The notes under the pieces are model-generated. The model did not search any database, had not been told where the DNA came from, and saw only the letters and a program-made list of their open reading frames with translations. DNA of 47,458 nucleotides. It comes from an uncultured bacterium (GTDB lineage Bacteria > Cyanobacteriota > Vampirovibrionia > Gastranaerophilales > Gastranaerophilaceae). The position numbers and the translations under genes are program-made. The DNA lies in NCBI GenBank assembly GCA_902794035.1, contig CADBFN010000013.1, forward strand, positions 1 to 47,458, read 5' to 3'. Of this stretch, positions 1 to 47,458 are shown one piece after another. How positions within the stretch are numbered: the first letter of the stretch is position 1; every line of letters begins with the position of its first letter.

Positions 1-60
1 CTTGTACTTGAGCATATACAATTTATTAGCGAACGAAGTACCGGTCGGCGGGTTTCTTTC

Positions 61-124
61 TGACCGCTTTCTTTGACCGCCCAAAGAAAGCGGTCATGGT
101 AGTTTTTATAAAACAAAAACTACC
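61..124. repeat. Two adjacent perfect hairpins
   Basis: The first hairpin has a perfect 15-bp stem (61-75 with 82-96, six-base loop). The second has a perfect 10-bp stem (GGTAGTTTTT at 98-107 with AAAAACTACC at 115-124). They lie just downstream of the minus-strand PC4-like gene. The first is GC-richer than its surroundings and lacks a clear T tail, so it looks more like an intergenic repeat than a plain terminator. The second could help end the PC4-like transcript. Nothing else is recognisable in bases 1-60. Confidence 0.6.
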
Positions 125-162
125 GATAATATTATTTATGGAAGAACTTTTTCTCTAAAAAT

Positions 163-393
163 TTAAACTTCCATAAATTCTTTTTTTGCTTCTTCAATGG
201 CTTCTGAAAGTATATCTAATTGATCAGCAGTAAAAGTTACACCTTTTTTAGTCGGGATCCAGGTTGCTCCGTCATCATTGGTAAAAAATATTCTCATATT
301 AAGGTAGCTTGTTCCTTTATATTCACTTAATGAAATTTGTAATTGTTCTGTTTCGGAACGTTCAATAGTTGCCAAAATTTTTGCGTCTGCCAT
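163..393 (-). CDS. PC4/YdbC-family ssDNA-binding protein
   Basis: This 76-residue protein matches the bacterial members of the PC4 coactivator fold (YdbC-like), small homodimers that bind single-stranded DNA. The typical features are a beta-rich N-terminal half, the segment WIPTKKGVTFTADQL at about residues 45-59, and a C-terminal helix (LSEAIEEAKKEFMEV). The start is supported by AAGGAGAG about eight bases upstream. A minus-strand TATAAT at 432-427 could be its -10 box. It is probably transcribed alone and ends before the hairpins at 61-124. The family assignment rests on motif pattern; a role in transcription or recombination is inferred from relatives only. Confidence 0.75.
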   Translation of the reverse strand: MADAKILATIERSETEQLQISLSEYKGTSYLNMRIFFTNDDGATWIPTKKGVTFTADQLDILSEAIEEAKKEFMEV

Positions 394-461
394 AATTTTC
401 TCTCCTTATTTAAAATATGCGAACACATTATATCATATATATCATAAAAAGTTGATATTAT

Positions 462-1742
462 TTATTTCAATTTTTTTGAAACCCAATTATCTAGTATTTT
501 TAACGGAGAGCGGGTCAAAGCTAATGCCCACGCCTGAATATTTTTAGTTATAACAGAACCTGCACCTATATTTGTTCCCTGCTCAACTGTTACAGGTGCT
601 ACTAAAACAGTGTTTGAACCGATTTTTACATCATCTTTCAATACCGTTTTTGATTTTGTTTTAGAAATCGGGTCATAATTGGCGGTAATTGTTCCTGCAC
701 CAATATTTACACGTTCTCCAAGCTCACTGTCACCGATATAGGACAAGTGTCCGACATTTGTATTTGATGAAATTTTAGATTTTTTTACTTCTACAAAATT
801 TCCGACTTTAACATTATCGCAAACTTCAACGCCACCTCTTAAATGCGCACATGGTCCAATTTTGCAGGATTTGCCGATAATGTTTTCCCCTTCTATATAT
901 GTGAAAGGAAAAATTATGGTATCTTGTCCGATTTTTGTATCTTCGCTAATCCAGGTAGAATCCGGATCAACAATTGTTACTCCCTCATCCATGAGTTTTT
1001 CAAGATAGCGTTTATTCATAATTTTTGATGCGATTGCAAGATTTGAACGTGAATTTATACCGTAAATTTCATCACTATCGTCTAAAATATAAGCGTTTAC
1101 ATTAAGGTTTTGTGCTTTCCCCCAGGAAATTATATCTGTAAGGTAATATTCGCCCTGCGCGTTGTTTGTTTTTAACTGAGAAAATGCATCTTTAATTTTC
1201 CCCCAATTCAGGCAATAAATTCCGGCATTTACTTCTTTTACGGCTTTTTGTTCAGGGGTTGCATCTTTTTCTTCTACAATACATTTGAGTGAATTGTTAT
1301 CTTCTCTGATAATTCTTCCGTAATTTGTAGGGTTATCAAAAATTGTACTCATTACTGTAAGATCTGAATTATTTGAATTGTGGAATTCGATAAATTTATT
1401 TAAAGTGTCTTCTTTTATTAATGGAGTATCTCCGCAGAGAATCAGCACTAATCCGTCATAATTTTTCAAATTTGGGCAAACCATAGATACTGCATGTCCT
1501 GTGCCAAGTTGAGGCGACTGAAGAACTGTTTTTGCATTTTTATAATTATCATTGACAAATTTTTCAACTTCTTGCGCGTGGTGTCCGACAATTACAAATT
1601 GTTCGTTGGTAATATTTTTTACATTATCTATCACATAGCCAAGCAGAGTTTTTCCCATAATCTCGTGTAAAACTTTGGGAGTAGTTTGTGATTTCATTCT
1701 TGTACCTTTGCCTGCTGCCAAAATTACTGCTTTAATATCCAT
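462..1742 (-). CDS. glmU: Bifunctional GlmU, UDP-GlcNAc synthesis
   Basis: GlmU acetylates glucosamine-1-phosphate and then uridylylates it to give UDP-GlcNAc, the precursor of peptidoglycan and lipid A. The N-terminal pyrophosphorylase domain shows LAAGKGTRMKS and CGDTPLI. The C-terminal half is a left-handed beta-helix acetyltransferase with the usual NVGHLSYIGDSELG and NIGAGTITANYD segments. I use the ATG at 1742 because GAGGGA sits about five bases upstream; the ATG four codons earlier lacks a ribosome site. The product is 426 residues, slightly shorter than typical (about 450-460). It is the last gene of the minus-strand group that starts at pdxJ, although a terminator-like hairpin (1782-1810) and a TATAAT-like box lie between it and the gene before. 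lpxA in this window uses its product. Confidence 0.97.
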   Translation of the reverse strand: MDIKAVILAAGKGTRMKSQTTPKVLHEIMGKTLLGYVIDNVKNITNEQFVIVGHHAQEVEKFVNDNYKNAKTVLQSPQLGTGHAVSMVCPNLKNYDGLVLILCGDTPLIKEDTLNKFIEFHNSNNSDLTVMSTIFDNPTNYGRIIREDNNSLKCIVEEKDATPEQKAVKEVNAGIYCLNWGKIKDAFSQLKTNNAQGEYYLTDIISWGKAQNLNVNAYILDDSDEIYGINSRSNLAIASKIMNKRYLEKLMDEGVTIVDPDSTWISEDTKIGQDTIIFPFTYIEGENIIGKSCKIGPCAHLRGGVEVCDNVKVGNFVEVKKSKISSNTNVGHLSYIGDSELGERVNIGAGTITANYDPISKTKSKTVLKDDVKIGSNTVLVAPVTVEQGTNIGAGSVITKNIQAWALALTRSPLKILDNWVSKKLK

Positions 1743-1781
1743 AGCTTCCCTCATTTCTTTTATGAAATTATTATAACAAAA

Positions 1782-1810
1782 AAATCTGCCCTGAAATACA
1801 GGACAGATTT
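1782..1810 (-). terminator. Rho-independent terminator after azoreductase-like gene
   Basis: Bases 1782-1793 pair with 1799-1810 (11 of 12 pairs plus one G-U), with a five-base loop. On the minus strand the stem runs into seven T residues. It sits six bases past the end of the flavin oxidoreductase gene and just before the glmU start region, so glmU probably also has its own promoter. Confidence 0.75.
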
Positions 1811-1815
1811 AAAAT

Positions 1816-2412
1816 TTATTTGTATTCTTTTTTGATATCTTCTGAGAGCTTATCAATTTTTTTCTCAGCTTTTTTAATTATTTCTTCTACATTTGCATCT
1901 ATAATATCGAGTTCCTCGGCTTTTATGTATTCTGTTTCTTTGATTCCGTGATATTTTTGTGCAAGTTCTTTTATGTATCCGTAGCCGTATTCATCGGAGA
2001 AAATTTTTCCTCCGGCGGTTGTAATGTATATCAGTTTTTTTGCATTGCAAAGTCCGACTGGCTGACCTTTTTCATTATATACAAATGTCAAACCCACAAC
2101 ATTTATTGCTTCAATATATGTTTTTAGGGTTGCAGGGAATGATAAATCCCAGTATGGTGCTGCGATTACTATCATATCGGCTTCAGCATACTCTTTTGCA
2201 TAATGAAAAATCGGTTCATCAAAATTTTGTTCTTCGGATAATCTTGTTCTGTGTTCTAAAGATTCTCTGTTTAATGGCGGAATACATTCATTTGTCAGAT
2301 AAATTTCTTTTACATTTGCGTTTAATTCTTCTATCTCTTTAAAAAAGTGATGTGCAAGTCTTTTTGTTCTCGAATCAGGTCTGACAGATGCATCAATATA
2401 CAAAATGTTCAT
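1816..2412 (-). CDS. Flavodoxin-fold NAD(P)H oxidoreductase (AzoR/AcpD-like)
   Basis: This 198-residue protein has the flavodoxin-2 fold of FMN-dependent NADH azoreductases and quinone reductases. It opens with MNILYIDASVRPDSRT, where the strand-loop binds FMN phosphate. It also has the FMN-binding segment APYWDLSFPATLKTYIEAI (about residues 85-103) and ITTAGGKIF (about 130-138). Such cytoplasmic dimers pass two electrons from NAD(P)H to quinones, azo compounds or nitro groups. The native substrate cannot be told from sequence. It lies 29 bp after priA on the same strand and may be cotranscribed. A terminator follows. Confidence 0.85.
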   Translation of the reverse strand: MNILYIDASVRPDSRTKRLAHHFFKEIEELNANVKEIYLTNECIPPLNRESLEHRTRLSEEQNFDEPIFHYAKEYAEADMIVIAAPYWDLSFPATLKTYIEAINVVGLTFVYNEKGQPVGLCNAKKLIYITTAGGKIFSDEYGYGYIKELAQKYHGIKETEYIKAEELDIIDANVEEIIKKAEKKIDKLSEDIKKEYK

Positions 2413-2441
2413 ATAATTACCTTCTTTCCTTTACGAATAAA

Positions 2442-4865
2442 TTATAAAATATCTAACGGATCGACATCTATAGTCATACGGATATCTTTCGGAGCATTTA
2501 TTTTATTTAAAAAATTTGAAACAAATTGATGCCCTTTATCTTCAAGTTTATTTTTTATAATAATTTGAAATCTCCATTGACTGTTAATTCGTTCGATTAC
2601 GCATGGCGTTGGCCCAAGAACATCAAGTCTTTCTTTAAATCCAAACTTATCAATCATTGTATTAAGTCTTAATGCAACTTCCTGTGCAGATTTTTCCGCT
2701 CTGAATTTGTTTTCGCTAGACATAATAATTCTTATAATTTGGCTAAATGGCGGATAATCAAAATCTTCTCTTGATACGATTTCTTTTTTATAAAAATCTG
2801 CATAATTTTGTGATTTTGCACTCTCAAGAGCGTAAAACTCGGGATTGTAGGTCTGGAAAAATACCCGACCTTTAAATTCTCCTCTGCCTGCACGTCCTGC
2901 CACCTGAGTCAAAAGCTGAAATCCCCTTTCTGATGCCCTGTAATCAGGCAGATTAAAACTTGCATCAGCACTTATTACCCCAACTAATGTAACATTCGGA
3001 TTATCAAGTCCTTTTGCTATCATTTGAGTTCCGACAAGTATATCAATTTCGCCTTTTTGGAATTTGTCTAAAAGTCTTATGTGCTCCCCTTTGCGAACCA
3101 AAACATCACTGTCAATTCGGGCGATATTATAACCCTGAAAAATTTCTGCAATGTATTCTTCGATTTTTTGAGTTCCTGTTCCGGAATTTTTTAACCCCTC
3201 AAATCCACAGTTTGGACATTTGTCGGGGAAATATTGCGCGTGATTGCAATAATGACATTTTAGCATATTGTCTTTTGAGTGCCAAATCATAGGAATTGCG
3301 CAATTAGGGCATTCTATCACATGACCGCATCCCTGACATTGAGTGTAAGTTGAATATCCTCTGCGATTGATAAGTAAAATAACCTGTTGTTTATTATCTA
3401 AAGTTTCTTTTATTGCGTGAATTAATGGTTGTGAAATCAGGTGTTTATATGCTGCCTGTCCGTATTCCTGCATATTTATAACAGTAACCGGTGCAACTTT
3501 TGCATTGTTGTAGCGTTTGAGCATCTGATATAAATGATTTGAATTAACAGCGTAATAATAGCTTGAAATATCAGGAGTTGCAGATCCCAAAATCAGCGGA
3601 CAATTATTAAATTGCGCTAATTTTTTTGCAACAAGTCTTGCATCATATCTCGGAGCTGGCGATGTTTGCTTGTATGCCCCTTCGTGTTCTTCATCTATAA
3701 TAATTAAGCCGATATTTTGTAACGGAGCAAAAACAGCACTTCTTGCACCTGCAAGAATTTTTATTTCATTTTTATAAAGTTTTTGCCAAACATCATATCT
3801 TTCGCCCTCTGAAATACTTGAATGCCATATAGCAACATCTTTTGTACCAAACTTTTTTGCAAGTCGTTTGGTGAGTTGTGAGGCAAGCGCAATTTCAGGC
3901 GCAAGAAACAAAACATTTTTACCTGATTTTATCGTGTCATCAATAAGTTTAAAATAAACTTCTGTTTTTCCGCTTGCAGTAACACCATGAATTAAATATG
4001 TTGAATGGTTGAACGGTTGAGCATCTGAAGGGTTGTTCTCACCCTCACCCGCATTTGTATCACTCACAAGTTCGTGAACAACTGCTCCCTCTCCCATCGG
4101 GAGAGGGGTGGGGTGAGGGGTCAAATCTTTTTTGTATGTTTGTTCAATATCTGCCTTAATTTTTTCATAAACTTCCTGTTGCAATTCTGACAACTCATTT
4201 AGCGGTTCTGTTTTATCAATATTTAAAATATCCAATGGATTGCGGTAAATTTCTTCTTCGCTTATTTTTACACACCCCAGAGCTTCAAGTTTTTTGACAG
4301 TTGTCCTTGTGGTTTTGGCAAATTTTTCAAACGAAACCAACGGCATTTTACCCTTTTCTTTTAATAATTCCAAAACCTGTAATTGTCTTTTTGTTGCACC
4401 AAAATCTCGTACATATTCTATAGACAATTCTGTTTTAAGCGATTTTTCAATGAGTTTTAGAGGTATTGCCGCATTTAAAACCGTTATCAAATCTGTACAG
4501 TAGTAATTTGCAACCCATTCCAAAAGTTTCAGGTATTCTGCGCTGAATAACGGAGTTTCTTCAATAATTTTTGCAATAGGTTTTGCTTTAATCTCAGGCG
4601 GTAAATAATCACTAAACCCTACACAAAAAGCATTTATCATTCCTTGTCTGCCAAAGGGTACTAATAATGCTTGCCCTATTTTGATTTTATTTTGAAAATG
4701 CAAGGGAATTTCATAGCTAAAAGTTCGAACTCCCATAGCCTTGATATTTACAAGACAAACTGCGTATTTATGAAGTACGGTATCTGAACTATTGTTTTCG
4801 TTTTCACCGCGTTTTTTTAACGTAAGTTTTTGCTCAAATAATTTGTTTTGAATTACATCTGCCAT
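2442..4865 (-). CDS. priA: Primosomal helicase PriA with repeat-derived insertion
   Basis: PriA is the 3'-5' helicase that restarts collapsed replication forks. The order is the 3'-end-binding domain, winged helix, and a helicase core with Walker A GVTASGKTE (about 292-300) and DEEH box. The zinc-binding cysteines follow in CQGCGHVIECPNC and KCHYC...KCPNC. The helicase C-lobe has GTQMIAKGLDNPNVTLVG and QVAGRAGRGEFKGRV. At 807 residues it is somewhat long. Two parts are odd. About 45 residues (roughly 248-291) between the winged helix and Walker A are encoded by a palindromic repeat (4031-4121) plus flanking repeat-like DNA. The first 32 residues also precede the usual PriA start. No obvious ribosome site precedes 4865. 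The gene sits two bases after its neighbour, so translation may be coupled. Confidence 0.96.
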   Translation of the reverse strand: MADVIQNKLFEQKLTLKKRGENENNSSDTVLHKYAVCLVNIKAMGVRTFSYEIPLHFQNKIKIGQALLVPFGRQGMINAFCVGFSDYLPPEIKAKPIAKIIEETPLFSAEYLKLLEWVANYYCTDLITVLNAAIPLKLIEKSLKTELSIEYVRDFGATKRQLQVLELLKEKGKMPLVSFEKFAKTTRTTVKKLEALGCVKISEEEIYRNPLDILNIDKTEPLNELSELQQEVYEKIKADIEQTYKKDLTPHPTPLPMGEGAVVHELVSDTNAGEGENNPSDAQPFNHSTYLIHGVTASGKTEVYFKLIDDTIKSGKNVLFLAPEIALASQLTKRLAKKFGTKDVAIWHSSISEGERYDVWQKLYKNEIKILAGARSAVFAPLQNIGLIIIDEEHEGAYKQTSPAPRYDARLVAKKLAQFNNCPLILGSATPDISSYYYAVNSNHLYQMLKRYNNAKVAPVTVINMQEYGQAAYKHLISQPLIHAIKETLDNKQQVILLINRRGYSTYTQCQGCGHVIECPNCAIPMIWHSKDNMLKCHYCNHAQYFPDKCPNCGFEGLKNSGTGTQKIEEYIAEIFQGYNIARIDSDVLVRKGEHIRLLDKFQKGEIDILVGTQMIAKGLDNPNVTLVGVISADASFNLPDYRASERGFQLLTQVAGRAGRGEFKGRVFFQTYNPEFYALESAKSQNYADFYKKEIVSREDFDYPPFSQIIRIIMSSENKFRAEKSAQEVALRLNTMIDKFGFKERLDVLGPTPCVIERINSQWRFQIIIKNKLEDKGHQFVSNFLNKINAPKDIRMTIDVDPLDIL
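4031..4121. repeat. Family-A palindromic repeat inside priA
   Basis: The stem CCCTCTCCC (4087-4095) pairs with GGGAGAGGG (4099-4107). An outer CCCTCACC near 4032 pairs with GGTGAGGG near 4112-4119. Over 42 aligned bases this copy matches the reverse complement of the intergenic copy at 10610-10651 at 33 positions. It keeps the priA frame open and encodes PHPTPLPMGEG. Confidence 0.85.
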
Positions 4866-4867
4866 AA

Positions 4868-5191
4868 TTAATTCAATTCATTGTTGCGATTTTGTTCGTC
4901 TTTTATAAAGTTGCAAATTTCTTCTAATCTGTTATCTTCCATAGCATCAATAAGTGCCTGAATATTATCGAATTTTTTTAGTGCAAAACCTGTTTCAGCC
5001 AGTAATACGCAGTCATTGCAAAGTCTGTGTTCTCCATATTTTATTGAACCGGCGTATGGTTTACTTTTTCCGCAACAGGCACAATCAAAATATTCAAATT
5101 CCAAATCCGGATTTTCTTCCAAATCGTCCAAAACCATTTGTTTTGCAACTGCCTGCATTTCTTCAATTATTTCTTCAGGTGTTTTGTCCAT
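4868..5191 (-). CDS. Small four-cysteine protein, unknown function
   Basis: The product has 107 residues. An acidic helical N-terminus (DKTPEEIIEEMQAVAKQM) is followed by FDCACCGKSKPY and, about 17 residues on, RLCNDCVLL. The two CxxC-type pairs suggest a structural zinc site. The C-terminal part looks helical (ALKKFDNIQALIDAMEDN). I do not recognise a named family. AAGGA lies about eight bases before the ATG. It sits 11 bp after pdxJ and 2 bp before priA, so all three are likely in one transcript. A replication or PLP role cannot be claimed from position alone. Confidence 0.8.
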   Translation of the reverse strand: MDKTPEEIIEEMQAVAKQMVLDDLEENPDLEFEYFDCACCGKSKPYAGSIKYGEHRLCNDCVLLAETGFALKKFDNIQALIDAMEDNRLEEICNFIKDEQNRNNELN

Positions 5192-5202
5192 TTATTGAAT
5201 CC

Positions 5203-5913
5203 TTATTTTACCAAATTCTGCATCTCAATTACTGCCTGCTCAAGCCCGACAAAAATTGCTCTTGAAATTATACTGTGCCCGATATTGAGTTCGTACAATC
5301 CTTCAATTTCGTGCATTCTTTTAACATTTTCGTAGTTCAGACCATGCCCTGCGTTTACTCTTAGCCCAAGTTCCTGAGCTAATTTAGCTGAATTTTTAAG
5401 TTTTAAAAATTCAACTTCTTCGTTTTCTGTTCCGTAAGCGTTAGAATATGCTCCGGTATGCATTTCAATAAACTGTGCACCTGTTTGGGCACTTGCTTTA
5501 ACCTGTTCTTCTGTCGGGTCTATAAATAAACTGACTTCTATGCCTGCTTTAATAAGCGGTTTTACAAAATTAGTAATTTTTTCTAATTGTCCTGCAACAT
5601 CCAGTCCGCCTTCAGTTGTTACTTCTTGTCTTTTTTCAGGAACAAGACAAACAGAATGTGGTTTAATCCTGAGTGCAATTCCCTGCATTTCGTCTGTAAC
5701 CGCCATTTCAAGGTTTAAGTTTATTTTGATATTTTCTTTAATCTGCTCTACATCTTCGTCTTTAATATGACGTCTGTCTTCACGCAAGTGTGTTGTAATA
5801 GAACTTGCATTACAGGCTTCACAAATTTTTGCAGCTTCTAAAACATCCGGGTCTTTGCCCCCTCTTGCATTTCTTAATGTTGCAACGTGATCTATATTTA
5901 CACCTAAAAGCAT
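5203..5913 (-). CDS. pdxJ: Pyridoxine 5'-phosphate synthase PdxJ
   Basis: PdxJ condenses 1-deoxyxylulose 5-phosphate with 3-amino-2-oxopropyl phosphate to give pyridoxine 5'-phosphate in the DXP-dependent vitamin B6 pathway. The 236-residue protein is full length. It shows the family start LLGVNIDHVATLRNARGG, the catalytic region ITTHLREDRRHI, FIEMHTGAYSNAYG, VNAGHGLNYENV and the phosphate-binding LNIGHSIISRAIFVGL near the C-terminus. The start is fixed by GAGGG upstream. A 7-bp-arm palindrome (5935-5954) sits 21 bp before the ATG and recurs before the M20 peptidase gene. pdxJ probably leads the pdxJ-priA group. Confidence 0.97.
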   Translation of the reverse strand: MLLGVNIDHVATLRNARGGKDPDVLEAAKICEACNASSITTHLREDRRHIKDEDVEQIKENIKINLNLEMAVTDEMQGIALRIKPHSVCLVPEKRQEVTTEGGLDVAGQLEKITNFVKPLIKAGIEVSLFIDPTEEQVKASAQTGAQFIEMHTGAYSNAYGTENEEVEFLKLKNSAKLAQELGLRVNAGHGLNYENVKRMHEIEGLYELNIGHSIISRAIFVGLEQAVIEMQNLVK

Positions 5914-5934
5914 TGTTTTTCCCTCTTATTTATT

Positions 5935-5954
5935 GTCGGCATATTAGTGCCGAC
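5935..5954. promoter_or_regulatory. Palindrome GTCGGCA-N6-TGCCGAC before pdxJ
   Basis: Perfect 7-bp arms (5935-5941 and 5948-5954) flank six bases. A near-identical copy occurs at 10865-10884 before another gene, at almost the same distance from the start codon (21 versus 24 bp). It could be a protein-binding site, an mRNA hairpin in the leader, or a small dispersed repeat. The sequence alone does not decide. Confidence 0.55.
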
Positions 5955-5975
5955 CTGCTTCTTATTTTGTGAGTA

Positions 5976-6068
5976 GTGAATAGTGAGTTGTGAATAGTCG
6001 TTATCGGTGCTGTCGCACATTTTATAAATATCAAATCCGTAAAGGGCTATTCACAATTTACGATTCAC
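5976..6068. repeat. Intergenic element with 22-bp inverted ends
   Basis: Bases 5976-5997 and 6047-6068 form an inverted repeat with 19 of 22 positions matching. The ends have the iterated GTGAATAGTGA pattern, and the whole unit is 93 bp. Its right end runs into the murT stop codon (6065-6067), so the element supplies the 3' end of murT. It fits a small non-autonomous repeat; no coding sequence is present. Confidence 0.65.
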
Positions 6069-7414
6069 GTTTCACTTTTTTTATTATTGTATTTCATTTT
6101 GTTTAATTTCAATAGTGCCGTATAAGTTGGCAAAATTGTTATATTTTCTTCTATTTTATCAGAACCTGATGCGATTTCAACTGCCGTTTTTAAATCTTGT
6201 TCAATTCTTATTTTGTCAGTGGGAACTCCGGCATATTTTAATCTCACTGCCATATCTTTTGCCCTGATTCCTGAAACAATTATCGGGTTTTGCGTATTTT
6301 TTAATCTCTCAAAATCCGCATCCCAAAGCCATGAAACATCACGCCCATCAGCATAATTATCATTAATCGCAATTAAAATCTGAGAATTTAAATCAACAGT
6401 TTTTAAAACTTCACTTGCACCTGTCGGATTTTTAATAAGCTGAATAAGCGCTTCATGACCATTTATTATTCTTTTTTCCGCTCTGCCGAAAATTGATTTG
6501 TAAGATAACAGAGCATTTTTTATTATTTCTTCCCCAATTCCCAAATACAGGGCGGCTGATGTAGCTGCCAGCGCATTATAGGCATTGTATAATCCTATGA
6601 GGTTTACTCTGAATTCATATGTTTTATTCTGAAATTCAATCCGTAATTCAGAGTAGTTATCATAAATTTTTGCATATCCTTTAAAGGTTAATTCGGGACG
6701 TTTATATCCGCATTTTTCACAATAATAATGTCCCTGTTGTGCAAAAAACTGTTTTGAATATTTAAGTTCTTCTGCGCATACGCATTTGAAAACTTCGCTT
6801 GGGGCAGCAGAAGATGATTTGTGTTTGTCAGAGCAAAATTCTACATCTTCAAATCCGTAGTAAAAAACTTTTTTATCTTTCCCAAGATTCGCAACTAACG
6901 GATCATCTGCATTTAAAAACAATGTCGGATTAGCTTTATCTATAGCATTTTTTATAAATCCTGCCGTAGTTTCAAGTTCCCCGTATCTGTCCAGTTGGTC
7001 ACGAAAAAGATTTGTAACAAGCAAAAAATCAGACGGCATATAATCGTATAATTTTGTAAGATATGCTTCATCTGATTCCAAAACGGCATAATCAAATTTT
7101 TTGCAGGGTAATTTCAGAGCAAATACATTTGCAATCCCTGTGAGCATATTTGCCCCTTTAACATTATGAATAATTCTGTTTTTTTGTTCCAAAATATGTG
7201 CTAAAATCCCTGAAGTTGTGCTTTTACCGTTGGTTCCTGTTATGGCAATTTTATTATCTCCGACATATTTTTTACAGTATGACAAAAAGTCAGGACAAAT
7301 TTTGAGCGCCAGCATTCCTGCAAATGATGTACCTCCGGAGTGTTTTAATATTTTTATCGCTATATAAGCAAGTTTTGAAAATAATAAAGCAAGATAAAAT
7401 CTCAACATTCCCAT
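6065..7414 (-). CDS. murT: MurT, lipid II isoglutaminyl synthase subunit
   Basis: MurT is a Mur-ligase-like ATPase that, with the amidotransferase GatD, amidates the glutamate of lipid II. The 449-residue protein has an N-terminal hydrophobic segment and the Mur ATP loop TGTNGKST (about 59-66). It then shows the MurT-type zinc ribbon (CVC ... YYCEKCGYKRPEL, about 211-240) and a C-terminal DUF1727 region with DGRDVSWLWDADFE, which carries the conserved Asp. AAGGA lies upstream of two closely spaced ATGs (7414 and 7408). No gatD lies beside it or anywhere in the window, although the two are usually adjacent. The last codons and stop overlap the 5976-6068 element. Confidence 0.92.
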   Translation of the reverse strand: MGMLRFYLALLFSKLAYIAIKILKHSGGTSFAGMLALKICPDFLSYCKKYVGDNKIAITGTNGKSTTSGILAHILEQKNRIIHNVKGANMLTGIANVFALKLPCKKFDYAVLESDEAYLTKLYDYMPSDFLLVTNLFRDQLDRYGELETTAGFIKNAIDKANPTLFLNADDPLVANLGKDKKVFYYGFEDVEFCSDKHKSSSAAPSEVFKCVCAEELKYSKQFFAQQGHYYCEKCGYKRPELTFKGYAKIYDNYSELRIEFQNKTYEFRVNLIGLYNAYNALAATSAALYLGIGEEIIKNALLSYKSIFGRAEKRIINGHEALIQLIKNPTGASEVLKTVDLNSQILIAINDNYADGRDVSWLWDADFERLKNTQNPIIVSGIRAKDMAVRLKYAGVPTDKIRIEQDLKTAVEIASGSDKIEENITILPTYTALLKLNKMKYNNKKSET

Positions 7415-7499
7415 AAGTCCTTAAATACTCCTTTGAATGGATTGCATATTCATTCAAATATTATATTATAATATAAAGTATAATACAAAAAGGTAAATA

Positions 7500-7871
7500 A
7501 TGCTGACATTTTTCATTGTTTTAGTTTTAATATCAGAAGTAATTGTTACGGCTCATATTGTGGCTTTTATTTTGAAAATTGATAAAAAAGTCTGTGATTT
7601 GAATGAACAAATTATTAAACTTACTCCTGCGCTAGAAAAAGAGCTTACATCCTTCAGAATTTCTCTTAATAAAATCCTTTTGGCTTTGAATAAATTTGAG
7701 CAAAAACTTCAGTCAAAAACAGAAGAATTTAAGTTTAATATTCTGAAAAGTGTTATTACAACTGCATTATATTTGATACTGAACACAAACGGGAAAAAAG
7801 TATTATCAACAATTGAACTTGCATTTTCGCTAAAAGATATTATGAACAAGTGGGCGAAAAAGTTTGCATAG
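7500..7871 (+). CDS. Small membrane-anchored protein, unknown
   Basis: The product has 123 residues. One N-terminal membrane segment (residues 1-25, LTFFIVLVLISEVIVTAHIVAFIL) is followed by a long amphipathic helix (about 28-75) and a mildly hydrophobic C-terminal part. I recognise no family; the layout resembles DUF948/YtxG-type proteins. It opens a plus-strand run of four small envelope genes that ends at the terminator at 9014. An AAGG-like site lies about seven bases upstream and a TATAAT at 7479. It is divergent from murT, with a TTGAATG/CATTCAA inverted repeat between them. Confidence 0.75.
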   Translation: MLTFFIVLVLISEVIVTAHIVAFILKIDKKVCDLNEQIIKLTPALEKELTSFRISLNKILLALNKFEQKLQSKTEEFKFNILKSVITTALYLILNTNGKKVLSTIELAFSLKDIMNKWAKKFA

Positions 7872-7955
7872 CAAGGTTTTTGTAAAAAACTCTTGAAAAA
7901 GCTCAAAAAACATGGTATCATTATTGCGTTATATTAAGTTATGAGGTTTACAACT

Positions 7956-8282
7956 ATGTGCAAAAAAAATGATGCTTTTGTATTTTCTATGGGTATAATA
8001 GCAGGGGTAATCGGCGGAATAATCGGCGGTGTGCTTTTTGCTCCAAAATCCGGAGAAGAATCAAGAAAAGAGCTTAAAGATACTGCTTGTGAGTTTTATG
8101 AAAAACATGCACCGCAAATTGTTGATGCTAAAAAACAAGCATTAGAATCTGTTGATTTGATGAGATATAAACTCGAAAGACAATTCAGAAAAATCAATAA
8201 TGCAATAAAATCAAAAAAAATGCTTAAAGCAAAAGAACTGGAAGATATTGAAAATTCGTCAGATAATGAATTTGATTACTAA
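7956..8282 (+). CDS. YtxH-domain protein
   Basis: This 108-residue protein has the YtxH pattern: a glycine-rich membrane segment (GIIAGVIGGIIGGVLFAPKSG) ending in the signature APKSGEESRKEL, then a charged helical tail. YtxH proteins are small membrane-anchored proteins often induced by stress; their biochemical role is unknown. I prefer the ATG at 7956 because GAGG lies nine bases upstream, whereas the in-frame ATG at 7941 lacks a site. Fourteen bases separate it from the DUF948-like gene, the same pairing as ytxG-ytxH in Bacillus. Confidence 0.85.
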   Translation: MCKKNDAFVFSMGIIAGVIGGIIGGVLFAPKSGEESRKELKDTACEFYEKHAPQIVDAKKQALESVDLMRYKLERQFRKINNAIKSKKMLKAKELEDIENSSDNEFDY

Positions 8283-8296
8283 GAAAGGATATTATC

Positions 8297-8653
8297 ATGA
8301 GTGTAGAAATTTCTGAAGCAGTTCTTAATTACGGCTTATTTTCTTTGGCTATAATGGGCGTTATAACCCTTGGTTTTCTGGCTAAATTATTTTTTGATTG
8401 TTCAAAATTAATGCAAAATGTCAATAAAACGACAGATATTGTAAATAAGGAACTTAAACCGACTTTAGACGAATTAAATACCGCATTAAAATCATTTAAC
8501 AATATTGTAAAAAACACCAATGAAGGTGTAGGTAATGTAAAATTAGGCTTAGAAAATGTTTTAGCCAAAACCAAACTGTTTTCCGGTAATTTGGTGAGTG
8601 GATTTTTAAAAGGTTTTTTAGCTGTATATAACCTTATAGGTAAAAGAAAATAA
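8297..8653 (+). CDS. DUF948/YtxG-like membrane protein
   Basis: The product has 118 residues. A membrane segment (about 15-35, LFSLAIMGVITLGFLAKLFF) leads into a helical region rich in Asn, Thr, Lys and Leu (MQNVNKTTDIVNKELKPTLDELNTALKSFNNIVKNTNEGV), typical of DUF948 proteins. The C-terminus is weakly hydrophobic. AAGGA precedes the ATG. It lies between two YtxH-domain genes and is probably cotranscribed with them. A structural role at the membrane is inferred from layout. Confidence 0.75.
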   Translation: MSVEISEAVLNYGLFSLAIMGVITLGFLAKLFFDCSKLMQNVNKTTDIVNKELKPTLDELNTALKSFNNIVKNTNEGVGNVKLGLENVLAKTKLFSGNLVSGFLKGFLAVYNLIGKRK

Positions 8654-8726
8654 ATAATTTGTCGGATAAAAAAGCAAAAAAATATGCAAATAATGTAAGT
8701 GAAAAACAGTAAAGGAGAACAAAACT

Positions 8727-8996
8727 ATGTCAGCAGGAAAATTTATAGCAGGATTTGTTGTAGGTGGTGCTATCGGTGCAATTGCAGGTATTTTACTTGC
8801 TCCGAAATCAGGTGCGGAAACAAGAGATGATATTGCAAATACTGCGAAAGAAATGTTAAGAAAAGCAGACGAAACTGCTAAACAAATTCAGTCAAAAACA
8901 GATGATGCAATTGGTGAATTGCAGAAAAAAGGCGAAGAAATCAAAGGTAAATTACAGGATTTAATCAATAAACAAAAAGATGGAAATCCTGCATAA
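8727..8996 (+). CDS. YtxH-domain protein
   Basis: This 89-residue protein is a second YtxH copy. Its glycine-rich membrane segment (KFIAGFVVGGAIGAIAGILLAPKSG) carries the APKSGAETRDDI signature, followed by a lysine- and glutamate-rich helix. AAAGGAGA sits upstream of the ATG with good spacing. It is the last gene of the four-gene cluster, followed by a strong terminator. The tail differs enough from the first copy that the two look like old paralogues. Confidence 0.9.
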   Translation: MSAGKFIAGFVVGGAIGAIAGILLAPKSGAETRDDIANTAKEMLRKADETAKQIQSKTDDAIGELQKKGEEIKGKLQDLINKQKDGNPA

Positions 8997-9013
8997 GAGG
9001 TTGATAAAAATTT

Positions 9014-9045
9014 CTACCCTCTCCAAATAGAGAGGGTAGTTTTTT
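9014..9045 (+). terminator. Rho-independent terminator of the YtxH cluster
   Basis: The perfect 10-bp stem CTACCCTCTC (9014-9023) pairs with GAGAGGGTAG (9030-9039), with a six-base loop and six T residues. The stem resembles the first hairpin of family-A repeats, so the terminator may derive from one. Confidence 0.9.
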
Positions 9046-9133
9046 ATGCGAAAAATTCGTAAGTTGGGTTTCTTGAATCTCAACTTTCTCATTTTACCAT
9101 AAGGCATTTATTTTTACAAACTTGCTCCTCGGC

Positions 9134-10087
9134 TTATTTCTTATTCATAATATCTCTAAACATTTTGGCTGTTGTGCTCAATTCTTTGGTAGAACTTGGA
9201 CATCCATGAGTAATTGTAGATTTAGAAGCTTTTGTAAATAATGCCAATTTTTGTTCTTTTTTTAATATTTCATTTGTATAGCCAAGTAATTCCGAAAATA
9301 TTCCGGCGCCTGTTTTATTTTCAGATGAAATACCATCTCTGTAGCGTATTATATCATCCGTAATTTCATATGCTCGCTTTTCATCTAGTATAACTTGTCT
9401 TGCACCATAAATATCAGTGAATGCTCCTTTATTTCTCGGATGAGTGACACTTCTACATAAACCTCTAAAAAAAGCTTGTACTCGTTTAGGGGTTTCTAGC
9501 CTATCAAAGTTCTGTAAAAATTTTATAATATTATCTTTTCCGCCTTGTAACGGAATAGAAGAACGAAACATTAATGTATCAGATAAATCTACATTTTCCA
9601 TTAATTTATATTGAATATCTCTTGCACTTTGTGTTTCATTTAATAATATTTTTTTAGGTAATAATTTCGAAATAAAAGAATTTTGTCCAAATAAATGATG
9701 CTCTAATTCATGTGCTAATACCGAAGGTAAATTTTCATTTAATGGAGTGTATATACCTTTGCACTTACCATCTCCTCCTGTATGTACATAACTTATTCCT
9801 GCAGCATCGTCAAACATGGAAACGCATTCAGTTGCTTCTTTATCATTTATACCATGTCGTAGTAAATCTGCTTTTACTTCTTGTCTGCTTGTACAAATTT
9901 TTACTTTAACTTTAGGTGCATATTTCTTAATTGTCTTTTGTACAATATCTGTAGATATGCTTGCATTGTTTTTTTGTAAATCAACTAATTCATGCCCAAC
10001 ATTTTTACAAACTCTTACCATTTCTTTTTTGGTATATAGTCCAAAATGTTTACCGCAAAATTTAGCAATTTGTAGTCCAAATCCCAT
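9134..10087 (-). CDS. Putative HExxH zinc metallopeptidase
   Basis: This 317-residue protein belongs to no family I can name. The key feature is the zincin motif LAHELEHHLFG, with H126, E127 and H130 as the likely zinc ligands and base. A downstream glutamate in ILDEKRAYEITDD (about residue 232-240) could be the third ligand, as in gluzincins. No signal peptide or membrane segment is evident; the N-terminus is basic and amphipathic (MGFGLQIAKFCGKHFGLYTKK). It stands alone on the minus strand, between the YtxH-cluster terminator and the DUF559 element. A proteolytic function is inferred from the motif only. Confidence 0.7.
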   Translation of the reverse strand: MGFGLQIAKFCGKHFGLYTKKEMVRVCKNVGHELVDLQKNNASISTDIVQKTIKKYAPKVKVKICTSRQEVKADLLRHGINDKEATECVSMFDDAAGISYVHTGGDGKCKGIYTPLNENLPSVLAHELEHHLFGQNSFISKLLPKKILLNETQSARDIQYKLMENVDLSDTLMFRSSIPLQGGKDNIIKFLQNFDRLETPKRVQAFFRGLCRSVTHPRNKGAFTDIYGARQVILDEKRAYEITDDIIRYRDGISSENKTGAGIFSELLGYTNEILKKEQKLALFTKASKSTITHGCPSSTKELSTTAKMFRDIMNKK

Positions 10088-10163
10088 ATAAATTCCTTAT
10101 TATCCCCTATATTTATATAAAGTATTTTCGCTTCCGAAAATTGCCATGTTATTACAAAACTTT

Positions 10164-10237
10164 AAAGCCCTCTCCAAAGGGGAGAGGGTAGAATTTCAAA
10201 ACGAGATACGAGTTTTAGAAATTCGGGTGAGGGGTTA
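10164..10237 (+). repeat. Family-A repeat, copy abutting DUF559 3' end
   Basis: There are two hairpins in tandem. The first is CCCTCTCC (10168-10175) with GGAGAGGG (10181-10188). The second has GAATTTC pairing with GAAATTC and inner AAAAC with GTTTT. The end GGGTGAGGGGTT (10225-10236) follows. The DUF559 stop codon overlaps the last bases. A diverged copy of the two-hairpin layout occurs at 17991-18071. Confidence 0.8.
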
Positions 10238-10624
10238 AACTCTATTATTTCTCAATTCTCTTAATATTACCTCACAAACCCCGTCAATGTTTTTATCTAT
10301 ATCATTATTCCAAAACCGCAAGACTTTAAAACCTTTTGTTTTAAAAAATTCGGAACGCATCTTGTCATATTCAATATTCTTCGCTTCATTATGCTGTCCG
10401 CCGTCAAGTTCAATAATTATTTTTCTACTTTCACAAACAAAATCTGCAATATAGTTTCCTATTGGAACTTGCCTTCTGAATTTATAGTTATAAAACAAAT
10501 TATTTCGTAAAATGGACCATAATTTTCGTTCTTGGGTTGTCATATCTTTGCGTAATTCTTTTGCCTGATTAATTGTTGAATTCTTATACATAAGAACATT
10601 ATAACATGATTCAACCCCTCACCC
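10225..10624. mobile_element. DUF559 gene bounded by 12-bp perfect inverted repeats
   Basis: GGGTGAGGGGTT (10225-10236) and AACCCCTCACCC (10613-10624) are exact inverted copies that close tightly around the DUF559 ORF. Each belongs to a longer family-A palindromic repeat pointing in opposite directions. This is the layout of a gene carried by its own repeat, comparable with REP-flanked RAYT genes. That it moves, or moves the repeats, is inference. Confidence 0.5.
10235..10591 (-). CDS. DUF559 (Vsr-like PD-(D/E)XK) endonuclease
   Basis: The 118-residue protein is a complete DUF559 domain. It has the family opening KELRKDMTTQERKLWSILR, then FRRQVPIGNYIADFVC and IIIELDGGQH. These give the D...ExD acidic pattern of PD-(D/E)XK nucleases related to very-short-patch repair endonuclease. 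KGFKVLRFWNNDI completes the core. The catalytic residues look intact. It has no operon partner: it sits alone between two inverted family-A repeats, and its stop codon lies in one of them. Its DNA target is unknown; action on the flanking palindromes is a hypothesis. Confidence 0.9.
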   Translation of the reverse strand: MYKNSTINQAKELRKDMTTQERKLWSILRNNLFYNYKFRRQVPIGNYIADFVCESRKIIIELDGGQHNEAKNIEYDKMRSEFFKTKGFKVLRFWNNDIDKNIDGVCEVILRELRNNRV

Positions 10625-10651
10625 TACCCCTCTCCCCTCAGGCGAGGGAAC
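10610..10651 (-). repeat. Family-A repeat, copy upstream of DUF559
   Basis: This 42-bp copy reads outward from the DUF559 start and is inverted relative to the copy at 10164-10237. It matches the priA-internal copy at 33 of 42 bases. It also serves as the intact (empty) site for comparison with the interrupted copy at 10687-10812. Confidence 0.8.
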
Positions 10652-10686
10652 TTTTTACATAAGAGTATTATTACGGAGTTTAATTC

Positions 10687-10812
10687 TTCTCCCTACCCCT
10701 CAGCCATACGACATACAGGCTCAGGGCTTAAACTTTGCGGTTTCCTCTCGCAAAAACATTCACCAGATGTTTTTGCTTGGCAGAGTGCTTTGTATCCCCT
10801 CTGGCGAGGGCA
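10687..10812. repeat. Family-A repeat interrupted by family-B element
   Basis: Removing bases 10702-10794 joins CCCTACCCCTC to TCCCCTCTGGCGAGGG. That matches the intact copy at 10610-10651 across the junction with no gap. Over the 30 bases spanning the junction the two differ at two positions. No target duplication is visible at the insertion edges. It lies in the 317-bp gap between DUF559 and the M20 peptidase gene, which otherwise holds only the repeats listed here. Confidence 0.75.
10712..10794 (-). mobile_element. Family-B 83-bp element, copy 1
   Basis: The reverse complement matches 46881-46963 at 80 of 83 bases. It contains a perfect 10-bp stem (GCAAAAACAT with ATGTTTTTGC on the element's own strand) around a seven-base loop, with partly paired flanks (CTCT/AGAG). 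No open frame is large enough for a transposase. It looks like a non-autonomous insertion sequence relic. Confidence 0.75.
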
Positions 10813-10864
10813 CGATTTTTATTATTGTGTTATAATCCTTTTGTGAAATAATGTAGAAAAGTAG

Positions 10865-10884
10865 GTCGGCATTACTATGCCGAC
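10865..10884. promoter_or_regulatory. Palindrome GTCGGCA-N6-TGCCGAC before M20 peptidase
   Basis: Perfect 7-bp arms (10865-10871, 10878-10884) lie 24 bp before the ATG at 10909. Compared in gene orientation with the pdxJ copy, the match extends to AGGTCGGCA-N6-TGCCGACA, with four of six spacer bases also shared. Confidence 0.55.
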
Positions 10885-10908
10885 ACATATTATTTACGGA
10901 GAGCAATT

Positions 10909-12072
10909 ATGAATATAGAAGATTTGAGAAAAGAAAACGAACTTGTTGATCTGTTTTGTTCTTTGGCGGAAATCCCGTCACCATCAAGACAGGAAGAAAA
11001 AGTTATAGATTGGATTTGTAATTACTGCAAAGACAACAATTTAAACTGTGAACAGGACGATTATAAAAATATATATATAACAATTCCTGCAACAGACAGC
11101 ACAAAAGAGCCGATTTTATTATCCTCTCACCTTGATGTAATCGGGGATGATTCGCCTGTCATTCCTTATTTAGACGGTGATTTGATTAAAGCAAAGGGCA
11201 GAACTTTAGGTGCTGATGATAAAGCAGGTGTTGCTAATGCGTTGTATTTTGCAAAATATTTAAACAAAAGAACAGATTTATCTCATGGCGGACTTGAAAT
11301 TCATTTTACCCGTGATGAAGAGGACTCTATGAGCGGAATTAAAAACACAGATTTCAATAAAATAAATTCAAAATATGTACTTGTATTGGATAGTGATGCT
11401 TTAGGGCAATGTCTTGTTGCCGGGGCAAGTTATGTAATGATTGATTTGAAAGTAAATGCTCCAAAGGGCGGACACTCAGGCAACGACATTGGGGACCCGA
11501 CAAGAGCAAATGCGACAAAACTTATTGCGGATTTGGTGTCTAAACTCCCGCAGGGTGCATATTATTGTGAAAACGGACAGGTTATAACATCTTGCAACAT
11601 TGGCGGAATTGAATCAGGTGATGTTACGGTCACAAATGTCATAAATACAGATGCTCATGCAACTTATTCTTTGAGGAGTTCCGATAAGAAAAAAGAAGAC
11701 GAACTTATCGCCAAAATGCAGGGTATTGTTGATGAATTTAATAAAGAACACGAAGGAATTGCAACAGCTGAGATTACTTTTACCGTAAAAATGCCTATGT
11801 TTGAAAAAAATGATGATGAATATTTGCCTATTCTTTTTGAAACGGTTGCAAAAAAACTAGGTATAGAACCTGAAATTTCATCGTTCCATGCAGGTGCAGA
11901 AACTCATATTTATGCAAACAAAACAAACGCTAAAGGTGAAAGATTTTCGCCATATCTTTTGGGGCTTGCAACTGTTTGTAATATGCACTCTGCAAGAGAA
12001 TATGTCGATTACAAAACAATGCTCAAAGGGCAGGAACTCTTACAGGCACTTTTTGAGGCACATAATAAATAG
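10909..12072 (+). CDS. M20-family zinc peptidase (PepT-like)
   Basis: This 387-residue protein matches the M20/M25/M40 peptidases, nearest in pattern to tripeptidase T-like enzymes that remove N-terminal residues from short peptides. The metal-site motifs are SSHLDVIGDD (His and Asp), LGADDKAGVA (bridging Asp), TRDEEDSM (catalytic Glu and ligand) and FHAGAETHIY (C-terminal His ligand). The dimerisation domain lies between, with KGGHSGNDIG. GGAGAG lies about seven bases before the ATG, downstream of the shared palindrome. The TAG stop overlaps the GTG start of the next gene (TAGTG), indicating coupled translation. Confidence 0.92.
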   Translation: MNIEDLRKENELVDLFCSLAEIPSPSRQEEKVIDWICNYCKDNNLNCEQDDYKNIYITIPATDSTKEPILLSSHLDVIGDDSPVIPYLDGDLIKAKGRTLGADDKAGVANALYFAKYLNKRTDLSHGGLEIHFTRDEEDSMSGIKNTDFNKINSKYVLVLDSDALGQCLVAGASYVMIDLKVNAPKGGHSGNDIGDPTRANATKLIADLVSKLPQGAYYCENGQVITSCNIGGIESGDVTVTNVINTDAHATYSLRSSDKKKEDELIAKMQGIVDEFNKEHEGIATAEITFTVKMPMFEKNDDEYLPILFETVAKKLGIEPEISSFHAGAETHIYANKTNAKGERFSPYLLGLATVCNMHSAREYVDYKTMLKGQELLQALFEAHNK

Positions 12073-12893
12073 TGATCAAACTCAATCTTGGCAGGAGTTG
12101 CCTTAAAGTTATTATAAGAACCTACGGAATAAAAGAGATTTTTATTCCGTATTATTCCTGCAAAACTCTTTGGCAGGCTATAAGAGATGAAAATTGCAAA
12201 ATAAAATTTTATCATATTGATAAAGATTTTATGCCGGCTTGTGAGTTTCCAAAAGACAGTTATATTCTTTATATCAATTACTTTGGCCTTTTTACAAAAA
12301 ATTGTGAAATATTATCTGAAAAATATAAAAATCTCATAACTGATAACACGCAGGCTTTTTATGCTCCGAATTTCGGAATTGCAACTTTTAATTCTCTGCG
12401 CAAATTTTTTCCTGTTCAAAACGGGGCATATTTGCAAATCGAAAAAGAACCAAAAATGAATTTTGAAACAGATAATCTGAAACTCGAAACGGCAGGCATA
12501 GAAGAAAATTATGAGTTGTTTAAATCAAATGAGCTAAAATTAAATAATGAAGAAGTGAAATTGATTTCACCATCTGTTGAGGATATTATGGCTCAAATAA
12601 ATTATGAAAAAGATAAAATAAAAAGATTAAAAATTTACAATAAATATTCTCAAATTTTAGACAAATATAATTTAATAAAGCTTTCGAAGCTTAAAGATAA
12701 TATTCCTTATTGTTACCCATTTTGTACAAATGATGAAAAAATTATTGCAAAATTACAGGAATTTCCGATATTGAAATTATGGGATAATTTGCCCGAAAAT
12801 TTTTATGAAAACAGTTTTCTGTTTAATGTTGGTGCATTCCCTTTAAATAGTGATATATATTCAGAAAAAATTATAAATAAATTACTTTTGTAA
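12072..12893 (+). CDS. Compact DegT/AHBA-like PLP-fold protein
   Basis: The 273-residue product resembles the DegT/DnrJ/EryC1 family of sugar aminotransferases. It shows GRSCLKVIIRTYGIKEIFIPYYSC at the start (two cores separated in the fold), YILYINYFG and DNTQAFYA in the PLP pocket region, and FNSLRKFFPVQNGAYL, whose lysine (about residue 112) fits the Schiff-base position. Typical members have 360-400 residues, so this is a short form and may be catalytically altered. The GTG start at 12072 overlaps the previous stop by one base. It converges with ubiE, overlapping it by 12 bp. The substrate is unknown. Confidence 0.7.
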   Translation: MIKLNLGRSCLKVIIRTYGIKEIFIPYYSCKTLWQAIRDENCKIKFYHIDKDFMPACEFPKDSYILYINYFGLFTKNCEILSEKYKNLITDNTQAFYAPNFGIATFNSLRKFFPVQNGAYLQIEKEPKMNFETDNLKLETAGIEENYELFKSNELKLNNEEVKLISPSVEDIMAQINYEKDKIKRLKIYNKYSQILDKYNLIKLSKLKDNIPYCYPFCTNDEKIIAKLQEFPILKLWDNLPENFYENSFLFNVGAFPLNSDIYSEKIINKLLL

Positions 12894-13562
12894 TATTTGA
12901 AATGATATTGCGCCAAAGAAAAAATCTTTTCTTTTTATTAGTTTAAAACCGTAATTTTCAAATTCTTTAATTAGCTTTTCAGGCTCAGGGTATTCATTTT
13001 TTGATTGTATCAGATATTTATAAGAATCTTTATTCAGGTTAAATATTATCCCAAAACAATTGATTATTGCTAAAACAAGAAAATTAAACAATTTGCCTGA
13101 AATTGTGTGATTGCCGAAATCTAAATGCAGAAATTTCCCGTTGGGTTTTAGTGTTCTGTATATTTCACTGATTGCTTTTTGTCTGTCTTCAATGTTTCTG
13201 AGTCCAAAGCCGATTGTAATATAATCAAATTCGTTTTCTTTAAATATAAGTCTTGTACAATCTCCCTGAATAAAAATTTTTTTCGGATTTTTTTGTTTAG
13301 CTGTTTTAATCATGTTTTCCGAAGCATCAAGTCCGATAATTTTTGAGGAAGGTTCAATATTGGCAATAATTTTGGTAAAATCTCCCGTCCCGCAGCATAA
13401 ATCCAAAATGTAAGAATTTGGTCTGATTTTAAGATTTTTTATTGCTGTTTTTTTTATAATTAAATGAGTTCCAAGAGAAATTAAGTTATTCATTTTATCG
13501 TAATAACTTGAAATTTCATCAAACATTTCTGTTATTTTTTCAGGATTTTTATTGCAGGTCAT
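12882..13562 (-). CDS. ubiE: UbiE/MenG quinone C-methyltransferase
   Basis: The 226-residue protein is a class I SAM methyltransferase of the UbiE/MenG group, which methylates demethylmenaquinone in the last step of menaquinone synthesis. It shows FDEISSYYDKMNNLISLGTH, the SAM loop ILDLCCGTGDFT, the acidic segment GLDASENM, GDCTRLIF, and the family segment ITIGFGLRNIEDRQKAISEIYRTLKPNGKF. It starts four bases after the end of the lytic transglycosylase gene and is probably cotranscribed. Its presence implies a quinone pool, unless the substrate has diverged. No other men or ubi genes are in the window. Confidence 0.9.
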   Translation of the reverse strand: MTCNKNPEKITEMFDEISSYYDKMNNLISLGTHLIIKKTAIKNLKIRPNSYILDLCCGTGDFTKIIANIEPSSKIIGLDASENMIKTAKQKNPKKIFIQGDCTRLIFKENEFDYITIGFGLRNIEDRQKAISEIYRTLKPNGKFLHLDFGNHTISGKLFNFLVLAIINCFGIIFNLNKDSYKYLIQSKNEYPEPEKLIKEFENYGFKLIKRKDFFFGAISFQILQK

Positions 13563-13566
13563 AAGT

Positions 13567-15534
13567 TTATTTTTGATAAATTCGTGTGTAATTCCAGTAA
13601 CTTTTCATTACTTTATAGACATAATTTTTTGTTTCTTCATAAGGGATTTGTTCTACAAATTCATCTGTATCGTTATATTGCAGATTATCTTTCCATTTTT
13701 GTACGGAGCCTATCCCGCCATTATATGCCGCAACGGCTGAAATATCTTTATTTTCAAGAGCGTGTCTTAATTGAGCATAATACATATTGCCAATTTTTAT
13801 ATTTAATTCCGGGTTAAATAAATCGGCAGTATTAAATGAATATCCGCTTTTTTCTCCGACTTCATGTGCTGTATCAGGCATAAGTTGCATTAATCCGATT
13901 GCTCCGACTTCTGATTGTGCGTATGGATTGAAATGGCTTTCTTCTTTTATAATAGCCATTATAATCGCAATGTCGTTATTAAAATGACCGGCATCATTTT
14001 CTGCCTGTTTAAAGTAATTCAGCGGATATACAAGTCTCCAGCGCGGATCATCTTTTGGCGGTTTTGTTTTTAGCTTTTCCATTGCTTTTTGAGCTGTATA
14101 TATAGAAGATACATAATTCCCCTGTTTATATTGAGTCCAGCTTTTAATAAACTGATCCTGAGAGTATTTGTTTATCATTTCATAATCATTTACCAGCAGC
14201 AAATTATACAAGGCACTTCCTTTTGACGGGTATTTATAAGGATATTCTATAGGTTTATACTCTAATTTTGCATTTATTACGGATGAATTTAAATTTTGGA
14301 GTATCCAAAATGCTCTGTATGCGTAATACGAATCAGGAAAATTGTTTATAACACTTTTATAATAGACATCATAGTTTGGATTGTGAGTATATTTTTGTTC
14401 GATTTTTGCACGCCAGAACATTACCATATCAAGTTTATTACTGTCGGGATATTTTATAATAAAATCATCTGCTATTATTTTTGCTCCCGAGTAATTTTTC
14501 TTCAGTAATCTGCCTATCATAGTGTTAATCATTATGTCCTGCGAGTATTCTCCGTTAGGATAAGCGGCATAAAGTTCTTCATAGCACGAATATTTATTTT
14601 CTTTTGGGGCATTTTTACATTTTAAATTCCAAATATAATCTTTATTATTTCCGTTTGCTATTTTTAATAATTCTGTGGCCGCATCATAATAGTTACGGTT
14701 ATTTTGAATATATGAGTTTATCGCATTTTTAAAATCTTCTGTTTTTATGTTGTTTGCGTATTTGGAAACTCCTATTATAACAAGGCTGTTCGCTTTTGCA
14801 GAATTTCCTAATTTATAGTTATTTAGTGCCTGTATAGCCCAGCTGTCTTTTATGTCTGTTCTGTTTAATATTTTCTCTGCATCACTGTTTAATCCGCTTT
14901 TTAATAATGCATTAGCCACAAGAGTATAATCGGCAGAACTCATGTTCTGATTGTATATCTCCCAATTTTTTGCAGCCTGTAGTGCTAATCTTCCGTCGGG
15001 ATATTTATCTAAATATTTTCTGAATCCCTTTTCAATATCTGATTTTTTTAATTTGGTTTTAGGATTTTCAGATTCAATTTTAGATTTGTAATACTCTGAA
15101 GCTACCTTATAATCTTCTTCTGCATTAGATAACTGAATTTCATTAAAATATCTCATGGCTTGTTTAGGATTTGAATCAGAGATAAGTTGTGCTGTTTTGT
15201 ATTTCGCTTCATTACTGAGATGACTTGCTGGGAAGTGCTTGAATAATGAAGTGTATGACTGAATTTCAGATGCTTCATCGCCAAGAGCATGCGCACACAT
15301 TGCCTGACGATATAGAGCGGCAGGTTTAAGTTTGGAAAAATATCCGACTCTTGAAAACAAATAGTATGCATTAGAGTAATTTTTTGACTGATAATTTTCC
15401 AATGCCTGAGAATATATTCGTAAAGTCTTTTTCTTTGGCTGATAAAAATGCTCAAATATCATACCTGCAAGCAGGCATAGAATGACGGATAGTACTATTA
15501 TAACCTTTTTATCAACTTTGCTAAAATCCAACAT
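13567..15534 (-). CDS. Slt-type lytic transglycosylase with helical repeats
   Basis: This 655-residue protein cleaves peptidoglycan between MurNAc and GlcNAc. An N-terminal anchor (KVIIVLSVILCLLAGMIF, about 9-26) places it at the membrane. Residues about 35-480 form TPR-like superhelical repeats (YSNAYYLFSRVGYF, SHLSNEAKYKTAQLI and others). The C-terminal SLT domain has IIKEESHFNPYAQS with the catalytic glutamate, GAIGLMQLMPDTA and AVAAYNGGIGSVQKW. The order matches soluble lytic transglycosylase 70. No clear ribosome site precedes the ATG. It is the first gene of a pair with ubiE. Confidence 0.95.
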   Translation of the reverse strand: MLDFSKVDKKVIIVLSVILCLLAGMIFEHFYQPKKKTLRIYSQALENYQSKNYSNAYYLFSRVGYFSKLKPAALYRQAMCAHALGDEASEIQSYTSLFKHFPASHLSNEAKYKTAQLISDSNPKQAMRYFNEIQLSNAEEDYKVASEYYKSKIESENPKTKLKKSDIEKGFRKYLDKYPDGRLALQAAKNWEIYNQNMSSADYTLVANALLKSGLNSDAEKILNRTDIKDSWAIQALNNYKLGNSAKANSLVIIGVSKYANNIKTEDFKNAINSYIQNNRNYYDAATELLKIANGNNKDYIWNLKCKNAPKENKYSCYEELYAAYPNGEYSQDIMINTMIGRLLKKNYSGAKIIADDFIIKYPDSNKLDMVMFWRAKIEQKYTHNPNYDVYYKSVINNFPDSYYAYRAFWILQNLNSSVINAKLEYKPIEYPYKYPSKGSALYNLLLVNDYEMINKYSQDQFIKSWTQYKQGNYVSSIYTAQKAMEKLKTKPPKDDPRWRLVYPLNYFKQAENDAGHFNNDIAIIMAIIKEESHFNPYAQSEVGAIGLMQLMPDTAHEVGEKSGYSFNTADLFNPELNIKIGNMYYAQLRHALENKDISAVAAYNGGIGSVQKWKDNLQYNDTDEFVEQIPYEETKNYVYKVMKSYWNYTRIYQK

Positions 15535-15611
15535 GTTTAAAAATTTTTCTTTTGTAATAGAATTATATCATGAAAGTCTTTCAGACAAAATAATAAATAT
15601 AAGGAATAATT

Positions 15612-16439
15612 ATGATTGATCCAAAATTACAGGCAGGACTGTTAGCAGTTGCAATAAATGCTGTTGCACTATTTGTAATTTTTAAAATTATAGATATTGT
15701 AAACAGAAAAATTATAGAAAAAATCCGAAATCAGGAATCTAATTCCCCATTGCTTCGATTTATACCTATAATAATGAAAGTAGTAAAGTTTGTACTTGTC
15801 TTTATTGCTATAACAGGGATATTGCAAACTCAGGGCTATTCAATGTCTTCAATTATTGCAGGTTTTGGTATCGGAGGTTTGGCTGTAGGTATGGCGGCTA
15901 AAGATACACTTGCTGATATTTTCGGGAGTTTATCTATTTTATCCGACAAAGTTTACAGAATAGGTGATTATGTAAAGGTAAATGGAATTGAAGGATATGT
16001 TGAAGATATTTCGATTTTTTCAACAAAAATACGGGATTTAGACAATTTTTTAATCACGGTTCCAAATAATATGGCTGCAAATGCGGTTGTTACAAATGTT
16101 TCAAGAGCGACAAAAAGATTGCTGAAAATAACTTTTGGTGTCACATATTCAACATCTGATGAAAAAATAGAGCAGGCTAAGCAAATTTTGAATGATATTG
16201 GTAAAAATCACAAAGATATTCATAATGATTTTACTATAGCAATTCACGATCTTGGTGACAGTTCTATTAATATCAGATTTATGGGTTATGTAAAAACCGG
16301 TTCATATTTTAAATTTTTAAAAGTTCGCGGTGAATTTATCGAGCTTGTTGTTAAAGCCTTTAGAGAAAATAATATTGATTTTGCATTCCCATCAAGATCA
16401 ATTTATATAGAAAGTGATAACAGTAAAATTGAAAATTAA
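15612..16439 (+). CDS. MscS-family mechanosensitive channel
   Basis: This 275-residue protein is a small-conductance mechanosensitive channel. It has an N-terminal membrane helix (about 8-28) and a second around 50-68. The pore-lining TM3 has the alternating Ala/Gly pattern SSIIAGFGIGGLAVGMAAKD (about 79-98), followed by the MscS beta domain (VYRIGDYVKVNGIEGYVEDISIFSTKIRD, IRDLDNFLITVPN). Such channels release solutes during hypo-osmotic shock. AAGGA is upstream of the ATG. The 3' end overlaps rlmH. Confidence 0.95.
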   Translation: MIDPKLQAGLLAVAINAVALFVIFKIIDIVNRKIIEKIRNQESNSPLLRFIPIIMKVVKFVLVFIAITGILQTQGYSMSSIIAGFGIGGLAVGMAAKDTLADIFGSLSILSDKVYRIGDYVKVNGIEGYVEDISIFSTKIRDLDNFLITVPNNMAANAVVTNVSRATKRLLKITFGVTYSTSDEKIEQAKQILNDIGKNHKDIHNDFTIAIHDLGDSSINIRFMGYVKTGSYFKFLKVRGEFIELVVKAFRENNIDFAFPSRSIYIESDNSKIEN

Positions 16440-16899
16440 AATTATCGCACTTGGTAAAATTAAAGAAAAATTTTTAAAATCTGGCATAGACGAATTTTTA
16501 AAACGTCTTACTCCTTATGCACAAATTAACATTACAGAAATAAATCCGATAGAAATAAAAGACGAGAATTTAAAGGATAAAATTTTAATTCAGGAAGGTG
16601 AAAAAATCCTTTCTTATATTAAACCAACAGATTATGTCATAACAATGGAAATTTTAGGCAGGGAATTTTCAAGCGAAGAATTTGCTTCAAAGATTGAAGA
16701 ATTGACAAATCTTGGCACTCAGGAAATAGTTTTTGTTATAGGTTCTTCCTGCGGGATAGGGGAAAATGTTTCTGCGCGCGCGAATTTGAAAATGAGTATG
16801 TCGCGTATGACTTTTTTACACGAATTTGCAAGATTAATTCTTGTTGAACAAATTTACAGAGCATTTAAAATTATAAAAGGTGAAACATACCATAAATAA
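16414..16899 (+). CDS. rlmH: RlmH 23S rRNA methyltransferase
   Basis: RlmH methylates pseudouridine 1915 in helix 69 of 23S rRNA, acting on assembled ribosomes. The product shows the SPOUT knot features FVIGSSCGIGENV and LKMSMSRMTFLHEFARLILVEQIYRAFKIIKGETYHK, ending in the conserved YHK. The listed GTG start gives 161 residues. A TTG at 16429 would give KIKIIALGKIKEKF directly at the N-terminus, closer to the usual 155-160; neither has a good ribosome site. The overlap with the MscS gene (26 or 11 bp) suggests coupled translation. Confidence 0.95.
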   Translation: MITVKLKIKIIALGKIKEKFLKSGIDEFLKRLTPYAQINITEINPIEIKDENLKDKILIQEGEKILSYIKPTDYVITMEILGREFSSEEFASKIEELTNLGTQEIVFVIGSSCGIGENVSARANLKMSMSRMTFLHEFARLILVEQIYRAFKIIKGETYHK

Positions 16900-16963
16900 T
16901 AATCAGATATATATTTTTTTTATAGCAATATATGATTATAATAATAAAAAGGATTAAATCATT

Positions 16964-17929
16964 ATGGAAAAAAATTGTTTGAATTGTACAAATGTCAGAA
17001 AAGTTGTAATGATAGGCTGCGGGTTTGTCGGAGCGGCATGCTGTTTTTCGATAATGCAGTCGGGGTTATTTTCAGAGATGGTTCTTATTGATGCAGATAA
17101 GGCAAAAGCTCAGGGCGAAGCTTTGGATATAAGTCATGGTGTACCGTTTGCTAAACCTATAAAAATCTATGCAGGTGATTATGATGATATCAAAGATGCA
17201 TCTTTGGTAATTATCAGTGCGGGAGCAAATCAAAAACCGGGAGAAACACGACTTGATTTGGTCAAAAAGAATATTTCCATTTTTAAATCAATTATTCCTG
17301 AAATTAAAAAACGCGATTATAATGGAATATTATTAATTGTTGCAAATCCTGTTGATATTTTGACAACAGTTGCAATAAAGCTTTCTGGATTGCCTGAAAA
17401 TAAAGTTATAGGTTCAGGAACAGTTTTGGATACAGCAAGATTAAAATATGAACTTGGTAATCATCTGAATGTTGATTCAAGAAGTGTTCACGCTTTTATT
17501 ATCGGTGAACATGGAGACAGTGAAATTCCTGCCTGGTCAAGTGCGAATGTTTCAGGCATTCCGCTTAATAAATTTTGCGAAATGCGTGGATATTGCGACC
17601 ATGAAGGCAATATGAAGCAAATTGCGTAGAATGTAAAAAATAGTGCATATCAAATTATTGAAAAGAAAAAAGCCACATACTACGGAGTTGCAATGGCAGT
17701 CAAAAGAATATGCGAAGCTATCGTTCGTGATGAAAAATCTATTTTGTCTGTTTCTTCAATGATGCATGGTCAATACGGAATAGATGGAATTTCTTTATCT
17801 ATGCCTGCAATAGTCGGTAAAGACGGAGTTGAAACTCTTGTTCCTATTCAATTAAACAAAGAAGAAACAGAAAAATTGCAACAATCTGCAAAAACCCTGC
17901 AGGATATTATTAAGCAGAATGAATTTTAA
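16964..17929 (+). pseudogene. ldh: L-lactate dehydrogenase broken by an in-frame amber codon
   Basis: The full frame of 322 codons reads as an L-lactate dehydrogenase except for TAG at 17627-17629. Upstream are the NAD loop GCGFVGAACC, NQKPGETRLDL (Gln expected for lactate specificity and substrate-binding Arg), ANPVDILT, GSGTVLDTARLKYELG and the catalytic His in GEHGDSEIPAW. Downstream in the same frame, with no frameshift, the family C-terminus resumes as NVKNSAYQIIEKKKATYYGVA and continues to KQNEF. Total length is normal. The stop removes about 100 C-terminal residues, including substrate-pocket and allosteric helices. Both halves stay free of other damage, so the change is recent, a sequencing error, or readthrough. 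TAG is an ordinary stop elsewhere in the window. Confidence 0.85.
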
Positions 17930-17962
17930 GTTAATATAAAAATATAGGTAACAATATAGGAA

Positions 17963-18112
17963 TTACCACAAAAATAAGTTAAAATCAGCACCCACCCCTA
18001 TTCTCTCTTGTGAGGGAGGGAGAAATTTCAAATTGAACAGAATGTGAAATTTAGAAATTTGGGAGGGTGATTCCCCGTTAGGGATAACCGTTTTGCCCAA
18101 ATTTTGTGGTAA
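17963..18112. repeat. 150-bp element with 11-bp perfect inverted ends
   Basis: TTACCACAAAA (17963-17973) and TTTTGTGGTAA (18102-18112) are exact inverted ends. Inside is a diverged family-A repeat: a CACCCACCCC...GGGAGGGTG outer pair, a CTCTC/GAGGGAG stem and the AAATTTC...GAAATTT hairpin. There is no coding capacity. It fits a miniature inverted-repeat element, or a family-A copy within a second element. Confidence 0.6.
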
Positions 18113-18130
18113 ATAATATATAATTGCCAA

Positions 18131-18157
18131 AATATAATTTTGTAAACAAATTATATT
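18131..18157. repeat. AT-rich inverted repeat before hisS
   Basis: AATATAATTT (18131-18140) and AAATTATATT (18148-18157) are perfect inverted repeats 17 bp before the hisS start. They could form a leader hairpin or overlap -10-like boxes (ATATAAT). No T-box features (specifier loop or antiterminator) are recognisable. Confidence 0.4.
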
Positions 18158-18174
18158 TATAATATAATCAAGTT

Positions 18175-19416
18175 ATGGCAAATATAATAAAAGTTTTAAA
18201 AGGTACAAAAGATATTTTACCTCAGGATGTAGAGAAGTGGCATTTTGTGGAAGAAAATGCGCTCAAAGTGTTTTCTTCATTCGGGGTAAAAGAAATAAGA
18301 ACACCGATAATTGAAAGTACTGATTTATTTCAGCGTGGTGTCGGGGAAACAACGGATATTGTAAACAAAGAAATGTACACTTTTGAAAAAAGTGACCGTT
18401 CAATAACATTGCGTCCTGAAAATACGGCAGGAGTCGTTCGTTCTTATATTGAAAACGGGATGCACAGATTACCGGCACCTGTAAAACTTTGGTATAAAGG
18501 TCCGATGTTTAGGTATGAACGCCCTCAGGCAGGACGTCAAAGACAATTCCATCAGGTTGGGGTCGAAATGTTCGGTGTTTCTCAACCGTCTGCGGATGCC
18601 GAAATTATTTTAATGGCAGAAAATTTCTTAAAATCAATCGGGCTTGATGATTTGGATGTAGAAATAAATTCTCTCGGTTGTCCAAAATGTCGTGCGGTTT
18701 TCAAAGAAAATTTAAAAAATGTAATTCGTCCATATTTGAACGATTTATGCGAAGATTGCCAATCAAGATTTGAAAAAAATCCGCTAAGACTTTTGGATTG
18801 TAAAGTTCCGACTTGTCAGGAAATATTTTCCAAACCTGAAATCCAAAAAGTTATAACCTCAGATTTTTTGTGTGATGAATGCAGAGAACACTACATTCAA
18901 TTAAAGAAATATTTAGACGAATTAAATGTAAAATATAGTGAAAACAAGCATCTTGTCAGAGGTTTGGATTATTATACAAGAACTGTATTTGAAATTAAAT
19001 CTAACAATCTGGGATCACAAAATGCAGTTTGCGGCGGCGGCAGATATGATAACCTTGTTTCTGAACTTGGCGGAGAACCGACTCCTGCGATTGGTTTTGC
19101 GATGGGTATGGAAAGGCTTATATCTTTGCTGAAAGAAAAAGAATCTTCAAAACTTGACGGTTATATCGTTTCAAATGATACGACAGAAGCATTAAAACTT
19201 GCGCAGGAACTTCGTTTGCAGGGTTTGAATATAGAAATTGATTTGACAAACAAAAAGTTTACAAAACAACTTGAAAAAGCTTCAAAACTGGCAAAGTATG
19301 CCATAATTTTAGGTGAAGATGAAATAAAAGAAAATAAAGTTTCTATAAAAGATTTATCCAACGGGAATCAAGTAAGTGCAGAAAGAAGTGAGTGCATTAA
19401 ATGGATAGAGAAGTAA
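18175..19416 (+). CDS. hisS: Histidyl-tRNA synthetase
   Basis: This class II synthetase of 413 residues charges tRNA-His. Motif 1 lies in RTPIIESTDLFQRGVGET. Motif 2 is RPENTAGVVRSYIEN with FRYERPQAGRQRQFHQVGVE. The histidine-specific signature is GLDYYTRTVFE, and motif 3 is AIGFAMGMERLISLL. The C-terminal anticodon-binding domain follows. A four-CxxC cysteine-rich insertion (CPKC, CEDC, CKVPTC, CDEC) between motif 2 and GLDYYTR may bind zinc. The gene overlaps the next one by 16 bp. Confidence 0.97.
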   Translation: MANIIKVLKGTKDILPQDVEKWHFVEENALKVFSSFGVKEIRTPIIESTDLFQRGVGETTDIVNKEMYTFEKSDRSITLRPENTAGVVRSYIENGMHRLPAPVKLWYKGPMFRYERPQAGRQRQFHQVGVEMFGVSQPSADAEIILMAENFLKSIGLDDLDVEINSLGCPKCRAVFKENLKNVIRPYLNDLCEDCQSRFEKNPLRLLDCKVPTCQEIFSKPEIQKVITSDFLCDECREHYIQLKKYLDELNVKYSENKHLVRGLDYYTRTVFEIKSNNLGSQNAVCGGGRYDNLVSELGGEPTPAIGFAMGMERLISLLKEKESSKLDGYIVSNDTTEALKLAQELRLQGLNIEIDLTNKKFTKQLEKASKLAKYAIILGEDEIKENKVSIKDLSNGNQVSAERSECIKWIEK

Positions 19417-20264
19417 AAGTTTCAGTAATCGTTCCTGTATATAATGTAGAAAATTATCTTGCAAGATGTTTGAACTCGTTAATAAATCAAACATTGCATG
19501 AAATTGAAATAATCTGTATAAATGATGGATCAAGCGATAATTCCTTAAATATTTTGGAAGAGTATTCAAATAAAGATGCAAGAATCAGGGTAGTAAATCA
19601 GGAAAACAAAGGATTATCAAAATCAAGGAATACCGGCATAGATTTGGCAACAGGAGAATATATAAGTTTTGTTGATTCGGATGATTGGGTAGATGAAAAC
19701 TTTCTTGAAGTTTTATATAATGCCGCAAAAGAGCATGATGCAGATATTGCGGCTACAGATGTTGCTGTTGTCAGATCCACTGCAGTAAAAGACTATATAA
19801 GATTTGAAAATGTAGCAATTTATACAGATACAATACAAAAATATAATATTTGTAAGTGCCCTGAAAAATGTAATATATGGAATAAAATATATAAATTGGA
19901 TAAAATCAGGCAGCATCAACTGTATTTTGAAAATATTTATTATGAGGATGTAATATGGACTCCAAAAGTTTTATATTATCTAAATACATTAATAACAATA
20001 CCCGGGACAAAATATTATTATTTTAGACATGGGCAGTCTGTAATCAGAAAAACTAAGAAAAATAAAAAAATGCAGGCCGATTTGGCTTATGCGCATGAAG
20101 TGTTTGATAAATTCCTGGCGGATGTAAATATTGACAAAAATTTGTTAGAAATTAAGCAAGTAAAAAAATATAAGTTATTAGGAATTACTTTGCTCAAAAA
20201 AATAACAATTGGGCAAAAAGAAGAATATAAATTATTTAACATTATTAAATGGCGTAAATCTTGA
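19401..20264 (+). CDS. Family 2 glycosyltransferase
   Basis: This 287-residue GT-A fold enzyme opens VSVIVPVYNVENYLARCLNSL. It has CINDGSSDNS for nucleotide-sugar binding, ENKGLSKSRNTGID, and the DxD-type metal motif FVDSDDWVD (about residues 92-100). The C-terminal third has a YYEDVIWTPK segment typical of polysaccharide GT2 enzymes. There is no membrane segment. Donor and acceptor cannot be assigned. It starts inside the hisS 3' end, an unusual partner, which suggests transcription by read-through from hisS. Confidence 0.9.
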   Translation: MDREVKVSVIVPVYNVENYLARCLNSLINQTLHEIEIICINDGSSDNSLNILEEYSNKDARIRVVNQENKGLSKSRNTGIDLATGEYISFVDSDDWVDENFLEVLYNAAKEHDADIAATDVAVVRSTAVKDYIRFENVAIYTDTIQKYNICKCPEKCNIWNKIYKLDKIRQHQLYFENIYYEDVIWTPKVLYYLNTLITIPGTKYYYFRHGQSVIRKTKKNKKMQADLAYAHEVFDKFLADVNIDKNLLEIKQVKKYKLLGITLLKKITIGQKEEYKLFNIIKWRKS

Positions 20265-20328
20265 TTTTTTTATTTAAAGGATTTATAATAAAATTCCGTA
20301 AATAGTCTTTTTTAAAAAGGGGAAAAAA

Positions 20329-20520
20329 ATGACAACACAAATTACGATTCGTTCAGACAGAGAAACAGATTACAAATTCATTTACAAAGGGGAAGAAGTA
20401 GTCTTAGGCGCAGGCAAAATCATCAGTATTGCTGATGGTCTTGAGCATGTCGTTCTTCCTACCACTGCAATGAAAATAATGAACAATTTAATTGTTGTAA
20501 AAGATGATATTAAAAAATAA
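20329..20520 (+). CDS. Small beta-rich protein, unknown
   Basis: The 63-residue product (MTTQITIRSDRETDYKFIYKGEEVVLGAG and on) is predicted mostly beta with no membrane segment or cysteines. I recognise no family. A strong AAGGGGA ribosome site lies upstream, and a clean terminator follows, so it is a real, probably well translated, single gene. Confidence 0.7.
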   Translation: MTTQITIRSDRETDYKFIYKGEEVVLGAGKIISIADGLEHVVLPTTAMKIMNNLIVVKDDIKK

Positions 20521-20554
20521 TTTTAATTTATAAAACATAATAAAAGCAATTTTT

Positions 20555-20588
20555 AAGGACAAGAGAAAATTTCCCTTGTCCTTTATTT
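20555..20588. terminator. Bidirectional terminator
   Basis: AAGGACAAG (20555-20563) pairs with CTTGTCCTT (20575-20583), and further pairing (GAAA/TTTC) is possible inside. T-rich sequence follows on the plus strand. It separates the 63-residue gene from the convergent aminopeptidase gene. Confidence 0.8.
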
Positions 20589-20610
20589 TTAGATATATAT
20601 TATGATAAAT

Positions 20611-22008
20611 TTATTCAGTAATATATTTAATCATAGTTCTTACACCACAGGCAGTAGAACCTTTAGCAAAGAATTCTCCTTGCGGTTTTTCCAAAAATGC
20701 AGTTCCTGCAATGTCCAAATGTGCCCATTTAACATTATCTGTAACAAATTCTTTTAAAAACATTCCTGCAGCAGATGCTCCGCCGTAACGGGTTCCGGTA
20801 TTTTTCATATCGGCAATGTCACTGTCCATATTATCTCTGTATTCCTGCCACATAGGAAGCTGCCAGAATTTTTCGCCTGAAACTTTACCGATTTCAATGA
20901 TTTTATTTATAAATTCTTCATCGTTACCCATAATTCCTGATGCTGCAGTACCCAAAGCAACCATACAAGCACCTGTCAGTGTTGCAATATCAACAACTTC
21001 ATCAACATCAAGTTTGCAGGCATAACAAAGTGCATCTGCCAATGTTAAACGACCTTCAGCATCAGTATTATCAACTTCAATTGTTTTACCGTTCATGGCG
21101 GTTAAAATATCTCCCGGTTTGTATGCTCCCATTCCCGGCATATTTTCGCATGCGGCGATGATTCCGTGAACTTCAACATCAGGTTTTAATTTAGCCATTG
21201 CTTTCATAATACCTATAACAACTGCAGATCCGCTCATATCATCACGCATGGTAAGCATTGAATTTGCAGGTTTCAAATCTAATCCGCCACTATCAAAACA
21301 AAGTCCTTTACCAATTATTGCAATTCTTTTTTTAGGATTTTGCGGAACATATTTCATGTGGATAAATTTTGGAGGTTCAATACTTCCTTTTGCAACTGCA
21401 AGGTATGCTCCCATTCCCATTTCTTCAATTTTGTTGTGGTCATATACAACTGTTTCAATTCCTTCAAGACTTTGAGCAATTTGCGCTAATTTTGTCGGAG
21501 TAGCGTAGGCTGCAGGTTCATTTGCCAGATTTCTTGAAAGTTCCATAGAATCTGCAACAACAATTGCTTTATTAACAAGTTCTTCATCAACATTAGAAAG
21601 ATAAAGTTCTTCAACATGAAAATCTTTCTTGGTTTTATATTTATCAAAACGATAATCGGATATTTTGGCCCCCAAAACGGCAGGTCCGCCATAATTGAAA
21701 TCGGTTGCAAAACAGATTCCGACTTTTTTAGCCTTTAATTCCCCGCATTTTTTAATGGCTTTTGCGGTATTTTTTCTTATAACATTATTTGTTAAATCTT
21801 CTTCTTTTCCTAAACCGATTACCAAAATATTTTTTGCAGGTCTTTGATTATGGGTGTGCAAAACAAAAGTTTCTCCTTTTTTACCGCTAAATTCGGAAGG
21901 CAAAAACTGATTTACCAAATCACAAGCTGTCTGTTTATCCTCAAATTTATTGATAATTAAAACATCACATTCAACTTGTTTTACATCTTCTACAACATTT
22001 ATATTCAT
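20611..22008 (-). CDS. pepA: Leucyl aminopeptidase (M17)
   Basis: This 465-residue cytosolic aminopeptidase uses two metal ions. The signature segments are GKGLCFDSGGLDLKPA (catalytic Lys and metal-binding Asp), MRDDMSGSAVVIG and NTDAEGRLTLADAL (Asp/Glu ligands and active-site Arg). The N-terminal regulatory domain (residues 1-160) is less conserved, as usual, and total length is a little short for the family. Its own promoter region lies at 22009-22120, shared divergently with the secreted hydrolase gene. Confidence 0.96.
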   Translation of the reverse strand: MNINVVEDVKQVECDVLIINKFEDKQTACDLVNQFLPSEFSGKKGETFVLHTHNQRPAKNILVIGLGKEEDLTNNVIRKNTAKAIKKCGELKAKKVGICFATDFNYGGPAVLGAKISDYRFDKYKTKKDFHVEELYLSNVDEELVNKAIVVADSMELSRNLANEPAAYATPTKLAQIAQSLEGIETVVYDHNKIEEMGMGAYLAVAKGSIEPPKFIHMKYVPQNPKKRIAIIGKGLCFDSGGLDLKPANSMLTMRDDMSGSAVVIGIMKAMAKLKPDVEVHGIIAACENMPGMGAYKPGDILTAMNGKTIEVDNTDAEGRLTLADALCYACKLDVDEVVDIATLTGACMVALGTAASGIMGNDEEFINKIIEIGKVSGEKFWQLPMWQEYRDNMDSDIADMKNTGTRYGGASAAGMFLKEFVTDNVKWAHLDIAGTAFLEKPQGEFFAKGSTACGVRTMIKYITE

Positions 22009-22120
22009 AAAACTCTCCTTTTTTTGAAATTATAACATTTTTTTTAATTTTCGGATAAAATTTAACATTTATTTGACAAAAGCAAATATAAATTTTAGCA
22101 TATAATAAAAAGGGAGTTTT

Positions 22121-23311
22121 ATGAAAAAGTTTTTATTAAGTATATTTTTGATATTTATTTTCTCAACATCATCCTATGGAGGAGATAATGTTAGTTTTAT
22201 ATATATAAACGGTTCTAATAATAATGATGAAAAAATGGCAAACTGGTATGAAAATGGCGTGAAAAAATTACATCCTGTTTTGCGTAAAAAATTTCTGAAA
22301 AACAGAACAATAAAAAAATATTATTCTCAATTTGGCGGTTTGAGTATTGATGAAGAACCTGTTATATTTTTCTGGGGTTATGACAGCAAAAATGATTTAG
22401 AGTTTGTAAAATCTCAGTTAGAAATTTCTAAAATGGTGAGTTCCTCCGGAGCATATATTGTAAGAAATTTAATAACACAATTTCTGCATGATGCAATATG
22501 GGTTCAAAAACCTCATAATATGAAGCCTATACTTGATGATTTGAATAAAAAAGTAATTGAGCAATCGCAAAAAGATAACAAGGTTATGTTATATGGTTAC
22601 AGTGCGGGTACATTTATTACTTATCAGTATATGTTTAATAAATTAAGATATATTGATCCTGAAAATTTATTTGAAAAACTCAATGCAGATGAAGATTTTA
22701 TAAACTTTGTAAAAGCAAACCCACAAGGGAATACCTGTATTTCAGCGTTATCGGAAGACGGCGCAAAAATCGGTACTTTTACATCAAACGGTCATTTAAT
22801 AATGAATCCGAATAAGCAGATGCTTAAAGAAAGTTACTTAAATCTTAAAGATGTAACACCAAAAGTTTGCGCGCCAGAAGATAACTTTGCGGGTACAATA
22901 AATTTTGCAAGTCCTCTGGTTCTTTTCTACTCCGACATGTCAGATCCTGATTATGAAATGAGTTATTACAGTGTTTTGCTGATTAAATATATTCTTGAAA
23001 AAGGAATCTTTATGATGACGATAAATTTTAGAGAAGATCCTCTCGGATTCCCTACAAACAGAAACCTTACGATAAGTGAAATTGAAAGACTGCTTGAAAT
23101 AAAGATAGAAAATCCGTCAGGGGTAATTTATGATAATTCCGGAGTATGGAGCAAAAGGATGTTTCCGTTTGCACATACCGCGTACTGGAGTGCGAGAAGG
23201 ACTTTTTCTTCCGCAATTGTAAAAAGTTTTGTAAATGCGTATAAATTCCAATATGATGAAAAATATCAGCAAAAAGTGATAAAAAGAAATAAGAAAAGTT
23301 CTGAATTGTAA
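22121..23311 (+). CDS. Secreted alpha/beta-hydrolase-like protein
   Basis: The 396-residue product has a clear signal peptide (KKFLLSIFLIFIFSTSSYGG, cleavage near 20-21). The segment KVMLYGYSAGTFITYQY has the GxSxG nucleophile elbow, with S161. This suggests a lipase/esterase fold of the alpha/beta-hydrolase class. Asp and His partners cannot be fixed by eye, although SDMSDPDYE and FAHTAYW are candidates. AGGGAG precedes the ATG. I recognise no specific family, and the substrate is unknown. It probably acts in the periplasm or outside the cell. Confidence 0.7.
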   Translation: MKKFLLSIFLIFIFSTSSYGGDNVSFIYINGSNNNDEKMANWYENGVKKLHPVLRKKFLKNRTIKKYYSQFGGLSIDEEPVIFFWGYDSKNDLEFVKSQLEISKMVSSSGAYIVRNLITQFLHDAIWVQKPHNMKPILDDLNKKVIEQSQKDNKVMLYGYSAGTFITYQYMFNKLRYIDPENLFEKLNADEDFINFVKANPQGNTCISALSEDGAKIGTFTSNGHLIMNPNKQMLKESYLNLKDVTPKVCAPEDNFAGTINFASPLVLFYSDMSDPDYEMSYYSVLLIKYILEKGIFMMTINFREDPLGFPTNRNLTISEIERLLEIKIENPSGVIYDNSGVWSKRMFPFAHTAYWSARRTFSSAIVKSFVNAYKFQYDEKYQQKVIKRNKKSSEL

Positions 23312-23313
23312 TA

Positions 23314-23730
23314 TTACATTGCACCGATACCGCGAAGAATTCCTATCATTCCTTCTGCTGCAATGTCATTTGTCACTTTTCCGTCTGAATTTATATAGTA
23401 AAAATTCATAATACTGACTGAAATCTTTTTACCTGAGGCTTTTATTCCAAGAAATTCTCCATCATGAGTCCCTGTCAAATCCCAATAAACCGCAGCTTTA
23501 TTCTCATCTGCAACGATATCTTTTATATGCCACTGTACATCAGAAAATCCTTTTCTCATCCAATGCACAACAGATAAATAGCCCTCTCCTCCATATAAAG
23601 CTTCAGGACTTGCAGGAGTGTAAAAAGAAGCATCATCTGCGATAAGTTCTTTCGCAAGTTTTGAATCTGCAGTATTAATCATTGTTTCAAATTTTTTCAT
23701 TATATCTTTGTTACGCTCTGTTATATTCAT
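23314..23730 (-). CDS. SnoaL-like (NTF2-fold) protein
   Basis: The 138-residue product has the layout of SnoaL-like ester cyclase domains. Helices at the start (ERNKDIMKKFETMINTADSKLAKELIADDASFYTPASPE) lead to a curved beta sheet with DVQWHIKDIVADENKAAVYWDLTGTHDGEFLGI and GKKISVSIMNFYYINSDGKV. These small alpha+beta barrels bind lipophilic or aromatic ligands and have many roles, so function is open. Only two bases separate its end from the convergent hydrolase gene. Confidence 0.8.
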   Translation of the reverse strand: MNITERNKDIMKKFETMINTADSKLAKELIADDASFYTPASPEALYGGEGYLSVVHWMRKGFSDVQWHIKDIVADENKAAVYWDLTGTHDGEFLGIKASGKKISVSIMNFYYINSDGKVTNDIAAEGMIGILRGIGAM

Positions 23731-23814
23731 AAATTTTCCTCTTCTTTAAAATCAATATATTCTTATAAAATTTATAACATCATGTAAAATATTTTTCAAA
23801 TAATAATTAGAGAT

Positions 23815-23882
23815 AAAAATATTGCCAATATGAATTTTGTAAAATTATGTTAAGTGCGGAAAGAAAGTAGGCAATAATTTTT
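23815..23882. repeat. Inverted repeat flanking a 43-bp core
   Basis: AAAAATATTGCC (23815-23826) and GGCAATAATTTTT (23870-23882) pair with one bulged base, with a nested AATTTT/AAAATT pair inside. It lies in the 189-bp gap before the GNAT-like gene. It may be a small element or a 5' leader structure. Confidence 0.4.
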
Positions 23883-23919
23883 ATCAGTAAACTTATAGAT
23901 ATAGAATTAATGGTTTTGT

Positions 23920-24702
23920 ATGAATATAAATTTCAATACTGCACAAAAATATAATAGTTTATGTTATCCAAATTTTACGGCAATTCCTTTAGCACAATAC
24001 GGGTATTTGCACGATAAAAAACAAAATGTAGTAGTATATCAACTTGAAAAACAAGATGTAAATTATTTGCAAAATATATCTGATAACATTGATAGCTTTT
24101 ATAAAAAGCATGAAATTACTGATGATTCGACAAAACAAGTTTTAAAAGAAGCAGTTGAAGCAGGTATAGAAATTCTGCAAAGTAAATATGAAAAGAAAGC
24201 AAAAGTGTTGCTTGCTCTCTCGGATGATGAGCCAAGTGCAATATTAATCGGAAATGTTTTAAAAGTTGATAAAAATGGCGGTTTTCATTACTCAAGCAGA
24301 AAAAATCATTCAAAAGACGAAACGGAACTTGATTGGCTTGCAACCTGGAATAAAAAGATTTTTGGTGAAGGCAAAGTTATTGTAACAGAGTTTTTCCATT
24401 CTGTACTAAAAGATGGTTTTAAACATATTTATGTACGTTCGGAAGTCCCTGAAAAATCTTTTGCATTGGATTTTTATAAAAAAATGGGTTTTGAACCTTT
24501 ATCAGAAGAGCAAAGAGAAATTCAACGTAAAAATGATAACAGATATTTAATTGGTGATTACGATTCATTAGAAGATAATATAATACCAATGAAAATTACA
24601 ACCAGAGCTATAAAAAACAGTATAAAACAACGAAGTGATGAACTGGACAGAAAAGAATATAAAGATCATATAAGCATCTGCTTGCCTGATAGCAATTTAT
24701 AA
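23920..24702 (+). CDS. GNAT-like acetyltransferase, lineage-specific N-terminus
   Basis: The product has 260 residues. The C-terminal half looks like a GNAT acyltransferase, with HIYVRSEVPEKSFALDFYKKMGFEPLSEEQ in place of the usual last helix and strand and a diverged acetyl-CoA loop. The N-terminal 20 residues (MNINFNTAQKYNSLCYPNFT) form a low-complexity polar lead without a signal peptide. No strong ribosome site is visible. It overlaps the convergent ChbG-like gene by six bases. The acceptor is unknown. Confidence 0.65.
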   Translation: MNINFNTAQKYNSLCYPNFTAIPLAQYGYLHDKKQNVVVYQLEKQDVNYLQNISDNIDSFYKKHEITDDSTKQVLKEAVEAGIEILQSKYEKKAKVLLALSDDEPSAILIGNVLKVDKNGGFHYSSRKNHSKDETELDWLATWNKKIFGEGKVIVTEFFHSVLKDGFKHIYVRSEVPEKSFALDFYKKMGFEPLSEEQREIQRKNDNRYLIGDYDSLEDNIIPMKITTRAIKNSIKQRSDELDRKEYKDHISICLPDSNL

Positions 24703-25545
24703 AAATGCATTCGTGTGGTTAGAAAGCTCAAATCCAAGCTGGGAAATATATTTTTTAAGTTTCTCGTTTTGTGTAATCTCAAATTCATTGTAGTGCTGAT
24801 CAACATATCCGTTTTCATAAAAACAAGGGTGAATCAGAGCTTCAGCAATACAATTTTTATTTTTTAAAGATTTTAATCCATACGCAATTGCTTCATCATC
24901 CATCATTGCGGTATAACTTACTCCGATTAAATAATCATTTGTATAAATATTATTTTGCTCTGCAACAGGTCTGTTTATCAATGTAAATGTGTTTAGCAAA
25001 ATAACTTTTATTAAATTTATCGGATATTTAAAAGTAAGATGTTTTTTTATATTAGGAATAATATACGGATGTTCAAATTGTGTTCTTACATAAGGAATAT
25101 TGTATTCTTTGGCAAGTTTAACCACAATTTTAAAAATATTTGGAATTGCGTGAGTATGTACATGTGAATCAATATGATCAACTTTTGTTTTAGAAATTAT
25201 AGCTTCTATTTGGGCTCTGAATTCCTGTTCTATCTGGTTTAAAAAATTTTTGTCAAAAGATTTCAATATTAATTTTAAATAACCGTTCTGAAAGAAACCG
25301 TTTTCATCCGTAAGTGCAGGTACATCTGTTAAAGGTTTTCCTTCCATAATATTTAAGTGTACACCGATGGATAAATCCGGACATTGTGGAATAATTTCAT
25401 TTATCGCCTGCTCAAAGCCTTCTGTATTTGAACAAAGACTTGCAGATGTTAAAATTCCATCTCTGTATCCTCGCAAAACCGCATTATTAAAGTCTTTCGA
25501 TATCCCAAAATCATCCGCATTCAATATAAATTTTTTCGTCATCAT
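24697..25545 (-). CDS. YdjC/ChbG-family carbohydrate deacetylase
   Basis: The 282-residue product has the family metal-site motifs LNADDFGIS (catalytic Asp and ligands), GVHLNIMEGKPL and DHIDSHVHTHAIPNIF. Members remove acetyl groups from N-acetyl sugars such as chitooligosaccharides, and HpnK-type members act on hopanoid sugars. Here it lies back to back with the GT2-ArnT-GtrA cluster, so it may remodel a membrane glycolipid sugar. That context argument is inference. Two adjacent ATGs (25545 and 25542) are possible starts. Confidence 0.9.
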   Translation of the reverse strand: MMTKKFILNADDFGISKDFNNAVLRGYRDGILTSASLCSNTEGFEQAINEIIPQCPDLSIGVHLNIMEGKPLTDVPALTDENGFFQNGYLKLILKSFDKNFLNQIEQEFRAQIEAIISKTKVDHIDSHVHTHAIPNIFKIVVKLAKEYNIPYVRTQFEHPYIIPNIKKHLTFKYPINLIKVILLNTFTLINRPVAEQNNIYTNDYLIGVSYTAMMDDEAIAYGLKSLKNKNCIAEALIHPCFYENGYVDQHYNEFEITQNEKLKKYISQLGFELSNHTNAFL

Positions 25546-25614
25546 TAATTGCCTTTATTTCATGTGTATTGTAATATAAATATTGTTATTTTGGAATATA
25601 TAAGAGGGAATGTT

Positions 25615-26568
25615 ATGAATAAACCACAGTTGGCTATTATTATTCCATGCTACAATGAAGAATTGAGCATAAAAAATACAGTAGAAAAATTATTTCTTGT
25701 AATAAATGATTTGATATCAAAAGACAAAATCAGGGATGACAGTTATATATATATAGTAGATGACGGTTCAAAAGATTCAACCTGGAGTATAGTAGAGCAA
25801 ATGCATTCTGAAAATAAACTTGTAAAAGGGTTGAAATTTTTAAGAAATTACGGTAACCAAAAAGCAATTCTTGCAGGGTTAGATGGTGCAAGAAATATTG
25901 GTTGTGATTGTGTCGTATCTATTGATGCAGATTTGCAGCAGGATGAATGGACGATAGAAAAATTTATTGACGAATATAAAAAAGGATATGATATTGTTTT
26001 TGGGGTTCGTAAAAACAGAAAAACTGATTCATTTTTCAAAAAATATACTGCACTTGCGTTTTATAAGACAATGAATTTACTAGGTGCGCATATCCCTGCA
26101 AATCATTCGGATTACAGGCTGATAAGCAGACGCGCACTTGATATTCTTGAAATGTATCCTGAAAAATTGTTGTTTTTGAGAGGATTTTTTCACGAAGTCG
26201 GATTAAAATCCACATCAGTTTATTTTGATGTAAAACCAAGAATGGCAGGGGAATCAAAATTCAATTATGCTTCGCTTATGGCTTTGGCACTAAACGGGAT
26301 TACATCTTACAGCATTGTCCCGTTAAGGATGGTTGCCGTTTTAGGATTTTTTATGGCACTAATCGGATTTTGTGTTGGGGTTGAAACGGTTATAGAAAAG
26401 ATTTTTTGGCATAACTCACCAAGCGGTTGGGCAACAATTGTCGTGTTATTAAGTGTTTTTGGCGGTATTCAGTTGTTTTGTTTAGGCATAATAGGTGAAT
26501 ATGTCGGACAACTCTATAAAGAAGTCAAAGCAAGACCTCGTTATATTAAAGATATAGAACTTATTTAA
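25615..26568 (+). CDS. GtrB/ArnC-like polyprenyl-phosphate glycosyltransferase
   Basis: The 317-residue enzyme has a GT2 domain (LAIIIPCYNEELSIKNTV, VDDGSKDSTW, SIDADLQQDEW, AGESKFNY). Two C-terminal membrane helices follow (SIVPLRMVAVLGFFMALIGFCVGV and a second near GGIQLFCLGIIGEYVGQ). This is the form that loads a sugar onto undecaprenyl phosphate. I moved the start to 25615, where AGAGGGA gives proper spacing; the longer frame from 25549 lacks one. Fourteen bases separate it from the ArnT-like gene, which would use the lipid-linked sugar. Confidence 0.93.
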   Translation: MNKPQLAIIIPCYNEELSIKNTVEKLFLVINDLISKDKIRDDSYIYIVDDGSKDSTWSIVEQMHSENKLVKGLKFLRNYGNQKAILAGLDGARNIGCDCVVSIDADLQQDEWTIEKFIDEYKKGYDIVFGVRKNRKTDSFFKKYTALAFYKTMNLLGAHIPANHSDYRLISRRALDILEMYPEKLLFLRGFFHEVGLKSTSVYFDVKPRMAGESKFNYASLMALALNGITSYSIVPLRMVAVLGFFMALIGFCVGVETVIEKIFWHNSPSGWATIVVLLSVFGGIQLFCLGIIGEYVGQLYKEVKARPRYIKDIELI

Positions 26569-26582
26569 GAATGGGATATTTT

Positions 26583-28253
26583 ATGGAAAAAGTGTTGGAT
26601 TTAGTAAAAAAACACTCTGAAATTTTTACGATTTTGGGGCTTATAATATTTTGTTATTTCGTATTTTTCTTTAACATAGGCAATTATGCGCTGATGGATG
26701 TTGATGAAACCAGATATGTTTCAATGGCAAGAGATATGTTTAATACAAAAGATTTTATGACTTTGTATTTAAACGGAGAATATTTCTTTGAAAAACCTCC
26801 TCTTTATTTTTGGGGTGAATGTTTGTCTTTTGCACTTTTCGGACATGTGAGTGAATTTAGTGCAAGATTTCCTGTCGCATTGTATGGTACATTATGTACA
26901 TTTTTGATGTATTTTACGGGTAAAAAAATTGTTTCACGCAGATTTGGTTTGATTAGTGCCGTTATTCTTGCTACGACAATGGAATTTGTTATGCTTGCAA
27001 AATTCGCTATTCTTGATATTGTTGTGACAACATGTATCGGTTTTTCTGTAATGTTCGGATTTTTGACTCAATTTGTTCAGGAGAAAAATATTAAATATTT
27101 TTGGTGGTTATTTTATATATTTTCAGGTTTAGCTGTTATGGCAAAAGGTATTCCGGGATTTGTCGTACCGTTTGGAACAATGTTTTTTGTTACTATTTTT
27201 AATAAATCCTTTAAGAAAATTTTTAAACCTCAATATATCATTCCGGGATGTTTATTGTTTTTATTAATTGTTCTTCCTTGGCATATATTAATGTTTAAAA
27301 TTCATGATCCGTTGTTTTTTAATGAATACATAATGAAACATCACATAAACAGGTTCTTTTCATCAAGTGAAATTCACAGAAAACAACCGTTTTATTTTTA
27401 TTTTCTGACAATATTATGGGGAATGTTCCCTTATGTGCTTGCAGCTCTTGCAGTTGGAATTACAAAAATAAAAGGCTGGATTGCTTCGGGCTTTAGCTCT
27501 CGCAATGACATTGCATATAAGTTCTTATGGTTTAATGTGATAGGTTTTGCCTTTACAATGCTGTTTTTCTCATCTTCAAGTACAAAACTTATAACATACA
27601 TTCTGCCTGTTTATTTCTTCACATCATTTATTATCGCTTATGTTTGGGAAGATTATATTTTTAATTCTCAGCACAAAAAAGCTATTAATTTAACCGTTTA
27701 TATTTTGGGCGGAATATTTATTTTGGCATCAGTTGCCGGGTGTTTTATGGGATTATTTTTGCCTGAAAAAATCTATGCGGATGTAAAAATTATTCAATGG
27801 TTTTGTGTGATAGTTTTGGGTATTTTCGGAATTTTAAGTATATACCTTGCCAAAAGGGAAAAATTTAAGGGTATATTTGTATTATATGCTTTATTAATGG
27901 TTGTATTATCTGCTTTTGGAACAAAATTATTTTATAATATGGATTACTCCTTTGGACAAAATGATTTGATGGAGTTTGCAAAATATTGTAAAGATAATAA
28001 TTCAAAAGTAGCAGTAATAAACGGCGGTCGTAAATATTCTGTACTTTATTATTACGGAGATAAGGTAAATTATGTAACATCAGATTGGGAACAGGAAACA
28101 GTATCTGATGATGAAAAAAATCTGATAAATACTAATATTTTGACAATAATCAAAAATAAAGACATAGAAGATGCTTCAGTCAGATTTGATTTTGATGTAG
28201 TTAAAGAGGGTAAAAAATATAAACTTGTTAAGATTAAATCGCTAAAAAAATAA
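26583..28253 (+). CDS. ArnT/PMT-family (GT39-like) membrane glycosyltransferase
   Basis: The 556-residue GT-C enzyme has about a dozen membrane helices. The first periplasmic loop carries the catalytic pattern MDVDETRYVSMARDM, then YLNGEYFFEKPPLYFWGECL, matching ArnT enzymes that move a sugar from polyprenyl phosphate to lipid A or related glycans. The C-terminal soluble part is small. I prefer the ATG at 26583, with GGGA six bases upstream. Around residues 299-310 a loop reading GWIASGFSSRND is encoded by DNA resembling a family-D palindromic repeat. It likely works with the upstream GT2. Confidence 0.92.
   Translation: MEKVLDLVKKHSEIFTILGLIIFCYFVFFFNIGNYALMDVDETRYVSMARDMFNTKDFMTLYLNGEYFFEKPPLYFWGECLSFALFGHVSEFSARFPVALYGTLCTFLMYFTGKKIVSRRFGLISAVILATTMEFVMLAKFAILDIVVTTCIGFSVMFGFLTQFVQEKNIKYFWWLFYIFSGLAVMAKGIPGFVVPFGTMFFVTIFNKSFKKIFKPQYIIPGCLLFLLIVLPWHILMFKIHDPLFFNEYIMKHHINRFFSSSEIHRKQPFYFYFLTILWGMFPYVLAALAVGITKIKGWIASGFSSRNDIAYKFLWFNVIGFAFTMLFFSSSSTKLITYILPVYFFTSFIIAYVWEDYIFNSQHKKAINLTVYILGGIFILASVAGCFMGLFLPEKIYADVKIIQWFCVIVLGIFGILSIYLAKREKFKGIFVLYALLMVVLSAFGTKLFYNMDYSFGQNDLMEFAKYCKDNNSKVAVINGGRKYSVLYYYGDKVNYVTSDWEQETVSDDEKNLINTNILTIIKNKDIEDASVRFDFDVVKEGKKYKLVKIKSLKK
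27479..27509. repeat. Probable family-D repeat remnant within ArnT-like gene
   Basis: Bases 27479-27509 begin GATTGCTTCG and end CTCGCAATGAC, with GATTGC/GCAATG-type inverted ends. This is the pattern of the widespread GTCATTGCGAG...GCAATC palindromes. The frame stays open and the sequence falls in an inter-helix loop. Similarity to the 47190-47200 end is partial, so identity is likely but not certain. Confidence 0.5.
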
Positions 28254-28260
28254 ATTAAAA

Positions 28261-28686
28261 CTATTCTTCTCTTTTTTTAAACGCAAAGAATTTAAACAGA
28301 GCGTATGTAACAAGTGATACAAGAAACATGCAAATAAATTGTGCAATGTAAACATCTTTGATCATGTATCTTACAAATATTTCCAAAATTATTATATTCA
28401 GAACATAGCTTACTGCCCATGTTGAACAACATTTTAAATATTCTTGTACATAGTTCCCTCGGGTGCAGAATACAAAGAATTTCTGGTTAAAATATGATGT
28501 AAATGAAGATAAAGCCCATTGCAGAGTTGCACACAATTTATAATGCCCTGTTCCGATAATAAGAACAAAGCCTATGTACATACAATATGAAATTCCTGCA
28601 TTTATACATCCGATAATCAAAAATCTTACAAAACGCGGAAGTTTTAACCAGCTATTCATTATTTTATCAAAAATCTTTATCTTCAT
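28261..28686 (-). CDS. GtrA-like membrane protein
   Basis: The product has 141 residues and four membrane helices in the GtrA pattern, including FVRFLIIGCINAGISYCMYIGFVLI, SFTSYFNQKFFVF and the closing FICMFLVSLVTYALFKFFAFK. GtrA proteins are thought to flip polyprenyl-linked sugars and usually accompany GtrB-type GT2 enzymes, present here 1.7 kb away on the other strand. I use the ATG at 28686; a GTG five codons upstream overlaps the spoIID-like gene. It converges with the ArnT-like gene, leaving seven bases between. Confidence 0.88.
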   Translation of the reverse strand: MKIKIFDKIMNSWLKLPRFVRFLIIGCINAGISYCMYIGFVLIIGTGHYKLCATLQWALSSFTSYFNQKFFVFCTRGNYVQEYLKCCSTWAVSYVLNIIILEIFVRYMIKDVYIAQFICMFLVSLVTYALFKFFAFKKREE

Positions 28687-28690
28687 TGCA

Positions 28691-29560
28691 TTATACTTCA
28701 CTATTTAATTTTGCAAATTTTACGTTTTGATAAAAATACTGTAAAATTTGATAAGCATTATATCCCTGTTTTGCTAAATTGTTTGCTCCATGCTGGCTCA
28801 TTCCGACTCCATGACCATTTTTTGCGACATTATCGTCAAAAGAAAATACGGAATGCAAATATGGCAAATTGATTCCGCCCCAGGCATTGGTATTTGTATA
28901 ACCCCCTGCCGATGCGGAATAATATGCTGATATTATTTTCATATCATAAGTCAAAACCAAACCTTCAGTTTCATTTACTGCTCTGTTAGTTTTGTCTGTT
29001 TCGCATGAAGCCCCGCCGTAAGCCTGATCTTCTGTATTATCTTTAAGATCATAACCGTATTTTGCCTGTTTGCCTAAATTTGCCAACGCAAAACTTCTTG
29101 CTGCAATTGCCTGTGCTTTTAAAGCTTCATATTCCCATGAAGGAGACATTTCTGATGGCACAACGCCTCTTATATATTCTTCTACGCTAATATCATTTAT
29201 TGCGGTTAAACTGCCATTAATATTTTTTATTAAAAGTTTTCCTCTGTACCATTTGCCTTTAGTACTTACAAACCCGTCGCTGTCAGGTCTTAAAACGAGC
29301 GCATCAGTATTTAAAGGAATATATTGTCCTTTAGATTCAACTGCAATTTGTCCTTTGTATGGGACAAGTATATATCCTTTCATTGCAACCGTTGTTGCAA
29401 CGGTTCTGTTTGTGTGGGTACTTATCATACGTCCTGCAACATCAGTTCCCACTCCAACCTGTGATACGTTCGTAAGTAATCCTATCTTGATGGCATGACA
29501 AGGATTTGATATAAACAAATTTAAAAATAAAATTGAAAATATAATTAAAATCTTTCTCAT
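28691..29560 (-). CDS. SpoIID/LytB-domain peptidoglycan hydrolase
   Basis: The 289-residue product has a signal peptide (KILIIFSILFLNLFISNPCHA, cleavage near 23). The SpoIID domain has ISVEEYIRGVVPSEMSPSWEYEALKAQAIAARSFALA, where the Glu of VPSEM is the catalytic acid in SpoIID. YSASAGGYTNTNAWGG and GHGVGMSQHGANNLAKQG follow. SpoIID enzymes are lytic transglycosylases on denuded glycan. No other sporulation genes appear here, so a general wall role is more likely than endospore formation. Its stop lies just past the downstream GtrA-like start. Confidence 0.93.
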   Translation of the reverse strand: MRKILIIFSILFLNLFISNPCHAIKIGLLTNVSQVGVGTDVAGRMISTHTNRTVATTVAMKGYILVPYKGQIAVESKGQYIPLNTDALVLRPDSDGFVSTKGKWYRGKLLIKNINGSLTAINDISVEEYIRGVVPSEMSPSWEYEALKAQAIAARSFALANLGKQAKYGYDLKDNTEDQAYGGASCETDKTNRAVNETEGLVLTYDMKIISAYYSASAGGYTNTNAWGGINLPYLHSVFSFDDNVAKNGHGVGMSQHGANNLAKQGYNAYQILQYFYQNVKFAKLNSEV

Positions 29561-29750
29561 AACTATATTTTAACACATTTTGACGGTTTGTAATAGACTG
29601 TATGAATGATTTTAATATTTTTCCCTGAAATTTCTTGTGTATTCAGATAATAAAATTTGTAATAAGCACGCAGAATGTGGTTTTGTGTAAAGTATATATC
29701 CTGAATTATATACTATTATTGATTTTTAAGAAATAAATTTTTAAAAACAC

Positions 29751-29778
29751 TTGACAGTAAAAGGTAAAGTGCTATAAT
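29751..29778 (+). promoter_or_regulatory. Sigma-70 promoter of the HU gene
   Basis: TTGACA (29751-29756) and TATAAT (29773-29778) are both perfect consensus boxes with a 16-bp spacer. The HU start is 70 bp further on. It is the best promoter I can see in the window, fitting an abundant protein. The 288-bp gap 29561-29848 holds nothing else that I recognise. Confidence 0.9.
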
Positions 29779-29848
29779 AAGCCTGTCGATTACATTAAAT
29801 ACTGTGGAATATGGTTTCCCGGTGGTATTAGGAAGAAGGAGGTTCGTA

Positions 29849-30121
29849 ATGAACAAAGAAGAATTAGTAAAAGAAATTTCAAAAAAATCAAAAGTTTCTC
29901 AAAAATCAGTTGCTACAATTTTAGCTGCTACATTAGACACAATTGAAAAAACAGTTAAAAAAGGCGGTAAAGTTACTTTAGTTGGTTTTGGTACTTTTGA
30001 ATCTCGTAAGAGAGCTGCAAGAACAGGCAGAAACCCTCAAACAGGTGCTACTTTGAAAATTGCTGCTAAAAAAGTTCCTGCATTTTCAGCTGGTAAAAAA
30101 TTCAAAGAACTTGTAAAATAG
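29849..30121 (+). CDS. hup: HU-family nucleoid protein
   Basis: The 90-residue HU protein bends and compacts DNA as a dimer. MNKEELVKEISKKSKVSQKS forms the helical body, VTLVGFGTFESRKRAARTGR and NPQTGATLKIAAKK the DNA-binding arms with the intercalating Pro in RNPQTG, and VPAFSAGKKFKELVK the end. The start at 29849 is fixed by AAGGAGG seven bases upstream; the frame continues 15 codons further upstream but those are leader. Consensus promoter and terminator make it a single-gene unit. Confidence 0.98.
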   Translation: MNKEELVKEISKKSKVSQKSVATILAATLDTIEKTVKKGGKVTLVGFGTFESRKRAARTGRNPQTGATLKIAAKKVPAFSAGKKFKELVK

Positions 30122-30137
30122 TTTTGGACAATAATTG

Positions 30138-30174
30138 AAAGAGCCGTAATTACTTGTTAATTACGGCTCTTTTT
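30138..30174 (+). terminator. Rho-independent terminator of HU gene
   Basis: A perfect 15-bp stem (30138-30152 with 30158-30172) and five-base loop CTTGT run into T residues, 16 bp past the HU stop. Confidence 0.93.
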
Positions 30175-30224
30175 AATTTGTGTTTACAAGTTGCCCAAAA
30201 TTATATGAAAGATAAAATATAAAT

Positions 30225-31940
30225 ATGGGAAAGTTATTAATTTTTAGCGAAAATAATTCTACAATAGAGCATTTTTCAAAAATATTCGAAGGAAAATTTT
30301 TTACATATTCAGTTTGCCAAAATGAATCTGATTTGCAAAATGAAATAGAAAATGGAGTTTCGGATATTTATATTTTCGATGAAAATTCAAACTGCGATTT
30401 AAAACAGATTATTCAGAAAATAAAAAATATTTCGGAAAATTCGCAAATCATACTTTTTGCATCTTCTCAAAATGCTGATAGTGAGATTATGGCAAATATA
30501 AATGGTTATATTTTGGATAATTTTTCTGATGGAATGATATTAAACATCGTAAATACCGTACTTAAAACAAAATCAAAACTTGATAAACTCACCATAAGTA
30601 ACAAAGATATGAAAGAAAGTCTTTACCGCCTGAATGTTTTATACAATACCAGCTCACAATTTGCGGGAACGCTTGATACAAAAGAACTTTTGGGTTATAT
30701 GGCAGAAGGGCTTGAAAAATCTCTCAGTTTTGATTTGGCATGTACGATTTCTTTCGGATTTGAAAATGAGCCTGTTTTAATTATTGATTCGGTTTATGAT
30801 GTATCTGAGGAACTTGTTAATGCACTGAAATTCAGGGCGGTAGTTTATTACAAATCTCTTTTTGAAGGCAAAGAAATTCCATTTGAAATAGATGATACAA
30901 AGTTAAAAATTATAAAAAATATTAAAAATCCGCATGAAAAATTCACTTTTTCGGTCTTTCAGTATGATAACTTGTTTGCGCCTATTGATTTGGGGGATCA
31001 GTTTTTCGGGTGTATAGAAATCTTTAAAAATAAGCAGTTTACATCTGATGATGCGGCATATTTTCAGACTATCGTAAGACAAGTGTCTTTACCTTTAAAA
31101 AGTGCGGGATTATATAAAGAAATTAAAGAGAAAAACATAGAACTTGAAAAACTTGAACGTATAAAATCAGATTTTATTTCTATTGTTTCGCATGAGCTCA
31201 GAACTCCACTCACACCGTTAAAAAATGCACTTTCAATTCTCTCTAGCGGAAGATGCGGAGATTTTAATGATGACGGAAAACACTTTCTCGATATGGCAAA
31301 AAGAAATGTATCTCAGCTTATCAATATAATAAACGACATTCTTGATTTAAATAAAATAGAAGCAGGAATGATGATTTTTACATACAAAAAAATGAATATT
31401 CACAGTGTTATTGAAAATGTAAAAAATAATTTTATAAATGTTGCAAAAGAAAATAATATTAAATTTAGTGCAGTTGAACAGGATAATCTTCCTGATATAT
31501 ACGGTGATAGTCAGCGATTAGAACAAGTTTTAACAAATCTCGTTTCTAATGCAATGAAATTTACTCCTGAAAATAAAAGTATTACTATCAAATCTGAGTT
31601 AAAAAATGCTCAGGATATTGCACTTTGTAAGTATTTTGAAAATGAAATAAATTCCTTGAAAGGAGATTATGTTGTTGTCAGTGTAAAAGATGAAGGCATA
31701 GGTATAAAAGAAGAAAATATACTAAAAGCCTTTGAAATGTTTGCTCAAATAGAAAATTCATTGACAAGAAAAGTTGGCGGAACAGGTTTGGGATTGCCTA
31801 TTGTAAAAGGAATGGTAAAAGCACACAAGGGTGCTATATGGTGTGAAAGTGAAGAAGGCAAAGGATCATGCTTTTATTTCGCTATTCCTGTATGCAGAGA
31901 AAATTCCGAAATAAAAACCGTTCAGAAAGAAATGGTTTAA
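30225..31940 (+). CDS. Soluble sensor histidine kinase (receiver-like, GAF, HisKA, HATPase)
   Basis: The 571-residue product has no membrane segment. Residues 1-115 resemble a response-regulator receiver, but the acidic pocket is reduced and the late lysine is not evident. Residues about 130-300 look like a GAF domain (ASQFAGTLDTKELLGYM at its start). A coiled linker leads to the HisKA H-box SHELRTPLTPLKNAL (His about 325), N-box NLVSNAMKFTP, G1 DEGIGIKE and G2 GGTGLGLPIVKG. No response regulator is adjacent, so it is an orphan kinase sensing a cytoplasmic signal. It follows the HU terminator and has its own promoter. Confidence 0.92.
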   Translation: MGKLLIFSENNSTIEHFSKIFEGKFFTYSVCQNESDLQNEIENGVSDIYIFDENSNCDLKQIIQKIKNISENSQIILFASSQNADSEIMANINGYILDNFSDGMILNIVNTVLKTKSKLDKLTISNKDMKESLYRLNVLYNTSSQFAGTLDTKELLGYMAEGLEKSLSFDLACTISFGFENEPVLIIDSVYDVSEELVNALKFRAVVYYKSLFEGKEIPFEIDDTKLKIIKNIKNPHEKFTFSVFQYDNLFAPIDLGDQFFGCIEIFKNKQFTSDDAAYFQTIVRQVSLPLKSAGLYKEIKEKNIELEKLERIKSDFISIVSHELRTPLTPLKNALSILSSGRCGDFNDDGKHFLDMAKRNVSQLINIINDILDLNKIEAGMMIFTYKKMNIHSVIENVKNNFINVAKENNIKFSAVEQDNLPDIYGDSQRLEQVLTNLVSNAMKFTPENKSITIKSELKNAQDIALCKYFENEINSLKGDYVVVSVKDEGIGIKEENILKAFEMFAQIENSLTRKVGGTGLGLPIVKGMVKAHKGAIWCESEEGKGSCFYFAIPVCRENSEIKTVQKEMV

Positions 31941-31952
31941 ATAAATTGATTT

Positions 31953-32315
31953 TTATTTAGCATTATCAGTTGATTCAGAATTCTGAGCATTCTCTGAATC
32001 TTCGGTTTTAATAATTAATTTTTCAGCACCGTTACGAATTTTTCTTGCAGACCAGTTTGTTGCTTTTTTGGCACCTTTTTTTGTTGCGTGACCTGCTTTT
32101 TTAGCTCCGGTTTTTAATGCTTTTCCTGTTTTATCTGCCATTTCAGAGGTCTTTTCTCCAATTGTTTCAGCCATATCTTGTGTTGAATCTTCAATCATAT
32201 CAAGCAATGTGGGTTTGTAATCAGTTGTATTAACATAATAAGTCGTATCTGCATAACAAATTGAAGATGATGATATGAATAATCCAAAAACCAGTAATGT
32301 AAATAATTTTTTCAT
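31953..32315 (-). CDS. Secreted Lys/Ala-rich helical protein
   Basis: The 120-residue product has a signal peptide (KKLFTLLVFGLFISSSSICYA, cleavage after about 22). The mature chain has a stretch of short degenerate repeats, TGKALKTGAKKAGHATKKGAKKATNW, preceded by MAETIGEKTSEMADK and followed by an acidic Asn/Ser tail. The composition resembles histone-H1-like or LEA-type helical proteins; I recognise no family. AGAGG precedes the start. It converges with the histidine kinase gene. Confidence 0.7.
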   Translation of the reverse strand: MKKLFTLLVFGLFISSSSICYADTTYYVNTTDYKPTLLDMIEDSTQDMAETIGEKTSEMADKTGKALKTGAKKAGHATKKGAKKATNWSARKIRNGAEKLIIKTEDSENAQNSESTDNAK

Positions 32316-32376
32316 GGCAAACCTCTTTCTTTAATACTATGCTATAAATTTTTTTTAATTTTGTCAATAAAAAAAA

Positions 32377-32395
32377 GAGGATACAAAGTATCCTC
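32377..32395 (-). terminator. Minus-strand hairpin with T tract, no gene upstream of it
   Basis: GAGGATAC (32377-32384) pairs with GTATCCTC (32388-32395), with loop AAA. On the minus strand it runs into eight T residues. Only 98 bp separate it from the plus-strand antiporter start, and no minus-strand ORF lies there. Confidence 0.65.
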
Positions 32396-32493
32396 GTAAA
32401 TTAAGAATAGCTGGAAGTATGAAAAAGATTAATTATATTTAACCGTATAACAAATATTTGCCTATTACCTGAACTTGCTATAAGCAATTAGCC

Positions 32494-33825
32494 ATGTTTA
32501 TGTTATTCTGTTGGGGTATGATTTCAATTTTAACCAATCCTATAATAATATCCGTAATTTTGCTTTGTATTCTTTGCTTATGCAGAGTAAATGTTTTGCT
32601 TGCACTTTTAATTTCTGCTTTGACAGGCGGATTAATCGGTCATATAAATATTTCGGAAGTCATGAATATTTTTGTTCACGGAATGGGAGATAATACCGAA
32701 ACTGCGCTGAGTTATATTCTTCTCGGGGCATTTGCGGCATCAATGACTCATACAGGTCTTGCACCAATTTTGTCAATGAAAATTTCTAATGCAATAAAAT
32801 CAAAAAAATATCTTTTAATATTTATTCTTACAGGTATTGCTATTTTATCTCAGAATTTAATACCTGTTCATATCGCATTTATTCCGATACTTGTGCCGCC
32901 ACTGCTTGTTATAATGAACGAATTAAAAATTGACAGACGTGCAGTTGCCTGCGGATTAGCTTTTGGATTAAAGGCTCCGTATATTATGATTCCTGCAGGA
33001 TTTGGTTTAATATTTCAGGGATTGATTGCTGACAATATGGTTCAAAACGGTGCGGAAGTTTTAAAAAATGATATATGGAAATCAAGCTGGGTGCTTGGTT
33101 TGGGAATGTTTATCGGTTTTCTTATTGCAATTTTTATAAGTTACCGAAAACCGAGAACTTATGAAAATCTGGATATAAAAGAACGAAAAGATCAATCTAC
33201 AACTCTGCACAGAAGTCATTATATAACTTTGATTGCAGCAGTTTTGACTCTTGTTGTTCAACTATGGACAGGCTCCTTACCATTAGGGGCATTAGTCGGA
33301 CTTGCTGTTATATTTGGTTTTAAAGCAATCGATCATGACAAAATGGATAAGTTAATCAATGAAGGTGTAGGTTTGATGGGATATGTCGCATTTGTAATGC
33401 TTGTTGCTGCAGGTTATGCGAGTGTAATGAAAGCAACCGGCGGAATTGATACCCTTGTCAATGCAATAACACCATATATGATGCACAGTAAACTTTTAGC
33501 TACTGCTTTAATGCTTTTTGTAGGTTTGTTTATAACAATGGGTATAGGCACATCTTTTGGGACAATACCAATTTTGGCGGTTTTATTTGTTCCGATATTT
33601 GTTAAATTGGGATTTAGTATTCCTTCTATGATAATTGTTTTGGCAGCAGCCGCAGCTTTGGGAGATGCAGGTTCTCCTGCTTCTGATACAACTCTTGGAC
33701 CTACAGCAGGTCTGAATGCAGATGGGCAGCACAATCATATTTGGGACACATGTATTCCAACATTTTTGCACTACAATATACCATTGATTATAACAGCTCT
33801 TATTTCTGTTTTGATTTTTAAATAA
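32494..33825 (+). CDS. Na+/H+ antiporter family (NhaC/YuiF-like)
   Basis: The 443-residue protein has about twelve membrane helices. Signature areas are TALSYILLGAFAASMTHTGL, NLIPVHIAFIPILVPPLL, and near the end GIGTSFGTIPILAVLFVPIF and AAAAALGDAGSPASDTTLGP. This last pattern belongs to the Na+/H+ antiporter and related ion transporter families such as Bacillus YuiF. It probably exchanges sodium for protons in pH or ion balance. The start is uncertain: ATGs at 32494, 32500 and 32518 all lack a well-spaced ribosome site, and GGGG lies only one base from the last. Confidence 0.88.
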   Translation: MFMLFCWGMISILTNPIIISVILLCILCLCRVNVLLALLISALTGGLIGHINISEVMNIFVHGMGDNTETALSYILLGAFAASMTHTGLAPILSMKISNAIKSKKYLLIFILTGIAILSQNLIPVHIAFIPILVPPLLVIMNELKIDRRAVACGLAFGLKAPYIMIPAGFGLIFQGLIADNMVQNGAEVLKNDIWKSSWVLGLGMFIGFLIAIFISYRKPRTYENLDIKERKDQSTTLHRSHYITLIAAVLTLVVQLWTGSLPLGALVGLAVIFGFKAIDHDKMDKLINEGVGLMGYVAFVMLVAAGYASVMKATGGIDTLVNAITPYMMHSKLLATALMLFVGLFITMGIGTSFGTIPILAVLFVPIFVKLGFSIPSMIIVLAAAAALGDAGSPASDTTLGPTAGLNADGQHNHIWDTCIPTFLHYNIPLIITALISVLIFK

Positions 33826-33831
33826 TAAATA

Positions 33832-34605
33832 TTACACCAATGATGTATTCTTATTCTCAACAGCTGCTTTTTGTTCCTTAGTTACAGCTTCCACAAGGGC
33901 TTTGTACAAAAGCGGATGAACATTACCCTTTTGAACATCTCCATATATAACTGTTAAAGCCTGTTGAGGAGACAGAGCATTTTTATAAACACGTTTTTCT
34001 GTTAAGGCTGAATACCTGTCTGCAATATTTAAAATTTGCAAATTAATGTCAGGCACAAAATTTTTATCATTAATATTGTCGTGATGATATCTTATAAGTG
34101 ATAAAACTTCATCATTCAAACCTGAATTTTTAAGTAGTTGATAACCTAATTCAGAATGTAAATGCATAATTTTAAATTCTTCATCTGTCAATTTCCCATG
34201 CTTATTCAGAATTTCTGCAGGAATCAAAACCTTACCAAAGTCATGAAGCATTGCACCATCTTTCAGATCTTTAATGTTTACCTTAGATTTTAAAGCCGAT
34301 GGTAATACTTTGTATATTTTTCCGCAGATGTCGGCACTGTCACGACAATGCCCTTGTTTTAATTCGAAAAGCTCTTCCATATTTAGTTTTACGGGTATTT
34401 TGTTTTTTGACAAAATATTTTTCAGGTCAGGATTTTGAGAAATCATAGTTTTAATGCTTTTTTCATTATATAATTGCTCAACAGAATTGTTTTGAAAACT
34501 GTCACGCTTTATACTGTTCCCAAAAGGTATTGTTTGCCTGTTATTTAATTGTACCTGCGTTGCCGAACCTGTCAGCAGGCGCAAGGGATTAAATCCGATT
34601 CCCAC
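33832..34605 (-). CDS. HD-domain phosphohydrolase, degenerate HD-GYP
   Basis: The product has 257 residues. The HD domain shows GHCRDSADICGKI (first His), MLHDFGKVLIPAEIL (HD metal pair), HLHSELGYQLL, IRYHHDNIND and NIADRYSALTEKRVYK. That order is the HD-GYP order of cyclic-di-GMP phosphodiesterases, but the GYP triplet after the HH pair is absent (HHDNINDKNFV), so c-di-GMP hydrolysis is uncertain. The first 60 residues are polar and unstructured. There is no signal peptide. It may be a nucleotide phosphohydrolase in signalling. Confidence 0.8.
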   Translation of the reverse strand: MGIGFNPLRLLTGSATQVQLNNRQTIPFGNSIKRDSFQNNSVEQLYNEKSIKTMISQNPDLKNILSKNKIPVKLNMEELFELKQGHCRDSADICGKIYKVLPSALKSKVNIKDLKDGAMLHDFGKVLIPAEILNKHGKLTDEEFKIMHLHSELGYQLLKNSGLNDEVLSLIRYHHDNINDKNFVPDINLQILNIADRYSALTEKRVYKNALSPQQALTVIYGDVQKGNVHPLLYKALVEAVTKEQKAAVENKNTSLV

Positions 34606-34745
34606 TAAAAGACCACACTAAATTTTTCACACACGAATACTACTACTTGAATATATAAAGTAATTTTTTCTTCAATAATTGCGTAAAATAAAATTTTTGT
34701 AAAATTTTCTTAATATTAAAATTTAAGTGATAAAATACTATTGTT

Positions 34746-35660
34746 ATGAACGAAATTAAAAAAGTACTAATATGCGGAATAGGGGCTATAGGTTCGATAT
34801 ACGCTGATAAAATAAGTCGTTATGATAATGCGAACCTGAAAATTCTTGTTGATAAAGACAGGTTGGAAAAATATCAAAAAAATCCGAAAATTTTCAATGG
34901 CTATGAATTAAAATTAAATTATATATTGCCCGATAATACTGATTTTAAAGCCGATTTGATTATGATAGCTACCAAATATGACGGACTTTTTGATGCCGTA
35001 AAAAATATCAAAAATTTTGTAAAAGAAGATACAATTATTCTTTCTCTTTTGAACGGCATTACAAGTGAAAATATTCTTGCAGAAAAATACGGTTTTAGAC
35101 ATATAATTCACTCATACTTTGTTGGTCATAGCGCTATGCGTGATGGAAATAATATAACATTTGACGGCAAAGGTGACATTATTTTTGGCGTTCAAAACCC
35201 TGAAATTACAGATTTAAATGATGAAAAAATATTAGAAAATTTCTTTAATAAAACAAAAATTTCATACAAAATTCCAGATGATATTAAACGCTCTATGTGG
35301 CTGAAATTTCTGTTAAATGTGAGTTCTAACCAAACTTCTGCAATTCTTGGCAAGACTTTCGGGCAAATGCAAAATAGTGTCAAATTCAGAAAACTACTTG
35401 AAAATATAATGCTGGAAGTGATTGCTATAGCTAAAAAAGAAGGAGTAAAAAATACCAATTCATTACTTGAAGATGCATTTAAAGTTTTTGATACTATGTG
35501 TGCAGAAGGTAAAACCTCAATGCTGCAAGATATTGAGGCAGGCAGAAAAACTGAAGTTGAAATGTTTGCCGGTACAGTAATTGAACTTGGAGAAAAATAT
35601 AATATTCCTACCCCCTATAATAAAGTATTAAAAGAAATGATTGAAATTTTGGAAGATTAA
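34746..35660 (+). CDS. panE: 2-dehydropantoate 2-reductase (PanE/ApbA)
   Basis: The 304-residue NADPH enzyme reduces ketopantoate to pantoate for coenzyme A synthesis. The N-terminal Rossmann loop is VLICGIGAIGSIYADKIS, then ATKYDGLFDAVKNI and SLLNGITSENILAEKYG. The C-terminal helical domain has SMWLKFLLNVSSNQTSAIL and SMLQDIEAGRKTEVEMFAGTVI, with the expected Lys and Glu. A symmetric terminator follows 20 bp later. No other pan genes are in the window. Some paralogues of this family act on other keto acids. Confidence 0.92.
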   Translation: MNEIKKVLICGIGAIGSIYADKISRYDNANLKILVDKDRLEKYQKNPKIFNGYELKLNYILPDNTDFKADLIMIATKYDGLFDAVKNIKNFVKEDTIILSLLNGITSENILAEKYGFRHIIHSYFVGHSAMRDGNNITFDGKGDIIFGVQNPEITDLNDEKILENFFNKTKISYKIPDDIKRSMWLKFLLNVSSNQTSAILGKTFGQMQNSVKFRKLLENIMLEVIAIAKKEGVKNTNSLLEDAFKVFDTMCAEGKTSMLQDIEAGRKTEVEMFAGTVIELGEKYNIPTPYNKVLKEMIEILED

Positions 35661-35680
35661 AGCCTTTTTTTATAAAAACA

Positions 35681-35710
35681 AAAACCCTTCTGAATATTCA
35701 GAAGGGTTTT
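35681..35710. terminator. Bidirectional terminator between panE and thioredoxin-like gene
   Basis: The 15-base arms at 35681-35695 and 35696-35710 are perfectly complementary, with A and T runs at the ends. It serves both convergent genes. Confidence 0.92.
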
Positions 35711-35728
35711 TATATATTTAGATTTTAA

Positions 35729-36256
35729 TTATTTATTCTTTTTGTAAAAATCATTAATTAATTCGTTTAATTTAGCCATATCGCCAAAGTTTTCGTTTTT
35801 CAGCTGTTCACGTTTATCGGTTTTTGTATTTACCATATATACTGTAGGGAATGCAGCGATTTCATACTTTTTAACTGCTGCTTCATATTTTTTGTCTTCA
35901 ACATTAACTTTTACAAAGTTGAATTGATCTTTGTGGTTGTTATAAAGTTCTTCAAATATTGGCATAAATCTTACGCAGAACCCGCACCAATCAGCATAGA
36001 ACAAAACAATCATAGGTTTTTTAGCCTTAACAGCTTTTTCATACGGAATGCCAAAATGATATTCTGATGGCTTTTTAGTAGGTTCATTTTGATCCTGAGC
36101 AGGAGCTTCTGCCGGAGCATTAGCACTTGGAGCAGCTCCGCCTGCTAATAAACCTTTTATTTGATAATTTGTAACTGCAGTAAATGTTGTAGCTACTGCA
36201 ACTAATGTCAATAATCCCATTTTAAGAGCATTTTTTACATCAAACTCTGAACTCAT
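35729..36256 (-). CDS. Membrane-anchored thioredoxin-like protein
   Basis: The 175-residue product has an uncleaved anchor or signal segment (ALKMGLLTLVAVATTFTAVTNY, about 10-31). An Ala/Pro-rich linker (about 39-60) precedes a thioredoxin domain with FYADWCGFCVRFMPIFEELY, so its redox pair is CGFC, and the cis-proline segment AAFPTVYMV. It probably reduces or transfers thiols on the outer face of the membrane. Position gives no partner. GGAGG lies upstream of the start. Confidence 0.92.
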   Translation of the reverse strand: MSSEFDVKNALKMGLLTLVAVATTFTAVTNYQIKGLLAGGAAPSANAPAEAPAQDQNEPTKKPSEYHFGIPYEKAVKAKKPMIVLFYADWCGFCVRFMPIFEELYNNHKDQFNFVKVNVEDKKYEAAVKKYEIAAFPTVYMVNTKTDKREQLKNENFGDMAKLNELINDFYKKNK

Positions 36257-36367
36257 GTCTTATATCCTCCATTTAAATATTTACTTGTCAATCATATTAC
36301 AAACAAATTCACAGTTGAAATTTTAAAAACTTTTGTAAATTATTTTTAATAAATCTTAATACATGAC

Positions 36368-36407
36368 TTGCAAAAATATATATCATAGTATATACTTAGT
36401 ATATACT
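36368..36407 (+). promoter_or_regulatory. Promoter with tandem palindromes before sigma factor gene
   Basis: AGTATATACT occurs twice, at 36387-36396 and 36398-36407, each a perfect 10-bp palindrome, 11 bp apart and so on the same helix face. TTGCAA (36368-36373) sits 17 bp before TATACT (36391-36396), inside the first palindrome. This fits a promoter whose -10 region is covered by a repressor or autoregulator site. An AAGGCTT/AAGCCTT hairpin lies further down in the leader. Confidence 0.55.
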
Positions 36408-36489
36408 CCAAAGAGTTGTCTTGTGTTTACCCTATTAAGGCTTGGAAGCCTTAAAATCTTGCTGTGAAAAATAAGAGGAGTTTAATGTT

Positions 36490-37392
36490 ATGTCAAATGT
36501 TGAAAAAATTGTTCGTATGAAAAATTGTTATCAAGGTGTAGAAAGAAGAAGCGTACAAAGAGATGAAAACGATGAATTAAACACATATTTAAGAGAAATT
36601 ACATCTTATCCTCAATTGTCTGTTGAAGAAGAAAAAGAACTTTGTAAAAGAATAGAAAATGGTGATACCTCAGCTAAACAAGAACTTATAAGATCAAATT
36701 TAAAACTTGTTGTCACAATAGCAAGAAAAACAATACACATGTCAGGACTTCCTTTTGTAGATTTAATTCAGGAAGGTAACTTAGGCTTAATGGTTGCAGT
36801 TGAAAAATTTAATTACAAATTAGGATATAAATTTTCAACTTATGCCGGCTGGTGGATAAAACAGGCAATGTTTAAAGCAATTTCAGAACAATCACATTGT
36901 ATGAAAATCCCTGTTTATATTCAGGAAACTCTTTCTAAATATTCTAAAATTAAATATCAAATGGAGCAATCAACTAACAATCAGGTAAAGGTTGAAGATG
37001 TTGCAAAAGAGATGAATGTCGCACCGGAAAAAATAGAAATGTTTTTATCTGCATATACCAAAACTGTTTCAATTGAAAACGGAATTGAAAAAAATGACGG
37101 AAAAGAACTAAATGTTGCGGATATATTAGCTGATGAAAAAGCATTAATCAGCGAAAATGTCGAATATCAGTCACTTAAAAATGATATAAATAATGTTATT
37201 TCTACCCTGAAAGACCGCGAAAGAGAAGTTGTAAGAATGCGTTTTGGATTAGATGATTCTGAAAAATATACTCTTGAAGAAATAGGTAATATTTATGGTG
37301 TAACAAAAGAATGCATCCGTCAGACCGAAATGAGGGCATTGAAAAAGCTCAAAGCAACAGGAAGTGAGTTATTAGAATGTTATATTAATTAA
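36490..37392 (+). CDS. RNA polymerase sigma-70 family factor
   Basis: The 300-residue product lacks the long acidic region 1.1 but has region 1.2 ([24 protein letters not shown]). Region 2 is present with [35 protein letters not shown] and [14 protein letters not shown]. Region 3 follows, and region 4 has [48 protein letters not shown]. It could be the main or an alternative factor; the short N-terminus is like cyanobacterial group 2 sigma factors. GAGGAG precedes the ATG. A terminator follows, and the leader holds tandem palindromes. Confidence 0.95.
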
Positions 37393-37422
37393 AATTTCTC
37401 GTGTTTATTGTAATCCTTTCAA

Positions 37423-37454
37423 GCCGTAATTCAATTAATGATTACGGCATTTTT
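37423..37454 (+). terminator. Terminator of sigma factor gene
   Basis: GCCGTAAT (37423-37430) pairs with ATTACGGC (37441-37448) around a ten-base loop, then A and five T residues. A TATAAT (37459-37464) for the next gene follows at once. Confidence 0.85.
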
Positions 37455-37485
37455 GTGTTATAATAAGGACATTTCAAGGAGAGAA

Positions 37486-37953
37486 ATGCTAGTAAAAATA
37501 TATACAGATGGAGCATGTTCGGGGAACCCGGGTAAAGGTGGTTATGGCACAATACTTATGGTCGAAGATGAATCAGGTAATGTTCATACAAAAGAAATAA
37601 CTCAGGGTTTTAAAAATACTACGAACAACAGAATGGAACTTCTTGCCGCAATTGTGGGATTAGAAGCTCTTAAAAGACCTTGTGATGTCGAATTGACATC
37701 AGATTCGAAATATCTTGTTGATGCGTTTAATCAAAACTGGATTGACGGGTGGATAAAAAAAGGCTGGAAAAATTCCAAAAAAGAATCTGTTAAAAATCGC
37801 GATTTGTGGGAACGGCTCTTAAAAGCAAAAGAACCGCATAATGTAAAATTTATTTGGATAAAAGGTCATGCAGGTCATGAATTCAATGAACGTTGTGACC
37901 GTATGGCTGTTGAATCGGCAAATTCTGAAAATTTACTTGAAGATAATTTTTAA
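37486..37953 (+). CDS. rnhA: Ribonuclease HI
   Basis: The 155-residue enzyme cuts the RNA strand of RNA-DNA hybrids. The catalytic acids lie in KIYTDGACSGNPGKGG (Asp), NNRMELLAAIVG (Glu), ELTSDSKYLVDAF (Asp) and NERCDRMAVE (Asp), with the active-site His in IKGHAGHEFNE. The start at 37486 is set by AAGGAG; the frame extends further upstream through the terminator of the previous gene, which is not coding. Its stop directly abuts the stop of the convergent thioredoxin gene with no spacer. Confidence 0.97.
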   Translation: MLVKIYTDGACSGNPGKGGYGTILMVEDESGNVHTKEITQGFKNTTNNRMELLAAIVGLEALKRPCDVELTSDSKYLVDAFNQNWIDGWIKKGWKNSKKESVKNRDLWERLLKAKEPHNVKFIWIKGHAGHEFNERCDRMAVESANSENLLEDNF

Positions 37954-38256
37954 CTAAATATATTTCATAACTTGATTAAGTAATTCATTTTTTGTATGAA
38001 ATCCGGAAAATTTGAGAACCTTTTCGCCATTTTTGAATAATATAAATGTCGGATAACCGCTGATTTTATATTTGTTTATAAGGTTTGGGCTTTCATCACC
38101 ATCTACTATACCGATTCTGATATCTGAATTTTCAAATTCCTGAAGTTCTATTCTTTGTTTCATGCAGTATCCGCACCAGGTTGTATAAAATTCGATTAAT
38201 TTTAATCCGCTTTTTATTTCTTGGTCAAAATTTTCTTCATTTAATTCTATTATCAT
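37954..38256 (-). CDS. Thioredoxin
   Basis: This is a 100-residue single-domain thioredoxin. LIEFYTTWCGYCMKQRIEL gives active site CGYC (non-standard; thioredoxin 1 has CGPC), DGDESPNLINKYKISGYPTFILF contains the cis-proline, and FSGFHTKNELLNQVMKYI ends it. The Tyr in CGYC is closer to glutaredoxin-like redox pairs, so its potential may differ from thioredoxin 1. AAGGAGA lies before the start. A partner reductase is not in the window. Confidence 0.92.
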   Translation of the reverse strand: MIIELNEENFDQEIKSGLKLIEFYTTWCGYCMKQRIELQEFENSDIRIGIVDGDESPNLINKYKISGYPTFILFKNGEKVLKFSGFHTKNELLNQVMKYI

Positions 38257-38290
38257 AGTTATCTCCTTGTTAAAAAATATTATTTACTGA

Positions 38291-38581
38291 TTAACTGATA
38301 ATAAAATCCGCTTTTTGGGCAGTATAGTAGTCTTTATAATTTAGAATTACGTTATTGTTTTTGGGAATTGAATTTAATATTCGTTTTTGTTTTGCCATGT
38401 TTTTGCATTGTGCAAAATCCAAAACAGTTAAAGCAAATGAAATTGCAAAAATAAAACAACTTATTGCAATAATTGGTAAAAATAAAATGTTTTCTAACCG
38501 GATGTAAAATACTAATGATAAACTGAATAAAAATCCTAAAGCGTTAAATAACATAGTAAATAAATACAGTAAATTTTTCAT
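38291..38581 (-). CDS. Small membrane protein, unknown
   Basis: The 96-residue product has two membrane helices (about 3-24 LLYLFTMLFNALGFLFSLSLVF and about 30-54 ENILFLPIIAISCFIFAISFALTVL). A cytoplasmic basic tail follows (CKNMAKQKRILNSIPKNNN). I recognise no family. I chose the ATG at 38581 because AAAGGAA lies just upstream; the longer frame to 38638 begins without one. It lies 34 bp after the thioredoxin start on the same strand, possibly cotranscribed. Confidence 0.6.
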   Translation of the reverse strand: MKNLLYLFTMLFNALGFLFSLSLVFYIRLENILFLPIIAISCFIFAISFALTVLDFAQCKNMAKQKRILNSIPKNNNVILNYKDYYTAQKADFIIS

Positions 38582-38667
38582 TTCCTTTCTCCTATCTGTC
38601 AATTTCAACATTTTTATGCTAATGTATTGATACGTCATAAACGGTTATATATTTTAAGGAGTAATAA

Positions 38668-39627
38668 ATGTTAGATAAACCAAGATATTCAAGGGTTTCA
38701 GACATAATAGATTTGGCAACATATATGGCATCAAAGGTTCAGGGAATTACTATTCCCGATATTATGGAAAGGTATGCCGTTTCACGAAGAACTGCTGAGA
38801 GAATGCGTGACAGTCTGATGAATATTTTTCCTGAAGTTGATGAAATTGAAACCAATGATACATATAAGCATTGGGGTTTTTCTAATAATGTTATCTCAAG
38901 TCTGATAAGTTTTAGTGCTAAAGAAATTGCAAATATTGAGCAAATGCAAAGACGTACTACAAATAAAGAACTTAAAAAAGAGTTATCCGAAACTCTAACT
39001 AAAATAAAGGCATTAACTAATAAAAGACAGACAAATGCTGAGGAAAATATTGAACTTTTTATGCAGACAGAAGGTTATGCGGTAAGACAGATGCCTCAAT
39101 ATAGTATAAATATCGGGACTTTGGATATTATAAGAAAAGCATTGCAGTTATCTAAGAAAGTAACAGGAATTTATCATGACAAAAAACGTGAAATTGAACC
39201 TTTGGGCATGATTTATGGGGCAAAAATTTATCTTGTAGCAAGGGAAAAATCAAAAGGTGACGGGATTTATAATTATCTTTTGCATAAATTTTCGGATTTA
39301 AAATTAACAGAAAAATCATTTGATAAAGGTGATTTTAATTTGCAGGAATATTCAAAACAATCATTCGGTGTTTATCATGGTGAAATTTTAAATGTAAAAC
39401 TTTTATTCTCTAAGGAATTAGCGCAAGAGGCCGAGAATTTTAATTTTCACCCGACACAAAAGGGTAAATTTAATGAAGACGGAACATACACTGTTACATT
39501 CAAAGCAAGTGGAAACAAAGAAATAATCTGGCATGTTTTCAGATGGGGTGCGGGATGTAAAATCATTGCTCCAAAATCTTTGCAAAATGAATACAAACAG
39601 TATTTGAAAGATTGTTTAAATAATTAG
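38668..39627 (+). CDS. WYL-domain transcriptional regulator
   Basis: The 319-residue product has an N-terminal winged HTH (SRVSDIIDLATYMASKVQGITIPDIMERYAVSRRTAERMRDSL, about 7-50), a helical linker, and a WYL domain with KKREIEPLGMIYGAKIYLVARE. The canonical Trp-Tyr-Leu is altered here to Ile-Tyr-Leu. A WCX-like end follows. Members respond to nucleic acid or small ligands and often regulate DNA-damage or defence genes. No defence genes are evident beside it, so its target is unknown. AAGGAG precedes the start. It converges with hydG, leaving four bases between. Confidence 0.9.
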   Translation: MLDKPRYSRVSDIIDLATYMASKVQGITIPDIMERYAVSRRTAERMRDSLMNIFPEVDEIETNDTYKHWGFSNNVISSLISFSAKEIANIEQMQRRTTNKELKKELSETLTKIKALTNKRQTNAEENIELFMQTEGYAVRQMPQYSINIGTLDIIRKALQLSKKVTGIYHDKKREIEPLGMIYGAKIYLVAREKSKGDGIYNYLLHKFSDLKLTEKSFDKGDFNLQEYSKQSFGVYHGEILNVKLLFSKELAQEAENFNFHPTQKGKFNEDGTYTVTFKASGNKEIIWHVFRWGAGCKIIAPKSLQNEYKQYLKDCLNN

Positions 39628-39631
39628 TAAA

Positions 39632-41056
39632 CTAAAATCTGAAATCACGTTGTCCCTGTTCAATTTTTTCAAGGTATTCTTTTGTCTTGTCTTTTACAAC
39701 CTGCGTTGTTTCAAGGGTTTCCAGTTCTTTTTTAATTAATTCATAGCCGATTTTTTTTGTATCATCGCATGCATAATCTTCTAAATACTCTTTCAGAGTA
39801 ATCAGTGCATTCGGGTGGCAAAAATTATGAATTTGTCTGTCTTTGCATATTTCCATAAACTTGTCACCAACTCTGCCTGCTCTGTAGCATGCAGTACAAA
39901 AACTCGGTACATAATCCATTTGCATAAGCCATTTTATTACTTCATCGAGAGTTCTGCGGTCTTCAACATCAAATTGTGCAGTGTCTTCTTCTGATTCATC
40001 TTCAGGATGTGCATAACCTCCGACACTTGTTTTTGAACCGCCCGAAATTTGCGAGATTCCCAAATCCAAAACTCTTTTCCTTGTTTTTGCACTTTCTCTT
40101 GTAGATATAATCATACCCGTATAAGGTACAGCTATTCTTATACAAGCAACAATTTTTGCAAATGTATCGTCATCAATTCCGTTTTCAAAAGCACTTGGAT
40201 CAATATCGTCAGCTTTTCTTATACGAGGAACAGAAATTGTATGAGGACCTACTCCGAACTTAGCTTCTAAATGTTCTGCATGCATCAAAAGTGCGCTGAA
40301 TTCGTATTTATATGTCGAAAGTCCAAACAAAACTCCCATTCCTACATCATCAATTCCGCCTTCCATTGCTCTGTCCATGGCTTCAGTATGGTAGTCATAA
40401 TTATGTTTAGGACCTGTCGGATGAAGTTTTTCATATCTTTCTTTATCATAAGTTTCCTGAAATAAAATATATGTGCCAATGCCGGCTTCTTTCAGTTTGC
40501 GGTAATTTTCAACGGTAGTTGCTGCAATATTTACGTTTACTCTGCGGATAGCACCGTTTTTGTGATTTATTGAATAAATTGTTTTAATAGATTCCAGTAC
40601 ATATTCAATAGGGTTATTAACAGGATCTTCTCCGGTTTCAAGAGCGAGTCTTTTATGTCCCATATCTTGCAGGGCGATTACTTCTTCACGAATTTCGTCC
40701 TGAGTCATTTTCTTTCGCGGAATGTGCTTATTTTTAGCATGGTATGGGCAATACACACAACCGTTTACACAGTAATTTGATAAATATAACGGAGCAAATA
40801 AAACAATTCTGTTTCCGTAATACTCTTGTTTAATTTTTTTTGCAAGCGAGTATATTTCTTCATTCTTTTCATCAATTTCGCATGCAAGTAAAACGGATGC
40901 TTCTTTGTGATTTAATCCGTTGCCTAATTTTGCTTTTTCAAGAATTTTATCAATCAATTCTACATTATTTTTATTTTCATCTGCATATTTTAATGTTGAT
41001 AAAATTTCTTCGTTATTTATAAATTCGGTTGCGTGAGATGATCTTACATCATACAT
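39632..41056 (-). CDS. hydG: HydG, [FeFe]-hydrogenase H-cluster maturase
   Basis: The 474-residue radical SAM tyrosine lyase makes CO and cyanide ligands for the H-cluster. The radical SAM cysteines are in NYCVNGCVYCPYH (CxxxCxxC). The second, C-terminal cluster motif is CTAC followed by exactly 22 residues and CHPNA, giving the CX2CX22C that separates HydG from ThiH. The protein is full length. hydE, hydF and hydA are absent from the window. It follows a ROK kinase by 24 bp. It implies hydrogen metabolism and an anaerobic life. Confidence 0.96.
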   Translation of the reverse strand: MYDVRSSHATEFINNEEILSTLKYADENKNNVELIDKILEKAKLGNGLNHKEASVLLACEIDEKNEEIYSLAKKIKQEYYGNRIVLFAPLYLSNYCVNGCVYCPYHAKNKHIPRKKMTQDEIREEVIALQDMGHKRLALETGEDPVNNPIEYVLESIKTIYSINHKNGAIRRVNVNIAATTVENYRKLKEAGIGTYILFQETYDKERYEKLHPTGPKHNYDYHTEAMDRAMEGGIDDVGMGVLFGLSTYKYEFSALLMHAEHLEAKFGVGPHTISVPRIRKADDIDPSAFENGIDDDTFAKIVACIRIAVPYTGMIISTRESAKTRKRVLDLGISQISGGSKTSVGGYAHPEDESEEDTAQFDVEDRRTLDEVIKWLMQMDYVPSFCTACYRAGRVGDKFMEICKDRQIHNFCHPNALITLKEYLEDYACDDTKKIGYELIKKELETLETTQVVKDKTKEYLEKIEQGQRDFRF

Positions 41057-41080
41057 TTTATTCTCTCTCCAATATCTTTT

Positions 41081-42031
41081 CTATTCATCAATCAGCATGC
41101 TTGCACCGATTACACCTGCGCTGTTGCCCAACTGAGCCGGTACAATCTCAACTGCTTCTCCTGCCACTACCATAGCTCTTTGTTTAACTGTTCGTCTTAT
41201 AGGTTCAAGCAACAGATCTCCACATTCTGCAACTCCACCGCCCACGATTACTTTTTCAGGATTTAATAGATTGATTACACTTGTCAGTCCAAGTCCTATA
41301 TATTCACCCATAATTTCAAAAATGCGTTTTGCGACAGGATCCCCTGCTTCGGCAGCTTTCGCAACTATATAAGGAGTAATTTCTCCATCGCTTGCCATTT
41401 CTGCAAATTTAGCAGATTTCCCTCCACGAATATAATCCTGAGCCATTGCGACAATAGACGGACCTGATGCGTACGCTTCCAGACAGCCTGTATCACCGCA
41501 TCCGCATATTGCGCCATCTTTAGCCACAAGTTTTATATGTCCGATTTCGCCTGCGGCATTTGATGCTCCGCGTACTAATTTCCCGTTTATTACAAGTCCT
41601 GAACCAATACCTGTTCCGACCGTAATACAAACAAAATTTTCACAACCTTTACCTGCTCCAAATTTTAATTCTCCCAATGCTGCACATCGTACATCATTGT
41701 CAATTCTTACAGGGATATGAAATTCATCTTCAATCATTTTTGCAATTGGAACATCCACCCATCCCGGAATATTTGGAGCTAATTTTACTATACCTTTTTT
41801 ACAATCAATTTGTCCAGGAAAATCAAAACCGATAGCTTCAATTGTTTTTTCATCAGTTCTGGTTTCATTCATCAAATCTCTGATTGATTGTTTTATATTA
41901 TTTACTGTATATTCAAAACCCATTTTTGCATACGTCGGAACACTGTTTGAATAAATTATTTTGCCTTTTTCATCAACTAAGGCTATTTTAACATTTGTAC
42001 CGCCAACATCTATTCCGATTCTTTTTCCCAT
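41081..42031 (-). CDS. ROK-family sugar kinase (glucokinase-like)
   Basis: The product has 316 residues. The ATP site is GIDVGGTNVKIALVD; catalytic and sugar contacts lie in IDNDVRCAALGE and GTGIGSGLVINGKLVRG. The ROK zinc motif is AAGEIGHIKL with CGCGDTGCLEAYAS. Members phosphorylate glucose or N-acetylated hexoses. The enzyme probably feeds glycolysis. Which sugar it uses cannot be read from sequence. It is upstream of hydG and probably cotranscribed with it. Confidence 0.92.
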   Translation of the reverse strand: MGKRIGIDVGGTNVKIALVDEKGKIIYSNSVPTYAKMGFEYTVNNIKQSIRDLMNETRTDEKTIEAIGFDFPGQIDCKKGIVKLAPNIPGWVDVPIAKMIEDEFHIPVRIDNDVRCAALGELKFGAGKGCENFVCITVGTGIGSGLVINGKLVRGASNAAGEIGHIKLVAKDGAICGCGDTGCLEAYASGPSIVAMAQDYIRGGKSAKFAEMASDGEITPYIVAKAAEAGDPVAKRIFEIMGEYIGLGLTSVINLLNPEKVIVGGGVAECGDLLLEPIRRTVKQRAMVVAGEAVEIVPAQLGNSAGVIGASMLIDE

Positions 42032-42216
42032 AATTATCCCCTTATTTAATTTTTTAAACTATATTATTATGATAAAACAAACATTTTAAAAATTATATAG
42101 TTATTTATTTTCTAATTTAACTGTATTGATATTAAAATAATATAAAGTTTTCCTTTATATGAAAGATTTATAATATAATTGATTTATCGGATAGTTTATA
42201 AGAGAGGATAGTAAAT

Positions 42217-43026
42217 ATGATAGATAAAACCGCAATAATTGATCCGTCAGCACAAATAGCAGATGATGCGATAATCGGACCTTATGTTGTTATCGGGAAA
42301 AATGTAAAAATCGGCAGTGGAACAAGAGTAATTTCAAACGCTCATATTGAATATGCAGAAATTGGTAAAAATTGTACAATTTCACCTTTTACAACCATTG
42401 GTTCTGAGCCTCAGGATTTGGGTTACAAGGGTGAAGAAACGAAAGTTATTATTGGTGATGAAACAATAATCAAAGAAAATGTAACTATTCACAGAGCAGC
42501 AGCCTGTGGTGATTATACTACAAGAATTGGCAATAAATGTTTAATTATGGTAGGCGCACATGTTGCTCATAACTGCGTACTTGAAGATCAGGTTATTTTG
42601 GCAAACCTTGTTACTTTGGGTGGTCATGTTCATGTTGAATTCGGTGCATTTGTCGGAGGAATGAGCGTATTCCACCAAAATATCAGAATCGGTACAATGT
42701 CTATAGTAAGCGGATTTAGTGCATCAAGACAGGATATTCTTCCGTATTCAAAAGGTGAAGGAAGACCGCCTGTACCAAGAACTATAAATGTTATTGCCCT
42801 AAAACGCAGAGGGGTTGATTTAGAAACAAGAACTCATCTTAATGAAGCATTTAAACTTTTAATAAGTGAAGATTACAATACATCTCAGGCTATTGAAAAG
42901 ATTAAAGCAGAAATTCCTACAAATCAATATATTGAAAAAATGATTGATTTTATACAAAGTTCAAAACGCGGAGTATTGTTAAAAACTCACAAGTCAGGAT
43001 ATCAATCCTTAAGTGATGAAGAATAA
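42217..43026 (+). CDS. lpxA: UDP-GlcNAc O-acyltransferase LpxA
   Basis: LpxA starts lipid A synthesis by moving a hydroxyacyl chain from ACP to UDP-GlcNAc. The 269-residue protein consists of left-handed beta-helix hexapeptides with GAHVAHNCVL carrying the catalytic His (about 121-124), VILANLVTLGGHVHVEFGAFVGGMS, and the helical C-terminus. GAGAGGA precedes the ATG. It stands alone; lpxB, C and D are elsewhere. Its presence shows a Gram-negative type outer membrane. Confidence 0.95.
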   Translation: MIDKTAIIDPSAQIADDAIIGPYVVIGKNVKIGSGTRVISNAHIEYAEIGKNCTISPFTTIGSEPQDLGYKGEETKVIIGDETIIKENVTIHRAAACGDYTTRIGNKCLIMVGAHVAHNCVLEDQVILANLVTLGGHVHVEFGAFVGGMSVFHQNIRIGTMSIVSGFSASRQDILPYSKGEGRPPVPRTINVIALKRRGVDLETRTHLNEAFKLLISEDYNTSQAIEKIKAEIPTNQYIEKMIDFIQSSKRGVLLKTHKSGYQSLSDEE

Positions 43027-43039
43027 AAGTTCTAAAAGG

Positions 43040-43056
43040 CGAGATTTTAAATCTCG
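43040..43056 (+). terminator. Weak hairpin after lpxA
   Basis: CGAGATTT (43040-43047) pairs with AAATCTCG (43049-43056), although the apex must open to form a loop. The T tail is poor. It may be a terminator for lpxA. Confidence 0.45.
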
Positions 43057-43114
43057 TCTATTTAATTAAATAATAAGATAATGAAGTATATTTTTTTTGT
43101 GTTATACTTTTTTT

Positions 43115-43360
43115 GTGAAGATTTCAGCAATAAACGATTTTATATACAGTAATACCCGTAGATCTGCAGGAGATTGGGATGATATAGCAAACATCCCTGA
43201 TATTGCAGATACTTTGACTGATGATAATAAAGAATCCGAAAATCCGTTATGTTATGATTTTTGGCAGGATAAAATAAACAGTACAAATTATTATATTGAT
43301 AAAAATTATCATGAAATAGCTGATAATTATAAAAAAATGGCAAATTTTTTAAATAATTAA
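43115..43360 (+). CDS. Small polar protein, unknown
   Basis: An 81-residue protein beginning at a GTG (43115, KISAINDFIYSNTRRSAGDWDDIAN) is more likely than the frame from 43097, which starts within a T-rich leader. There is no signal peptide or membrane segment, and the C-terminus looks helical (IDKNYHEIADNYKKMANFLNN). I recognise no family. It ends four bases from the SNF2 gene end. Coding status is moderately supported by amino acid composition; no good ribosome site is seen. Confidence 0.5.
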   Translation: MKISAINDFIYSNTRRSAGDWDDIANIPDIADTLTDDNKESENPLCYDFWQDKINSTNYYIDKNYHEIADNYKKMANFLNN

Positions 43361-43364
43361 TCTA

Positions 43365-46300
43365 TTAATCAACCGAGAAGATTTCGCGAATATCATCCAT
43401 TGTCAGTGATTTTGTAATATTTCTGTCAACAGAAATTACGCTATCAACAAGATCTCGTTTAACACCTTTGAGTTTTTGAATTTTTTCTTCAACCGTATTT
43501 TTGGTAATAAGTCTATACACAAATACTTTTTTGGTTTGTCCGATACGATAAGCACGGTCTGTTGCCTGATCTTCAACTGCCGGGTTCCACCAGGGGTCAT
43601 AGTGAATTACATAATCTGCCCCTGTCAGGTTCAAACCGGTACCGCCGGCTTTCAAACTGATTAAGAATATCGGTATTGTCGGATCATTATTAAATCTGTC
43701 AACTGCTTCTTTACGGTCTTTGGTTTTACCAGTCAGATATTCGTATTTAATGCCTTCTCTGTCAAGCCAAGCTTTAATAATATCAAGCATATTAACAAAT
43801 TGAGAGAATAACAGAATTCTGTGACCTTCCGATACAATTTCTTCAAGCATAGATTTAAGTTTTTCAAATTTACCTGATGAAATAATATTTTTAACATTAT
43901 CTTTATCATAAAGTCTTGGGTGGCAGCAAATCTGACGCATACGCAAAAGTGCTGAGAAGATTGACATTCTGCTCTTTTCAAGACCGTTTTGTTCAATTGA
44001 TTTGAACAATTCCTCTTTTGTAGAATCAAGAACCTGTAAGTAAAAGTCTTTTTGTTCATCTGTCATTTCACAGTATGCAACGTTTTCAACCTTATCAGGC
44101 AAATCTTTGGCTACATCACGTTTCATACGACGCAATATGAACGGATAAATTTGTAATTTCAGACGTTTTTCAACAACTTTATCATGGCGTTCCATAATCG
44201 GATTTACATAGTGAGAATTAAAATCTCCCATTGAGAATAAAAATCCCGGCATCAGGAAGTCAAATACAGACCACAATTCCTCAAGTTTATTTTCAATAGG
44301 TGTACCAGACAATGCGAGTTTGTGCATAGACTGAAGTCTTTTTACAGCCATTGCTGTTTGAGAAGTCGCATTTTTAATATTTTGGGATTCATCAAGAATT
44401 ATATATCTGAAATTAATATCTTTTAATTTTTCAATATCGCGTCTTACAAGTGCATAGCTTGTTATAACAACATCATATTCAGGTATTTTTTTGAAAAATT
44501 GTTTTCTTTCTCCGCCCTGCAATTTTAAACATGTAAGAGTCGGTGCGAATTTTTGAATTTCGTTTTCCCAGTTAAACACGACGGTAGTAGGTGCGATTAC
44601 AAGTGTAGGCATAGGGCCGTCCACTTCTTTTGCCTTTTGTACGGCAGTAAGTGCCTGCAAAGTTTTACCCAAACCCATATCATCAGCCAAAATACCGTTT
44701 AAACCGTATTTATACATAAACCATAACCAGCCGAAACCTTTAAGCTGATATTCACGAAAATCTGCATTTATGCCTTCAGGCAGTTTTAAATCCTCTGAAG
44801 TTGAGAAGGTGGACATCTGTTCCCAAAATTCTTTAAATCTGTCACTTAAAACAAGTTCAATTCCTAGGTTTTTAAGTTCGTTTATCAAGCCTGCGCGGAA
44901 GGTTTTGACGGTAAATGTATTATCTTCATTTCTGTAAACATCAAATGAATTGAATGTTCTCATCATTGCATAAATACTTTGTACCGGATATTCAACAAAA
45001 CCGTTACTTCTGATTCTTGAATATTTTTCGTCTTTTTGTGCGGTGTCATATATTTCTTCAAAATCAATTATTTCTTCTCCAACCTGACCGTATATTTTTA
45101 CGTCAAAACTATCAGGCTGTTCTTCTGAGAAGTCGATTTTTGCACAAAGTTTGAACGGATTTTCCATAATTTTGAAAAATGACATATCGTCTTTTTCTTC
45201 AAATTTCCAGCCATCGCCTGCTTGTTTCAGATAATAATTGTAAAAATCAATAGCTGTTTCTTTTTCTAATGCAAGGTTATTTGTCTGCATCGGAATAAAT
45301 TTACATGCCAAAAGCATTGCGTAAGCTTCGTTTTCGTGTTTAATATTTCTTTTAACCCAGTAGATGACATCTGAATCAGGCTTTTTAACCGTAATATACG
45401 GGGCCTTATCCTGTGCTGTTTTTGAATAAGGAACTCTGACTCCGTCGTATTCAAAATTTAATTCGGCTTTAAGACTTTGATCGTAATCAATACCCATTGT
45501 AACAACATTTATCGGCGGACGTTCTTCAAGCATAAGTTTTGAAATTTCATCATCTATCACAACATCCATTACTTCACGAAGTTTTGGCAAATCTTCATAG
45601 ATAAATTTTCCGCATTCCGCATCTTTAATATCTGTAAATGATGCTTTTGTAATGCTTTGCGGTAATGCCTGAATAGCAACATTTGTCGGGAACATTACAT
45701 TTTTGTATCTTCCCCATTTCAGATGTCTTGAAAAATACCTGACTTCTTCAAACGGGTAAACATCATCCCTGTCAGGTCTTTGCCATTCCAAAGACAATAA
45801 CAAAGTTCCCGGTGTCTGAGATTTATTGACATAAAGGACAAGTTTCCATTCTTCATCCATAAATTTTAAACGCTCTTTTGTGCGTTCGTCTAATACTTCG
45901 TCAGCTTTGGCAAGCAGCGGGAAAATTGAACCAAATTTTGCAATAGGAACATCATACCAGCCGGCTTTTTTATCCTGTCTTGAAATTTGTAAGAGTTCTT
46001 TAAATATCAAAAATTCAACTTTTTGTGAATCATTCAGGACAAAGTTTTTATCTTGTTTTTGGGCTTCCAAAATAGCTCTGAATAAAGGTTCAATCTGTCT
46101 GATGATTTTTCCTGTCTCTCTTGAACGCACTAATACTGAAAAGAAGTTAGGTTTTCTTTTTGAATTGAAGTGGAAAATATAACTTCCCTGCGGTTTTTCG
46201 GTAAGCTGTGTATTTTCATCCGGAAATTCAAATTCCATGCCGAATTTTGTTGAAAGCCAGTCTTCATAACAATGCTCATCAATCGCTTTAAGAGCAACCG

Positions 46301-46547
46301 CAACTGCGTGCTTACACCATTCTTCTTTAAGCGGGCAATTACATCTTGCTTCGACTTTATTTTTTTTGAAAATTAAATCGGTATTATAATGATCCTGAAA
46401 ATTACCTTTAACCTTTGCCATGTAAAAGTTTTTTTCAGGATAATTATCAAATACCATATCTTTTGTATGATATTCGTAACCTCTGCGCCAACTTCCGGCA
46501 CTTGAATTTTCCTTGATATACTTGTAATTAAATTCTGTTGTACTCAT
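43365..46547 (-). CDS. SWIM-SNF2 helicase-like ATPase
   Basis: The 1060-residue product begins with a SWIM zinc finger, CNCPLKEEWCKHA (C69, C71, C78, H80). A long middle region of about 500 residues follows, then a full SNF2 motor. The motor has Walker A ADDMGLGKTLQAL (about 615-627), motif II DESQNIKN in place of DEAH (about 718), ALSGTPIENKLEELW, and the C-lobe with ISLKAGGTGLNLTGADYVIHYDPWWNPAVEDQATDRAYRIGQ. It resembles HepA/RapA-like bacterial Snf2 proteins, which remodel RNA polymerase or DNA-protein complexes. It is alone, not beside restriction-modification or DISARM genes. The start is followed by SWIM directly, as in related proteins. Confidence 0.94.
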   Translation of the reverse strand: MSTTEFNYKYIKENSSAGSWRRGYEYHTKDMVFDNYPEKNFYMAKVKGNFQDHYNTDLIFKKNKVEARCNCPLKEEWCKHAVAVALKAIDEHCYEDWLSTKFGMEFEFPDENTQLTEKPQGSYIFHFNSKRKPNFFSVLVRSRETGKIIRQIEPLFRAILEAQKQDKNFVLNDSQKVEFLIFKELLQISRQDKKAGWYDVPIAKFGSIFPLLAKADEVLDERTKERLKFMDEEWKLVLYVNKSQTPGTLLLSLEWQRPDRDDVYPFEEVRYFSRHLKWGRYKNVMFPTNVAIQALPQSITKASFTDIKDAECGKFIYEDLPKLREVMDVVIDDEISKLMLEERPPINVVTMGIDYDQSLKAELNFEYDGVRVPYSKTAQDKAPYITVKKPDSDVIYWVKRNIKHENEAYAMLLACKFIPMQTNNLALEKETAIDFYNYYLKQAGDGWKFEEKDDMSFFKIMENPFKLCAKIDFSEEQPDSFDVKIYGQVGEEIIDFEEIYDTAQKDEKYSRIRSNGFVEYPVQSIYAMMRTFNSFDVYRNEDNTFTVKTFRAGLINELKNLGIELVLSDRFKEFWEQMSTFSTSEDLKLPEGINADFREYQLKGFGWLWFMYKYGLNGILADDMGLGKTLQALTAVQKAKEVDGPMPTLVIAPTTVVFNWENEIQKFAPTLTCLKLQGGERKQFFKKIPEYDVVITSYALVRRDIEKLKDINFRYIILDESQNIKNATSQTAMAVKRLQSMHKLALSGTPIENKLEELWSVFDFLMPGFLFSMGDFNSHYVNPIMERHDKVVEKRLKLQIYPFILRRMKRDVAKDLPDKVENVAYCEMTDEQKDFYLQVLDSTKEELFKSIEQNGLEKSRMSIFSALLRMRQICCHPRLYDKDNVKNIISSGKFEKLKSMLEEIVSEGHRILLFSQFVNMLDIIKAWLDREGIKYEYLTGKTKDRKEAVDRFNNDPTIPIFLISLKAGGTGLNLTGADYVIHYDPWWNPAVEDQATDRAYRIGQTKKVFVYRLITKNTVEEKIQKLKGVKRDLVDSVISVDRNITKSLTMDDIREIFSVD

Positions 46548-46708
46548 CTACGGAGTATTTCACTTTCTTTCAAGGGTTGTAAATATAACCTATATAGACA
46601 CGCTAAATCTATAATCTCTTCACCCTTCAGAAAGATTATACATGTAAAACCTGTAAAATGCAAGTAGAAATTTCCATAGTATTTTTCGAGAATTATAAGA
46701 TTAATATA

Positions 46709-46737
46709 TTGACAAGAATAAAAAAAAAATAAATAAT
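46709..46737 (+). promoter_or_regulatory. Candidate promoter before the repeat cluster
   Basis: TTGACA (46709-46714) is followed after 17 bp by AATAAT (46732-46737). A good ribosome site GAGAGGA (46761-46767) and an ATG (46777) come next, yet the frame stops after 16 codons. Together they look like the front of a normal gene whose body is now separated by repeats. Confidence 0.5.
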
Positions 46738-46776
46738 AAAATAAGTAGAATTAAGAAAAAGAGAGGATTTCAAATT

Positions 46777-46827
46777 ATGCCAAAAGTCAATAATAACAAG
46801 CGTTTCGACCTCGGGAGGGGGGGGTAA
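46777..46827 (+). CDS. 16-codon ORF ending at a run of eight G
   Basis: The frame reads MPKVNNNKRFDLGRGG and stops at TAA (46825-46827), directly after the G run at 46817-46824. The ribosome site GAGAGGA is nine bases upstream and a promoter candidate lies at 46709. One extra G would open the frame through the repeats to TAA at 47091-47093 (105 residues). It may be a truncated gene start, a leader peptide or a slippage site. Function is unknown. Confidence 0.35.
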   Translation: MPKVNNNKRFDLGRGG

Positions 46828-46866
46828 AAGCCTCTCATAGCAACGATTTTTGCGATTTCGCAAGCC

Positions 46867-46996
46867 GTCATTCTGAACTTTACAAAGCACTCTGCCGAGC
46901 AAAAACATCCGGTGAATGTTTTTGCGAGAGGAAACCGCAAAGTATAAGCCCTGAGCCTGTATGCATGGGAGCGCAGCGAGTCGCTGTTTCAGAATC
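46867..46996 (+). repeat. Family-D palindrome split by family-B element
   Basis: GTCATTCTGA (46867-46876) and GCGCAGCGAG (starting at 46971) are the two parts of a palindrome like that at 47038-47062. The 83-bp family-B sequence lies between them. The right part continues to CAGAATC near 46996. Confidence 0.6.
46881..46963 (+). mobile_element. Family-B 83-bp element, copy 2
   Basis: This copy matches the reverse complement of 10712-10794 at 80 of 83 bases. The hairpin GCAAAAACAT (46899-46908) with ATGTTTTTGC (46916-46925) is perfect. It has no coding potential of its own. Confidence 0.8.
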
Positions 46997-47037
46997 TATC
47001 AATTTGATTAATCAAAATGACATTTCAAATGTAACCC

Positions 47038-47062
47038 GTCATTCTGAGCGTAGCGAAGAATC
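47038..47062. repeat. Family-D palindromic repeat
   Basis: It begins GTCATTCTGAGCG and ends CGAAGAATC, a common bacterial intergenic palindrome type that reads as HSERSEES in one frame. It serves as the intact form for the split copy at 46867-46996. Confidence 0.7.
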
Positions 47063-47096
47063 TCCTGAATTATCAAATTTTGTGAATTCTTAAACT

Positions 47097-47200
47097 GTCA
47101 TTGTGAGAAAATCTCTGATTTTCGTGGCAATCACATCAAATCAACTTCGAACGCCATTGAACCAATGAGATTATTACGTCACTTTGCTCCTCATAATGAC
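47097..47200. repeat. 104-bp family-D element overlapping prepilin start
   Basis: The end GTCATTGTGAG (47097-47107) and CTCATAATGAC (47190-47200) are inverted with one mismatch. The prepilin ATG (47165-47167) and its first 12 codons lie inside the element. Confidence 0.6.
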
Positions 47201-47458
47201 AGATTAAAAAAATGTGCCTTTACTTTGGCAGAGTTGATGATAACCATAGGTATAGTTGGCGTAGTTGCGGCGATAACTATTCCTTTATTAATTCAGAATT
47301 CAAATTACAAAAAATTTACCACTCAATTTAGAAAATCCTTATCTACCTTAAATCAGGCAGCAATCTCTGCTCAGGCACAGTATGATATGGATTATGGAAT
47401 GATAACTTCAGAAAGCACCCCTTCAACCTGTGCAACAGACTCACTTTCAGGCGGACAA
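47165..47458 (+). CDS. Type IV prepilin-like protein, 5' part
   Basis: This partial CDS runs off the window end; 98 codons are present. After a basic leader (MRLLRHFAPHNDRLKKCA) comes the class III N-terminal processing/methylation motif FTLAELMITIGIVGVVAA, a hydrophobic helix and then IPLLIQNSNYKKFTTQFRKSLSTL. Cleavage by prepilin peptidase would be at A-F instead of the usual G-F, with Glu at mature position 5. The ATG at 47165 is the only in-frame start available, has no ribosome site, and lies in a repeat element that encodes most of the leader. Pilin, pseudopilin or other filament subunits are all possible. It is cut only by the window edge. Confidence 0.8.
   Translation, partial: MRLLRHFAPHNDRLKKCAFTLAELMITIGIVGVVAAITIPLLIQNSNYKKFTTQFRKSLSTLNQAAISAQAQYDMDYGMITSESTPSTCATDSLSGGQ

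Follow-up and report, generated by a model that had tools for sequence, protein, structure and literature searches.

A DUF559 nuclease gene between inverted PIT/TM-type palindromic repeats, a candidate for the enzyme that spreads them

Introduction

RAYT transposases lie between inverted REPs and are linked to the spread of these repeats. Does a nuclease of a different family stand in the same relation to the palindromes around it? The question is raised by a locus in the window, the whole stretch of 47,458 nt analysed here, which belongs to a 1.79-Mb draft genome of 47 contigs (G000 in the comparisons). In the window a DUF559 gene is closed in on both sides by inverted palindromic repeats, and an earlier note on this DNA had proposed a nuclease-repeat pairing that follows RAYT logic with a different enzyme. 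The repeat in question, the PIT/TM motif, is found in many bacteria, its means of spread so far unexplained. A gene that accompanies the repeats makes the question of their spread directly testable, e.g. with ycjD of E. coli K-12.

Results

The DUF559 gene and its bracketing repeats

The ORF was assigned to PF04480 (DUF559) by Pfam with 141 bits against a cut-off of 20.6 (E 1.4e-41). The earlier note had placed it between exact inverted 12-mers, which was confirmed: GGGTGAGGGGTT is present at 10225-10236 on the plus strand and at 10613-10624 on the minus strand, one copy on each side of the gene. With up to one mismatch the window contained three matches to GGGTGAGGGGTT, while 0.03 were expected from shuffling. 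The stop codon (10235-10237) indeed lies partly in a repeat as had been claimed, overlapping the left 12-mer by two bases, and 21 nt lie between the start codon and the 12-mer on the right. Each 12-mer also ends a longer repeat, again in agreement with the earlier note; it is the outer arm of CCCTCTCC-loop-GGAGAGGG plus GGGTGAGGGG and faces the gene on both sides. The combined pattern matched the window exactly at two places, and 100 shuffles produced no match. The left repeat consists of a CCCTCTCC/GGAGAGGG hairpin (10168-10188), an A/T-rich hairpin and the gene-facing third arm GGGTGAGGGGTT. In the right repeat the third arm is followed by CCCTCTCC (10628-10635) and GGCGAGGG (10641-10648). 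Folding as single-stranded DNA yielded a z of -6.2 against shuffles for the left repeat and a weak -1.5 for the right one. The features are collected in Table 1.

Table 1. Positions of the DUF559 unit and related features in the window
Feature	Position	Strand	Basis
DUF559 gene, 118 aa, predicted Vsr/EDxHD-type nuclease fold	10235..10591	-	Pfam, AlphaFold model, PDB neighbours
Left PIT-type repeat	10164..10236	+	pattern search, single-strand DNA fold
Right PIT-type repeat	10613..10648	-	pattern search, single-strand DNA fold
Further PIT-like arms, split by an 83-nt repeat (10712-10794)	10690..10811	+	
Stretch missing at the same spot in the close relative G004, about 619 nt	10176..10794	.	
Solo long-form repeat, in frame inside priA	4042..4122 (about)	+	pattern search, reading frame, fold
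priA, host gene of the in-frame solo repeat	2442..4865	-	

G000 has three full DUF559 genes, two of which are flanked on both sides. The third (L003, G000:C1:147701-148009) is without flanking repeat arms and grouped weakly with copies from distant kin in a tree; perhaps it represents a different DUF559 subfamily.

Several neighbouring features were recorded. The 83-nt repeat that splits the further PIT-like arms beside the unit has a second copy at 46881-46963, a 96% inverted match. At three other loci (L015, L016 and L018) PIT arms run into GGGATACAAAGC, which resembles one end of the 83-nt repeat, and the latter looks like a second-order insert in PIT hairpins. A 317-aa ORF (9134-10087) adjoins the unit; it had no Pfam match at E 0.001, and its HELEH motif suggests a metalloprotease. 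A separate inverted repeat with GTGAGTAGTGAATAGTGAG-type arms, 29 nt apart, is located at 5969-6075 at the end of the 6065-7414 ORF.

Identity and distribution of the repeat

Judged by its consensus, the bracketing repeat is the published orphan PIT/TM (TMECO) "intrastrand triplex" motif. It has the three arms of that motif, i.e. a hairpin and a G-rich third arm, and agrees with Table 1 of Holder et al. 2015 (PMC4666352), where CCCTCTCCC-loop-GGGAGAGGG-TTA/CCG-GGGTGAGGGG is given. That paper reports no mobility-giving activity near the motif, and the words 'DUF559' and 'endonuclease' are both absent from its text.

Copies of the repeat had been described as scattered, with one inside priA, and this held. 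The G000 genome (47 contigs) contained GGAGAGGGNNNGGGTGAGG in eight exact copies and in 14 at up to two mismatches; a reversed-pattern control, a near-mirror of the motif, gave 10 at two mismatches, so only near-exact copies are clear. In the solo copy in priA the outer arms CCCTCACC/GGTGAGGG surround the CCCTCTCC/GGAGAGGG hairpin, and the region 4034-4124 folded with a z of -6.3 against shuffles of single-stranded DNA. Naming the repeat as PIT/TM goes beyond the earlier note, as do the whole-unit in-frame insertions reported below.

DUF559 genes are flanked by inverted repeats in many phyla

The earlier note had proposed to ask whether DUF559 genes are flanked by matching inverted palindromes more often than other genes. 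We took the best 80 of 574 confirmed DUF559 loci, picked by protein similarity alone; some of them come from one genus and are therefore non-independent. As controls we used other ORFs of these loci that were at least 90 aa long and lay more than 400 nt away from DUF559. Among the 76 loci of this sample with enough flank, arms were present within 150 nt on both sides in 53, on one side in nine and on neither in 14. The corresponding numbers for 446 control ORFs were 1, 32 and 413 (Fisher 5e-53). Arm density was 0.68 per 50 nt within 150 nt of a DUF559 gene and 0.011 far away. Without recourse to a motif, inverted-flank similarity exceeded the 99th percentile of 442 controls in 60 of 78 loci from the best 80 of 574. 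When a locus was counted as positive for either two-sided arms or a 300-nt inverted-flank score beyond the 99th percentile of 422 controls, 66 of these best 80 qualified. Thus the proposed comparison supported the pairing. DUF559 loci lacking flanking repeats had been named in advance as evidence against it, and that objection stood in part: 14 of the 80 lacked them by either test, six of these having one-sided arms. The positive loci are from what we take to be Melainabacteria, Alpha-, Beta- and Gammaproteobacteria, Desulfobacterota, Chloroflexi, Planctomycetota, Aminicenantes and Patescibacteria.

Among the strong DUF559 matches listed for 98 kin genomes (E <1e-20; the short fragments L222 and L223 uncounted), 51 of 88 had arms on both sides, 19 on one and 18 on neither. 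The pairing of DUF559 with inverted palindromes holds across many phyla. The inference that a nuclease and its repeats are joined in the RAYT manner by a different enzyme is thereby supported; that the enzyme spreads the repeat would be a step further. In E. coli, PIT arms were found only downstream of ycjD. A search of viral contigs with E. coli YcjD gave eight pattern matches, none of which was confirmed. YcjD/DUF559 occurred in 3 of 50,697 phage records and in 45 of 72,556 records of a plasmid collection, several of the latter being chromosome-sized.

Co-occurrence of gene and repeat

Of the kin genomes, 37 of the 42 that have a full DUF559 gene and 10 of the 56 that lack one contained the repeat at up to one mismatch (P 1.6e-12, background unsubtracted). 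Kinship explains part of this co-occurrence. Within the window's own genus at least three repeat copies were present in 25 of 34 genomes with DUF559 and in 4 of 12 without, a modest excess (P 0.019). Genomes without a full DUF559 gene can carry a number of repeats, e.g. 15 in G020, eight in G030 and nine in G097. Repeats equally common without DUF559 would have spoken against the earlier proposal; repeats do persist in genomes without the gene, but they are far from equally common there.

Could the RAYT-type (Y1) transposases of the hosts move the repeats, DUF559 being incidental? Y1_Tnp matches do occur in 25 of 60 genomes searched. Yet there is none in G000, and among G000-G036 the number of repeats was not clearly higher in genomes with Y1_Tnp (median 6 vs 3, P 0.065). 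Y1 transposases do not explain the repeats, and we rejected this reading as extremely improbable on account of the missing match in G000.

Insertion in frame into host proteins

A single reading frame often runs open through the whole unit, repeats included, and the unit is accordingly found in translated form within unrelated proteins. In 14 frames scanned, Pfam placed DUF559 within, or in fusion with, M14 peptidase, PrmA, UvrD helicase, class I tRNA synthetase (read as IleS- and ValS-like) and radical SAM frames, and further HI0933, PolyA_pol, Mfd, GHMP kinase, MmeI, PriA, HsdS-type and SpoU methylase frames. The ValS-like frame L100, from a Rickettsiales genome, has a second in-frame PIT-like peptide beside the DUF559 unit.

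The M14-type gene was matched in 86 of 98 genomes and carried the unit in 11. Of 28 M14-type loci read, those without the unit were empty or had short remnants, with one unresolved. We do not claim several insertions at this site: a free tree, from which L038 and L173 (internal stop) were left out, splits the copies, and an AU test does not reject a single clade (p 0.18). Thirty priA loci were read, with an in-frame solo repeat in two, one of them that of the window, shorter inserts in three and an empty site in 25. L102 has a full repeat-DUF559-repeat at the same place of priA as the solo repeat of the window.

These insertions bear on the view that the repeats are ordinary transcription terminators on both sides of a gene. 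They are hairpins and many are intergenic, and in the Enterobacter sp. 638 paper termination was presumed for that strain's own hairpin, present in 100 copies (PMC2869309). However, other genes in the same loci are without repeats, and earlier work cited by Holder et al. found neither promoter nor terminator activity (PMC4666352). Because copies lie in frame in coding genes, we rejected the terminator reading, which is hardly credible.

Occupied and empty sites

The earlier note had called for strains with an empty site. Such sites were found at the M14-type gene, at priA, upstream of a Sphingopyxis gene and at the site of the window's own unit. For the latter, the gene at 10909..12072 (+), which we take to be pepT-like, a peptidase gene, served as anchor. 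In 30 loci read from 60 searched genomes DUF559 was present at the pepT site in G000 only; G039, outside that sample, also has it. In G004 the PepT segment is 98% identical, and a single short hairpin connects window positions 10175 and 10795, with a 3-nt overlap at the join. The site has a degenerate hairpin in G002 and no motif arm in G012 and G017. The 317-aa ORF next to the unit was not found at the pepT site in G002 and G004 either. Because this ORF is also missing, the site gains and loses DNA in general.

The Sphingopyxis anchor is presumably an lpd-like gene. Upstream of it, 29 loci (matches in 60 genomes; L314, a partial match, left out) comprised four empty sites, six type-1 units, nine type-2 units and one solo repeat. 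Type-2 units are 47-54% identical to type 1 and have different repeats. The remaining nine loci had other inserts without a DUF559 match (L317, L319, L320, L324, L326, L329, L331, L333 and L334), and the spot resembles a general hot spot for insertions. No target-site duplication was recognised at the pepT and lpd-like sites. E. coli was dropped as an empty-site test: in the three strains read with a match that ends after sapF, efflux genes come next, and the site is no clean empty one.

Pairs of units were compared in addition. L032 and L046 share 92% identity, and no homology was found between their flanks; the pairs L019/L021 and L026/L183 are alike at 82%. In 60-nt bins, identity between L188 and L189 is 98-100% across the gene and the first 120 nt upstream of it and drops to 70-81% further upstream; downstream it is gapped and mixed (68-98%), part of it 90-98%. 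As far as such comparisons of sequence can tell, the repeat-DUF559-repeat unit behaves as a mobile one.

Does the repeat variant follow the enzyme?

Flank repeats were compared for 81 of the 88 listed kin units, i.e. those with 120 nt of flank on both sides and no stop (L038 and L173 out). For 3083 pairs from different genomes outside synteny, similarity of the flank repeats correlated with that of the proteins (Spearman 0.33; 0 of 500 permutations reached it). For the 64 pairs of units from the same genome, flank-repeat similarity stayed at the baseline level (median 36.5) that unlike proteins from different genomes also show. Within these same-genome pairs repeat and protein similarity still rose together (Spearman 0.46). 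In the Sphingopyxis genomes G109 and G110 an exact spaced repeat occurred four times each, and all eight copies are pairs around four DUF559 genes. Some loci without the canonical words have a repeat of the same design in other letters, e.g. CCTTCCCCC/GGGGGAAGG-CT-GGGATGGGGG in Pseudoxanthomonas (L106 and L136) and another one in Mesorhizobium (L148 and L154).

Genome-wide counts of variants gave a mixed picture. The CCTTCCCCC-type variant of Pseudoxanthomonas, counted in 38 genomes at up to one mismatch, had 13 copies in the genome of L106 and three in that of L136, two of which are by position the pair around the gene. The genome of L118 has 15 copies of a close form. There were 48 copies in the genome of L127, yet its DUF559 carries another word, and eight in that of L113, yet this locus tested negative. 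G114 had seven copies and the remaining 32 genomes at most four. G006, a kin genome, has a single copy of the variant GGGAAGGNNGGGATGGGG, 31 nt from a DUF559 gene (L021), and of three copies in G014 one lies 21 nt from such a gene (L019). Canonical copies numbered 208 in G107, 52 in G115, 36 in G118, 33 in G100 and 29 in G102, and the tight canonical form adjoins the DUF559 gene in not all of these. The unit of G115 is of the spaced form, and 38 exact copies of that form are present in its genome. G103 and G106 had no canonical copies although their units carry arms at other spacings, and G142 had 45 although L139 tested negative. Spaced copies numbered 19 in G128 and 24 in G129 although L142 and L151 carry another form. 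To judge from these comparisons, flank-repeat similarity tracks the protein rather than the genome, and the genome-wide variant counts back this in part.

The counts also bear on the possibility that some other activity, of the host or of a mobile element, moves the repeats, and that DUF559 is repeatedly carried between two of them without helping. This is in line with the repeats present in 10 of the 56 genomes that lack a full DUF559 gene and with the mixed counts per genome. On the other hand, bracketing of this single small nuclease family recurs in many phyla, and 445 of the 446 other ORFs tested in its loci are without arms on both sides; repeat likeness follows the protein; and in two Sphingopyxis genomes every exact spaced-repeat copy belongs to a DUF559 unit. 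Because the variant counts are mixed, we raised our estimate for such a passenger very slightly, to unlikely but worth keeping in mind, and lowered by a similar trifle that for a nuclease acting on its own repeats, which we still regard as the probable explanation.

The enzyme

The AlphaFold model of the window protein had a pLDDT of 88.6 and a pTM of 0.83. Its best match in the PDB was 3HRL, an uncharacterised DUF559 protein (E 2.5e-8), followed by 3R3P, the homing endonuclease I-Bth0305I (3R3P_B, E 4.8e-5, TM 0.64/0.76). A sequence profile also found 3R3P (E 2.9e-4); PDB profile matches with E >0.05 were weak and taken as chance. Vsr (1CW0) ranked seventh (E 0.019) after mitoribosomal chains and PvuRts1I. 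E21, D50, E61, D63, H67 and D76 were invariant in 45 aligned sequences including that of the window (L121, with an internal stop, left out). The window DUF559 is predicted to have the Vsr/EDxHD-homing fold. In published work YcjD is described as a PD-(D/E)XK relative of Vsr whose profile finds Vsr at 1e-5 (PMC1189080), one DUF559 gene is called EDxHD in passing (PMC9403480), and the EDxHD family is described (PMC3943268).

A fold resembling Vsr also fits a host repair enzyme that sits beside hairpin repeats to mend or tame them and does not drive their spread. In Caulobacter a DUF559 protein was read as such a Vsr-like repair enzyme, VsrA, and was linked to SOS induction when a solitary cytosine methylase is missing (PMC12907096). 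A host repair gene, however, need not have accompanying mirrored repeats, unrelated surroundings or in-frame sites in unrelated proteins, and we consider this reading quite improbable.

Discussion

We favor the view that the window shows a homing-like Vsr-fold nuclease that is carried by, and probably acts on, its own palindromic repeats, a RAYT/REP-like way of working with an unrelated enzyme; on balance it is the likely reading. DUF559 is a strong candidate for what spreads the PIT/TM repeats. We infer that it acts on the repeat and that homing is the route, and likewise any part it has in the arrival of gene-less repeats at new sites. The window would then show a small mobile palindromic element of about 0.5 kb in its gene-bearing state, i.e. 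repeat, DUF559 and inverted repeat, and the solo PIT/TM repeats would be its gene-less relatives. Most likely the enzyme would recognise its own repeat variant by the folded arms and nick or cut there. The site could then be repaired from an occupied copy, with the shared arms as guide, which would place the gene between two repeats in the style of homing endonucleases; deletion could return the site to one hairpin or none. Being open in one frame through both repeats, the unit could sit in a host protein without stopping it. Vsr enzymes nick T:G mismatches. As a guess, in repeats that have CCCTCGCC as first arm, its pairing with the third arm GGTGAGGG would put a T:G mismatch, the lesion of Vsr, within the repeat.

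A wider proposal is that DUF559/YcjD is the missing mobility enzyme of PIT/TM bacteria-wide. The unit would be a new transposase-free class with a hairpin-directed homing nuclease, inserting into intergenic and coding DNA and translatable inside its hosts, and the PIT/TM repeats of E. coli, cyanobacteria and many others would be gene-less descendants. We put this forward tentatively, as somewhat less than an even prospect. A nuclease that goes with the repeats would in any case add a second enzyme, unrelated to RAYT, that follows the REP/RAYT logic. It would suggest what this nuclease family, so far only a DUF, is likely to do, and the palindromic elements that lie in frame in coding genes would gain a counterpart with an enzyme of its own. 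In the literature searched, which covered few subscription papers, no paper tying DUF559 to PIT/TM repeats was found.

How does the unit compare with known systems? Its repeat is the CCCTCTCCC-loop-GGGAGAGGG-NNN-GGGTGAGGGG of PIT/TM, but unlike in Holder et al. (PMC4666352) it is tied to a gene. As to insertion sequences, DUF559 is no transposase family, and duplicated target sites were not recognised at the pepT and Sphingopyxis sites. The predicted fold is shared with Vsr, the very-short-patch repair endonuclease; DUF559 differs in being a Pfam family of its own and in having repeats on both sides. I-Bth0305I, an EDxHD homing endonuclease, appears to be the closest solved fold apart from DUF559 itself, the predicted model having the fold of its catalytic domain. 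Like homing genes the unit has occupied and empty sites, a polymorphism compatible with homing. Unlike enzymes of the I-Bth0305I type, DUF559 is without a DNA-binding tail in its 118 aa and is bounded by palindromic repeats. It stands alone or is fused in frame, no intron or intein was seen, and Rfam at the gathering threshold had no match in the whole window. The palindromic elements of Rickettsia (RPE) are likewise in frame in unrelated genes, yet in the part of the source available they are about 150 bp long and have no enzyme (PMC10969869); the DUF559 unit carries a nuclease and is found in many phyla. A parallel in organisation is RAYT with REP/REPIN: a small single-gene nuclease lies between inverted palindromic repeats that are dispersed and also found alone, and enzyme and repeat go together, with genome-wide variant counts that are mixed in the present case. 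In contrast to RAYT, the enzyme is a PF04480 protein of the PD-(D/E)XK/Vsr fold and not an HUH tyrosine (Y1) transposase, of which G000 has no match, and copies of the DUF559 unit are also found in frame inside proteins.
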